Shown piece by piece: positions 1 to 64,000 of a stretch of 64,000 nucleotides of DNA. This DNA comes from Xylaria sp. FL1777 (Eukaryota; Ascomycota; Sordariomycetes; Xylariales; Xylariaceae). Made by a program: the position numbers and the translations under genes. The DNA lies in assembly GCA_022578965.1 (NCBI GenBank), contig MU400600.1, positions 62,001-126,000 on the forward strand, read 5' to 3'. The notes under the pieces were generated by a model that was not told the DNA's origin, did no database searches, and saw only the letters and a program-made list of their open reading frames with translations. How positions within the stretch are numbered: the first letter of the stretch is position 1; every line of letters begins with the position of its first letter.

Positions 1-1
1 G

Positions 2-1027
2 TCGTATCAACTCCTTCTTCAAGAGAAGACACTCCACGGTGACTTTGGCAAAGGTGACTTCAACTATATGGGTGTTTCTGCCAACCAGGATGCTCTTAAC
101 GCTTTGGAAGGTAGAAGCAGCACAGGAGGTGCCCTGACACCCGGAACAAGTCTAGCTGATGAACTTGGTTCCATGGCTGATGAATCTGAGATGGGTGAAG
201 ACCCCGTGCGCCGGCTCGAGTCTGAGCTCCGTGCCCTCAAGGACCAGAACAAGGCTTTGACGCTGTATATCAACAAGATCATCGAACGACTTCTGCAGCA
301 TCAGGAGTTCGAGCATATCCTTGACCAATCAGCCGACTCGAAGGCTTCTGCCAATGTACACAAGGATCTTCCGCCACCTCCCCCATCAGAGATGCCAGGC
401 GTTGGTATTTCTCTTCTTCAGCGTGCCAAATCAATGGCTACAGGCGGCAATGTGGCTCGACCCAAACCGCGCCCCATGACGATGATGCCGGCACAGACCT
501 CAGCACATAACAACCCTGAAACGGCCCCGAGCATCCCCATCAGCTTGGGTCGCACGCAGAGTACGCGTCGAGGTGGACGTCCCATGAGTGAACAATTTGC
601 AGGCGCAGCTGGTATTGTGAATGCAATGTACAAGGGTCCTGATGGTCCCTTGTCCCCAACACTCAGTAACCCACGTAACTCGGCATCATTCTTCTCGGGC
701 GTATCGACGCCGCGAGTTCCATCATCCCAAGGCGCCCCTAGCGCTGGTAACTTTCCCGGAATGCGAAGCGAGACAAGTAGCGTCAGTGGAGATTCTGCGT
801 CAGTTGAAGGTACTGCCTCAAGCCCGCCGCGTGCAAGCAGTGGTCATGCAAGCGTATCCGGCTCCGAGAAGGCGACAACTTTCGCAGGCAACAAGCCACG
901 TCCGTTGCGGCTCGTCCAGGAGAACGCACCTGAAAAGGTAGAGAACAAACGCGCCAGCTGGATGGGTTGGGCGTCGTCGGCATGGTCCAAGAGGGAAGAG
1001 CCTGTGGGAGAATCCATCAAGGAATAG
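2..1027 (+). CDS. Coiled-coil protein, 3' part only
   Basis: The reading frame is open from base 2 to a TAG at 1025-1027, so this is the C-terminal 341 residues of a gene that begins left of the window; no start codon can be chosen. The first part holds a heptad-like segment (LESELRALKDQNKALTLYIN, about residues 57-76 of the visible part) followed by KIIERLLQHQEFEHIL, typical of a coiled-coil end. The rest is Ser/Pro/Gly-rich and probably disordered, ending in a small Trp-containing motif (SWMGWASSAWSKREE). The layout resembles the large fungal coiled-coil proteins often labelled M-protein-repeat proteins; that match is from memory and the function is unknown. The AT-rich stretch after the stop is presumably the 3' UTR. 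Confidence 0.8.
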   Translation, partial: SYQLLLQEKTLHGDFGKGDFNYMGVSANQDALNALEGRSSTGGALTPGTSLADELGSMADESEMGEDPVRRLESELRALKDQNKALTLYINKIIERLLQHQEFEHILDQSADSKASANVHKDLPPPPPSEMPGVGISLLQRAKSMATGGNVARPKPRPMTMMPAQTSAHNNPETAPSIPISLGRTQSTRRGGRPMSEQFAGAAGIVNAMYKGPDGPLSPTLSNPRNSASFFSGVSTPRVPSSQGAPSAGNFPGMRSETSSVSGDSASVEGTASSPPRASSGHASVSGSEKATTFAGNKPRPLRLVQENAPEKVENKRASWMGWASSAWSKREEPVGESIKE

Positions 1028-4000
1028 AATTGCTCGTTTGTGTTCTTCGAAGTTCCTTCGGCAGCATTGCGTACGACAGTTAAGGCTTCACTTGCATCAT
1101 CGGCAGCGATCACTTCGGTTCGAATTTCCAACATATTCCCCTCTTGTATGGTGTGCGGATTCCATGTTGGTCTGGGTACTTAGTTATGATTACGTTTAAT
1201 TTGGGAATCCTGTATGTAAATGATTTTATGTGATGCCGAAGAGAGTTTTAACGACTTGGTCTCGGGCAGTTAGGATTCCGGCAGGGTTTTAGGTAGCGAC
1301 GAATGCTTTACTGAAATAGAAATGAGAAAAGATGGCTCGGGTTTGGGCCTGAAACATTCATGTTGACATTTTATGTGTCATTGATCTAGCCTAAGGTTTA
1401 TGATTACCTAGGTAGCAGCGTTGGCCCTCCTGGAACACCTGTCGATTGTCTAAGACACCTTTTTTTGAGAATCCCGATGGTGGCCGGGCCCCTTTGATAG
1501 GGAGCCTTGCTGCTACAGCTACGTACGTATATTCAAGGCATCGATATTCACTGAGGTATTTAATCAATATACGAGTATGACAAACACCAAACGCGTCTAG
1601 GTTAGTGAGTTGTCTAAACTTATCTTACTGCTCCCGACCTCCTTAACCGCAGGTTGACTCATGCGGATTATCACAACGCTCCGCCTCCGGACATTTGCTC
1701 TCTGAATCAAAACGCTGATCCCGTAGATCCCATTCGGCGACGTCGCTGCCTTGCCTGTCTCCAGCCCCGTAGCCTTCGGCGTGGCGTATCCATTCACGTA
1801 CCATATACCCGGTCTTCGGTCCTTTTCCCCAGAGATTTTGCTAGGAAGCCCGCGGTTGCCGTCGGGTTAGCGTAACGTCAGTTGTCTGGGAAAGCTTAGA
1901 CAGCCAACGTTGAGCTCGATATTGGGCGGATCCTACTTATAGGCACTAAAAGCTGAGACTTCGTTTTACGAGGGTAGAACTCTAGAGGGACAGTTTGAGG
2001 ATCCATCGTTGATTATGGCTCCCATTTCCAGTAGCGTCCCGTTAGATATCTTCACAGCCTCATCAGTTATATCTTGTCTCCTGCTAGTCAGGCCGTTTTC
2101 CTTAGATACCTATCCCGTTGCAGGTTCAATCACTACTTTTCGTTTGTGTCTCGGCCCATCCCGTCTCAAATAACACCAACTTGTCCTTAGCGCCATGGAT
2201 TTTGGACTTTGACGAGTGGTGGACGCCGAAACGCCATTCCGGTATTATTTGATGCTTCTTTTATAGTTCTTGGACAACATCTTATAGCATTCTCTGACGT
2301 GGCTTAGAGGTCATCAAAATATTACAAAATATTCTACTAGAAAATAGATAGGAAGAGGAGAACGTTCTCTTCGAGCATATCATTGTAGACAAGTAAACAT
2401 GCTTGGTTTTGCACTATCTCTAGTCCATTCAAGCCGTCTGTGCGCAGCGTAATCGAGACGTACACGAACATGATGATTAGGCATGTCTTATATCACCATC
2501 TTCCCATCTATCCTTTGCTAGCTTTTCTTTGTTTGGTGAGATCTAGGTAAGAGTTGTGATCCTGCCAACACACATGTTTCACTTTAGTCGTGGGATACCT
2601 AATACTACGGATGCTCGCATGTGCGGAACAGGAGAAACATGTGAGGGGATCCTGTAATTCCCTTTTCCATCCAATTCCGGGTAGGTACACCTTTGATGAT
2701 GCTACTTTTACAGTATCTTCTTACGTAGTGAGTAAGGCGAGAATTTCCCCAGATATCGTGGTATATTATCACAAACTTATAACGAGGAACCAGACTAGTT
2801 ATGAAGAATCTTCAATTTTCAAAGTGTTTTTAGTCCATACCTGCGGGAAGTAAACAATCCATTTTTGATAGTTGTGCCCATTTGGCCGCTACGAGGGCTT
2901 GGGACTGTCGCGGATATGCTGAAAACTGAATTTAGACTTAATCTCATCTCGGATGCTAAAAACCCCTGTATATATGTTAGATGAATACTATTCGCCTCCC
3001 GGATAGTAGCTATCGGCGCATCAAAGTAGTTATAAGGATCTGACATGGAAATAGTGACCAGTAATCGATTCTATAGTCTAAATGGTAATCAACTATCGTT
3101 TTGTTATCAGTCATCCCTATGAATAGAGTTGTCCTGTTTTCCTGTTAATCGCCTTAATAATCTTTGCCATGACGGACGACGGAGTTTCCACCGCGCGTGT
3201 ATATTTGGTGATAAAGGTCTCGGAAATAGCACAAGTGCGGCTACGACTAGATGCAGCATCCCGCCCGCAGCCATGGCCGCAAAATACAATTCCACACGAG
3301 CATGACGGGCTCTCTCTGCATTCATGACCTTCAACCAGTCAGCGTTACGAGCGCCACGGAAACGATGGTTTTGACGAGGACAGACACAGGAATGAGATTG
3401 GTAGAAGGCGGGCCGAAGACACAGAATGTCAGGATGTAGACAATGAGGGGACGGGGATGACGGTGCGAAGAACAGGGAGATGGAAAGGGAAAGGAATATG
3501 GAGGACGAAGGCGCCGAAGATAAGTAGTCACTGTTGTCTATAGTGAAGTTCCTGTAGCCAGTAGTAGGCTCTTGGTTCTCACTGAGACATATATCAACCT
3601 CGTATTAACAATCTTCCAAAGTGATGCATTGACCCTCAGTATTAAATTAGTATAGCGTTCGGGCTGCATTCTGTTGCTACACCTAGCTATGCTCTCTTGT
3701 AGATTCTGCCGTCGACATTAATCTTTGTGATCTTGGAGATGTATCGTCACCAAGGGGCTTTGTGAGACGAGGCGCGAAGGTCCCGGTACGAATGTAGTTA
3801 ACACCGAACTCGTACTCGCCGGTCGTTCTTCTTGGCATGTGCTCGTAATTGTGAGTGTTTCCTGAGTTTGCAGTCTTTGCTCCAGCAGTTGCGCCTGAGG
3901 AGCTGCATTTATTATTCCGGAATGAGCTTCCTGTGGTCCTTGCTCAGATGAAGCATCTGTAGGTAGGCTTCGAATGATAAGTACATGTTGAACTTGGGCC

Positions 4001-7000
4001 ACTCTTTGCCGAAGTGGCATTTTCCGAGGTTTAGCTTCCAAATCAACATCTCGTCGCTGCTGTTGGCCTGGCTTGCGTCCTTTCTCCCGGAAGGTTACCC
4101 TCTCGCCTGTCCTATCTTGTTGTTGAGACGGCGGTACTCATTTTGTTTACGTATGTTCCCCTAGTAGTTTCGTCGTTGCTTTTAGAAACTGTCACGTCTC
4201 TCATCTCTTGGTCATCGGGTAGATCCCGATGCCCTTCATCGAGGTTTGGGTGTATGTCATCCATAATATCATCCCAATTATCCTCGCCGTGGTCGTTCCT
4301 TCGTCACTTCCTTGATCATTCCCTCGGGCATTCTCCTGATCATCCGGCTAGCCCCAGGATTCATGGGAAAATAGACCTTCGGACAAAGAGGGAGGTGATA
4401 TCGGTGCTCTTCAGTATCTTACGAGTGACGATCTCAATAAGAATACAAGAGCGGTCCTTGTCGTATGAGTTAGAGTACACACGACGGCATCGCCTGTCAA
4501 CCGGTCCCCCACATACGAAATCAGCTCTACCAAAGGTTTCTCTGGCTCGACTGGCTTCGCTGTCCTGTCTTGAAAGTGTTAGTTAGCCCATCTACTATTA
4601 GTTCGAAATTAGATCCGTAGTCGAAATGCTGTGGAGGCATCGTGTAATGCTTTGATAGCTGTGGCTCAATCGAGATCTGTGTGACGTAAACGGAGCATCT
4701 CCTCCGAGCAGAAGCCTAATTCTTTAGTCCGAACAGGCAGTTGGTACCGACTATTTTATCATACGGAAGTGGCTCATAATTATCTTTGTCGATGACGTCT
4801 TTTAGCGGAGGTTGGCCTGACAGCTGACAACCATTCCGCATAATACCTAAATAGAGTAGCTTCAAGCTGGGTAAGAACTTAGATTCACGATCGAAATATA
4901 ATCCCTCATCAGCACAAAATGGCTAGCGAGTGATGGTTTGCATAGTAACTGGGATTTGATCTTGGTCACTGGCCGCAGATATTTGAAGTCTTCCTGCAAA
5001 GTGCGGATAGATTGGGTCAAGTGTTCGATTTGTTTGAGATTCTGCAGGATCAGCTATCTTTGATCTCCCTCAATTACGGCCCTGGAAATGGTCTTGTTTC
5101 GTACTTCATGTTTAACATCAAGTTCGTCGTAGTAGTATGTTATGGTTGTAGGCCAACCCTAGTTGCCCTACTTCCCTATTTGTAGCTAGTAAGCCTAGAT
5201 GCCTTCACAAGAGCTCACAACACATCATTTTTTCTTATGGACTAGCTTCTTTCACAATAGTCTGTTGATTATTTCGCGCTGAAGCATGTTTATCCGAAGA
5301 TGCCTTTAAGGTTATTTGGTGGTTTAGTCTCCCGTGAACTGAGACAAGGGACGTTACATAGCCTGTCGAAACGATGTTATTGACAGTTTGGCAGAGAAAT
5401 GATAAACGGCGGCGAAAAACAGGGCCATGCGTGAACCCTATCTGATTAGGAAGTGATCGCAATTTAGCAAGAGATACGTACAAACCGAGGTAGAAATACT
5501 ACCTTCATTTGTACATGGCGAAAAGGTCTGGAGTAGAAAGTTTCAAGTAATTACTGTACGTCTTTGTGCAGTAGTAGTAGCTAGCGAATGAGCTGTGTCT
5601 CACTTAAATCGTCGTGGTATATTTACTTCTGAGGCCGGAATTCTCACGAGCCGAGATATCTTCTCTCGTTATTGCGCCATCCATCATTGGTGACGGTTGT
5701 GAAGGTCAGTATCTTCCCCTAGTCATGGAAAGAATCGTGCGGCAACCTATTGGTCAAGTATAAATAGCGATACTACAGCTGGGGTTGACTCGAAAAGGAC
5801 CATTCAATCTGCTCCCGTCGAGATTCCTAGCTAAACTCAGACTCCCCTAGAAACACGCTTCGACTTAGTCTCTGTGCCCTCTATCAGTCTCGGTAGGAAG
5901 GTTGGTCGGAGTTGGTATCAGCAACCCTCAGCCTGGTTTTGGCTCTCGAAAACCCTCAGAAGAACGCGGCGGATGCGACAAGCGGCGTCGAGGTGTGGGA
6001 TCTCCAACTAATCTGTGATATGTAGAACGTGGATGTTAAGAGTTGTTTTTGGATCTATCTCATTGCCTAGTGATCATGATTGTCTCGACCTCTCGGAGAA
6101 ACTATCAAGAGTTTTCGACGTTAAAGTCGATGCTGATATATCGACATGGTTGATTGACACTACACAAAGTAATGCGCAATTTGAAATCATATTCAGCTAC
6201 ACAAACACGACGGCACGAGGCAAGTCGTAGCACTCGGATATCCGATATATAGATTTACAACATATCATCGTTCAACAAGACTGAGGTTGTGCACGTTAAC
6301 TAACCACCACCCCCTTGCATGTTTAGTCTTTCCGTCTTTTCTAGAGCTGTACCTATTTCGCGCAAACAAGCGCAAACAAATCCAGGGGTGAAAAATCCTT
6401 CTCGCCGATGGAAGAGAGGAGCATGCGAGACATTACGCCACTTCGTCACCACCTCAGCCATCGCGACCCGGGATTCAAACAGGCGCTGTTTATAGGTGTG
6501 AGAGTATGGCGTTCAACTGTGGCTTGACCAAGGGCGCCGAGAAGGAAGACATACAAAAGACCACTCTAGGTAAGCAGTAAGACAAGAATGCCCTCCCAAC
6601 GCAACGCAACCCCCCACATCAAGGACTCGTGGGCTGCATGTTGGACTCGGCAGGCGAGCCTATTAGGGTGGCGGGTTCCTGCGCAGATGACCACCACCAC
6701 CCCGACTAAGTAAGCGCTGCGTGTGTTAGGGCAGGTTTCCCCAATCGATCGATGCCATGTCAACGGGACCACGACGCCGATAAGACTGGGCGAGCCAGAA
6801 AAGGGAAGACCTTGGGGGCCGGAATCTCTCTGCTGTTGTTGGTGCTGACGAGGTACCGTCCGAACGGGCCGCGGCGGATTATGTCAGATCTGACTTGGGA
6901 ATCGGACACGTTTCGTGGAAGCATTGTCGAACATTTGTGACAAATCCTGGTGGTGTAAGTATGCGACAGTACGTAGCAGTGTACCTATGTATAGTCAGTC

Positions 7001-10000
7001 GTACGAGAGTAAAAATAAATGAAAAAAAAAAAAAGGAGACGAGTGGGAATGGGAGCGGATCGTCCCGTCGGATTAATATAGTGTCCGGATATCTTGACCT
7101 GGTTTATTCTTTTTTCGAAGCTATACGCATATTGTCAGTAGGGCCGATGTCCTGTGACTTGGCTGATATGTATGCCAGTTCTGAGAAGGGTAAAGATTGT
7201 ATTTCACTATAGTTTTGACAGTTCAGTATAGCGCAGAAGAAGGTCGAGTTAACCAGGGATATGATGCGGGATGCGACGGCACAAATATCCTCCAGAGTCT
7301 CTTTTGAGGAGGTCTCGCGATGCGATACACCCGTTTGGGACGACCACGTAGTTGATGCGTGATAGTGACAGCAGATACCTACCTATTTCTATATGTAGGG
7401 TGACGGTGACATTCATCGTCATCATCATCGTAAGTGCAGAGGACAGCGAGGACAGCGAACAGGTTAATCGCGCGCATCGCTCGCTGTCCACATGTCGATC
7501 GCTGAGAGGTCCAAGATCTGCCGGGGTACAGGTCACTACCCCTACATACATCACCTCGCTTGCTGGAAGTAGTGCACACTCCGCTGACGGTGGAGGGTGA
7601 CGGCGTTGCATGTAGCCCGGGGAGGATATTTGGGTAAGGCTGTTGGCGAGGGCTGGAACCTGTCTCGCTTATTACAGCATACTATAGCTCTAATTTTGAA
7701 TCTTGCTCGTACTGACGCTGACGTTGTATACGTAGCTCTCCCTGCTTTCTCCAGCAGCAGGTATAGTATATACTAGAAGGACCGAGAATGAGGAAGTGTA
7801 CCTAGCGTAGAGACGAATCGAAACTGATTACTGGCATACCGATAGGTGTGTTTTTCCACATCAGTCGTTTCGTGGCCATCGTGAAGAGAGCCCGCGGGTC
7901 TGTCCGGAAAATTTGGAGGCGCTCGACGTCTTTCTGCGGTCTTGGAGAATCCGTCGGATCCTTCCAGGCGACACGTTTCTGTCAATCCACAGCGGGCCGG
8001 ATTCCATATTCTGATGTGATTTTGATTTTCCCCTGGCTGTTATCTGCATTGGGTTACTGCCTTCAACCATACCCTATCCTATTTCCTCATTAGTGTACTA
8101 CTATTCTGGTAGGTACCGTAGGCGGGAAATCTATTCATCTCTCTCAACCTTCGCCTCTTCGCGCCTTTCCAAACAAATAACGCCGATGTCCGTCATATTA
8201 ACTGTTGGAATATCGTAAGCATCTAGGCGGCTAGTGTTGGGCGCAAGTGTTATTGTATCATAATTTACCCGTTTCAGAAAAACAACAACAAAAAGGTATG
8301 CGTAGACTGCATTATACTGTTTGCTAGCTTTTTTCGTTTCCTTCCCTCCGCTTCCCTTTTCTTCCTTTAATAAAAATGCGTTTGTGAATACGTAGTAGGC
8401 AGTGTTACTTTTAACCGACCTTCAGCATTTTAAACAGGGTGATCCAGCCAAAAAGCTTGAGTTGGGTTGTAGTGTAACAGGGGGTCGCTTTCTACATTAA
8501 AAATAGTATACATACCTCCATGGTACATATATAGGCCTATAGATAGGACTTATTGGTAACTTTTACAAATGCTAAAATCACGGCAAAATTTGGCGTATCT
8601 CAATACAAAGTAATCTATACATTGGATATTGTTTGCTGCAGCGGCAATATCAACCCAAACCCAGGTACAGCACTTACTACATGCAGGTTTCTCCCGCTAG
8701 CCATACTCAGTATCTAAGGTACAGCATATGTAGGTACCTAATATACAATATTATTACTATAATATTGTGGTTAATTTTACTACCGGCTGGCTACTACCTA
8801 CACTACCTACACTAGGTAGGGATCGCAGTCTTTTTGAGGGCTTACCCTAAGTACATATCAAGTTATTCAGGGTAGTAGTGTGTTGTCCAGGGATACCTAT
8901 CAGCAGCAGAGATATTTCTGTCGAAGTGAATGAAAACAATGGGTACTATTACTCGACAGAAAATTCTTGTTTTTGTGTACATATTTTCTTTTTCTATTTT
9001 GACATGACTTAGGTAGGGCAAACTCAAAAGTCATCGGCATGCATTCCCTACGTGCACACACACACTACCGGTAGTGTATGTACTACACGTACATATTTAG
9101 GTAAAAGTGTGAAGATGAATGGTACCAACGGCGCTGTAAGTGGACCACACCTTGTAGGAAATTGTACAGTAAGGCAACGATCGCCTTGGAAAACGGCCAA
9201 CTTGGAGCCATCAACGTTTTGTTGCTTCTGGGGTGCTTCTAGCTCCCTGCTAGTTGCAGGCTTGCGTAGATTCCAACTGCCAACCATCGTGCATTGAAGA
9301 TCCGGAGGGTGTATGAACTGTGCCGTCATTAATCATAGGTGTGTGACAATAGCTACCCAATAACTTGGATGCTGCATGATTTACGTGTTGGACTAGTGCC
9401 TACATAGCTAGTACGCTATTATATTGCTGCTCAGAATTAGGGAGATCTTGCGACGGTGTCAGATTTGACGCGAAGGTGAGAGGAGGGAGGTGTTCAGATG
9501 AGACCTTTTTAACACCTCGAACCCCAATTAAAAACGTTGAGCGCGGGTGTGAAGCCGATGTCATAGTGCGGAGAGCGGGACACGCTAAAGGCAGGATGGT
9601 GTGAGAACCTGAGAACCTGAGAACCTGAGCATAAGAGCATAAGGCAAGACGCCCCCAGATTAGGCCAATCATGTACGTCACCATCGAAATGGGATTCACC
9701 CCCAAGGCTGACCCCAAAGTGCTGGGCTCCATCCGACAAAGCCAGCTCATCATAGTGAAATTGACAGAAAATTTGCCGCCCAGCATGACTTACGCAGTAC
9801 GTTTACACAAACAGACTAACGCAATGTTCTGCTCTTCTCCTTTTACCATGTAATCTCGTTGGTGATCACAAGACCTCGCTTTTCTATGTTGAGGTACGTG
9901 GTACCTTACCTGCACTAACTTGACGGTGGGCTTTGCCTACGCATAAGGTAGCTACTACCTCAGTTCAAGGTACTGTAGGTAGTATAGGTGCCCAACCAAG

Positions 10001-11489
10001 CAGTGTAGATACTGTTACTAGTACCTGAATGTAAAGTAGGTAGGTAGATTAATAATGGTACCTACACTAGCTTTTCTGTTATATACTCCATACATATGTA
10101 GTATATATGTAGATGGTGTAGCAAACACTTGACGGCCGAGGATGCCGTGGTGCTTATAAAGAACACGCTAGATCAAAAAGGGAAAGTAATTATGAGACAA
10201 ATAAAAAATACCTACACTACTACGTAAGTACCATGTATCCTATGTGCGAGGGAGGTACTCCGGAGTACGGTACAGCCTCCTATTGTTGCACCGAGACTGT
10301 ACATCGCACTGTCTCCACATTTCTGTTGTACACTACCTATTACTGTATAGTACATTGCTCCAGGCGTATTAAGTATCTATATAGGATGCCTTAAGTGTAC
10401 CTATCAATGTACATTAGGTACACATTCAAGTTTCTGGCACACACATGTACTCGTCACACATCCCCGTGTTGGCGCTAGACCTCAACACGTAATAAGGCGC
10501 CTCCTTCTTGCCCTGCACTATCTTTTCCACCCATTCTTCCCGGCTGTCACAGCACCTGAAGCTAAGAATAATAATACCTAGTGTAGTGTAGCCCTGCCTG
10601 ATGCTGTTTTCCCGAAATACCTCTACGCTACCCACCCCACTCCATGGTACCCCTTCTGGCCGGGCTGGTACGGTACGGTACCTCTCATCGCCCACGCCAT
10701 TCCCGTTGTGCTGGACCTTTTCTCGGCCGTCGAGTAAACACTCCCCATGCATAACGCCTGCACACCTCACCTGCACACTTTGGACCTGGCCTCTCTTCCA
10801 CCATCCCGTCTCGATCACAATTCTCGCCGTCCTGGACGACACTCGGCTGGCCCTACCGTTATCGACCGTTCAAGCAACTGTGTTTGTCAGCCTGTGCCAC
10901 GCTACATTGCATCCCCCTACTGGCACGACTTACTGAGCAGATACGACCACGACCCATTGTGGAATCCGAGCCGTGCTCACGTCCTCCTGGCGACCAATCC
11001 TGCGTTTCCAGACTTCTTCCTCGGCATCCCAGCAGCCAAACAGAGCGGACCACCCCGAGCAGCACTTGGCTTGGTGATATCCCTTCGCCCCTCCGTGCAG
11101 ACTCCCAACCAGCGCTGTGGTTTGTCCAAGATATCCTGGGGCGTACATACATACCGACAGGCCTGCGACAACGGGTCTGGGGGACGAGTGCATCAGCCAG
11201 CAGTGGCAACACCGCCAGGGTTCATCTCTTGCAGCCAAGACATTCACACCACTGTCCCGTACGCAGTAGTCGTGCAATCGGTGTACCTTGATTCGGTCAA
11301 CCCGCATGTCCGCCTCCCTACGGTGCCCGTACTACGATGGTCGTTGCTGACGCGAACACACTGGCCATTCGTTCGAGCTAGATCCAATTCCTAGATGGGT
11401 GGCATGAAACAATCTTGAAGACGTGGTTCCATTCCTCGCACAACCCCCCACGAGCAGCAAGCAGAGCAGCACCTGACAGGCCGAGCATC
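1028..11489. other. 10.4-kb gene-poor block with coding relics
   Basis: No intact gene could be supported. The block is AT-leaning, rich in stop codons, and from about 8.7 kb carries many TAGGTA/TACCTA words. Some minus-strand segments read like protein but are broken. About 1600-1870 contains a frame with the string IWYVNGYATPKATGLETG and ends at a TAG. About 3107-3360 contains NADWLKVMNAERARHARVEL followed by a hydrophobic stretch, possibly part of a membrane protein. About 3718-5100 is listed separately. None was identified. The last 700 bp (10747-11394) stay open in several frames and probably form the promoter and leader of the Vac7-like gene. Confidence 0.6.
3718..5100 (-). pseudogene. 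Broken protein-coding relic, unidentified
   Basis: Read on the minus strand, this stretch gives several protein-like segments in different frames. About 4575-4361 reads SEASRARETFGRADFVCGGP and continues to RRSIFP before a TGA at 4363-4361. About 4290-4115 reads EDNWDDIMDDIHPNLDEGHR and goes on to a TAG near 4114. After a shift of one base the frame continues through DRTGERVTFREKGRKPGQQQ to a stop at 3718. Farther upstream (about 5060-4890) lies a helical segment, NLKQIEHLTQSIRTLQEDF. At least two frame shifts and several stops separate the pieces, with no convincing splice sites between them, so I read it as a decayed gene. The family is not recognised. Confidence 0.4.
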
Positions 11490-14288
11490 ATGGCAAATCC
11501 TAATAATACCGCTGGCCTGGAAGCCAGCGTCTCGAGCCTGAACTCTATTGACAACGACACATCTGTGCCATCAAGCGCAAACCTCGACACACAGCCTTCC
11601 AAGTGGACGTCGGCTTCTACGTCTTTGACAGCCTCGCCTGCTCAGTCCAGAGACCCATCGCCCACGAGAACGAGTAAGACCTCGGGAAGATCAAGTCGTG
11701 CATCTACGTCACCAGCGCAGTCGCGCAAGAACAGTGCCCACGACCCGAGTCCGTTGAGAACAAGATCAAATATCCTCACATCTTCTGCAATTCCGAGACA
11801 ACCACTCTCTGCGAATAATATTCCCAGCCTGCCTCCCCCGTCCAGTACTGACACCATACTACGAGCGCCTATCCCACAAAAGTCGTCGTCCATAACTCAG
11901 GAACCCTCTAAAGACTCGCCGCGTTGGCCCATTTCCCCGCGACTGAAATCCCCTCCGCCCACTTTTGGCAGGCCGACGGTTGCCTCGTCGGCTCGCAGAA
12001 ACGACTCAGAACCTCCAGTTATCAATGTACAACGAGCTACTCCTTCACCACATGTGGAACCGAACTCACAGTCTGCATCGGACGTGGAGGTTGAAGAGTC
12101 CTATCTGTCATCCGGTATGAGGACACCAAATCGTGGACCGAGCAACGGTTCATCAACTCTGGAAACGGTGCAAGAGGTTAGTCAGCCGAACACACCACGG
12201 CCAGGTCTAGATGTTGCGATCAAGAAGCTTGAGGAGACTGCTACGTCGCAAAACTCAGTACGAACTATGAGCTATGACACTACATCTGCCAGTGTCAAGT
12301 CGAGTCAAAATGGGACAAATAGTGAGAGTGGAAGCGACAGCGGCAGTGTCAAGACGAACACGCGACGATCGAGCAGCACTGCGCCGCCGCCTCGCCTACA
12401 TAGCAGGCAATCCAGTTCGGCGCTAAAATTTAGTGGCAGGGGACAACCATCCGGTGAGAGTTCGTCTAGGAATATGACTGTCGAGACCGAGGAAGTCAAG
12501 GATATGCCGCAACTGTCATTAATCCCCAGCGTTGGCGGGCAGCGAGCCAACGGGAGTCTGAGAACCCGTCCGAGCAACGAGACTATTAAACCCAAAAAGG
12601 AAAAGAAGAAACACACAAGGAAACCCACTTCTGTTACTGCTGGTAATGGTGAGCTACCGTATTTTATTCCGACGCCAAAGCTTCGGCATAGTTGCTCAGC
12701 AAGATCGTTCTCCTCGTCGACGTCTTGCCGTTCGCCACCAAAACTCCGCGGTCAAGGATCGTGGGGTGAAGAAGCAATGTTGAGTCCGGGGCAGCGGGTC
12801 AAGCGACTAGCAGCAATACGGACTCCTAGTATAACCTCCCATGTAACGAATTTGCTAACTCGAGGTCCTCGCCCAGCATCCTCAAAGGCAGATATATTTG
12901 AAGCGAAAGTGGCTAGTGCGGTAGAAGAGGCTAACTCCTCCGATTCCGATGAAACATTTGTGTACGACTCTAATCCACCAGATGCTGAACGCCCTCGTCG
13001 CTATCACTCGCGCACGCCGAGTGCAGCATCTATGGTTAGTCAGGTGGATCGTAATGGAATGAGGTCTATCCATGCCGTCCTTGACAGTGGTCCTCATAAT
13101 GTTCATGTCAAGAAGAACATGAAATTCGTTAATCCTTACAACGGAAATGGAAATGAGAGTGCCCAAGGTGACGACGATGGACGCGGCACAGGGCGGAGTA
13201 ATGTTGGTTCAGCCAGAGGCACAGGGCGCCACCATCACCACCCTGCACGCTGGGGCAGGAATAACGGAAACAATCATCTTTCGCTCTTTGATAACGAATC
13301 TCCCTTCCCCAATGCAGCCCGGTCCAACTTTGCTGCTAACAATGCCAGACAACCGTCCAATCCTCCTAGTCCTAGATTTAATCCTAATCGAGGCTGGCTA
13401 TCGGGTGGAAAGCGACAAGCCGGCCTGTCTAATGGCTACGACATGGACGATACGACGCCAGGCGCAGACGACGAACGAACCCCTCTTCTGCTGTCTGGCA
13501 CAGTTCGTACCGCCCGGTCTAATCGAAACAGACGGAATGTGCCATTACGAAATTTGGAGTCACAAACATATCATCGGAATCCTTCATTTCTCAACCGTTT
13601 TGCCAGCTGCCTGGTACTTACCGTGATGCTGCTACTCGTTGTCACTGGGGGTATTGGCTTCATGTTTGCGACGTCACAGCCACTGACGGATGTCGCCCTT
13701 TTGAAAATTGGCAACGTTCTTGCGAGTGAGCAGGAGCTCATGTTTGATCTCACTGTGCGAGCACACAACCCCAACGTCGTGGTTGTAATGATCGATTCGG
13801 CGGATATCGAGGTATTCGCCAAGTCGCGACATGCTGGCAATGACTCTGAATGGTGGCGTCATCCTCAAGGAAACGACTTCAAGATCCTGGATGATCCAAA
13901 AAGTGATCCACCTGACGTCAATGAGCCTGATGATGGCACTTCCCCAAATATGAGGCTGGGAAATGTCCATACCTTTGACAGCCCTTTGACTTACGAAGGT
14001 TCGTTTTTCCAACGCGGCTATACAACGTCAACTGGTGAGCTTCGACTTCCCCACCCTGGTAATACCACCGAGAGCGGTACGGAGCGTTGGGAACGCATTA
14101 TTGCGGACGAATTCACCCTAGTTGTCAAAGGTGTACTTAAGTATACCTTGCCTCTTAGCCAGAAAGTTCGAAAAGTATCGATATCTGGCAAGACTCTCGT
14201 CAAACCAAATGCCGCGAACGATCCGACACTGCGACCAACCAAACCAGAGATATCAATCTCTGATGAATCCACAGCTTGGGCAGCCTAG
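11490..14288 (+). CDS. VAC7: Vac7-like vacuolar segregation protein
   Basis: A single uninterrupted frame of 932 codons. An in-frame upstream ATG lies at 11415, but the ATG at 11490 (MANPNNTAGLEAS) is the more natural start. Residues 1-700 are Ser/Thr/Pro-rich and low in complexity. One transmembrane helix lies at about residues 706-727 (LVLTVMLLLVVTGGIGFMF). The conserved C-terminal domain follows, beginning QPLTDVALLKIGNVLASEQE and including a NPNVVVVMIDSADIEVFAKS segment. This architecture, a long disordered N-terminus, one TM and a luminal C-domain, is that of fungal Vac7. In yeast Vac7 is a vacuole-membrane activator of the Fab1 lipid kinase, which makes PI(3,5)P2, and is needed for vacuole size control and inheritance. 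The family call rests on the C-terminal third; the N-terminal region is not diagnostic. Confidence 0.85.
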   Translation: MANPNNTAGLEASVSSLNSIDNDTSVPSSANLDTQPSKWTSASTSLTASPAQSRDPSPTRTSKTSGRSSRASTSPAQSRKNSAHDPSPLRTRSNILTSSAIPRQPLSANNIPSLPPPSSTDTILRAPIPQKSSSITQEPSKDSPRWPISPRLKSPPPTFGRPTVASSARRNDSEPPVINVQRATPSPHVEPNSQSASDVEVEESYLSSGMRTPNRGPSNGSSTLETVQEVSQPNTPRPGLDVAIKKLEETATSQNSVRTMSYDTTSASVKSSQNGTNSESGSDSGSVKTNTRRSSSTAPPPRLHSRQSSSALKFSGRGQPSGESSSRNMTVETEEVKDMPQLSLIPSVGGQRANGSLRTRPSNETIKPKKEKKKHTRKPTSVTAGNGELPYFIPTPKLRHSCSARSFSSSTSCRSPPKLRGQGSWGEEAMLSPGQRVKRLAAIRTPSITSHVTNLLTRGPRPASSKADIFEAKVASAVEEANSSDSDETFVYDSNPPDAERPRRYHSRTPSAASMVSQVDRNGMRSIHAVLDSGPHNVHVKKNMKFVNPYNGNGNESAQGDDDGRGTGRSNVGSARGTGRHHHHPARWGRNNGNNHLSLFDNESPFPNAARSNFAANNARQPSNPPSPRFNPNRGWLSGGKRQAGLSNGYDMDDTTPGADDERTPLLLSGTVRTARSNRNRRNVPLRNLESQTYHRNPSFLNRFASCLVLTVMLLLVVTGGIGFMFATSQPLTDVALLKIGNVLASEQELMFDLTVRAHNPNVVVVMIDSADIEVFAKSRHAGNDSEWWRHPQGNDFKILDDPKSDPPDVNEPDDGTSPNMRLGNVHTFDSPLTYEGSFFQRGYTTSTGELRLPHPGNTTESGTERWERIIADEFTLVVKGVLKYTLPLSQKVRKVSISGKTLVKPNAANDPTLRPTKPEISISDESTAWAA

Positions 14289-16701
14289 CCCTAATTATTT
14301 TCCTTTGTATATTTGGTATGATTCTGTATATTAGCGAGCACGATACTGCATCCTCGGAGCTTCTGGCGTTGGATTTAACCATTTGCCCGGCCAGGCTTTC
14401 GCTATCCTGCAGTAAACCAGTTGGGCTTGCGTGCTTATTTGCTTTTAATACTGCCTTATTTTTTTCGGGGCGAAAAGAACGGCTCTAATGACTCAAGACA
14501 CGTACATAGCCACGGCGTTTTACACGATGCGGGCTTCATTGCAACAGCATAGGATGGACATAAAAAAGATACATGGGCCTGCTACGAAGTGACCTGTACG
14601 TCGCTTGCTTTCTTCGTAGCAGTTTGTTGTTTTTCTCCTTTCAAATTTCCCCTTTTCTTTTCCTACACACAAGATTGGTCACATGGGATGGGGAGGAAAC
14701 GGTTGCTTTTTGTTGTCTCCTACGGGTGTGAATTTCGTCATATAGAGGGAAGTGTTGGCGACTACCCATGAGACCAGATACCCAGAGACAGAAAAGGGAA
14801 ATATAGTTTCCGCAAATTCTGTATATGTAATGGAAACAAACGCCTTTATGAGAACAAGACAAGAAATTCAACATCAACACAAAAATGGAGACTTGGGAAA
14901 CTAAGAGAATTATTCAACTTTTTGCCCTCTTCTGATTACTCTTACCACCCTGAACTGGATTGGGCTTTGTAATCTTGGTTAGGTAGCACGATAGTTGAAA
15001 CTGTCCTATCTTACAAATGGGCAACAATGGATAATGAAGAAGAGGGCGAAATGGACTAGACTACCTATAATGATATTCTGCCTACTACCTACATCATAGA
15101 TGGGTTTTACTATCTGTCTTTCCCTTGGGAGCACTGAGAGCTATCATCGGAGGTGCGCCCTGGAATGTGAGACTATGAACAGTGACTGCTCTGTCCAGGG
15201 AACCAATGGTTAGCCAGGGTGGAGAAGAGTTTGGTTATTTGTAGAGCGTACTTACTTCGCTATCGCGGCAGTTGGTAACGTTCAATGTTAGAGGCAAGTT
15301 CAAGAGAAATGTCACTGTAGGCGAAAAAAGGCAGCAGGCGAGCGCGTCTTCCTCTCCATCAACACTACATCTAACCAGTCCTTTCGGTATAGAGGAATAA
15401 TACGCAGGCTCCTAAACAGTAACTCTTTCCTTTACACCTAATATTAGAGGTAGTTCAAGTTCCCAAGTAGGTAAAGACCTGGGTACATATTGGAACGTGT
15501 ATTAAACTACAGAAACTAATACCACCGCTAGGGAAAGACGAATACGAAGATGATCATTTCATTTCTCAATATCCCCACCCATTGGGAGATGGAACACCAG
15601 CTATTCGGTACGAGAGCAGTGGAAAATATCGGAAAAGGCCAAGAGACGAAGAACCTGCAACGATGCGGAACTAAATCCCTTGTTCCAAGCTCCTAAGTAG
15701 AAACAAACCCCCTTTCACATCCATGGGGTCTATCGTAGCCTATCCTTAGAAGCAACAAAAGCGACGATAAACATGTAAGGGGTCACGCGTTATAATATCT
15801 CCCCTGAATCCCTAGGAATAGCAAACGCATGTATTTATATAAATAGATAGACTTCTTCGCGCAATAATAATACAATAGGTAGGTAGTCTTCACTTACTTA
15901 TCTATATCATCCATATACTGCGTATAAGATCCTAGCAGTAAAATCCTAATAATACGCATACAACTCGGCCAGTATAATTAGGTTTGAGTTATGGCTTGTG
16001 CGCGCCACCATTTGTATTGGTTGACCAGATGTCTGTCTATGTGAAAGCTAAGCTGGGAGAGGACAAATTACTATCCCAGGCTGTCGTGCCGGGAAATTCA
16101 ATTTTGACGAGATAGGACGATAGGTGAGTAAAGGAGAAATGAGGATACTACTAGTCTACCCCCGATCAGAAAGTCTGGTGATTCTGTGATAAATAATGAC
16201 CCCACGTACATACATACGTAAAGTAGAGGCTCCGATCGTAGAGCATCGCTACCTGGAGAGATATATATTTATCTACTTCCGCTAGATAACTTACCTGGAC
16301 TAGGCTATGTAATCTCCCTGCGAATTTCAAGTATCTAGACATGGAGATTGATGATCTAGGAGCATGATATTAATATCTTCATGTAAGATTTTCAAGCTAT
16401 CGTTCAACATTTAGTAAAACAACACAATAGAGACATGCTTGATCATCGAACCTGGATATATATTCCGTCCTTTTCCTTCCTTCCTTAGCTAAGCTATTAA
16501 TTCTTGGGAATCATAATCATCAAAACGGGATATAAATATAGCACAGGACAATACTGTTACATGAGTTGTAAGCGAGCAAATCTTTAATCCGGGCCATTCC
16601 CGCTACAACTTCGTGTGTAAGCAAAGCACATCGAGATATGATAAGGAGGCGAGTACTTCTAGAGATAGATCGGTGGGTAGTATGGCATATGTACAACCAC
16701 C
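14289..16701. other. Spacer between convergent VAC7 and PRP1
   Basis: 2.4 kb, AT-rich, holding the 3' UTRs of two convergent genes. No open frame longer than about 90 codons looks coding. Scattered CTACCTA/TAGGTAG words are present (for example near 15060-15100 and 15870-15900). I see no RNA gene or transposon. Confidence 0.6.
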
Positions 16702-19617
16702 TCAATGCACCTCGGCAGCAACCATCTTGAGGATCTCCTCGATGCCCTTCCGGGCATTCTTCGGATCCTTCGCGACGCGTTGCCAGATCTCACCGTGTCT
16801 AGGCTCGACGCCGACACACTTCTTGACGACCTCTTCCCTCTTTTCTGGAGTGCCGTGCTCCACGAGGAACTTATAGTACCATGCCCAGCTATCTCCGAGG
16901 TCCGAATCCCGCACGAGGGCCCTCTCGAACCAGTTCTGCGCCTTGTCGAGCCGCCGTTCGCCCCAGAAGATGCGTGCTACGGCTACGAGGAGCACCGGGT
17001 CGTTTTCTGCTTCCTTGACAGCCTCGACAGCCCGCGGCTTGCGTTGCTTTGGCTCTGTTAGGTGCCAGATCTTCTCCGCCCAGAGAAGACCCTGCTTATT
17101 CTTGGGCACGTCTCGGCGCGCACGCTCCATGAGCGACTCAGCCTGTTTCGTATCGCCGGCGCGGAGCTCCAGACGCACGGATTCGCACCATAACTCGGGA
17201 GATTTAGGAACTGCGAGACGGGCTCTGTCGAGCACCGACCGCGCCTTGGGAAGGAGACCCATCGATTCCTCAAGGCGGGCGTAGAGGAGCCAGAGGGGAA
17301 CAGAGCTTGGCACGGCTTTCACACCGGTTGCGTACGCCTCGCGGGCCTGAGGTTTCTTGCCTAGGTCTTCATAGATGTGTCCTTTCATCATCCAGAGTTT
17401 GGGGTAAGAGGGGAAGAGGTTTAGGGCCTGCTGCACCAGGTCGAGGGCCTCGTCGAGGTTGTTGAGCTGCCTCTCGAAGGCGACACTCTTCATCCACACG
17501 CGGTCCGTGGGCGCCTCTTGGCGAGCTTGCTTCAGTAACCCACGAGCTTGTTCTATCTGGTCGTTCTCTGCTTCGAGTTTGACGGCGGCGAGCCAGATGT
17601 CTTCGTTGTTAGGGTTCTGCTGGAATGCTCGGGCGAGAACCCGGCGTGCATTGTCAACTTCTCCAGCCTGCCACTTCTCTTTTGCGAGCATCATCCACAA
17701 AACCTCGCTGTGCGGAACGGCATTGACTGCCTTTTCAAGCACTTGCCAAAGATCCTGTCTCTTGCCATAATTCCTCTCAAGGTCTGCTGCTGCCAGCCAT
17801 ATTGTTTTGCTAGTGGGGAAGACACGCAAGGCATATGCGTAAATAGCCCGGGCCGTTTCGTACATTCCCCTATTGATACTCCCACGTGCATCTTCTAACC
17901 AGGTCTCTTTGCGATCGTCATCCTCATCTAGGCCGTAGCCTAAAGTCTCTCGTATAATCGCACCACAGGAGATGATGGCTCCCTCCTCTTCGCATTTCTC
18001 GGCTTCCGTAATCCATTCCTCCCGCTTCGGCATAGCTGATTCCTTTACTAATACCTGTACCGCACGTTTCATGACATTGACCTTCTCTCCTTCACCTAGC
18101 TGCTCTTGTAATCTTGTAGCGGCAATCCAAATCTCGTGGGACGTCGGACAGTGTTTACGAGCTCTGTTGAGTACCTTTTGCGCATTCTCCGGGGATTCCA
18201 GGCGAGCTAGCGCTAGCCATAGATCAACTGATAGTGGAATAAGCTCGGTGGCCTTCGCGAGGAGTAATTTCGCATCCTCAGGATCTTCTTCGAGATTAAC
18301 CGCCTCCTTCCATAGAGCTTCAGATTCGGGGATATGATCTAGAGCATGCCGTATTACCCGCTTCTTGGATCGCGCATCATCTTCCAGCTTCATCGCCTCG
18401 ACCCATAGTCGGACCGAACGGCTGTTTTTCTTGATGGCGTTCGCAGCGATGATCCTGGCGTTACGCTGGTCGTTCAGTCGGATATTTTCGAGCCACACAT
18501 CTTCGCTTTTGGGACAATGGTCACAGCCACGAGCTATGACATTGCGCGCCGCTACTATTTTACCTGCAAGCTCTTCAAGGCGCGCGGCTGCAATCCAGCC
18601 GGGGCCATTATTCGGATTCGTCTTGATGACTGATTCAAGCAATTCTCGAACTCGGTTTATGTCGCCAACCTGGGCAGCGCTGTCAGGTAGTTGGGATTTT
18701 GCAAGGCTCGTTAGATAACCTTTAGGGTCCACACTAGTAGCACTCCCTGACGTCGTGCTAGTTCCATTCTGAGAGGCCTGGTCAAGTCGAACTTGTAGGA
18801 CTTTGTCTCTGGCTTGTCCAATCTTGGCAAAGTCTGTTACCGTTCCATCGGTGGCGTTCGTAGAACCATTGGCACTGGCAGAGGCGGTGCCATCATCAGC
18901 CACAGTCGTTCCAAGTTCGCCAGCGCTGCTCGCCGCGGCCAAGACACTGTCGGGCACGGCATAGAAACGTTGATGCCTCGCCTGCCTCGCCCGTTTATTC
19001 CTGCCGGTGAGATCGCCGACCTCGGGTAACGCGGCCCACTCGTCTTCGGTAATGCTCTCGAGACCTCGTTTCAAGTCGGCGAACTGTTGGGAGATCTTGG
19101 GGTTCTTGCGTTCGTATTCTTCTCTTTCGGCTTGCTCGCGGGCTTCCCTAGTCGAGTAACAATCGTCGGTAATCTGTTCAACTACTTCCGAGATGAACTG
19201 TGAACTAGCCGGGGGGGAAAAACGGGGTCTGGGAGGGACTGGTGGTACTAACCTTCTTGCTCTTCGACGCTTGTCCATCTTCTCGTCTATTTCACGGTAT
19301 ATCCGATCTGCCTCGTCATCATCCTTGTCGTATATGCCACCTGCAAAGAGGCCAACTTCGTTGTCGGGATCTTGGAATCGTTCGTCGTTGTTGTCATCCT
19401 CCTCGGCGGCCTGGTCCTTCTTCTTGCCGGCGATTGCATCGCTGAAGCCGAGCTGGGCTGCGCGCTTCGCGAGGGCTTCTTTAATCTGATCTTCGGAAGG
19501 GCCTTCTCTCGCCGGTCCCAAATCTGAGCGTGTTGTGAAGCCGGTCGCACCACGTCCCAGTCCAGCAACGTAGTTCTCGGGCGCGGGCTGAGAGAGGAAA
19601 TCGCGTCGCCCCGTCAT
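16702..19617 (-). CDS. PRP1: Pre-mRNA splicing factor Prp1/Prp6
   Basis: The frame is open for 971 codons, but residues 120-154 interrupt a strongly conserved stretch and are an intron: complement(join(16702..19147,19253..19617)), 936 residues after splicing. The 105-nt intron starts GTTAGT and ends ACTAG; removing it restores KRRRARREAREQAEREEYER. Residues 1-150 are the Prp1 N-terminal domain, with motifs YVAGLGRGATGFTTRSDLGP and PEVGDLTGRNKRARQARHQR. The rest is an array of HAT/TPR helices with recurring W-x-x-A-A and NPNN motifs. In yeast and man Prp6 bridges U5 and U4/U6 snRNPs in the tri-snRNP. The length matches fungal orthologues. The divergent neighbour is DIM1, 544 bp away. Confidence 0.93.
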   Translation of the reverse strand: MTGRRDFLSQPAPENYVAGLGRGATGFTTRSDLGPAREGPSEDQIKEALAKRAAQLGFSDAIAGKKKDQAAEEDDNNDERFQDPDNEVGLFAGGIYDKDDDEADRIYREIDEKMDKRRRARRLVPPVPPRPRFSPPASSQFISEVVEQITDDCYSTREAREQAEREEYERKNPKISQQFADLKRGLESITEDEWAALPEVGDLTGRNKRARQARHQRFYAVPDSVLAAASSAGELGTTVADDGTASASANGSTNATDGTVTDFAKIGQARDKVLQVRLDQASQNGTSTTSGSATSVDPKGYLTSLAKSQLPDSAAQVGDINRVRELLESVIKTNPNNGPGWIAAARLEELAGKIVAARNVIARGCDHCPKSEDVWLENIRLNDQRNARIIAANAIKKNSRSVRLWVEAMKLEDDARSKKRVIRHALDHIPESEALWKEAVNLEEDPEDAKLLLAKATELIPLSVDLWLALARLESPENAQKVLNRARKHCPTSHEIWIAATRLQEQLGEGEKVNVMKRAVQVLVKESAMPKREEWITEAEKCEEEGAIISCGAIIRETLGYGLDEDDDRKETWLEDARGSINRGMYETARAIYAYALRVFPTSKTIWLAAADLERNYGKRQDLWQVLEKAVNAVPHSEVLWMMLAKEKWQAGEVDNARRVLARAFQQNPNNEDIWLAAVKLEAENDQIEQARGLLKQARQEAPTDRVWMKSVAFERQLNNLDEALDLVQQALNLFPSYPKLWMMKGHIYEDLGKKPQAREAYATGVKAVPSSVPLWLLYARLEESMGLLPKARSVLDRARLAVPKSPELWCESVRLELRAGDTKQAESLMERARRDVPKNKQGLLWAEKIWHLTEPKQRKPRAVEAVKEAENDPVLLVAVARIFWGERRLDKAQNWFERALVRDSDLGDSWAWYYKFLVEHGTPEKREEVVKKCVGVEPRHGEIWQRVAKDPKNARKGIEEILKMVAAEVH

Positions 19618-20161
19618 GGTAAGGCCGTGACCTGTGGTAAGTTGTCTTCACGGCGATGTCCAGGTGGTAGATTATATTAATATTAGAAAGTATATCTTGA
19701 TGAAAACACGTAGTTCTGGGGTAACAGACGTAGATGAGCGCAAAGGAGAGGGCGCAAACAATTTGGGTTTTTTGGAGTTAATGTTAAGGAAGCTCAAGAA
19801 AATGCGACGAACTAAGTCCCTGCCTAGGTAGAATAGGCTCCTGCTATACGCTAACTATGTGGATAGGCTACCTAAGTACAGTAGGCCATAGATAAGATAA
19901 GAGGTAAAAAGTGGAGATTCCAGTCTACAGCCCACTTTGAAGTTCATCCATCAAAAAAGATGCTATATCGATTGATTGCCCCTCGACCTCACATGCACAT
20001 TTAAAAGCACATTATACCGTCCACACTCTAAGTCTCCAACTATTCCTTCTGACACTAATAAATACTCTTACGATACGCAATTTCCCATATCATATCAGAG
20101 TGTTTCACAGTCGGTTGAATATAAGAATCACCTATAGGTCCCGACTCTCCTGTCGCCCAGA
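19618..20161. promoter_or_regulatory. Divergent promoter between PRP1 and DIM1
   Basis: 544 bp separate the start codons of two divergently transcribed RNA-processing genes, so both promoters must lie here. The sequence is AT-rich with TAGGTA words near 19830-19880. No specific factor site can be assigned by eye. Shared regulation is an inference from the arrangement only. Confidence 0.45.
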
Positions 20162-22557
20162 ATGGGGAAAGCCAAGACATCGAAGCGCGGAAAGGCGAGC
20201 TCAGGACCCTATGAGCGCCCATCGAAGAACAGCGCCGCCGCCAACAACGTGTTTAAATTCACGTCAGTATCGCTGTTACTAAAGTTGGTTCGAAAGAAGC
20301 GTTGACTAATCGAGCGTCTGTTACAGAAAGGATCTAGGTCAACACATCCTAAAGAATCCTGGCATAGCCCAAACCAGTATGCCTTCTAGACTTTTTCATT
20401 TCCTATTCTAGCAGGGCTCGGGCTAGTGATTTGCTCTTACGCCTAAGCCTAGCTGGAACATCTCCTCTTTGTAGCAAATCTAGTCTAACTCGTAATCCGC
20501 GAAAAGTCGTGGATAAGGCTCAACTGAAACCAACGGATGTTGTGCTGGAGGTGAGATGGTCGCTTGTTCTAATCTGTCTCTCTATCCTGCTTGTTGTTCA
20601 TCTATGGTCTAACAGAACTCTTCTAGGTGGGACCAGGAACGGGTAATCTTACAGTCCAAATTCTGAACCAAGCAAGAAAGGTCATTGCCGTGGAAATGGA
20701 TCCAAGAAGTATTTCTACCCTATTCACATTCCGCGTTATGCTCGGGAGCTGATTCGCAAATCCACAGTGGCTGCCGAGGTTACAAAACGTGTTCAGGGCA
20801 AACCTGAACACAAGCGATTAGAAGTCATACGTAAGTAGCTCGGTCTGTTATTCTCCTTTTTGCCTCGAGGCTGCATACTACGTTGAATATTCAAAGAAGT
20901 TACTGACTTCCGAATTTGGACAGTGGGAGACGTGATTAAACAAGACATGACCGACCTTAATTTTGACGTTGTTATAAGCAACACTCCCTATCAAATCTCT
21001 TCCCCTCTAGTTTTTCGTTTGTTAAAATTGCCAAGTGAGTGGTCTTTTTTGTCTCTTGGGTGTTTGGGCAGTGTCTGAAATTTACAATGGTGGTTCGATG
21101 TGAGGCGCCTATACTCTACCATCTGATTACTGACCATCAAACATGTAGAACCGCCGAGGACTTGTATTTTGATGTTCCGTAAGTATCATCCATCTAAGCA
21201 GTATAATTCTTAGAGCTAATATAATCTACGCTTCTAGAGAGGGAATTCGCCATGCGTTTGTCAGTTTGAATCTGCAATACAGCAATCGAGATCGTTGTGC
21301 TGATAGAAGGTAGAACTGCGCGGCCTGGAGACTCTCTCTATGTGAGTAAACCCCGGTTCCGATGACAACCATCTGCCTTGACTAGTCGAAATAGGGGCGC
21401 ATATACATTTCAGATTATGGATGTGTTTACTAACCTCCGAATCAGTGCAGACTCAGCGTTAATGCGCAGTTTTGGGTACGATTTTCAAGTTTTATCCTAT
21501 TATTGCGGTTGTTTGCTGACGAGTTTACTAGGCCAAAATCTCCCATGTTTTAGTCAGTGACCTACCTACTCTAACATTTCTCATTTGATTTTTATGTCCC
21601 TCTTTATTAGGATAGATGTCTACGTGAGCGTGAGCAGTAAAGGCTAACAACATTCACCTAAAAGAAAGTCGGCAGGGCAAATTGTAAGTGCTAGAGTTTT
21701 TTTTTTCGACTTGCTATTCAAATAGAGAAATTCAACATCAAAAGAACCGTTAGAGAGCATTTGCTGACTATGAATGCCCTTGCAGTTCGTCCTCCTCCCC
21801 AGGTAGATTCTAGTGTTGTCCGAATCGAGCCCAAGACGGGGTCTGAGCGACCAAACATAAGCTTTGAAGAGGTGTGTTCCTGTGATACAACATATCCAGC
21901 TATATTGTCTGTTCCAGGCACAATTATATGCTAACCTCCTTCAAGTTTGATGGCCTTCTTCGAATTTGCTTTAATCGCCGCAATAAAGTTTTGCGCGCCC
22001 TCTTCCTTGGAAATAAAGAAGTCCTAAAGCGTAAGTCCTTCCAAGAGGAAGAATACTTCCCCAATTGTTACCTCCCAGTCAACGTCCTATGTCTAGACGA
22101 GATCTGTTTCCTATCATAACTACCTGACCCCCGGCCCCAAAACAGAGTATAAAGATTCGCATCAATTGGCAGCTACTAATGCCGAGTAGTCATCGAAACG
22201 AACTATCGTCTTTATTGTGCTCAAAATGATATCCCTATTGACGAAGGCTTGGTGGACGATGCTGGGGAGGACGAGGAGATGGAGGTTGATGAGGACGACA
22301 ACGATGCTTCGATGGACGTCGACGGAGACGACGCTATACCGTCTTTCTTTGGTACAACTAAAAACCCAGACGAAGGTGTTCCCACAAGCAAGAAAGGGTC
22401 TCTCAAAAAGACCCGGACTGCGGTCTTGATAAAGGAGAAAGTGCTCAAGGTCCTTGAAGAAACAGACCTAGTTTCAAGCAGGAGCGCTAAGTTGCATGAG
22501 AACGATTTCTTGAGGCTCCTCGCAGCATTCAATGCTGAGGGTATACACTTCTCATAA
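20162..22557 (+). CDS. DIM1: 18S rRNA dimethyladenosine transferase Dim1, 15 exons
   Basis: Reconstructed by splicing: join(20162..20262, 20327..20376, 20507..20550, 20627..20708, 20768..20830, 20924..21034, 21149..21178, 21238..21259, 21314..21341, 21446..21475, 21532..21552, 21665..21683, 21786..21871, 21946..22030, 22190..22557). This gives 1140 nt, 379 residues, with no frame break. Every intron is GT..AG; several carry CTAAC branch sites. The product has [15 protein letters not shown], the SAM-binding motif [23 protein letters not shown], the catalytic motif [60 protein letters not shown], and the C-terminal [18 protein letters not shown]. Dim1 makes the two adjacent m6,6A residues near the 3' end of 18S rRNA and is part of small-subunit assembly. 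Acidic residues in exon 15 (about 275-300) form a variable insertion. Exons of 19-30 nt make it easy to misread as a pseudogene. The least certain junctions are introns 8, 11 and 14. Confidence 0.88.
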
Positions 22558-23196
22558 AGAACACCTATGGCTATATAGATAGCCTCGACGAGAGATCTAA
22601 AGTTATGTGCTCCAGAAACGTTATACCCATGAGTAGTTAGGGTTGGAGTTCGGCGTTGGGAAGAGAGGCAAAACTAGATGGCAATACCCTGTCTTATGTG
22701 CTTTTAACGATACTATACGAGACGAAAAAGTGCTGAATAAATGACAACGATAACCAAATACACATCAATGTACACCGAGGATGTATGATATACCCAGTCA
22801 CGAAACACCAGTCATGAGATGAGGTTCAAGCGGTAGAAGATGTATCTGCCTGTTTCTTTACGGTCTAACTTGACACCTCGACTCTTAAGCATGAGGGCTA
22901 AATCGACCCCCCTGTAAGAAACAGGGGCTTCTGGTTGACACAAGCTGGGAAGGAATACTGCTCGTAGTTTCAACTAGTTTTCACATAGGAGACACAATAC
23001 GAGGGCTGAATAATTTCAATACAGGGACATAATTAACCGTACAGCGTGACCAGCTTCGCCCATGCATACAGTATGCGAACAGAATACGAATTCCTCCACG
23101 TACCCCTCCTTCACGGGAGTAGATATATAGAGCAGGACATGACGCCAAGGGGGAAAAAAAGTAAAATAAAATAAGAAGTCTCACGATCTCCGTCGT
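22558..23196. other. Spacer between convergent DIM1 and small CWH gene
   Basis: 640 bp of AT-rich sequence between two convergent stop codons, presumably 3' UTRs. No coding frame or RNA gene was seen. Confidence 0.6.
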
Positions 23197-23808
23197 CTAT
23201 TTACCACCGAACCAACTGGAGATACCACTCTTCGCCTTGGAGGCCTCGGTCTCGACCTTCTTGTCGAACTCGTCGATCTTCTTCAGAGCGGCGTCCTTGG
23301 CGTCCTTCGTGTACGCCTGGGCCTCGGCTTTGGCCTTGGCCAGCTCGGCCTCCGTCTTGCTGAACTATTTTCGTGGGAAAACGGTAGAGTCAGCGCATTG
23401 GATCTCTTTTCCCTTTCTTCTTCTTTGTCTAATAAGGGGGGAAGAGGAGAGAGAGAGAGGAGAGTGATTATGTTATTGAGGTATTGGGAATGGAAAACGT
23501 ACTGCGCCGTCGATCTTCGCGCCCGCCTGTCTACCCAGCAGCTCGGCATCCTTCTCCGCCTCCTTGCCACGCCCCGGCAGCTCGCCCTTGAACTTGGCGG
23601 ATAACTTGTGTGCGTCGGCTACATTGTCTCGTGTGTTAGTTTTAGTATGATTTGGGATCGTGAATATGCCCTCGTGATGTTTGTTGTGTCCCGTACCTTC
23701 GGCTTGCTGCTGAGCAACCTTTCCATCACCGCCCGCGGTGTAGAGGTAGTATCCGATACCAGCAGCGGCAGTACCACCGAGGACAAGGGGCAGCCGAGAC
23801 CTAGACAT
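23197..23808 (-). CDS. Calcofluor white hypersensitive-type small protein
   Basis: Three exons: complement(join(23197..23364,23503..23618,23697..23808)), 131 residues. Intron 1 is 78 nt (GTACGG..TGTAG) and intron 2 is 138 nt (GTACGT..AATAG). The protein starts MSRSRLPLVLGGTAAAGIGY, giving one N-terminal membrane helix at about residues 6-24. An Ala/Lys/Glu-rich amphipathic helix follows (KFKGELPGRGKEAEKDAELL, AELAKAKAEAQAYTKDAKDA), and the protein ends SKAKSGISSWFGGK. This start, charged helix and SGxSSWFGG ending are features I associate with the fungal family annotated as calcofluor white hypersensitive protein, linked by name to cell-wall stress sensitivity. The biochemical role is unknown; the N-terminal helix suggests membrane anchoring. 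Confidence 0.82.
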
Positions 23809-25107
23809 TGTAGTTTTAGGTGTTGATTAGATTATGTAGAAGTGTAATTGTACAAAGAAGAGGGCGTGACAAGAGCTAGGTAGGTTCAGTCGTTTTACAG
23901 TAGATGGGCTGTTGTAGTGTGTAGTGTGTAGTGTGTAATGGTGGGTGTGTGATGTCGGGTTTGGATTGGATGGCAGGAAACGAGAGGAGGAGGGGTTTTC
24001 TGCTGTTAAAATATCGAGTGGCCTGACTCTCGGTCCTGTTGCGACAGGTTTCTCCTCAACCTCTTTGTCAAGCATTGCAGCCCGGTGGTTTGAGCCCGCT
24101 GTGAGCTTGGGGGGAAAGACATAACGCATGACGTAACATACGGTGCTGTGAAATGCGGGGAGCTATACTGCGTACACAGGAGGTTAGGTACCTGGTCGCG
24201 TCAGTGTCCACCTCTGAATACCCACCTGGGCCTGGACCTTAGTGAATTCCAGGCCATTAAAATCATGGGATACTTGATGAGACTTGATCAGCAAGCAGAA
24301 TATACCGTATGGATGAAGTATCTTCCACGTGCCTTTGGAAAAGTCGGTCCATCTTTTCCAAGCATCCTTTAATTCGGTGGCTAAAACATCACAATGCATT
24401 CATCTTACCGGTAGATCGAAGGCTTTGACAATCCTACATACTTACTTACCTATGTAGGTGTTGTTTCGAGGTATGCTGACAAAGAGGTTATTACATCATT
24501 GCAAACATTTTGGTAGGTACACTCTGATATCTTCAAACTCATTCTATAATACTGGTATGGGTACATGTCTCTATCTACAACGACACTCCCTCGTTATACT
24601 TTGACCTTCATGATATGATAGCATTGGTATTTTCCACCACCACTTACCAACAGTTAAATTAAACACTTACTTAACTTGGACATGATGCACACAACAACGA
24701 CTCCAAAGCCAAGGACACGCTTGCCAGGGGTCGGTCGCATCACGTTGGGTGCTTGCAGCAGCAAGCTAAACCCGCCCCATTACAGCCGCCATCGTCATCA
24801 TCGATGCCACTAGCTCCGGCCTCACTGTTCAGCTCTCCTGCGTTGACCAAGTAGTCTCCGTGACAACTGCCTACTTCTGCTCTCCCAATTGTGTTGCTCC
24901 CCTTCCGTATTCCCTTCCCTTCCCTTCTTCCTGCACCCGTGGGCGAGACGGCGACTGAATCTCCATAACCAGTTTCCTACCATACGTCTTAGTGTACTAA
25001 TAAGAGATCTCCTGTAGCTACGCCCTCTGATCTTGTCCCCACGCTAGGTGCTGTGCATCTGCGTCGCTGCCTCTCGCTACTATGTGGCAACACGACAAGC
25101 TCTAGCT
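23809..25107. other. Spacer upstream of Mug65-like gene
   Basis: 1.3 kb between divergent genes. It holds the small CWH-type gene's promoter (a short TGTGTAGTG-type repeat near 23915-23940) and, from about 24830, a C/T-rich leader typical of fungal 5' regions. No supported gene. Confidence 0.5.
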
Positions 25108-26532
25108 ATGACCAGTCACAAAGCGCATGTGCGCAGTTCCCGTCGTGTGCCTCCGCTCGCCGACGAAGACATTGACCACGAGATCAATCTCGTCGACCAC
25201 GACGCGTCCGTGCATTCTTCCGCCGCCCAGCTCCTGAGCGTCCAGACAACCCATTCGAGCCTATCGAGCCAGGTCGCGGACCAGCCCGCTTCCAACGAGC
25301 CCCTCGCTCGCTCCGAGTCCCAGGCATCGCTGACCCAACACGCTGGCGAACACGGATCGCTGTCGAATAATGAGGAACCAGAGTCCGGTCCATCTCAGAC
25401 CTCTCGAATAAGCGAACAATCTGGACATCATCACGTTGAATCTTTGAACCCAGACGGAAGCCTAGGCCCAACTCAAGATAACACCCCTCGGAAGCTGTCC
25501 AGCCGACTCAGTACGGTCAGTCGAGAACCCGGAGACCACCAACGCCCACCGAGAGAGACCGAGGCCGAAGTCGATATACTTTATGAGAACCAGCGGGGTG
25601 GGTTTCTATGTGGCATCCCCCTTTTCTCTTCTGCTGCATTGGGGAACCTAGACCCGCCAGCCTGGACCAATTTTGCCCATAAGCCCAGCCCGACCGATAT
25701 ACACACGGCCCAGGTTCCTGATCCGAGCTGGCAATGGGCTTGGCCTGAATGGCGTATAAATCATGACGAGCAAATTCAAACCGACGGTGACGGCTGGGAA
25801 TACTCGTTTATGTTCTCCAACTTCTCCTGGCATCCCCCGAAATGGTACAACTCGTTTGTGCGGAGAAGAGCGTGGATCAGAAGACGGATAAAAGTAAACA
25901 TGGGATATCAAGCTACGGAGGAGCATGCCATGAACCCAGCCTACTTCACCGTATCAGCCAAGCAACAAGACTTGAGCCCCTTTGCAGCCATGAACGGGGT
26001 AGAAAGAACCAGTATAGACAGACAGTCTAGGAAGTCACAAGAGAGGTCAAGGGGAATTGTAGACAACCCTACAGTCTCCCTAGAAGTCCAAACGACTGAA
26101 GACTTGATGGCCGTCCTTAGACGATTACGGATTGACCGGGAGAGATTTGAAGCAGTCGAAAACTACATTGACAACTGTACGGATGACTTGCTGCATCTGC
26201 AGGATTATATGCATGAGATTATGTCCATGTTTGTCTTCCAGACCTCTCGAAAAACACTCCTGGCACGGCTTACACAATTGTACGACGATGTGACAAGCCG
26301 AGCGAAGAAAGGAAAATCGACAAGGACGGCCAAGGCCGAAAATTTAGCTGAGGCTATCAAGCACGCTGACGAGGAAGTCCGCAAATTGGAATATTGGAGC
26401 GACATCAAAGGGATGGCTGAGGATGGCGAGGCAGTCCGAGCTGTTGATCAACAGTGCGGGTGGGACTCGGGTTGGCAGGGGCTAGACAAGAGCGGTGCAA
26501 AGGGCATCGATGACGACAAGATTCCGCGATAG
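25108..26532 (+). CDS. Dysferlin-domain protein, Spo73/Mug65-like
   Basis: Single exon. The frame opens at 25048, but the ATG at 25108 (MTSHKAHVRSSRRVPPLADE) gives a more natural start and a 474-residue product. Residues 1-155 are Ser/Gln-rich and disordered. Residues about 155-270 form a dysferlin-type domain: the Trp-rich strings WQWAWPEWRIN, GDGWEYSFMFSNFSWHPPKW and SFVRRRAWIRRR are the hallmark of the Pex24/Pex30 and Spo73/Mug65 group. The C-terminal 170 residues are helical. No clear transmembrane helix is visible, which fits the Spo73/Mug65 branch better than the peroxisomal membrane peroxins. Relatives act in yeast prospore-membrane growth or are induced in meiosis; the role here is inferred. 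Confidence 0.75.
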   Translation: MTSHKAHVRSSRRVPPLADEDIDHEINLVDHDASVHSSAAQLLSVQTTHSSLSSQVADQPASNEPLARSESQASLTQHAGEHGSLSNNEEPESGPSQTSRISEQSGHHHVESLNPDGSLGPTQDNTPRKLSSRLSTVSREPGDHQRPPRETEAEVDILYENQRGGFLCGIPLFSSAALGNLDPPAWTNFAHKPSPTDIHTAQVPDPSWQWAWPEWRINHDEQIQTDGDGWEYSFMFSNFSWHPPKWYNSFVRRRAWIRRRIKVNMGYQATEEHAMNPAYFTVSAKQQDLSPFAAMNGVERTSIDRQSRKSQERSRGIVDNPTVSLEVQTTEDLMAVLRRLRIDRERFEAVENYIDNCTDDLLHLQDYMHEIMSMFVFQTSRKTLLARLTQLYDDVTSRAKKGKSTRTAKAENLAEAIKHADEEVRKLEYWSDIKGMAEDGEAVRAVDQQCGWDSGWQGLDKSGAKGIDDDKIPR

Positions 26533-27977
26533 CGGTCTCGTGCTTTGGGATGGGTTATGCAAGAGGTATACTACAATAAACAGGCGCTTCGTCTTTGGGA
26601 TACCATTACAAAGGATTATAGATGCATATAGGTATGTGGCATCCCATGTTATCGCGAAAAGCGCAGTTCTCAGCTACGGCACCTCATCTCGCGTTATCTA
26701 TCGATAATTCCGGTCCAACCACTCCGGTTGATGTCAAGCGTGCATGAGTGTATTATTGGTATGCTATTTCCGGATCCGATGTCCCCTTGCATGCAATTAT
26801 TCCGCCCAGGAATCGTTACCCGTCAGGCAGCCAAAGACGATTGGGCAGAGATCGTTGCTGTATCACCCACCATACGCGTACATCTTACAGTACGTTGAGT
26901 GATGATGAACTGCTCAATCTCCCGCATGCATGGACAGAACGGTTCAGCCGCAACCATTGGACCTAACACAGCACAGCCATTGATTGCGGCTCCATCCTCG
27001 CGTGCACCTCAACGGTCCAGGTCCCCACGTCTATACGATGGTGTATTCTAGAAGCGGTAGCTGAACTGTATACGCAGTAGTGTTATGCAGGCCCTGGGAT
27101 GGCTTTCGCTTTCCGTGGGGGTGGGAACCCTTCCTACACGCAACCCTACGCCACGAATCAAGGGTATATATGCAGTGAGCCAGGTCCGAAGAGAATTTAG
27201 CCTACTGTTTTATCTGTGTCGTCGACTTTTCTCGCCCCCTAGCTTGTGGCCTTGCGAAGTCGTGTCGCATGCTAGCGAGCCTGTTCCGGCTTACTTACCC
27301 AAGATCCCATGTCAAAGACGTAGGGTTCAGCTCTTTGCGATCAGGGAAGGCGCTCTATATCGTACCCTATCGTATCATTGCCGCAACCTGCATTGTCTCG
27401 GCATTCCCTATCTATCGACCTCGGTACTGGTATTCCTGCATGAGAATTGGGGGGCGATCAATATGTCTTCGAACTGAGAACTTTCTGGCCAGACCCGGCA
27501 AGGAGGAGAACACCCGGGTCCCTGCTCGCTGCTTCCGCGCTATCTATCGACAGGCTCGCAGTTGGAAACATGTCCGCGATATTGGCACTAGCTCTCGGGT
27601 CGACGGCCACATCGTATCTTGTACTTTTGTGTTTTCCATCCAAGATGATATTGTGTGCACTGTCCAACGTTACGTACTGCAGGTATGATGAGATCCTGGG
27701 TGCATGAGGGGGATTTTTCACACGGATATCTATTGCCGAGTCTTCCGTAGTCGTAGCATTAGAACGAACCAATGATGGATAGATGATGCTACCTAATCTA
27801 CTTCCATTCGGGGACCGGTAATATATCTCATCATCCCTTCACTGCGTGCTGCCTGAGCTCTCTTGGTAGAGGAGTGTCGATCAGGCCCATTTCCGTTCTT
27901 CTGCTATTGCCATTGCCTAATACTATACCCCTACTTGTCGATCCCGTATTGCCAGCCCAGCCCTACCGACGATCGCC
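26533..27977. other. Spacer with a possible minus-strand relic
   Basis: 1.4 kb without a supported gene. On the minus strand 27772-27458 an open frame of 104 codons reads like protein (ISSYLQYVTLDSAHNIILDG, DPRASANIADMFPTASLSID) but has no recognisable family, and it stops without a natural continuation. It may be a fragment of a lost gene. Plus-strand frames at 27085-27707 overlap one another and look like chance. Confidence 0.4.
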
Positions 27978-29974
27978 ATGGTGTCGCTCATAAGACCGAG
28001 AGCAGGAGACCGAGGGTTGCTTTCCTTTAAGCCGTCTTCGTCTCGTTCCGCCTCGTCTGGTGAATATAGACAGGCAAGTGGGAGTGGGAGTAAGGCTGGA
28101 AGTCAAGATGGGAAAACTAAGGGCGAGGGTACTGTGATCAAGCCTTGGGCTGATCAACCCTGGCCACTGATTGAGATGCCGTCAACTACACAACATGTGC
28201 GTGTATATCTTCTTGTCGTGCTACTTTTATTTGAATTTTTAGAGACTGGTTTGCTTCGTATGGAGAGAACAGACTTACCTGTCTACCCCCTAATTTCTTC
28301 AATATTATCTTATTAAAGATTTTCATTTTTTCATGCCAAAGGGCCCAAATCCAGCGTCGTATCTTTAAATATGTTATAAAAGACGACTAGATAGGTAGCT
28401 AACGAAGAGCCTTACAGATCACTCACCCAGCCCTGCACATCGCCAATGAGCTCTCGCATATCCACAACGCCATGTTGCGCGGGCTTAATGCGATATACCT
28501 TCAGGCACCACACGTACAACAAGCTCGGGACATAGCGGACCTGTTGTTTCTCACACAGAGCTGGAGTACCTGGCTACTAGACCACCACCATCTCAAAGAA
28601 AGCATCATGCTTTCCGGGTTCGAAGCTGTCTTGAGTGTGCCCACAGGCACGTTAACATTACCTAGTCTTCGAAGTCCATCCGCCGCCTCTGTTCATTCAG
28701 AGAGAGATATAGCAACAACAATGAAAGGCAAAGATAAAGATGTTTATGGAGAGGAGGAGGAACAAGAGGACACGATATCCTTCCTCTTACACCGCGTCTA
28801 CGCATATGCCTCTGCCACGCACAAGGACCCGCAGGCGTACAACGCGAGGACACTAGAGGGACTCCTCGTTGCTCTCGCCGAGACCCTCGTGCCCCATCTC
28901 ACGAGACAAATCGGACTTCTCGCCTCAATGCGGGATATGTGTCTCGGCTCCTCGCCCGGGGGTAACGATCTAAAGAGAGACGAAGAGATCCCCGGTCCAC
29001 TGCCTATCCCAATGGTCAAGATCACAAAGACGACATCATCTTCGTCTTCGTCTTCAAAAATACCGCCTTCGTCCCCTCCATCTACATCACCACCCGCCTC
29101 GCCCTCCTCACCCACATTCTCACTCCGCTCAGCTCCTCCCACGCCCACATCCCCAGGTTCGTCCCCGACACACTCCCCACCCAGCGTCTCGCTCTCCTTA
29201 TTCCCCTCCACCACGCTCTCGCGACCCCCACACCACGGCAAGACCGGCAGCAGCGGCAGCGGCACCATCAACAGCAATATTAATAACAATAACAACAACA
29301 ACAACAATAATAATAATAATAATAAGACCAAAAACAAACCCCACAACGACGGCGGCGAACCCGGCGAACATAATAACCCGGCGTCCAGAACCCTGGACCC
29401 GATCGACAGAGAAGCCAAGCACCGCCTGGCGCGCGCCCGCGCCCTCCTCGAGGCCGACGACCGCGCCAACAAGCTGACGCAGGTGCACGCGGCGGCGGAC
29501 GCGCAGGCGGCGGCGGGACTGGACCACTTCGTGATCCTGCCCATGATCGTGCGGCTGCGCGACGTCACTGTCTCCTCCTATTCCTCCTCCTCCTCGTCTT
29601 CCTCGTATTCTTCTTCCTTCTCCCCGTCCTCCTTCTCCCCCTCATACCCCTCATACCCCTCATATCCCACCCCAACCCCGTCATTATCGCGCATGCCGTC
29701 TTCCTCGTCGTTGTCTTCGGTGGGTAGCAGGAGTACGGGCATGGGTGGAATAGGGATAGGGGGGGTAGGAGTAGGAGTAGGCGGGGGAGGGGGAGGGGGA
29801 GGGGGAGGTGTGGGAGGAGTGGGAGGAGGGAATAAGGGCGATTGGCCGAGATTGTCCGTTCCGGCTGTTCATGCCATCGCTGATAAACTCTCGCCGCGAC
29901 ACGCGGGTGCTTGGAGGTTCTTGCCGTGTGATGTCTGGGGACGGCCTAGGGAGTTGCCGTTTTTGGGGTCGTGA
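27978..29974 (+). CDS. Hemerythrin-like (HHE) domain protein with repeats
   Basis: Two exons, join(27978..28196,28418..29974), 591 residues. The 221-nt intron starts GTGCGT, has a GCTAAC branch site near 28398 and ends TTACAG. Conserved motifs of the fungal HHE family are ELSHIHNAMLRGLNAIYLQA (about residues 82-101), FLTQSWSTWLLDHHH, LDHFVILPMIVRLRDVTV (about 438-455) and the C-terminal AGAWRFLPCDVWGRPRELPF. Between them lie large simple-sequence insertions: Ser/Pro-rich at about 285-340, a poly-Asn run near 358-376, Ser/Tyr/Pro repeats near 457-497 and poly-Gly near 514-545. HHE domains bind a di-iron centre through His and Glu; here HHHLKES stands where family members often show HHHHDGEE, so metal binding may be altered. 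Substrate and pathway are unknown. Confidence 0.8.
29261..29330 (+). repeat. AAC/AAT trinucleotide tract, poly-Asn
   Basis: A run of AAC and AAT codons inside the HHE gene encodes about fourteen consecutive asparagines, flanked by Ser/Gly codons. The mix of two synonymous codons suggests that the tract is somewhat old rather than a fresh slippage product. Confidence 0.85.
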
Positions 29975-31461
29975 AATGGGATTTGTGGATCGATTAGGGA
30001 GGAATCGAGGGAGGGATGGAGGGATGGAGTGTAGATGGCGATAGTGAGTGAGTGAGTGGTATGTAGCCAGGCATGTATTTTTACGGTTGTAGGGTAAGGG
30101 ATGTGGGTAGGGAGTTGGGAGTTGGGAGTTCATGCTTGATAGGTATATACTTGAGACTGAGAACTCTTACCTGTTAGGTGGCTGTCGACCAATGGGATAC
30201 ATGGTAAGCAGGTACCTACTTGTCGTTGCTTTTTGTGTCTATTTGTTATGAAAAGCTTAACTACACGAATTACTATTATGTTCCCATATGCGTGTTTCAC
30301 GATAAATGATTTCTTCATAACAGAAAAAATGGTTTGGTTTACTGTTAGCATGGGACCAGCCACTGAGGAGTTATGAAATGCTTGCGTGATAATATCTACC
30401 TAGGTATATTCACGACATGCCTATACCTTAACTCTCTCTAGGAGGGAGTGTCTTCATAGTAGCCTCTATCTCAATGATGTGCAGGCTAATTCGACTCAGC
30501 ATCATACCCGAGGTACCTCTCTATTCGAAGCTACGTATATTCTGCAGGACTCGTCGATATCTATGAAGTGCACCACCAGCTCGTAAAATCGAAAGGGTCT
30601 AGAAGTTGCGAGTTTTTCCTAGCACGGAGTCGACGGCTACTATTGTAAGCAGGAGCAGATACGCACTATGCTAACCATTTCTGGGACAGCAGCTATAGCC
30701 GTAGTGAATGGTCGCGATGGTAATAGATCTTTTCATGGCTTTTATAATCAGCATAGGATTTTTCAGTCAAGTTTATATAGGGTAGATTGTTTTTCCTAGT
30801 ATTGGATATAGTTAGGCTTTAAACCGCACTGCATGTATTCCAGCTATGACCGTTACGATGGTACGGGCTACATAGTCGAAACAGCGATACTTCGGATAAT
30901 GAGGGACTTGATGGGGTGAGTATTAAGGTATTTTAAAGCTTGAATGAGTACAAGGACGGCATTTCAGACAAGCTGTATGACATGTAGTTGAATACCTATA
31001 CTTACCTACCTAAGGTAGCTGAGTACAATCTGCGTAATCAAATGAGGCAGAGGAAGCGACCCCTCACGAGTATCCTGAGGTAGTAACAATACATTTCATT
31101 ACGTATTTTGAAGGGAGAATGAAGCCTTTAGGGGAAAACGAGTTAAAAGTGAACAATGAATTAATGCGCGTGGCTTTATCACAGTTTTGAAAAGGAGGGC
31201 AAAGAAAAGGGGAAAATTAATAGAGAACTTTCGAAGAACTCTGGGCTGGTCACCTCTATAAGTGGCCTATGCCCTACGCGCACTCCTACATGTATATTTG
31301 CCTTCTGTTAAGATTGCTAGCCTCATCCAATTTACGTCTTGGTTTGAGTACTCTTCAGCTAAGTACTTTATCAAAAAAGATTTTTAGAAAAAAAAATAGA
31401 AAAAAGAAACAAGAAAAATTTGGGTTGCTACTCCCAGTCAGCTGGGAGGCATCAGGAATTG
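29975..31461. other. Spacer between HHE gene and tRNA-Lys
   Basis: 1.5 kb, AT-rich, with TACCTAGGTA words (for example near 30400 and 31000). No coding gene was seen. The stretch at about 31370-31425 contains several A runs; read on the minus strand these are T runs downstream of the tRNA gene. Confidence 0.55.
31366..31425 (-). terminator. Probable RNA polymerase III terminators
   Basis: Several A runs of five to nine bases on the plus strand are T runs on the minus strand, 40-90 bp past the 3' end of the tRNA-Lys gene. T runs of this kind end Pol III transcripts. The nearest run lies about 40 bp downstream, farther than is usual. Confidence 0.4.
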
Positions 31462-31589
31462 AGCCCGATGCGGGGGTCGAACCTATGTTGCTGTCAGTAC
31501 TAGTCTGACCTCCGAATCAGAGGCAGGGTAAACTCACCCGCAACCTTGAGATTAAGAGTCTCACGCTCTACCGATTGAGCTAACCGGGC
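31462..31589 (-). tRNA. tRNA-Lys(CTT) interrupted in the T-loop
   Basis: Without bases 31483-31537 the minus strand folds into a complete 73-nt tRNA: acceptor GCCCGGT/ATCGGGC, D-arm GCTC..GAGC, anticodon stem TGAGA/TCTCA with loop CTCTTAA (anticodon CTT, lysine), T-arm GCGGG-TTCGACC-CCCGC and discriminator T. There is no intron at the usual position 37/38. Instead the T-arm is split after GCGG by 55 bp. The insert also splits the internal B-box promoter (GGTTCGA). The gene may be a pseudogene, or the insert may be removed; the sequence alone cannot decide. All stems remain perfectly paired, so decay, if any, is recent. Confidence 0.85.
31483..31537 (-). other. 55-bp spliceosomal-intron-like insert in tRNA
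   Basis: On the tRNA strand the insert starts GTGAGT, contains TACTGAC (a good branch-site match with its A 12 nt from the end) and ends CAACATAG. GT..AG removal restores the T-arm exactly. The triplet GGT is present at both edges, which could be a short target duplication or the usual proto-splice-site ambiguity. It also holds a hairpin, CCTCT/GGAGG. Length and signals match the short introns of protein genes in this window. No similarity to the DIM1 introns is visible by eye. Confidence 0.6.
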
Positions 31590-32618
31590 CGTGTTGTTGG
31601 TTGTCTTTTGATGATGTTGCGCTTTGCAAAGTGCGGTATTATCCTGTCTACTCGGTCTAAGATAAATTTTCCCCGGTATCCTATATCGAATTTTTTTACC
31701 CCGCGGTCCCGCTACATTCTTCTATTTGCACTTAATTGAAGCCTCCTCTCCAGTAATAGCATTCGGTTATTCGTAACGGAAGACAAAGTAGAGGCATGGG
31801 AGGCATGAAGTAAAGACTGTTCATACAAGGAAAGCTGTAATACATTAATCTAAAGATATTGAAAGAAAACTTCCTCGCATTATCTCCTACCATGAATTAA
31901 GAGGGCATTAAAGTCCTGAATATTTAGGATGCAGCCATCCCTCCCCAACCCGGAATGCGAACATCAATCAATGACAGCGCGTGGGTAAGACATGTCCATC
32001 AATTACCAATCTGAATTCCAGCACCACGAGTGCGGTACTAGCTAGTCCGCCTTATCGTCAGCGCAGATAGGCGTATCTATTTTATAACTAGCACATGTAG
32101 ATCAGGTGGAATTGTGAGACCTCTTCGCTGGATATAGAGTAAATACGTGCCAGTCGCGTCCGAGGGGGACAAGAGAGACACTCAGAAACGGGTAAAGTGG
32201 AGGAGGGGCGTCTCGAGTGGCTTTTACTTACTGTATTGCATTGCTAAGTTGCAATGCAGTGCCTCTAGCAACGGGATAGCGCGTACGTAGATAGATAGAT
32301 CATGGAAGCACAGATGGAAGGGATGGAAGGCGGTCGACCTAGTCGAGGTCGTCGCGTCCTAGTGATGTCGAGACTCGTGCTCTCCGTCGCGCGCGAAGCT
32401 TTCAACTATGATATTCTTCCCCAGTCAGTTGTAGATCAGTTCACGATACGCATGCGGAAAATAGTTGTTTGTTGGTATGCGAAGACGAACAACCAGCGCA
32501 TAGGACTGCATCACAGATCCAGAAACCCTCGATGAATAGTCGACTAGTGCGATTGATGTTCTCATGAGAAAAAGTATACTCGCTACTCCCGCTGTTGTCG
32601 TCGAGTTTCTCTTTTACG
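31590..32618. other. Spacer between tRNA-Lys and AXL2
   Basis: 1.03 kb. It holds the region upstream of the tRNA gene and the promoter and leader of AXL2. Short open frames at 32302-32535 show no coding character. No other RNA gene was seen. Confidence 0.5.
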
Positions 32619-35600
32619 ATGATGGTGACGCGGCGGCGGGCGAGTCCCCGTCGCGGCAAGGTCATCACGAGTTCACAGCGGCACTTACAGCCGTTCTTCT
32701 CCGTTCAACTCACGATCCTACTACTAAACCTCACGCGCCCGGTATTCGGCACGCCAGTTTCGTACTTCCCCTTCAACTCACAACTTCCGCCCGTGGCACG
32801 AGTCTCAGAACCATTCTCATTCGCTTTCTCCCCCCTGACATTCTCGTCTCACGAGGAGATGAGCTACGTGTTGGCAGACGGTTCACCCTCATGGCTCTCA
32901 CTCGACAGTGCGTCGCGAACACTCTCGGGCATTCCGGACGAAGCAACGATACCATCGGGCGAGACGCTGGTCGGCGTCATAATCACGCTCATAGCAAGCG
33001 ACAACACGGGCTCGACGGCCGCGAATGCCACGCTCGTCGTGTCGCACAATCCGGAACCCACTGTGAGAATCCCCCTTTTGGACCAAATCAAGAAATTCGG
33101 TCCGTACTCTGCACCTGCGTCTATATTGCTTCGCCCGTCAAGCGAGTTCAAGTTTGAATTTGATCCGCATACTTTTGGCGCCGGCATCGCAGGAAAGGAG
33201 AATAGCCAGGTCACTGCCGACGGCAGGAAAAGTAGGGTCCAAGATATAAAAAGAAAAACAGATGGAGCGATGAGTGGAACAGAGCTACCACAACTGAGTT
33301 ACTACGCAGTGTCAGGCAACAATGCGCCCCTCCCATCCTGGATTGCATTTGACGCGGAAAATCTCGCTTTCTCGGGCAAAACACCACTCTCTGAGGTCTT
33401 TGCACAACCTCCTCAGAGATTTGACTTCCAGCTGGTAGCTTCGGATGTTGTTGGGTTTTCATCGGTCTCTATCGAATTCTCAATCATGGTGGGTAACCAC
33501 GAGCTTACCAGCGAGGAGCCGATCATTAGGCTCAACGCCATGAGGGGTACGCCGCTCGAGTATACAGACTTGTCTAAAGTCTTGAAGCTAGACGATAAAC
33601 CTATTAACCCAGAAGATGTTTCTTCTATAAAAGCGGATGGGTTGCCAGGGTGGCTCTCTTTTGACGAGGAATCGTGGAAGATCAGCGGGACGCCGGATCT
33701 GGGAGCACAGCCGATCGACGTCACGATTGCAGTTGTGGATAAATTTTCAGATGCTTTGAACGTCACTTTGGCAATAGAATTCGACAAGAAAATATTCGTG
33801 TCCGATCTCCCTGGTCTTAACGTGTCAGTTGGGGACGATTTCTCGATTGATCTTAAGAAGTTCCTCTTCGCTCCCAAGGATACGCAATTAGTGGCGAAAA
33901 CAGAGCCTGATGACTCCTGGATTCGATTCGACGATTCGTCCAAGATACTCTCTGGAACAGTACCTAAGCCTTTCAACACCAAATTTGCTACTGAAATTCG
34001 AATCAGCTTCAATGCGACCCAAAAGGGTACGGAAGAGAAAGAGACGAAGGATATGAATATTCATGTGAACAAGCCAATTGGCACGGCCGAGCTTCCTCCC
34101 GCGAGAGGTCCTAGCAAGGGAGATGACTCACGTAGGGACCTATACTGGCTCCTCATAATTCCGGTCATGCTCATTGCGGTTATTATCATCCTATCGATCT
34201 TCATGGTGCGGAAACGACGGCACCAGCCGAGAAAGCTCGACTTCTCCGAGGTATCGGGGCCTGTCCCAGGCACTTTTGTGGCAAACGGGTACATGGATCC
34301 CTCGTTAGATGAGATACGGAGGATGGTAGATACAGGGCCGCAGGCGCCATATATACGACCTTATGTGCCACCAGCTCCTTCAAATCCTCAAACCCTACAG
34401 GCAACAGGGAGCCCGAGAATTGAAGTAGACCATGTTATTCCACAAGCCACAGCTAGGTATTCAGGGGCGAATAAGTCTACATACCAAGGTAATCACAGCA
34501 GAGATTCCGGGTTAGGTGGTCAACGCTCTCGGCCATCTCCTACCGGCACGGATGAAGTTAGTTTACTATCCAACAAAAGTCGTGAGCGAGAAATGCACGA
34601 TGTCCAAAGCCTCTTTATAAAGAAACGAAGGCCGGGAGGAAATGTACATGAGAAGAAGATTGGCCTTCAGGTTCCAGAGGTTGCCGAACCGTTCAGTATA
34701 CAGCCAACTCCCGATCTTGCTTACACAGCGACGGGAAGGTACGATTACGTTTCCGATGAAGAGACACCACCTGCTACTGGTTCTGCGGAGCGGCAAAGAT
34801 CAGGTCACCAACAGAACACAAGCTTCAGCCTTCATGGAGCGCATAACAGGCTCTCCAAAGCCTGGAAACGCTTGAGTGTCTCTAAATCAGGGGACACAAA
34901 ACGGCATAGCCAACATAGTGCATCGACAGATGTTACAACTTGTACAAGTATCCTCACCTCTGGGATCACTGAAGAAGCGACTACAGCGAGCGCAAATGTC
35001 GTAGCAAGACCGACAATAATCCACATACCTGGTAGGCCTGGGGAGGCGCGACAACTAAGTAGAAGAACGGGTGGTTCAACAACATTCTTTGCTGGCGGGT
35101 CCGTCACAAAGTCTCAACGGAACTTTGGACTGGACAGGGACACGATGTCGGTGTCGGCATATTCTCCTAAGAAAGATATGGGACCTCCCGCTGCGTCCAA
35201 AGAGCAAGAGGTAGCTCTGGACGGTGATACGACGTGGGATCACCTAGCAAGTACTCCTCTAGGTATCGCCTATAGAGAAATGGTTCCAACAAAATGGACC
35301 AGAGATGAGAACTGGAATACCGGCGTCACAACTGAAGAATTGATGTCTCCGGATCGGTGGCCTAAACCAGGTGTAACCCCAGTCACGGTAGGCACAACCG
35401 ATGTATTCCGGGGTCAAAGCGAGCCACCTCAGCTTCCGTATTTCAAGCTACCCGCCAAGGTTGAGCCACCAGTAACACCCATGGGTAAAGGAAAGAAAAG
35501 ATTTAGCCCAATGCGCAGGCTGAGTCGGATCCGCGGCTCCATATCGACGCTTTCGCAAACGCCATTTACACATACACGCAGCAAAGGACGATCTTCGCGC

Positions 35601-35963
35601 GAGGAGCGCTTACGTATAAGCCGCATCCGAGAGCAAAAAGCGCTTGATGAATTTCGAGCCATGATGTCACATACACCCTCACCTCACAATGAACGGGGTC
35701 CACCAAGGGTTAGACCATTACCAGACACACCATCAAGGACAAGTAGACCGCCACCGACTGATCACTTGGGTGAACCAAGAGGCCTTAGGAGCACAGCCTC
35801 GAAGCGGAGCGTGAAGACATTGCGTAGTAACAAGAGTGTGCGGAGTACGCGGGCAGATGACGATGACGATGACGATGCCTGGGAGGACATACCGCCTCCC
35901 GAGTCGGTAATATTTGGATGGGAAGGGGAGGGAAGTGATGGAAGTTTTCCCGTTTATATCTGA
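32619..35963 (+). CDS. AXL2: Axl2-like transmembrane polarity protein
   Basis: Single exon, 1114 residues from the first ATG of the frame (32619); the frame is open slightly upstream but without an ATG. An unusually long basic start precedes a hydrophobic signal (about residues 28-46, VQLTILLLNLTRPVFGTP). The extracellular part holds cadherin-like/dystroglycan-type repeats with the recurring pattern xLPSWLSFDxxxxxxSGxP (for example PSWLSLDSASRTLSGIPDEA and PGWLSFDEESWKISGTPDLG). A single TM helix lies at about 509-531 (WLLIIPVMLIAVIIILSIFM), followed by KRRH. The long Ser-rich cytoplasmic tail ends in an acidic run and WEDIPPPESVIFGWEGE. In yeast Axl2 marks the axial budding site and recruits septins; filamentous-fungal homologues affect septation and conidiation. 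An insertion of about 40 residues (about 190-230) separates two strands of one repeat and has no strong intron signals. Confidence 0.85.
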   Translation: MMVTRRRASPRRGKVITSSQRHLQPFFSVQLTILLLNLTRPVFGTPVSYFPFNSQLPPVARVSEPFSFAFSPLTFSSHEEMSYVLADGSPSWLSLDSASRTLSGIPDEATIPSGETLVGVIITLIASDNTGSTAANATLVVSHNPEPTVRIPLLDQIKKFGPYSAPASILLRPSSEFKFEFDPHTFGAGIAGKENSQVTADGRKSRVQDIKRKTDGAMSGTELPQLSYYAVSGNNAPLPSWIAFDAENLAFSGKTPLSEVFAQPPQRFDFQLVASDVVGFSSVSIEFSIMVGNHELTSEEPIIRLNAMRGTPLEYTDLSKVLKLDDKPINPEDVSSIKADGLPGWLSFDEESWKISGTPDLGAQPIDVTIAVVDKFSDALNVTLAIEFDKKIFVSDLPGLNVSVGDDFSIDLKKFLFAPKDTQLVAKTEPDDSWIRFDDSSKILSGTVPKPFNTKFATEIRISFNATQKGTEEKETKDMNIHVNKPIGTAELPPARGPSKGDDSRRDLYWLLIIPVMLIAVIIILSIFMVRKRRHQPRKLDFSEVSGPVPGTFVANGYMDPSLDEIRRMVDTGPQAPYIRPYVPPAPSNPQTLQATGSPRIEVDHVIPQATARYSGANKSTYQGNHSRDSGLGGQRSRPSPTGTDEVSLLSNKSREREMHDVQSLFIKKRRPGGNVHEKKIGLQVPEVAEPFSIQPTPDLAYTATGRYDYVSDEETPPATGSAERQRSGHQQNTSFSLHGAHNRLSKAWKRLSVSKSGDTKRHSQHSASTDVTTCTSILTSGITEEATTASANVVARPTIIHIPGRPGEARQLSRRTGGSTTFFAGGSVTKSQRNFGLDRDTMSVSAYSPKKDMGPPAASKEQEVALDGDTTWDHLASTPLGIAYREMVPTKWTRDENWNTGVTTEELMSPDRWPKPGVTPVTVGTTDVFRGQSEPPQLPYFKLPAKVEPPVTPMGKGKKRFSPMRRLSRIRGSISTLSQTPFTHTRSKGRSSREERLRISRIREQKALDEFRAMMSHTPSPHNERGPPRVRPLPDTPSRTSRPPPTDHLGEPRGLRSTASKRSVKTLRSNKSVRSTRADDDDDDDAWEDIPPPESVIFGWEGEGSDGSFPVYI

Positions 35964-36292
35964 GATGCACGATCATGAACTGTGAGACCGGTCTGTTTGT
36001 AATACCGGATCTTATTAACCTGGCTAGCAAGCTCAAGTTTGAATGCGAGCCTCTCCAGAAGCACTTGCAACGTGGTTGACTGTGACTACCAAATCATTTC
36101 ATGCATTTTGACTGTGAATGTTGGTAAACAATTAGAAAGAACAAGAAATGGGATTAAGAAGCAAATCAACATAAAGTAAAACAGTGTTCGGTGAAATTCA
36201 GTTGCATGATAGAAACACAGTATGAGTTGTCTCACTCAGCGTGTTATTATGTGGTAATTTCTTCAGGGCAGCTTTTCAGGTGGGAGAATCGT

Positions 36293-36336
36293 GATCCTGG
36301 ACAGATCCTGGGCAGATCCTTGATAGATCCTGGGGG
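36293..36336 (+). repeat. 11-bp tandem repeat, four copies
   Basis: Four consecutive units of the form GATCCTGGACA differ at one to four positions each. The repeat lies in non-coding DNA downstream of AXL2. Confidence 0.75.
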
Positions 36337-37139
36337 CCGTGGTGGTGGTGGTGCAGGTCACGGGATGGTAGAAAGCCGCAGCAACCCCAGACATAGAGCA
36401 TGGGTAGGTAGGAATCGTTGGATGGCATCGGCATGACCGGCTCGGTCCAGCCACAGTTCCAGGCCACAGAGTGGTTCGGACCGTTCGCACCGCACTCTTG
36501 TTGAGCGTTCACCGCTTCAGGTCTGTGGTCTGTCGACGCCTTTCAAGCGGCTAACTCAGCATCATGCAGCGGGATGGACCGTCTGGCTCGCGCTGCTGGC
36601 AGACTGGGATACCTATTGATCGAGGGGTCTCCGTGCAGTAGACTCCCGAACTCGTCCGTGGCATACTAGCCCAGCCACTGACGGTGCTTGGCGACGACAG
36701 ATAATGTGTGCAGCAAACCAATGCAGGGCTAACGGCAAACTTCTCTTGCAGGGATCGCCTGGCTGTTTACAGTATTCTGCGGCGGGCCAAGGGCCAAAAG
36801 CCACTCCTAGACGATGTCGAATGCCTTAAAGTGGGATCTGAGGTGAGGGTGAACTTCTGGTTTGCAACGTATATGTACATGGTTGAGTTAAGGGGGGCAA
36901 ACAATGTTAATCTTAAAGTGGTGATATTATTTAGCCTTGAAGAGGATGAACGTTTGAGTGCGGTTGAGTGCGGTTCTATTGTATGGATGGAGGTAACCAC
37001 ATAGTCTAGGGAGTTAACATTGAAGGTACGCGTACATCAGCAGAATCAGCTTACCTAATGTTCTTTGGTACACTATACACGTGATATTAACATGATATGT
37101 CCTTCTGACTTTTCGACAATGAATATCACAGGAGTACTA

Positions 37140-37900
37140 TCAAGAAGCAGCGTAGGTAGGTTTAGGTAACTGATGATGGACTGTTTAGATATTCATATGC
37201 CTACCTAGTATTTCTACCAGGTATAAGCTTTCCCTTTAAAGCCGTGTTTCTAGAGGATTTCGATGTACACATGTGACGACCCAAAATGTAGGTAGTCCCA
37301 AAACTCATGACTGGGTCTCATACGCAGTACTTAGTTTCCTCTGTATTAGCGGGCCTGATAAGGGAGTTTACGTAGTGTACATACCCTAAAGTTGCGCCGT
37401 GGTGGTATCTAGGCATCCTGGTACCGAGTAGGTACCTACTTGACTAAATTTTCTCTGGCCACATGCATCCCTTCGTGTTGAGAGGATCCCTAATACTACC
37501 ACAACATTGGTGTAGATGCCAACCTACTTGCTACATACCCTAAGTAAGGAGGTATGTAAGATGGAGGTAGCCTCTGTTGCTACAGTACTTAATGTAATTT
37601 GCTTCCTCTGACTTTCTTGTGTTTGACTCCATTTCTAGCAAGAAATTCAGTATGAAATTACCTACATACAACTACGATGTACATAGCCTCCACAGGTAGG
37701 TACACTACCTATATCAGTCATCTGTACTTAGGTAGGTATGCACTAGCACGCTATCTACTTAGTGTATACAAGCGCTACAGCACCGGAGGAGGGGACTAGC
37801 AGTCTCTGGAAGATAACTAAGCCTATCTCATTCTAGTCTTATGGTAGCCCCTCCAATTCTTTCTGCTGCCTTAAGTAGGTACTACTAGGTCATCGGCTCA
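37140..37900. repeat. TAGGTA/TACCTA word cluster
   Basis: The words GTAGGTA, TACCTAC and the palindrome TACCTAGGTA-like combinations recur on both strands through this non-coding stretch, often with GTAC. They are absent from the coding regions inspected. Confidence 0.55.
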
Positions 37901-38137
37901 GGTACCTGCCCAGGTCCTAGGCCACCAAAGGTACCTCTGGCCTCCCTAGTTGCTCTTTTTTTGGCGTTCAAGTCATTTGGCATTTGCATTTGCCCACATC
38001 TTTTTTCCCTGTCCCTTCGCAACCCCGCCTTCGTCTCCCTCACCAAGGTCCTCGACTGGCTGCAGCCCACCCGCCGCTGGCCATATCAACCATTTGTGAA
38101 TGATCACCCTGCCTGCTGTTCGTGACTGACGACCAAT

Positions 38138-38159
38138 CTGTCTGTCTGTCTGTCTGTCT
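38138..38159 (+). repeat. TGTC tetranucleotide microsatellite
   Basis: About five perfect CTGT units in the leader region of the phosphatase gene. Confidence 0.85.
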
Positions 38160-38648
38160 TGTCCTGCTCTGTCTTGCCGACCTGTACCTAAAACCTACCA
38201 CTACCTCCCTGTTATTGCCTTGTTTTTCTCCTCCAATAAACACCCCGAGAAACGGTTGCTGTTGTTTTTTGTTGGGTTCTATTTCCTTCTAGTAGTGACC
38301 GTCTAAACCCCGGTCCTGGTCCTGCTAGTCTCGTGCAGTGGTCGCTCGACTGTCTGATTCGACTCTCCGGCGCGATACAAACCATCTCTCTGCCTTCCTT
38401 TCTACCACCAACTTTGCTCTCCATCTCTCTCGCGCGCAATTACCCAGCGCCCCAGAAAAACGTACATAGTATTTGCCTGGGTATTTCCCATCGGATCCTA
38501 CTGAGCCACGCGAGTTGTCTAGTGGCATTCCCACCACCGACGACGACGACCCAACGACAACCAATTCCCCCTCCTTCAGCTGTCAGCGCCCATCTCGACT
38601 TCCGACACCCTTGACTCCCATATTCGATTTCAGCAGTCTTCTATCGCC

Positions 38649-40521
38649 ATGGGTCAAACCCTCTCAGAGCCCGTCGTTGAAAAGGTATAGACCTAACCTT
38701 TTGAACCCTGCTGTATCAATTGCGGCGCTTCCATGTCTTGTTACCGATCTTGGCCTCTGAGCGCGTGCCTGATGACCTCATCATATTCCTCCTACCTCAT
38801 CCCGCCCTGCTACCTTTCTACTTGCCGGATCGCCGCTGTCTACTCAAGCCGTCACTAATTTGCTTCTCATACAACTAGACTTCGGATAAGGGCGAGGATG
38901 ACAGGCTATTATACGGCGTCTCGGCCATGCAAGGGTGGCGTATCAGCATGGAGGACGCACATTGCACCGTTCTCGATCTCCTAACTCCCCAAGGCGACGA
39001 GAAGAATATACATTCGTCGCGATTATCATTCTTTGGCGTCTTCGATGGCCATGGCGGAGACAAGGTTGCTCAGTTCGCTGGGAAGCGTATACCTGATATT
39101 CTTGTCAAGCAGGATACCTTCAAGCAGGGTAATTACGAGCAGTCGCTTAAAGATTGCTTTCTTGCTACTGACCGGGCAATATTGAGTGGTATGTACTTCA
39201 GCAATACCAGTGCCATACTATGCCAGTAACCCTACTAACGCCCGTCCAGATCCAGCGTACGAGGATGAAGTGTCTGGGTGCACTGCTTGCTGTGGATTAA
39301 TTAGTGCTGACAAGATCTTCATTGTTCGTAATATCCCCCCCCAGACTTTGAAGAGTACCCCCTCGTACAAATTGCTAACTAAGTATTCTCAGGCGAATGC
39401 CGGAGACTCAAGAAGTGTTTTGGGAGTTAAAGGCCGGGCCAAGCCACTGTCTTTTGATCATAAGCCTCAGAATGAAGGTTGGTCTTTCTCGTTATGGCTG
39501 TACGATACTGTGCTTACGTGAATAATTTTATCACCACAGGCGAAAAGGCCCGGATCACTGCTGCTGGCGGTTTTGTCGACTTCGGTCGAGTCAACGGCAA
39601 CCTTGCTCTCTCGCGTGCCATTGGGGACTTCGAGTTCAAAAAGGGCGCTGAGCTTGCACCAGAGCAGCAGATAGTAACCGCCTATCCTGACGTCGTTATG
39701 CATGAGCTCAGTGACGATGATGAGTTCTTAGTTATTGCATGTGACGGTGCGTTGGCCACCTACCCCTTGTGCAATGTCGTAGTTAGACTAACGCCTATTA
39801 GGTATTTGGGATTGCCAGTCGTCACAAGCTGTCGTGGAGTTTGTGCGTAGAGGCATCGCCGCAAAACAAGATCTAGATAAGATTTGCGAGAATATGATGG
39901 ATAACTGCCTGGCCTCTAACTCAGAGACGGGCGGAGTGGGATGCGACAACATGACTATGGTCGTCGTGGGCTTCCTAAGAGGCAAGACGAAGGAGGAGTG
40001 GTATGAAGAGGTTGCCAGCCGAGTAGCTAAAGGCGACGGCCCCTGCGCCCCTCCCGAATACGGTATGCCATCTTAGAGCCCGGGTCTCCTGGAACGAACT
40101 GACTTGCGGTGCCTCAGCGGAATTCCGGGGACCTGGTGTTCATCACAATTATGATGACAGCGACAGCGGCTATGATATCGATGTGGAAAACAAATCTAGG
40201 AATTTCGGCCTGGGTGGGTATAAGGGCCGCATCATATTCCTTGGAGATGGTACCGAGGTTCTCACAGACTCGGACGATGCCGAAATGTTCGATAACTCGG
40301 AAGAGGATAAAGACCTAGCAAGCCAGGTGTCTAAGAAAAGCACGGATGATAACGAACCTCCGCCTAGAGCCCCCTCACCACCCCCTCGCGGAGTAAAGAA
40401 ACAACAGGAGGCACCCAATGTAGAAAACGACGAATCGACAAAAAAGCAGACTACGGGTAACGAGGATGCCAAGGGCGTCTCCGAAGATACGAAGCCCGAG
40501 ATTTCGTCTGGGTCAGAATGA
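38649..40521 (+). CDS. PTC2: PP2C-type protein phosphatase Ptc2/Ptc3
   Basis: Seven exons: join(38649..38684, 38879..39188, 39250..39323, 39393..39477, 39540..39746, 39802..40062, 40118..40521), 458 residues. The start MGQTLSEPV has the N-terminal Met-Gly expected for myristoylation in this family. PP2C motifs are [24 protein letters not shown] (metal-binding Asp), [59 protein letters not shown] and [13 protein letters not shown]. The catalytic core ends near residue 315; an acidic Pro/Glu/Asp-rich tail follows. Intron 3 uses the weak donor GTTCGT; the alternative GTAATA four bases downstream would break the frame. Yeast Ptc2/Ptc3 are Mg/Mn-dependent Ser/Thr phosphatases that switch off the Hog1 stress kinase and the DNA-damage checkpoint. 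The paralogue (2 or 3) cannot be told from sequence alone. Confidence 0.92.
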
Positions 40522-41382
40522 TCCGGCGGTTGAAACGAGTTCCTCGAGGTGGGGTGGAAACTAGATTTGTTACAGCATGTCGTCAGCGCTTTGGGAGAGT
40601 TCAAAAACGCACGCGGTCCTGAATGTTTAGACGTGGCAACGATAGTGCCGACGAAGGAGTGTTTTCTTGCTTGGGCCATACGGAAATGTCAGTGGAGGGG
40701 TATATGTGCCGAGCATGGCCAGGCGAAAGCGAGGATCTCCTTGGGTGACGATAAGCAGGACCTTGAGCATACAATATCGGGCTGGGCCATCGCATCTTCG
40801 CGCGAGGATACCCTGTTGTTTGATAGGGGCCTTTCCTTAGAGAGAGCGGCCTATATAACTCGAGTCGAGCTCGCATAACCGTGATCTTGGGTCTTCACTG
40901 TCAGTTTTGAAAGAAAGATAGCTCGAGCTTTTTTCTACAGTTTTTTCTTAGTCTGCCAGTGTCTATTTGCATCAGCTGGAATAAATGCATGCCGGCCTAA
41001 CTAATGTGAAAGTGTCAGTCTGCATAACGATAACGTGTGGACATTATAGTTCTGCCAGCTGCTATTACCTACCATGATAAACAGACGTAGAGATATAGTA
41101 GACTTGTCCATGCTTTCTAATCCTCCCATGATGTATGGCAACGGTGTGTTACCGAGCCCAGCAGAAAGCTGCGCACAGCGTGTCAGCTGGCGACGGCTAC
41201 GTATCGGGTGGTAACGAGCAGAAAGGCTCTAGACTCCAGAACCAAACTATCCACATTAGGTTAGATGGCCTATCTATCTAATCTAGATAGTCAATTGTCG
41301 AGGCGCCCGGCGCAAATCAAGAGCACCTGTCCGACACAGCACTGCACACACACAATCCAGGGGCCTGACGAACTTCCAGCTC
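40522..41382. other. Spacer between PTC2/3 and PPR-like gene
   Basis: 860 bp. A 109-codon frame at 40549-40878 lies directly behind the phosphatase stop, probably in its 3' UTR, and has no recognisable motif. The rest is promoter for the next gene. Confidence 0.5.
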
Positions 41383-43701
41383 ATGTCCCTGGGAGTCAAA
41401 TCACTATGGAGAGCTCAATCTCGCATTGGACTTGTCCAAGGGCTCTCCTTGGTTCCCAGGGAGTTTCGGAATGTGCCAACCGGCAGTACACCACAAGCCC
41501 GATGCCGGTTCTCCTCCACCGCCGAGTTCCTCTTCCCGAAAGGAGAGCTCGAGACTTCGGCCGTTCGGGAGGATGAACCTCGCAGATATCCGGCGCGGAA
41601 GACCCCGCTGCGTGTAGCCTGGGGTAATACGACTTCGATATCCTCACTGACATACCCACCGGCAGCGCGTGGGCGACGCTTCTTAAGACGTATGGTAAAG
41701 AAGCAGGTGCTGAGTTCGCGCGCTACTCCCATGATCAAGCCGGCCATCCCGTACCCAAGCCCACGCCTCTCACGCCGAAGTCTACGGAAGCACGTGCACA
41801 GCATGAGAAGACAAGCTTTCCACGAATACACCCGCAGCGCGCTCAACAAAATCCCCAATGACTGGCGCTCGACATTGGACTTCATGCTTCGGCACACTCC
41901 CAAGTTTGGCGATGTATTGGATTTCAAAATAGGCATTGGGAAAGCAGCTGCGGCCGAAGCACGTGCCACCCTTTCTGGACTGGACACAAATCTTTGGCAA
42001 ATACAGCAAAGGCATCATTGCAAGATTCGCATAGAAACGGGTTATAACGAGGACGAACCTCTTGTTCTCAGCCTCTCAGGAACCACTGTCTCTGTTCGAG
42101 AATCACTGTTGGAGCTTGTTAGGACCCTTGGCAGGGTGTCAGCTGTCAGAGTTCTCGACGCAGCTTTGCAAGTCTCATCACCCGAATTTTGGAGGGGCAG
42201 CGTCCAGGGCCAATCCCCAATTCAACTGCTCGGTGACGATGAAGTTGCTGCTGAGGATGAGACACTCACCGTGTATGGCCAGAACAACGACTTTGTCCAT
42301 ATGGCCAGACGTCCAAAACATCGCTTGTACAAATTAACTAGGCGGGCCGATGAAATTACTCGGCCAACTGTTTGGACTAAATCTTCCTTTGAACAATATG
42401 TAGCACAGCTAGTTTTCGCCCGGGTGCCAACCCATCTACACCGGTCCCTCTACCCGGTCGGGTTGGATCACCAAGAGACCGTAGTCTCTCTCCTGACCTC
42501 GCTTTTCAGCTCGGAAGACTTGCGAGCTTCCACCTCCGTCGCCGCGTTGAAGATGGCGCTCCAGTTCATACATTCGCGAGGATCGGGATTTCGACCTGCC
42601 GCTCGAACTATTTTTTATCAGGCTGAACTACAACGTCTACCCCTAGACGCCGAGGTCTTCCGGTCTTTCCTGATCAGTGCAGTGAGAGACGGTGACCTGC
42701 AAGGGTTTAACAGTACTCTGAGAGCAATGCATAAGAAAGGGCACTACATGCGAGCCGAAACCTGGACTGGATTCTTAACAATGATTCAAAATCCTCGAAT
42801 TAAATCTTATATCATGAGAAGAATGAGATCACGTGGCTTACATCGTGTACCCTCTATTCTGGCGGAAATAGGTCGGCAAAAGGTGATGCTGGATTTGCAA
42901 CGTCATTTAGATTCGAAGATGAACATTCCGCGTTTACTACACTCGCAAGACAGTCTCTATGGCCCAGCATGGTTGAATACCCTCACACTTAACCGGATGA
43001 TAGAGGGGCTTGGCTCGCGCGAAGACCTTGAGGCTTGCCACGAACTATTAGACTTGGTCGATCGCGGCCGACGGGTACGGGCTGACCATTATACTCTCAA
43101 TACTATGATAACGCACACCAGGTCTATTCCGCAGAAGATTGCGCTTCTGTCGCGATGGCAAGGGTTAGGCCCAGATGACGTTACATATCGCCAGTTATTT
43201 CAAGCGGCCTGGCGGCAACGACTTCCCAACATGCTCAGAGTGATCTGGCGATACGGCGTCTTTGCTAACCTGACTGGTTCACAAATGCGCCATACGCTTA
43301 CGATACTGATGCGTCCCGAGTTGGTTGTCAGTAAGAACCGGACTTTGCTTAAGGAATGGGAAGATGTCATCTTGGGCCGCGCCGAACTCGCCGCCGGTAG
43401 AGCTGAATCCTCAGTCCCTAATCTCGCTAAACCTTTTGGTGCGGTGCAGTTGATGAGCATGTACAGGAAAGATGCGGGCATCCGGCGGCCACTTGTTCCA
43501 CTAGGGACCAAACTTCAGGAGGCTTATGATATGGATATGAGGATTCACAAGCTTATCAAGGAGGGAGTCGAAATGTCCTCCGCGATGAGAGAGAGTCTCA
43601 CAATAGATATACCCTTGGGCGTCGAACAGACGGGAAAGCATAGTGCCTCTAATGAGGCACTCTCAAGCGATTTAGATAGTGGTGCGCAAATCAGCATATA
43701 G
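41383..43701 (+). CDS. Mitochondrial PPR-like protein
   Basis: Single exon, 772 residues from ATG 41383. The N-terminus is rich in Arg and Ser, almost lacks acidic residues and contains RCRFSSTAEF, as expected of a mitochondrial presequence. The second half is all-helical with pentatricopeptide-like units, for example RVRADHYTLNTMITHTRSIP and GLGPDDVTYRQLFQAAWRQR, preceded by PLDAEVFRSFLISAVRDGDL. PPR proteins of fungi bind organellar transcripts and act in mitochondrial mRNA stability, processing or translation. I cannot assign it to a named yeast factor. The last 70 residues are hydrophilic and probably disordered. Confidence 0.72.
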   Translation: MSLGVKSLWRAQSRIGLVQGLSLVPREFRNVPTGSTPQARCRFSSTAEFLFPKGELETSAVREDEPRRYPARKTPLRVAWGNTTSISSLTYPPAARGRRFLRRMVKKQVLSSRATPMIKPAIPYPSPRLSRRSLRKHVHSMRRQAFHEYTRSALNKIPNDWRSTLDFMLRHTPKFGDVLDFKIGIGKAAAAEARATLSGLDTNLWQIQQRHHCKIRIETGYNEDEPLVLSLSGTTVSVRESLLELVRTLGRVSAVRVLDAALQVSSPEFWRGSVQGQSPIQLLGDDEVAAEDETLTVYGQNNDFVHMARRPKHRLYKLTRRADEITRPTVWTKSSFEQYVAQLVFARVPTHLHRSLYPVGLDHQETVVSLLTSLFSSEDLRASTSVAALKMALQFIHSRGSGFRPAARTIFYQAELQRLPLDAEVFRSFLISAVRDGDLQGFNSTLRAMHKKGHYMRAETWTGFLTMIQNPRIKSYIMRRMRSRGLHRVPSILAEIGRQKVMLDLQRHLDSKMNIPRLLHSQDSLYGPAWLNTLTLNRMIEGLGSREDLEACHELLDLVDRGRRVRADHYTLNTMITHTRSIPQKIALLSRWQGLGPDDVTYRQLFQAAWRQRLPNMLRVIWRYGVFANLTGSQMRHTLTILMRPELVVSKNRTLLKEWEDVILGRAELAAGRAESSVPNLAKPFGAVQLMSMYRKDAGIRRPLVPLGTKLQEAYDMDMRIHKLIKEGVEMSSAMRESLTIDIPLGVEQTGKHSASNEALSSDLDSGAQISI

Positions 43702-44507
43702 CGCGTCTCGACTTAGGATAAGGCGACATGACCCTTTAGAAACATAATTTTATCTATAAGGTGGTGTGAGGGCATATCCTCTGTATTGTATACTTGTAAG
43801 ATGGAAATAGCAGGAGATCAAGATATGTATCATAGCGGGTTGTATCATACCACTACACTTAATTGGCCAACTATCTAACATGCTCCTAGATAGACTCCTT
43901 TGGATAAATTCATCCGTCACCCATCACTTCTGAAAACATTCCACGCTTTGGTTGCCATTGATGGAAGCTAAATTGTAAATAAGTTGCTCGTGAGGAATGG
44001 CTATATATATAAGTCAACTGAAAAGCTCGCAAAGCTACTTGACGGCAGTCTGTAGCTAGTCGAACGAAATCAGTCTATACATTTCGTCCATATGGTAGGA
44101 ACATAAACGGATGGATATACGATGGGTACATGAGGAGGCATTTGTCACATAAACCATCTCTAGCCGTCTAGCCGTCTTGCCGCCTCGGACTAAGGTGGAG
44201 CTAGCAGTATTTTTTTGCCATGTGAACAGCAACCAAGTTCCCGTCTCAGTGTTGCTTCAAGACCTGCGTCCAATGAGCTAGCCACAACGTTCCCTTCCGT
44301 GCCATATAGCACCGAGAGCACCGAGATCTACCTACCTACTTACACTAGAATTTATTAACTACCTAAGTACCTACCTCCTACAGATAGGCTACTACCTACC
44401 TACCTAATCGCCTACCTAATCGCTAATCCATCGCCCCTCACTTGTTACCTACCTACCTACCTATGTAGGTACATACCAAGGTGCATCGCATCCCTTATAA
44501 TGCCCAA
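43702..44507. other. Spacer upstream of DUG1
   Basis: 800 bp of non-coding DNA. The last 150 bp are the densest TACCTA cluster of the window (listed separately), immediately before the dipeptidase gene. Confidence 0.6.
44329..44476. repeat. Dense TACCTA/CTAC repeat upstream of DUG1
   Basis: CTACCTACCTA and ACCTACCTACCTA strings recur about ten times in 150 bp, ending in CTATGTAGGTAC, just upstream of the first ATG of DUG1 (44508). The array is imperfect, with spacers such as ATCG. It may be part of the promoter or 5' UTR. Confidence 0.75.
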
Positions 44508-46281
44508 ATGCCCCGCACTCTACTCACACGACTCCCTTGCCAACAATATCTTGCACCACCAACACCAACATCGTCGTCATCGTCATTATCATCCTTATTG
44601 CGTCTGAAGGGCAGCTCCAATCGAGTCCTCCATCGAACCTCCTGTCGATCTCTCGGCTCCTCTCTCCCAGCAATCTGTCCACCGTTAACTCGTGGATATT
44701 CAACGCCGGCAGCGAGACTCTATCGCCCTTGCGCAATCTCAACCAGAAGGACTTATCTAACCCCCTCCGTTCAGGCCCACCAAGCACGCAAGATGGCACC
44801 TCAGCTCGACGGCTACTTCGCCGAGGTCGACAAGTTGTCCGGCCACTTCATTGACCGTCTTGCCAAGGCTGTTGCCATCCCCTCCATCTCCTCCGATGCT
44901 AGCCGTCGCCCTGACGTCGTTCGCATGGGCGAGTTTCTGGCTGCTGAGCTGAAGAACCTCGGAGCCACCGTCGAGCTGCGACCTCTCGGCAAGCAGCCCG
45001 ACCAGCCCGAGCTCGACCTCCCGCCCGTCATACTCGCGCGCTACGGCAGTGACAAGAACAAGCGGACAATTCTGGTATATGGCCACTATGATGTTCAGCC
45101 CGCCGAGAAGAGTGACGGCTGGTCTACCGAGCCCTTCACACTGTCCGTCGGTGAAGACGGCCGCATGTACGGTCGTGGTAGCACCGACGATAAGGGCCCG
45201 GTACTTGGCTGGCTTAACGCCATCGAGGCCCATCAGAAGGCTGGAGTCGATTTCCCCGTCAATCTGCTGATGTGCTTTGAAGGCATGGAGGAGTACGGAT
45301 CCGAAGGCCTCGATGAGCTGATTGAGAAGGAGGGCAAGGGTTACTTTGCTGACGCCGACGCCGTCTGCATCAGTGATAACTACTGGCTAGGCACCGAGAA
45401 GCCCTGCCTAACATATGGTCTCCGTGGCTGCAACTACTACAGCGTCGAGATTTCTGGTCCCGGCGCTGACTTGCATAGCGGTGTCTTCGGCGGTACCGCG
45501 CAGGAGCCCATGACGGACTTGGTACGCGTGCTGGGTAGCCTTGTTGATACCAACGGCAAGATCCAGATCCCCGGTATCTACGAACAGGTAGCGCCGGTGA
45601 CATCAGATGAGGATGGGCTGTACGACCAAATTGCCTTCACTATGGATACCTTACACGAATCGCTTGGTTCCACAACGACCATACATGATGATAAGAAGAA
45701 TACCCTGATGGCGCGCTGGAGGTTTCCGTCACTTAGCGTTCACGGTGTCGAGGGCGCATTCTCAGCCCCTGGTGCTAAGACCGTGATCCCCGCCAAGGTC
45801 ATTGGCAAGTTCTCTATCAGAACTGTTCCCGACATGGACATCGACAAGACCAACGAGGCCGTCTTCAGCTATGTTAAGGGGGTGTTCGCAAAGCTCAACT
45901 CCAAGAATTCTCTAAAAGTCTACCCCCAGCACACCGGTAAGTGGTGGGTTGCCAGCCCGAACCACTGGAACTTCCGCGCCGCTAGCAAGGCTACCGAACG
46001 TGTATGGGGCGTCACCCCCGACTTCACCCGGGAGGGTGGAAGGTAAGTTGTGAACCACTCTCCTTTCGATCAGAGGACAGCAGTTACTAACTATACCTAG
46101 TATCCCTGTCACCCTGACTTTCGAGCAGGCTACGGGCAAGAATGTCCTATTACTGCCGATGGGTAGCTCGACAGATGGCGCGCATTCCATCAACGAGAAG
46201 TTAGACAAGCGCAACTATATCGAAGGAATTAAGCTATTAGGCGCTTATCTGCACTACGTTGCAGAGGAGCCTCAGAACTAA
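44508..46281 (+). CDS. DUG1: Cys-Gly metallodipeptidase Dug1
   Basis: Two exons; the 58-nt intron 46043..46100 (GTAAGT, branch ACTAAC, ending CTAG) joins EGGR to [10 protein letters not shown]. The conserved protein starts at the internal ATG 44793 ([17 protein letters not shown]) and is 476 residues, the normal length for Dug1. M20 metallopeptidase motifs are [11 protein letters not shown] (zinc His), [14 protein letters not shown] (bridging Asp), [16 protein letters not shown] (catalytic and zinc Glu), LHSGVFGG and [13 protein letters not shown]. Dug1 cleaves Cys-Gly released in glutathione breakdown. In frame upstream lies a 95-residue extension from ATG 44508, rich in Arg, Ser and Leu and poor in acidic residues, like a mitochondrial presequence. 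Whether it is translated, or spliced out at the CAG near 44773, is open. Coordinates include the extension. Confidence 0.92.
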
Positions 46282-47423
46282 GGGTGTAGATCCAATGACG
46301 TGCACCAGAGGCTCGCCTTATTTTATACCAAGGCTCTCTAGATGAAGCTAATAGCTTAATAAGCTATATTGATCTCGACGAGCCACTTAAGGAAGTCTAT
46401 CGAGGTAAGTGGGATATGTCATCAGATGATCTGATAACACCTACCTCTCAGATAGGTCAGTTAAGCCACAGCTAGATTAGGGCCTTAATATACCCAATCC
46501 AATCCTTCCAAACAGGATCTATTATGCTTAGTAACCAATGAAAAGGGTGGTTATAAATGTAATCTGACCTCTCACTTCTATTAGATGAACGGGGTCTCCG
46601 AATAATCTAAGCGTAATATTGAAGTTGAGGCTTGGTCAAAAGGGATATTTTCAATAGAACCTCAGTGTCTTAGCTGCTTCTGTATTACAGAAATAAACCT
46701 TTACTATCTAGCTAAAAATCACTTGAGTGCTGTATGGTCCTCGAATAGGGGCTCTACAACTATCTTGAAGCTAATGCGCAGGAACCTATCTATCTGATAG
46801 CACAGCGCCTTTTCTCGATAACTTCCCCACAATGGATTTATTAAGTATCATCATAGACTACATAGGTACATCCTCCAATCATCCTAGACGGGAAAGAAAC
46901 AGCGGCTACGAAAATCGAAAGGAGGCTTGCAAATAAACAAGTCGTTGTTCTCTGATCCGCGAGGGGATGAATGAAAAGGGGGGAGGGGGGCATAGGCCCA
47001 CTTACTTAGATGGCTGGGATACTTTCCTTTCCTCTGTTTTGTTCCGCGCGGTACGGTACGATCCGATCGGATCGTACCTGAGGATACGATATGTGTATTA
47101 CGTACGAATATCCTGGGTACTATCTAGCTGCTATGTGTAGGTGAGCTGATCTGGGTTCATTTGAGCAATATGGGGTCATGGATGCATTGCATTGAATGCA
47201 TGAATGAATGGCCTTCCTGCGGCCATCAAGGCCGAGGATGGAGCCGGGGCCGACTGCTGGAAAATGATATTAATGTTGATTTTGGCTGGTTGGTTGGTTG
47301 GTTGGTTGCTGTTCGAATTATGATGAGTTGATGCGTGATGTGGGTGTGCAAATTCGGTTGGTTACTGGCGTACATGTATTGAATGGGCTTCACGATAGAG
47401 TTGAGCGGGGGGGGGGCGGGGGG

Positions 47424-47479
<56 letters not shown>

Positions 47480-48718
47480 NNNNNNNNNNGCTTTTTTTAT
47501 TTTGTTTGTTTTTTGGGTGTGGTGGGTGTCCAATTTTTGTTGTTTTCTGGGGTACTTTTTTTGATGGGGCGTAACTTTTTTTTTGCCCCCCCCCCCCCCC
47601 CCCCCCGGAGTGTGTGGTGAGGATGAGGAGACGTGGATTGCTTCATCGATTGCGTCAATGAAGCAAGTCTGTGGAAAGCTCGCACTCGGAAGCATGGTCT
47701 CGTATAAGCGTACTACCTACCTACTTACCTACCTACCTACTTTACCTATTGTTTTGAAGAGGTTATGAGGAGACGTACGTAGTAGGTATGCAAAGTCGGA
47801 ACTTGCTGTTTTTGATATTTTATATTATGGACGTACAGTACCATAGTACCCCTCCTTCTTAAACATAGCGATGTGATGAGCATCGGAGATAACCAAATGA
47901 GGTTAGGATGAGCAGAGTTATGAGTACCGGTATCTGGATTGGTGCTGTAACCTGGATTGGATGCCTTGGATGGCACGGCGGATTAACCATACGCCCCCAA
48001 GGAGCAAGCCGATCGCTGTGATGAGTAGCCAATGAGGGCACACGTTTCGACAACAGTTATTCGCATTTGGAAAAGGGTCGCAATAATGCCCTTGGCGATT
48101 CCACAGTTTTCACTCGAGTTATATACGCAGTAAAGTGTGTATATATCTACATCTTCTTTTTCTCATTCCTTCTACAGTGGAATCTTGCATGTTGATGTAT
48201 CCAAGTGGATTCCGCAATGAGTCGCGATAAGCACCTTAAGTACATGTACGGAGATTAGGGAAAACGGGGACGGGAGGGGGGCCAAAAAATGGCGGCAGGG
48301 TCTAGGTAGGGTAGAATTCCTCGAGAAAGTGGGCTTTGGCCGGACCGGAGAAGCTCCCTCCCAACCTTGACCCAACCCAACGATGATACGGGACATCAGG
48401 CAGAGAGAGTTCGCATTCCGTAGATACGATTAACGGGAAAATAATCTTGAATGGGAGTGCGTCTTCTGTTTGGCGATTTACGAATCTGAGACAGAAATTA
48501 AAATAAATTAACACCAAAAAAAAAGGGAAGAAAATTTCCGCTGGTGTGAGACTTTTAGCTTTTATCACGGTATCCAGCAAGCCACTACCTATTACCTACC
48601 TATCTACACAATCACAAGTGAACGGCGAGCGATTAGGCACCTACCTATTTAGACAAGCCAATCGGTTGCTATTGTTCATTCGACTGTGTCATCTCCCGCG
48701 AACGAACACACACAGCAT
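46282..48718. other. Spacer with assembly gap between DUG1 and EFM6
   Basis: 2.4 kb. AT-rich non-coding sequence, a palindromic stretch near 47060-47085 (CGATCCGATCGGATCG), a TTGG repeat at 47287-47308, then the poly-G/N/poly-C zone listed separately. No gene was supported; apparent frames across the G run are artefacts. Confidence 0.6.
47407..47607. other. Poly-G run, 10-N gap and poly-C run
   Basis: About 70 nearly uninterrupted G residues (47407-47478) lead into ten N at 47480-47489, then a T/G-only-like stretch, then about 21 C residues (47586-47606). G homopolymers next to a gap are typical of sequencing or assembly failure, so the true sequence and length here are unknown. Confidence 0.85.
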
Positions 48719-49938
48719 ATGTCAAAGATGATAGATACCAAGGAGCCCCTCGTCACGGCCACAGCAATGCCAGTGACATCATCGTCATCATCGGCCGACT
48801 CCTCGGATGCAGAAGGAGAGTTCTCCCCGCTGGCACTCGCCGATAAATTCACGCCGCTGCCGACATATAAAGCGGCCGGGACGACGGAGACGGACTTCGA
48901 CGGCCTGCTACCTGCTGGGAAGCCTCTGCGTCTGCATGAGGATCTGACGAATGGGTGCGGGGGCCAGCTTTGGCCTGCTGGTATGACGCTTGCGAGGTAC
49001 ATGCTGCGGTATCATAGGGCGGGTCTGGCGGGTAAGAGGATGTAAGTTGTCTTCTTCATCTTTGGGCTTTCCTTCTATCCCACTACAGATGCGTTTCATG
49101 CGGCTCTGTCAGCAATGAGGTCGTGATCTTTGATCTAGACGATCCTGTATAAGTCTAGGGGTTGGGATATCATGCGCTTCAACTCATACAGATGCATATC
49201 GCGATAAAGATATACTGACGAAAGGCCCATACTATAGACTGGAGCTTGGCGCAGGTGGTGGACTCGTTGGCCTCGCCGTTGCTCGCGGCTGTGATCTCGG
49301 GGAAAATCACCCCCCACTATGCATCACGGATCAGATGGAGATGTTTTCGCTCATGCAGCATAACATCGCGCTCAACGAGCTCGAGGGCAAGGTCGAGGCC
49401 AAGTTGCTGAACTGGTAAGCACGCTGCATATTCTTCACTTTTACGCTGCCACCCTCTCGGTATCAACTGTCTCCGATCCTGTGTCCTGAGCTCCCATCTC
49501 CATGTATGCTTCTTTTCAAGGCAGCATGTGAATATTCCCCTCATAATTAACTCCCCCGACCGAACTCACCAGTCGCCTCTCTGGGCCTGCCACTAACAGC
49601 AGAGCAGGGGGGAACCACTCCCCGCAGAAATCGTCGCGAACCCACCAGACGTCGTCCTAGCCGCAGACTGCGTCTACTTCGAGCCTGCATTCCCGCTGCT
49701 GCAGACGACACTTACCGACCTCCTCGCGCTGCGGCCGGAGGTGGTCATCTACTTCTGCTTCAAGAAACGTCGTCGAGCAGACATGCAATTCCTGAAGCAG
49801 GCGCGCAGACGCTTCTGCGTCGCCGAGATCGACGACGACGAGCGCCTGGTCTGGAGCCGCCAGGGTCTATTCATGTTTGCCATAACGTCTAAGGGGGACG
49901 CGAACGGGAAGACGCAGGGCGCAAGAGAGGGGGACTAA
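48719..49938 (+). CDS. EFM6: Protein-lysine methyltransferase Efm6-like
   Basis: Three exons, join(48719..49041,49238..49414,49608..49938), 276 residues. Intron 1 is 196 nt (GTAAGT..TATAG, branch ACTGAC) and intron 2 is 193 nt (GTAAGC..AGCAG, branch ACTAAC). The protein has the seven-beta-strand methyltransferase SAM motif ILELGAGGGLVGLAVA, preceded by GGQLWPAGMTLARYM, and the motif VVLAADCVYFEPAFPLLQTT, then VVIYFCFKKRRRADMQFLKQ. This combination is typical of the METTL21-like group; the FCFKKRRRADM segment matches what I recall of fungal Efm6, which methylates a lysine of elongation factor eEF1A in yeast. The N-terminal 45 residues are Ser-rich. A second in-frame ATG follows three codons after the first. 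Confidence 0.85.
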
Positions 49939-52900
49939 GTGAGTGGGTGAGAGTGGGAGAAACGCGCTGCTGACGTCAAGCCGCACTGCGTCGTTAGTGC
50001 CGGTCTGGGCAGAGAGGGCGGCACCGAAGGAAAGGTCTCAACATGAATGAGTTGTCCCGAAATGACCTGTTTCGTGGCGCGAGCAAGGCAGTCTTTTCCG
50101 AGTGCATTGCTTGGTATTGGCTGATGGTTGGCGGAAGGACTTGTCCATGGAGTACGGAGTTTTGGTGTTCAATATCTGGCACTGGAGCTGGGCGTGCGAG
50201 ATAGGACCTACCTACAGGAGTTGGTCGGATTGCTAGTTGGCGAGGTGAGGAGTTGTTGGCTGGCTGGCTGGCTGCAGTATCGTGGCGTATCAAGGGCTTA
50301 GACATACAGATAGACATACGCATCAAGATAGATAGTATACATCGCACACCGGTTGCGGAGAAGCAGATACGGTATCCAGAAATGAATGAAAAGAAAACGA
50401 GAGGGAGGCCGTTTCGCAGGCCAACATATGTGAGGTCCTGATGTTATCGTCATGATGTACAATCACCAGTTAATGGTTGGGGCGATAAGGTCTCGCGAAC
50501 GTTAGAAGTAAGTAATTAATATATCGATAGATCTTGCCGTGGCCCACGAATATGTATGTAGGTAGTGAGTGTACTTACACAACCTGGGGGTTCATATCGC
50601 CGTTTATGCATGCATGCACTGCAACTTTAACTGCACGATTTAGGAAGCCGAGGATACCCCAGTGTAGGATACACCACAGTATATGGGTAGCATTGGTTGC
50701 AACGCGATGCCATGCGATGCCATGCCCTTGTCCCGCGTGATTCCGTGTGGGAAAGCAAGTTCAGGCGGGCTGGCGAGCTGGCTGGCTGGCTGGCTGATCC
50801 ATCCGTCGCCGGATAGCGACAGCGCGGAGAACGTGAGATGATGACATTCATGATTCGTCCTTCTTTCTACCGGTATTTCATTTCCGCTCCTGCTCCTGCG
50901 GCACCATTACGCCGAGATTATAAATAAATCGTGGTTCTTTTAAACATGTGCGCCGTTCGTACGAGTAAAGTAGGTAGATACTGTAGCATATACCTACATC
51001 AATCTCTAATTTCGCGGGATTACAGGCTCAATACGGCGTCATTACTAGGATGGAGCAAGGAGGGTGTGTTCGAGCTTCACAGTTCATAGCATACAACACG
51101 TGTAGGTAGCATAAGAGAGAACCCCTCTCTATATCGGAGCTCGGACCTTTTTTTTCGCCTGCTTGATGTATCAGTAAGTAATCACAATCTTGGTTCTTAG
51201 GTAAAAGCATGACAAGAACCTATCAATTCCTGGTAGCACAACCACTGATCAGCCTCTACACTACTCAACTAGGCTATGTGTGTACGCCGATCGGTTTCTG
51301 TACATGTGTTAGAGTAGGTCGTGTACACATGGCACCGCAGCCTTGGTCCGCGACGTGGCCGACTGTCGCGTCTTCTGAGTCTCCGACTGCGTTTTACGTT
51401 GACGGAAAAAGAGACCAACGGTTAGACGAAGGACATTTCACAACATGCTATGAACTGCTTTCTGTTTCCATTAGATAATAATGGGTAAAGCAAGTCGAGC
51501 AAGTCGAGCAAGTCGAGCAAGTCGAGCAAGTCGAGCAAGTCGAGCAAGTCGAGCAAGTCGAGCAAGTCGAGCAAGTCGAGCAAGTCGAGCAAGTCGCCGC
51601 GTGGTTTGTCGAGTTGTTCCGTTGTCCCCCTTTCCCTCTCGTTCTCGTTCTCGAAGGCCGAAAGAGTCAGTTTGTTTCAGCTTAGTATTGTGGCATCTCT
51701 TAGTGTCGCCTGTATTACGCAGATCAGCAAAGCAGCTAACAGACAAGTACGTGTCTGCGTACACTACTAAACCAATGAGCCAGTAATAATGGCAGAGTGG
51801 CACGTACGGTCAGCTCTCTTGGGGGGCGGTGCTGCGCTGGTAGGAAAGAAAGAAGGACTTTTCCTTTGCTACCCACCCCGACCCCTGCATGGCGCCGGGA
51901 CTGGACCAGGATCGCCAGGAACGGGAATGCGAGTTGCGTTTCCTGGGCGGCTGGACCCAAATAAGACCCCTATCCAGGGGCCAGCGCCGAGTCATGATTG
52001 GCCACGAAGTGCTGACAGGCGGATCGGTGCCTTGCATTAGCTGCAGAAGCTCATCCAAGAAAAAATTAACGACGAGTGAGAGGGGACAAGACGAGAGGAG
52101 GCAGCCTGTTCCGCCCCGTCTATACGCTCGCTCTCTCCCTCTCCTCCGGCAGAAGCTGCCGTAGCTGAGATGCCGTTTCTGTTTGTTCCTCTCTTCCTCT
52201 CCCAGACATACATACACACGCTATGTATACAGGACCGTCGGTCATTTTAGCCAAAGGTCCGGTAGAATGGGTGGTGAAATGAACACCATGTTAGATACCA
52301 CTTTTGTTGATTGTTGTTGTGTGTTGGGAATTGAGACAGACAGTAAGATGCGAGTGATGGACTTTTACTGAGCAGATCTGTACGCCATATCAACCTATCA
52401 TTTCGTTAGATCCAATGGCACTTCTTGGGGAAGAGGAAGAAAGGAAGAGAGGAGAAGAAAAGGAAAAAGAGAGACGGGGAAGCTGACAACTGTAAGGTAG
52501 GTAGTACGGATTACTACTGTACAGGTACGGTACCGGTAATGGTTGCGTTAAGTACAGAATAGGACTCGACGCTTGCACTACAGGCTGCTCCAGCTAGGTA
52601 GAGTACCTACAGTATGTTGTTTCAGCCCCAATTCACGCTTCTCTACTCCAACATGGTCCCTACCTTGTTTCTCTCTCATTAGATTCCCGTGATCCGGGGG
52701 CCGTCCTTGCGCTGTTTCTTCCCGGGTGCCACTGTGGCTTTGATCAGGCAGGCAGCGTAAAGGTATGTACAGGTACCGTACTGCGTACATACCAAGTAAT
52801 GTAAGATGTACCTGCATATTGATGTTACAGCAGCACCTTTCCATGTACAAATGGAGCGGAGAATATGTACAATAAGTATAGTATGTACACAATATACTAT

Positions 52901-53490
52901 ACACCACCTGGGCAGTTACACAGTACCTAAGGTACCACCTCTTTCCCATCTTGACTGACCCAGTTCCAGCCCCAGTCCTAGGGCTTCCCAAAGACCCTCT
53001 CCGTCGCCTGTTTCTCCCCGCTGGCAGGGCTATCGTAGGCACTTTGTAATAAAGCGGCCGGGGCTAGACATTCCTTTCACTCTTGTCTCTCTCTCTCTTT
53101 TCTCTCTCCCACCTCACACCTTTTGGTTTCCCACACTCGTACATTCTTTCAACCTGAGCAGTGCTCACCCATATACATTCATTTTTCCTCGACGGATAAG
53201 CTGCTCGCCACCCTCCTTCGTGTATCGGAAGAAACCTCTTGGAATTTCAAGTCCATACTGTATAGTGCCCTCCGTAGTTCACTCCTGGACTTGGACCGAC
53301 ACTTCTCTTGCCAACCGAACACAACAATAACAACAACAGCGCACAGTCCTTTCTGATCCTGTTTCAAAGAAGATACCCTCTGGCTGGACCTCCTCACACT
53401 TGCTCGTACGCCCAAACAAACAATCAAAAAATCTTGCCTCTCGAAGACCCAAGAGAATCGCCTTATATATCCCCACGATCCACAGTCATT
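49939..53490. other. 3.5-kb spacer before secreted protein gene
   Basis: Non-coding sequence with CTGG repeats (50257-50272 and near 50775), TAGGTA words, the 9-bp minisatellite at 51490-51596, and from about 53080 a C/T-rich and CA-rich leader running into the next gene. Frames at 51789-52217 overlap on both strands and show no family. Confidence 0.5.
51490..51596 (+). repeat. 9-bp minisatellite, about 12 copies
   Basis: The unit GCAAGTCGA is repeated 11.9 times without a mismatch. Because the unit is three codons long, both strands stay open: Ala-Ser-Arg on the plus strand, following an ATG at 51481, and Ala-Arg-Leu on the minus strand. Perfect identity suggests recent expansion. No gene is supported around it. 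Confidence 0.9.
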
Positions 53491-54357
53491 ATGAAGTCTG
53501 CATCTGTTGCTGCCGCTGCCGCCGTTCTGGCTGGCATGTCCATTGCCCAGCCTCACGGCCATCATGGACACCACCACCTGCACGCAAAGCGTGAGCTTGT
53601 CACCGAGTGGGAGACTGTCTGGGAAACCGTAACCGTTCTCGTTGACGAGAGCACCACGGAGACCATCTTTCCAACAGAGACTGGCTCTGGCGCACCAGGC
53701 GAGTTTTTCCAGCCGCCGTCAAGCACCCCTGAGCCTCAGCCCACAGTCGCCGAGACCACCTCTGTTCAGGCGCCTCCCCCTCCCCCGACAACTACGGCGA
53801 TAGCATCCACTACGTCTTCGCCGCCGCCACCCCCTCCGGCTCCCACTACCACTTCCACGCCTCAGCCTGCCCCGGCGCCTGAGACCACGAGCGTTCAAAC
53901 TCCGGTACAAGCGGCGACCACTAGTGTCGCAACCCCTGCTCCGGTAGACACCCCCAGCTCTGCTGGTTCCAGCTCCTACGCCGGTTCAGATAAATTTGGC
54001 ACTTCGAGCCTGGACACTGAGAAGTACGGGGGTGACATCACATACTACACCCTTGGTCTAGGTGCATGCGGCTACGACGACTCCGGCGTAGATAAGACCA
54101 AGAACATAGTTGCCATTTCGCACATCGATTGGTATGCACGTGGTTCTGGAACCAGTCTCGGGATCGACATGCCTAACCATCCCTGGTGCGATCAAACCAT
54201 CACCATTACGGCTGATGGCAAGTCGACCACAGCTCTGGTCCACGATATATGCCCTAGCTGCGCTTCTGGTGCCATTGACGTTTCTGAGTCGGTCTTCACG
54301 GACCTATTTGGAAGCCTTGATCTCGGTCGGTCGACGGCCTCCTGGACGTTCAACTAG
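53491..54357 (+). CDS. Secreted Asp f 7-like double-psi barrel protein
   Basis: Single exon, 288 residues from ATG 53491. An in-frame ATG at 53308 would add 61 residues ahead of an obvious signal peptide (MKSASVAAAAAVLAGMSIA, cleavage near residue 19) and was rejected. A His-rich stretch and a Lys-Arg site (residues 33-34, HAKREL) suggest Kex2 processing. Residues 55-165 are Pro/Thr/Ser-rich, probably O-glycosylated. Residues about 171-288 form an RlpA/expansin-type double-psi beta-barrel: GDITYYTLGLGACGYDD, IVAISHIDWY, NHPWCDQTITITADGKST, ALVHDICPSCASGAIDVSES and DLGRSTASWTF. Relatives include the Aspergillus fumigatus allergen Asp f 7 and wall-associated proteins; no catalytic activity is established for the group. 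Likely cell wall or medium. Confidence 0.87.
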   Translation: MKSASVAAAAAVLAGMSIAQPHGHHGHHHLHAKRELVTEWETVWETVTVLVDESTTETIFPTETGSGAPGEFFQPPSSTPEPQPTVAETTSVQAPPPPPTTTAIASTTSSPPPPPPAPTTTSTPQPAPAPETTSVQTPVQAATTSVATPAPVDTPSSAGSSSYAGSDKFGTSSLDTEKYGGDITYYTLGLGACGYDDSGVDKTKNIVAISHIDWYARGSGTSLGIDMPNHPWCDQTITITADGKSTTALVHDICPSCASGAIDVSESVFTDLFGSLDLGRSTASWTFN

Positions 54358-55659
54358 GTCAAGGCCGTCAGTCAATGGACTCCTGACCAGTTCTACCAAT
54401 TGTGAAGAGTGCAGTCTTCGATCACTCCAACTGTCTCGGCTAATGATGACGAATCTCCTTTATTTGTGTGGCCAATTTTCCATGTGGAAGCAAGTGAGCA
54501 AGCCATTTTAAATAGGTACCATATTTTGATATATTCTTCGATCTGCAGACATATTCGAGCACAAATAAATAGGCGTTGGGTTTATGGATAGGACAACTTC
54601 TGGTATGAAATGCGAAAAAAAGAAGCAACGGACCTAGGGCAATTTTCAACATATTCTCAACCCAACTTGTATGAGATCAATACCCTGAGTTACAGCCACG
54701 GTAGTCAGTTAAACCACTTGCGCAAATCCAAAAGTTGGGATTGTGTACGTACCTAATCGGCACATGTGGCAATCCGAGCCTTTTTTTCCCCGGACCAGAC
54801 AACCCCCATGAGCCTGTTTGGGAGGGAACCATGTTTTACCAAATCAAATACAATAGACTTCTGATTCTTTGTACATATATTTATCAAATCTTCGTTGGCA
54901 TTCAGCTTTCGTGTAAATGCGCGGGTGCGCATCTGTCAATATGGGAAATGCCAGAGTAAAAAAGGAGACAAAAAAAATAGAGAATATGCCGCACAATGAC
55001 TTTAGTTTTTGCCGTTCTAGAGTTTCTGCTACGTCGCTTCTTTTTCACCTTGTGGACTTGACTTTTTGCCTATTTGAGTTGTATCGAGTCAGCTCGTAAA
55101 GTTAGATTAGCGTAATCTCCATGTGCCATGTGCGCGGGACATCATAGTGTAGTTCTCAGATCGCTTTCAGATCCATCAGCAGGCAAACAAGCAAGTAATT
55201 AATCAATCAATCAATCAATCATAAGTAGACAGGCGTTGCCGTTATTTGGTTTGTAAGTAGACAGACAGACAGACGTCGACGCCCGAAACACTTGCCTCTT
55301 ACTCATGATATGCTCTGTCGTGCTATTCCATGGTATACAACGTCATGTTATGTACCCAAATAACCTTGGGCACTTAAATACCGTATGTATATAATAATAT
55401 CTATCCGTCTATATCCCGAGAAAGCTTCTCCCTAACATTTCCTAAGGATATATAATCCTAACATGAAACACACTACTCAGTAAGTATTTGACATGAAAAT
55501 AAGTCGCAATCCAACTGTGGTTTAAGATCCGAGATGAGAAATCCCTGTTTTATGTACCGACGCCGCGGGAATCACGGTGTATAGACCGTATATAGGCTAG
55601 TAATCAATCATATGTGTACATACACATAGCTGCATTCATTCATTCATTTCATTCATTCG
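54358..55659. other. Spacer between secreted protein gene and CCZ1
   Basis: 1.3 kb between convergent genes, with two tetranucleotide microsatellites, AATC at 55198-55220 and AGAC at 55259-55275, and an ATTC repeat near 55630-55660. No coding gene or RNA gene was seen. Confidence 0.6.
55198..55275 (+). repeat. AATC and AGAC microsatellites
   Basis: About five AATC units and, 40 bp further on, about four AGAC units in the spacer. Confidence 0.8.
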
Positions 55660-58123
55660 TTAGCGACCCATACTAAGCAGCCCCTCGATATACTTATTCG
55701 TATCGACGCCGATGCCCTGCGCAAGCCGGCTGGCGCCCTCGGCCCAGCTGCCACCGGCGCCGTTCTCCAAGTACGAGCCGCTACTGATGCCCCTAAGACC
55801 CGTGTGCTCCCCCGCGCGACGGATGAGGAAGATCTCCCTGCTGACCGTCTGCTTGGGGGCCATGTGCGCTGGGTCCGGGATGTGGGAGGCGTTACTGTCC
55901 AGTGAATCGTCCTGCTGTAGTGTCGGTATGATTGGTGGCTCCTGGGAAGTGGTCTCGGAGGTGCTGACGTTTTCCGATTCCGGGTTTGGAGATACCGGGG
56001 GCCGCTCTAGGATACGCGTCCAGACTACCCACCACCCCCGACTGGTCTTGCACGTCCGTTCAAGCTCTGAGTAGTCGGTTAACGTAGCCGCGTGTATGTT
56101 GAGAATCTGATTGTGGGTGTTGACGGCCTCGGCCCGCGACCAGGCAGGTACCGCATTTTCACGTAGCACCTCGGTTGGTGTGGGTATGTTCGGTATGGTG
56201 GAGTGGACAGTCATCGCCTTTGGGTCCCAGACAAGATCAAATATATGAGACGCTTTCTCTCCCACGTCTGGTTTGTCGGGTCGGTAAGCGGTGGATACTT
56301 CTAGGGGTTTCCGCAGCGGTGCGAGCTGGTGGTGGAGGGACCGGTAATGTCCTTCCCAAGCTAATGAGTCTGTCCTATTCCGAAAGAGAAAGGTGAATAT
56401 AAAGGGTTTGTTGACGTAGACAATTACACGCATTTTCTGCGTTTTGTTGCGATCCTGGCTGTCAAACTGGGAATTCGGATCCATATGATCCTTGTTGCCA
56501 GATTTCGTCAAGGTTAACTCCGTCGTCTGACTACCCAAATCCTCGACTTGCTGAGCCTCTGCTCGCTCCCCGTTGTCAAGTTCTACCGTGAGTGTTCGTA
56601 GTGGAATCCTAGAGTTATGTTCCGATGTCTCACTCTCATTGTCGCTTTGATTTCCACGTTCGCCCGTATCGATGCTGGGCTCTTCTAAGTCACCCAATAG
56701 TCCAATAAGATAATGCCCGCAGGTGTCGGAGGGTTTGTGTGAAGTAGGTTCACTGGCCTTGGAGGGCTGAGCAGCCTCTTTCGGCGAGGTTGTGCTTGCG
56801 TTTGCCTGGTCCTCAGATCCACCCAGACTCCAATGCGTCCCATAGCCCATCTTAAGATAGCTCATGAACTTATTCATGCTACCCTCATCAGACATCCCCT
56901 CGTCCTGTGCCAATTCAGATGCTTCTGACCTGTCAAGTTTCTGCGGCACTGAGTCACCTTTCGATGAGCCATAGCCAGCGGCTGTTGTCCTATCCGCATC
57001 GGTAACAGATTTGCGCCTCCTCCTCCTGGTTTGCCGTGTTGAAGCTGGGCCGTCCTTAACGCCATATGCATCTTCACCCCATGAATAAATGTCTTCCATC
57101 CAGGACGTGACATCGTATATCGACTTCCTGGACAGGGCACCGACGCCTAGGAAAATTGCGCCGTCTTCAACACTAGGTTCTTCTCCCGTCCCAAGCCATT
57201 GTCCCGAAGGTGAATCACGCTTATCGTCTTTCCCTGGCTCTGCTGTTGATGCGGATTCGGAGGAACCAAACCTCGAGACAACCAGATCCGTCAAGCCCTC
57301 AACCCTATCGACAAATCCCTCAAGTACTTCTCTCTCGCCGCTGCCGCGGTCTTCCTCACCTACGCCCACGCCAAGCTCGCCACACGCTGCGATCTTGATG
57401 CCCCTAAAGACATTGCTCGCTGGGTTGCCGTGTAGCATGACATCCCAAGTAGACAAGAAAAGGTCCCAGTACCGACTCAGTAATTTGATGAAGTTGGATC
57501 GCCTTGACTTGACGAAGAGCGCACTTAGAGACGATGCATGATGAAGCAAGAACACAGAATGTGCGCGCAACAGGTCGCGCATGAGCAGCGTGCTTGGCTT
57601 CAGTTCCCGTGACGAATACTCGACGTTTTCCGGCTGCTCATCCGTCTTGCCAGGAGTGGGCGATCCGATTCTTGGGGGAAGCGGGATCTTGCTGAGGTCG
57701 ATAGACTACATACGACGAAGAATGCATCAGTACCGATCTGCCGGGACGTATATGCAGACGTGCCTAACATACTGCCAGTATCCACCACCCGGGCTCGACC
57801 TCCTGCAAGACCACGCGAGTCTTCTCAGTCTCTATGGTGTTGACCGGCTTACCATCGGAAAAGCCACGGCTGAATTCGACCATTCCTTGAGCGAGGCCAA
57901 TCTGCCTTAGCCGCTCATTGCGTTCTTCCTGCGAGATGTCCGCCGTGGGCTTCCCGCGCGATCGATGACGCCGCTTCTGGGACTGGGTATTGACAGAGGC
58001 ATAGTAGACTATCTGATCATCTATCGTCTCGTCGGTTGCGCCGAGAGACGGGTTGAAGATGGCCAGAAAGCCCAATTGGGCGGGTACTATGGCCGTCTGG
58101 CTAGACATGGTAAGGTTTGTCAT
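55660..58123 (-). CDS. CCZ1: Vacuolar fusion protein Ccz1
   Basis: Two exons, complement(join(55660..57705,57773..58123)), 798 residues. The 67-nt intron (GTATGT..TGTAG) joins GWWILA to SIDLSKIPLPPRIG. The N-terminus VPAQLGFLAIFNPSLGATDE, then TIDDQIVYYAS, is the signature of the Ccz1 longin domain. The second longin-like part continues through PSTLLMRDLLRAHSVFLLHH. The middle is Ser/Asp/Glu-rich, and the C-terminal third is conserved again, including VIVYVNKPFIFTFLFRNRTD and ending RLAQGIGVDTNKYIEGLLSM. With Mon1, Ccz1 forms the exchange factor that loads GTP on Ypt7/Rab7 on late endosomes and autophagosomes before vacuole fusion. A second ATG at 58108 (MSSQTAIVPAQLG) has a better context (ACC before ATG) and may be the true start. 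Confidence 0.88.
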
Positions 58124-59354
58124 GACCGGAATAACGGAATTCCCAGGACAAGGAGAAGGAAAAGCTGACGTGAAATAGAATACGAGGGTAGACTACGAGC
58201 CGTCACCGTTGCGGTTCAACCGAGACCAAGTAAGATGCCTTCCCTTGAACACCAAGTTCACCCTACAAGCTACAGGTCAGTCAGCTTTGATAGCTAGGGC
58301 GAACTAGGTAGGTAATAGTTGCGTGATACCTACTAACGAATGCCGATAAGCGCTTCAGCTCAAGGGATACGGCATCGAACGAAGCTCGATGGCTGCTCTC
58401 GGCAGGCCCACAAACTGAAAACGAATGAAAGCGATTATGAGAAGTATGGAAGTAGTCGTAGGAAGAGCAGTTTGGTGGCAATCTACTACATGTAGGTTAG
58501 CCAGAGCTCCCTACCATCTTAGTCCCTGTAAGAGTACCCTACGTACCTGCGCATGTACCCAATGTCGGGTGCTGTATTAGCTCTCGTATGCTAAAACTTA
58601 TACTGCATTTTACCCCGCTGGCTTGCGTCACAGTTCGTGAGCTCTACTTGTTCATCTGCGCAGTTCTAACACGCTGCAGCTAATGAACCTAAATATGCGT
58701 ACCATCACAATCACGCAACTCTTTGTTCATCACGAGGGAACAGCCCCAAGATTCCTGTTACGGCTATTATCTATTTCTAGAAATAAAGCACCCCTAACAG
58801 TACAGTCGTCATAGCCCAAATTCCTAGCCCAGCTGTCCCTATATCGCTGGATGCATTTGTAAACCGTCTGGCTCGAATAGGCCAGGTGGTATAACTTATA
58901 CAATAGCCTGAGAAAAAAAAAAGTAGTAGGTTGTCCTACTGTTCCTCATTTGACGCCGCCTCCAAATGCTGATAGACGCTTTTCGCATCAGGGTCATGAG
59001 AAACTCTATGATTTGACCTGGCGAGAATTGTAGATCACCCGACACACTCGTTTTATGAGAGTGCCGATGGTACTCGCCCCTTGACAATAAAAAAAAAGGA
59101 ACCCATTTTCAGTAGGCCATACGATTGGAGACTAGAATTCCATCCTAACATTTCCACTATGTGGATGTAGATCGAAACACCAATCGTCCCGCCCCAATCA
59201 TCATAATTTACTTCAGTACGAATAGCTGGCCAGTTTTCCAGCTAAAAGAAGCCTCTAACCTCGGGGGAGTTGACCGCCACCTAGTGGTCGTAACCCGCAC
59301 CTCGTTGCCATGGACTGTGGTCTTGTTAGTGATTATTGGCTATAACAATAGTAA
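58124..59354. other. Spacer between CCZ1 and FLC gene
   Basis: 1.2 kb holding the CCZ1 promoter and the FLC 3' UTR. AT-rich, a few TAGGTA words near 58300, no supported gene. Confidence 0.55.
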
Positions 59355-61574
59355 TTAGCAGACGAACCTTGCGTTGTTTTGTGCCCTAAAACTCATGGGC
59401 GTGGAGTTATTTTGCGCCCGGAATGCGCTCGCCGATGAAGGGCCATACGGGCTTACTGATCTAGTTGAACTGCCGTTGACCGGGAATAAGGGCACCGACG
59501 GGTCTACAGGAGACCGAGGTTGGTTCTGCTGGTGATGAGGAGCAGGAGCAACCCCAGGAGGAATACTCAAATGGCTATCGGCTCGGCGCCTCATGGACGC
59601 TGATGATATTGACTCGTTATCGTCGTCCAAATCTAGCCCAGGCTTGTAGTATCCGGCCTTGTCGCCTCGAGCCGTCGCGGCCAGAGCATCAAGCTCGGTT
59701 GTACCCGTCAGCTGAGATTGAGACTTCATGAACGATGTTCGGTCATCAGCCATAAATTGGTACCGGGCATCGGGGTTCTTGCGGTAGAAGACCAAGGCAG
59801 TCGAAACAATAAGCATGAGGAGCAGCACAGTAGCGAAAATAGCATTGAGGAAGAAGAGAATTAAACCAATGACGCCGTTGACGAGGGCGGGTTGATCGAA
59901 GACGTCGGAGAAAATTAAAAGGAAAATGGCGTTGATGAAATTGACAACACAAATAGCAATGTTGAACGAGTTGGTGCTTTTGTCCATCCAAGGTCGGAGT
60001 ACGCTCACCGCAATAAGAGCACCAGCTTCGATTAAGAGGAATCCAATTGCTTGGGCAGTTCCGCTGCCTTGGGCAAATGCGATAAAAACCGACTTAACAA
60101 ACGTGTATCCAAGGACCGGAATTACGAAATAATAAGCCGAGGCCCTGAATTGAACGTAAAGGAAACCCCATTTGTTTAAGGCGTGGGGATCCGAAAATAG
60201 GATGTAGGCAGGATTACGGTGCATAGCAACGGAGCGACGTGCGATGCGAACCACCTTGAATGCGGCCCATCCAAGGGTAACCGTCATGCCAACCAGGAAG
60301 AAAATTGCCAATACGACCTCGGCAGGAGAATCGATTTGCGTAAATTCCCAGAGGCATAGGATAGTCATCTGTGGATAGCCGATAAGTGTCAATCGGAACA
60401 AAATTCCCTTCAGGATTGTCAGCCACCCATTGCGAAACTCGAGGAATGTATCGCTCTTCATCCACTTCCTCTTAGCAGCAAGTTCACAGTACCCCTTGAA
60501 TGCAGCAATACCGGCAATGGTGAAGACGACAAGCAGAGAGTAGAAAACAAGGCCTGTCAGAAACAGGTTTGTTGTTTCAATATGAGCCTTGAAGGCAACA
60601 CGCTGGATACCACGAACGATGTAGCTGCCAGAACCTGTCATGATATTACCCCGTTTCATCAGCCCAGTTGTAACACGGGGAAGAAGAGAGGCAGATCGTC
60701 GGTAGATGCCAACTGCTGCATCTGGCAAGACCGACAAAGCACGCTTCTCAACTTGAACGGAGACCGTAGTGAGCGAATCGAAGATGGTGGAAGGAGTGCC
60801 ACCGGTAGCGCGCTGGTACCAAGTGAAAATATCCTGCAAGAACTCTACATTGATGATGCCCATTGACCATTGAAAATCCTGTGTCCAAGACTGAACAACC
60901 GGAGGGAGATGGACACTCGTCATACCGAGGATAGCCTGAGCCTGGAAGAATCCAAAGAGGGACAAGGCACCCGAGGCAATGTGAGCGGCAGCATTAGCGT
61001 GGCCTAGACCGTTAAGGACTGCAGATGAGCAGAGCACAATGCCAGCGATGATGGCGAGTGTCCATTTCACACCTAGCAGATTAACAGTCTTGCCATTAGA
61101 GACGTCGGCCTCGACACAAGCCACGCTCTCCTTGGTGTCCGTGTTATTCAGGACGACACGAACAGTTGCATCTAAGTCAGGGAAAGTGAATGCAATTCCA
61201 GGAATCAGGCTCTTGGCGGATGGATCAACATCGAAGTTAAATTTGAGAGGAATTTTGCCAGCAGTCATAGGACAGAGACCAGCTAGTCCAAGATCGCATG
61301 GGTTGACACTCTGCTTGATGATTTGGTAGCCGTAGGCAACGACAGAAACATCGAAGCTGACGTATCCCTCAACAGATGATGTCGCAACAACGTCAACGGC
61401 AGCGGAGTTATTATTCGGGGTGTACACCACATTGAAGAGACTCGCGGTGAATTGTGAGTTCGGTTGACAGGAGTTGAGCGAAGTCGATGAGAGCATGGGA
61501 ACCTCGGCAGCACTCGGGCCTACTGTCGCAAGGGCGGACAGCAATAATGCTGACCGTACGTTGGGAAACCTCAT
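59355..61574 (-). CDS. FLC2: Flc/TRP-like membrane protein with ML-like domain
   Basis: Single exon, 739 residues. A signal peptide (about residues 1-23) is followed by an ML-like lipid-binding domain at about 24-165 with conserved cysteines (SCQPNS, NPCDLGLAGLCP, ACVEAD). The first TM helix is at about 171-190 (WTLAIIAGIVLCSSAVLNGL). A long polytopic region follows, with IETTNLFLTGLVFYSLLVVF, LTLIGYPQMTILCLWEFTQI, YYFVIPVLGYTFVKSVFIAF and ILFFLNAIFATVLLLMLIVS. The cytoplasmic tail from about residue 600 is hydrophilic and Ser-rich. This is the layout of the fungal Flc/Pkd2 family of TRP-like proteins, implicated in calcium homeostasis, FAD entry into the ER in yeast and wall integrity. Assignment to Flc2 rather than a paralogue is a guess. 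Confidence 0.88.
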   Translation of the reverse strand: MRFPNVRSALLLSALATVGPSAAEVPMLSSTSLNSCQPNSQFTASLFNVVYTPNNNSAAVDVVATSSVEGYVSFDVSVVAYGYQIIKQSVNPCDLGLAGLCPMTAGKIPLKFNFDVDPSAKSLIPGIAFTFPDLDATVRVVLNNTDTKESVACVEADVSNGKTVNLLGVKWTLAIIAGIVLCSSAVLNGLGHANAAAHIASGALSLFGFFQAQAILGMTSVHLPPVVQSWTQDFQWSMGIINVEFLQDIFTWYQRATGGTPSTIFDSLTTVSVQVEKRALSVLPDAAVGIYRRSASLLPRVTTGLMKRGNIMTGSGSYIVRGIQRVAFKAHIETTNLFLTGLVFYSLLVVFTIAGIAAFKGYCELAAKRKWMKSDTFLEFRNGWLTILKGILFRLTLIGYPQMTILCLWEFTQIDSPAEVVLAIFFLVGMTVTLGWAAFKVVRIARRSVAMHRNPAYILFSDPHALNKWGFLYVQFRASAYYFVIPVLGYTFVKSVFIAFAQGSGTAQAIGFLLIEAGALIAVSVLRPWMDKSTNSFNIAICVVNFINAIFLLIFSDVFDQPALVNGVIGLILFFLNAIFATVLLLMLIVSTALVFYRKNPDARYQFMADDRTSFMKSQSQLTGTTELDALAATARGDKAGYYKPGLDLDDDNESISSASMRRRADSHLSIPPGVAPAPHHQQNQPRSPVDPSVPLFPVNGSSTRSVSPYGPSSASAFRAQNNSTPMSFRAQNNARFVC

Positions 61575-63931
61575 GATGGAGGATTGTAAGTCGTTTCGAA
61601 ACAGATCTGAATATTAGGTATACGCTATACAAGATATCTCGCGTGGAGTTATCAATTACGCGCCTTTGTAAGGAGGCGGCTTCGTTGGTTGTTGTTGAAA
61701 GAGCGTGGACAATCAATCACATCGGCGAGTCTGGCGAAACCTGGATTCTAGACAAAGCAGCAGATGACCGTGTCTTCTCTGGGCCAACCAAGCACACGAG
61801 CCGTTGTGAATGTCGTGAGCGGGCGAGAGCAGATCGAGTAGTTACTGTCGTCCCTCTGGCCTTTCCAGTGAACCTGAGAAACGCTTTCTGGCGTTTGCAA
61901 TGAGCGAGTGGGTGCGTGTCGTCTTCGAAGTCGGGCAAAAAAGGGGGCTTGCACTACAAAGTAATGTCGGCGACACGACAAATGGCACAACAGTTCCCCT
62001 TCGCAGAACGGGAGCGTTGACAGTCGCGGTGTAATAAATCGATGAGAGTCGAAACCGAGACGAAAAGTCGAAATTAGTGGAGAGTGGCAGACGAAGAGAA
62101 ATGGGGTTTCAGAGAGTGACTTGGGTCGGTGATGTAGGTGGTTGTCGGTGGGTGTGGGCTAAGATTCCAAGAGGAGGGTGAGTGAGGGAGAGACTTCGAC
62201 ACCAGCGTCAGTAAGTTGTAAGGTTGGTTCGCAGAAACCTTGGGGGCTTTGGGGCTTGGGGCTTGGAGGATTCGTCTGAGCAGATTGGACAAGACAGACA
62301 AGACAGGACAAGAAAGGGGACAGTGGGGCACATGGACGCTATAGGTAGGTCGGGCGGTTGGTCAGGTACTTGGCAGTGTAGGTACACTGCACTAAGCCGG
62401 CTAGCCACTGACAGATACGGGTTCTTTGCAGTGGCGACGGACCGTTCTACGCAGTAAACTCTGCACCAGGGAGATCTGAAGCAGATCGAAGGGCTGGGCG
62501 GCTAGTGTGGGGCCACTTCAAGGTTGCTCAGTTGATTGAAACAATTCCAGTTTACAGTACCTAGCTGTGAGGCATGACATGTACAGTACAGTACGTATAC
62601 TTACATAACTTACGGTACGCGTCAACGAGCCGCTGGACAAGTTATGCTTCATTTTTAAAAATGGTACTCTATCATCTGCGACGCCGAACTCGCCTGCTAA
62701 TGACTCGGCTTTCAAACCAGAAATTGTTACCTAGTGATACATGTGATAAGCCTGTATCGCTACATTTGTATATTATCCGGACAACCCGCGCCAAATCATT
62801 ACTATACGACATACACAGGTTAGAGCCCGAAGTTTGGTGTCATCAATTCTGAGTAAATCGTATAGGCACGGTATATCGACTGCTTGCCACTCGTGTTACT
62901 GACGTCAAAACATCAGCCACGCCATGGATAGGCCATGGAGCTTATTAAATCATCACGCATCAACAGACTGACAGCCAATGCAGCAGATCTCTCGGATCTG
63001 CACATCTAGTGTGGACTACCGGTATTGTATGATAGGTAGCTTAATACAGCATTACACCATGCGTTTTCAGAATGTATGTGTAGTATTAGTATAATAGGTA
63101 TACGACTGTGTTGAACAAAACAGGTTGTGTTGCACGAATATGTCACGATGGTAACAATTGCATATGATCATATACTGAACCAACCCCCTACCTAGTAATG
63201 CACGGCCAACAATCCAGCTCGACCCGGCCACCATTCACCACATGAATAATATACGTAGTTGGGCAGTATTGACTGGGTCATTTGTTCAGTAAAAAAAGAA
63301 TACACATAGTGCGTAGAATAAAGAAAAAACCGAAACACGAGGGGCTCATGACATGACCTACAGTAGTAGACACAAGGCCTGCACTAGGTACGCAGTACTT
63401 CCGTCATTCAGCCCAGAGCACATTTTCGTGTCTGCGACAATGCATGTTTAGAAGGGTGCATCCCCAGCCAATCGAGTCCGACAGAGAGTCGCGTCCTTCA
63501 TTTCATCTCTGGTGCAGCCGCGAGCACTGCCACCCTCGGCCTCCCGAACCGCCAGCGTCGCCCCACTGGAGTCGCCTACTGTAGCAGTAGAACCCACTGA
63601 ATCACCGCCAATCATCATGAACCAACCCTCCCTGGGCACTGGCCAAGCCGATCCTTCGCCGGGGTCCTCTGAACTCTGAACTCTGCCCTGAAGCATCCAG
63701 GACCGTCAATCTACCGGTACATCTCGTAACCGATGCACCTTAGCTTATGCAATATTACGTATATTCATCCGATCAACGCTGGATCCAATCAACATCATCT
63801 TATTTATATTTATATGTACACTCCAATATGCATTATATTTCAACAACATAGGAACTCGTAGCTTTTTGAGCCTTCAGACTTACGCATATAAACATCGCTA
63901 GGAAGGAAACCTTTCCAATAGGTAAGTAAAC
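61575..63931. other. FLC promoter and right-end spacer
   Basis: 2.4 kb. The first kilobase is C/T-rich on the FLC strand (for example about 62080-62330), as expected of a long fungal 5' leader. The rest is AT-rich with GTAC/TAGGTA words. A minus-strand frame at 63448-63696 has no recognisable motif. Confidence 0.5.
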
Positions 63932-64000
63932 CTACGGATAGTCAGGATCGGGATGATTCGCCCATTCCCTCTCGGCCGCCCCAAACACCGTCAGGGTGTC
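63932..64000 (-). CDS. Possible 3' end of a minus-strand gene
   Basis: Read on the minus strand from the window edge, the sequence is open for 22 codons, TVFGAAEREWANHPDPDYP at its end, and stops at TAG (63934-63932). The composition looks like the hydrophilic C-terminus of a protein whose body lies right of the window. It is too short for a family call and could be chance. Confidence 0.4.
   Translation of the reverse strand, partial: DTLTVFGAAEREWANHPDPDYP

Follow-up and report, generated by a model that had tools for sequence, protein, structure and literature searches.

Candidate spliceosomal-type introns in the T arm of four of the five tRNA-Lys(CTT) genes found in Xylaria sp. FL1777

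Introduction

The introns of tRNA genes and those of mRNA genes are taught as separate worlds, which differ in their position, their enzymes and the polymerase that makes the transcript. Fungal U6 snRNA genes contain spliceosomal introns. To our knowledge, introns of the mRNA type have been established in Pol III transcripts only for U6, and for U3 as well if that RNA is counted among them. The abstract of PMC5832005 does count U3 as a Pol III product, and that paper names U3 and U6 as the only small structured RNAs in which frequent interruption by an intron was known up to then. T-arm introns of another kind are known in tRNA genes of archaea, nucleomorphs and a red alga, according to the consulted parts of PMC3978253 and PMC4090602. 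Among the matches listed in a search of the open-access literature (titles and abstract openings), no spliceosomal intron in a nuclear tRNA gene was found, which agrees with the preliminary description of the present locus, whose author knew of no described case. In the fungus Xylaria sp. FL1777, four tRNA genes appear to cross between the two worlds at one single point.

The interrupted tRNA-Lys(CTT) gene

The window, the whole 64-kb stretch of DNA that was analysed, corresponds to contig C95:62001-126000 and contains a single Rfam match at the gathering score. This match is a tRNA (RF00005) at 31589-31462 on the minus strand; it covers the full model (1-71) with 52.3 bits, and its T arm has 61 nt where the model has 6. 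From 5' to 3' the gene is composed of a 52-nt exon (bases 1-52; 31538..31589, minus strand, as for all parts of the gene given below), a 55-nt insert (31483..31537) and a 21-nt exon (bases 53-73; 31462..31482). The insert, which is read here as a putative spliceosomal intron of the U2 type, runs GTGAGT...TACTGAC...ATAG. ARAGORN found zero tRNAs in the uncut window with default settings; it reads tRNA-Lys(ctt) once the 55 bp are taken out. The earlier claim that this excision restores a 73-nt tRNA-Lys(CTT) is thus borne out by the Rfam match and by ARAGORN.

Cutting after base 51, 52, 53 or 54 gives the same 73-nt tRNA, so that four registers are equivalent. Register 52/53 was chosen because it is the only one that obeys the GT-AG rule, and strictly this puts the insert at the final base pair of the T stem and not in the loop. 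The placement in the T loop given in the preliminary description has to be amended. A group I or group II intron was also considered and rejected: there was no Rfam match to either at the gathering score in the window or at the Lys loci L062-L066, and the insert is far too short.

Other features of the window include the gene for the splicing factor PRP1/Prp6 (16702-19647, minus strand), whose intron was placed by spliced alignment. Its reading frame as searched matches a protein of Xylaria sp. FL1777 at 96% and is longer than that protein. The gene lies about 12 kb from the interrupted tRNA gene, and this nearness is probably a coincidence. The window also contains a G run at 47407-47478 (72 bases, 94% matches) and, at 51489-51596, a perfect tandem array in which the 9-bp unit AGCAAGTCG occurs 12 times.

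The Lys-CTT genes of the genome

The genome searched was the 58.7-Mb assembly of 588 contigs. A BLAST search with the spliced tRNA detected five Lys-CTT genes, and four of them carry a T-arm insert at one common point, which is 52/53 and not the canonical position 37/38. These are the window gene (C95:93462-93589, insert of 55 bp) and the copies at C8:92094-92224 (58 bp), C5:225515-225650 (63 bp) and C107:91543-91675 (60 bp). The fifth gene, at C7:531595-531706 (L066), is without the T-arm insert and has a 39-nt intron at 37/38; no uninterrupted gene was present among the five. The exon bases are the same at 73 of 73 positions in all five copies (0 differences). The isoacceptor is thus served by two kinds of intron, which occur together in none of the five genes. 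The insert is more than a chance arrangement, as four of the five genes found by BLAST have it at the same point and with the same signals.

A tRNA family search of the genome gave 62 matches, from 63 scored among 3048 first-look candidates. Three of the 62 are Lys-CTT genes with the T-arm insert, and the C107 copy was missed. ARAGORN identified Lys(ctt) in all four interrupted genes after excision of the GT..AG stretch. When introns were allowed, it reported no tRNA in the C8 gene or in the 128-nt gene of the window, and for the C5 copy it reported a Lys tRNA with a 43-nt intron at base 37, which is taken for an artefact of the ARAGORN model.

Other tRNAs were searched with the pattern GTRAGT-N30-60-YAGGTTCRA, which covers only 5' splice sites of the GTRAGT form. 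It had 24 genomic matches, and the reversed pattern had 27. Four of the 24 are the Lys genes; for the other 20 ARAGORN gave no tRNA on excision. Within the 62 matches, an incomplete census, and for GTRAGT sites only, no T-arm GT-AG intron was seen in another tRNA isotype. The insert pattern had 0 matches in the other genomic and viral contig sets, and an exact 27-base Lys-CTT probe had 0 there too, so that the first result carries no information on relatives.

Splicing signals of the inserts

At register 52/53 all four inserts have GT...AG ends. Each starts with GTGAGT, close to GTRAGT (31532..31537 in the window gene, six bases common to the four), and each ends with TAG (31483..31485). A CTRAY motif is also present in all four, and the distance of its A from the last insert base is 11-14 nt; in the window gene this is the branch-site-like TACTGAC at 31493..31499, whose A lies 11 nt before the last base. 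Among shuffled inserts, CTRAY at 9-15 nt, a wider placement, was found at a frequency of 0.04 per insert. The cores of the inserts are otherwise unrelated: none of the six pairs aligned better than shuffles (fraction with at least the observed score 0.11 to 0.96). The same holds for the 100-bp upstream flanks of the four interrupted genes, again in six of six pairs (fraction 0.24 to 0.75). If the inserts are saturated in this way, we estimate the probability that three further inserts share GAGT by chance at about 10^-7.

The contrast between identical exons and unrelated inserts and flanks suggests that the exons are under selection, whereas the inserts may drift freely. The exon identity could owe a part to concerted evolution among the tRNA copies. 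The kept parts of the inserts appear to be those that a spliceosome reads.

The inserts were compared with 12 mRNA introns of the same genome, from two beta-tubulin genes and PRP1, whose edges come from one spliced alignment only. These introns are 51-105 nt long; GTRNGT is found in 5 of the 12, TAG in 7 and CTRAY near the end in 6. The tRNA inserts (55-63 nt) are within this length range. They seem to resemble good mRNA introns, and their signals are, if anything, better. Membership among the spliceosomal introns is suggested by four features of the sequence, namely the GT-AG ends, the 5' splice site, the branch site and the length. The idea of the preliminary description that a small spliceosomal-type intron is present in a Pol III tRNA gene is thus well supported at the level of sequence, as the splice signals are conserved in four inserts that are otherwise unrelated.

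Promoter and 3' trailer

The A box and B box were assigned by the established motifs of Pol III promoters, and we take them to be the internal promoter of the gene. The A box TAGCTCAATCGG (31571..31582) is intact. The last G of the insert together with GTTCGACCCC, which starts at base 53, gives GGTTCGACCCC, a complete B box 3' of the insert, in four of four genes. In the window gene this B box is at 31473..31483 and spans the 3' splice site, with the last insert base as its first G. At 52/53 a GT-AG intron can be inserted at no cost to the B box, whose two Gs are supplied again by AG|G. The insert had been said to break the B box; this was wrong, since AG|GTTCGACCCC re-forms GGTTCGACCCC across the 3' splice site. 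All four interrupted genes have intact A and B boxes and a T run, which in the window gene is at 31414..31418 and resembles a Pol III terminator.

About 45 nt after the five Lys-CTT genes are also alike, in contrast to the flanks upstream of the four interrupted genes. In the window gene this conserved trailer is at 31419..31461, with a covarying hairpin at 31431-31448; in the comparison of the five genes, 3 of the 15 predicted pairs of the hairpin are changed on both sides. A pattern derived from the trailer had 4 matches, all behind Lys-CTT genes, and a control had 0; the deviating C5 trailer was missed. The trailer is part of the gene, and we can only guess that it keeps the T-arm region open. 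When the spliced tRNAs of the four interrupted genes were folded together with their trailers, RNAfold preferred pairing between the trailer and the 3' strand of the tRNA. The gain was -2.5, -2.5, -2.5 and -1.6 kcal/mol, and 0 for C7. A role of the trailer as an anti-tRNA switch was set aside as no more than an idea, as the gain is small and not significant (9-13% of shuffled trailers equal it). The trailer hairpin itself is better supported than this pairing.

Similar letters, CAATTCCTTGATGC, begin the trailer of the elongator Met gene L054. Another downstream element was observed at the tRNA-Ala(AGC) genes L032-L037 (C4, C17, C25, C54, C56, C194), where the hairpin GGAGGTTCRATTCCTCC follows at 5-6 bases in six of the six genes in the tRNA match list. 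It is an orphan hairpin like a T arm with a B box, followed by ...ACCA in 4 of the 6 loci, and might be an additional B box or what is left of a tRNA.

Intron-like inserts in the U6 genes

The genome has three U6 snRNA matches (L093, L094 and L095) and one match to the fungal U3. L093 (C1:675236-675393) has 158 nt compared with the 105 positions of the U6 model, and an insert GTAGGC...GCTAAC...ATAG sits between GAAGAT and TAGCATGG. We read L095 (C18:120452 and beyond) as U6 exons with two inserts. The first of these is GTAAGT...GCTAAC...TTTAG; the second starts with GAAAGT, which is not GT, and ends with ACTAAC...ATAG. The Infernal alignment of L095 is sensible in the 3' part only. The L094 copy is without an intron-like insert. 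Introns of the mRNA type thus appear to be present in another Pol III gene of Xylaria sp. FL1777.

Alternative origins of the inserts

The inserts might instead be ectopic tRNA introns of the kind known from archaea, nucleomorphs and Cyanidioschyzon, in which case the tRNA splicing endonuclease would cut them out and tRNA ligase would seal the exons. T-arm introns exist elsewhere: the consulted part of PMC4090602 reports archaeal sites that include 53/54, and 3-nt T-arm introns in the Guillardia theta nucleomorph, for which RT-PCR demonstrated the removal. In the present fungus the ordinary pathway presumably operates, since 14 others of the 62 tRNA matches have an intron close to the anticodon according to ARAGORN. 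Moreover, UGAG of the insert pairs with UUCG of the 3' exon in four of four genes (two of the four pairs are G-U), and this could be the central helix of one bulge-helix-bulge layout in register 52. The insert half of this helix is the 5' splice site itself, and no second helix adjoins it at either end in any of the four genes. The bulge-helix-bulge motif (two 3-nt bulges round a 4-bp helix), full or relaxed, was found in 0 of 16 gene-by-register cases with two layouts. The canonical C7 intron, the one control (n=1), is without the strict motif too, and structure alone therefore does not exclude the tRNA endonuclease. What is conserved in the otherwise unrelated inserts is GTGAGT, the branch site and TAG, none of which the tRNA endonuclease is known to read. 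An endonuclease origin is thus considered unlikely.

It is also conceivable that the four interrupted copies are pseudogenes and that tRNA-Lys(CUU) comes only from C7. The T-arm insert disrupts the tRNA fold, C7 is a complete alternative source, and single odd copies of this kind are usually taken for pseudogenes (PMC4090602, in the part consulted). The interrupted genes are, however, not a single copy but four of the five. All five copies have identical exons while the inserts and upstream flanks of the four are saturated, and the A and B boxes, the T run, the covarying trailer and the splice signals are kept in the four copies. The decay that is typical of pseudogenes was seen neither in the exons (0 differences in 73) nor in the promoter, whose A and B boxes are intact. 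It would also be odd if C7 alone supplied the tRNA for AAG, because AAG is the commoner Lys codon (146 AAG versus 76 AAA over six open frames, with a tie in one). A pseudogene origin is therefore decidedly improbable. In particular, the fresh pseudogene proposed in the preliminary description finds no support: the interruption is old and the exons have been kept, because the inserts in four of the five genes have diverged beyond recognition and the exons agree in all five.

That description had further suggested an introner-like element. The inserts would then be copies of a mobile element, and some models of intron gain fit the GGT repeat that flanks the insert at each end and is also the source of the register ambiguity. 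The four inserts are mutually unrelated, however, and a genome search with each of them finds itself alone, so that the suggestion is not sustained and such an origin is highly improbable. A recent spread of introners is contradicted, since none of the four inserts has another genomic copy; an ancient gain of this kind is conceivable. An assembly or sequencing artefact, for which nothing speaks beyond the draft state of the assembly, is scarcely credible, because the four inserts differ, lie on four contigs behind upstream flanks that are unrelated, and yet have coherent signals.

Discussion

The likely explanation is that four of the five Lys-CTT genes contain a U2-type spliceosomal intron at 52/53 of the T stem and are functional Pol III tRNA genes. 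Against this stands the C7 gene, which with its ordinary 37/38 intron is complete and could supply the tRNA by itself. We infer that the interrupted genes may be transcribed and their inserts excised, that the excising machine may be the spliceosome and that the product may function. Pol III would transcribe each gene from the A box and from the B box to which the last insert base contributes its first G. The spliceosome would take out the intron of 55-63 nt by means of GTGAGT, the CTRAY branch site and TAG before the T arm can fold. The usual end processing after splicing would then give one and the same 73-nt tRNA from the interrupted genes.

A wider proposal is more tentative, and we regard it as possible rather than probable. 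The isoacceptor for AAG might be mostly dependent on the spliceosome, and AAG decoding might be tied to splicing capacity. The Pol III transcripts with an intron might be kept open to the spliceosome before the T arm folds, perhaps by the trailer hairpin and its pairing with the 3' strand of the tRNA, and the letters AG|GTTCGACCCC might be common to the internal promoter and to the 3' splice site.

If RNA data confirm the spliceosomal reading, tRNA precursors made by Pol III would be among the RNAs that the spliceosome can process in living cells. An internal promoter could also gain an intron, provided that the B box is restored by the 3' splice site. In addition, a gene finder such as ARAGORN, which reported no tRNA in the window, would overlook real genes.

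The Lys-CTT inserts can be compared with several known systems. The canonical introns of nuclear tRNA genes likewise interrupt tRNA genes, as the 39-nt intron of C7 does, but their position and signals are different. Ectopic tRNA introns of archaea, nucleomorphs and Cyanidioschyzon merolae are similar to the inserts in that they occur outside 37/38, T-arm sites included (PMC4090602 and PMC3978253, in the parts consulted). In the same excerpts, the archaeal and C. merolae introns are associated with a bulge-helix-bulge and the tRNA endonuclease, whereas the Lys-CTT inserts are without that motif; the Guillardia nucleomorph introns are described there as often lacking a defined motif. The Lys-CTT inserts differ from these ectopic introns in having GT-branch-AG signals and the length of mRNA introns. 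A resemblance to the introns of the fungal U3 snoRNA is also apparent, as these are normal spliceosomal introns in a small structured RNA, according to the consulted part of PMC5832005, although U3 is not a tRNA. The inserts are also like the U6 introns of fungi, since they would be mRNA-type introns within a small structured Pol III RNA. U6 is not a tRNA either and acts inside the spliceosome, so that a gain of introns by reverse splicing is easy to imagine; the Lys-CTT genes, in contrast, encode a tRNA that has an internal promoter and an intron pathway of its own.
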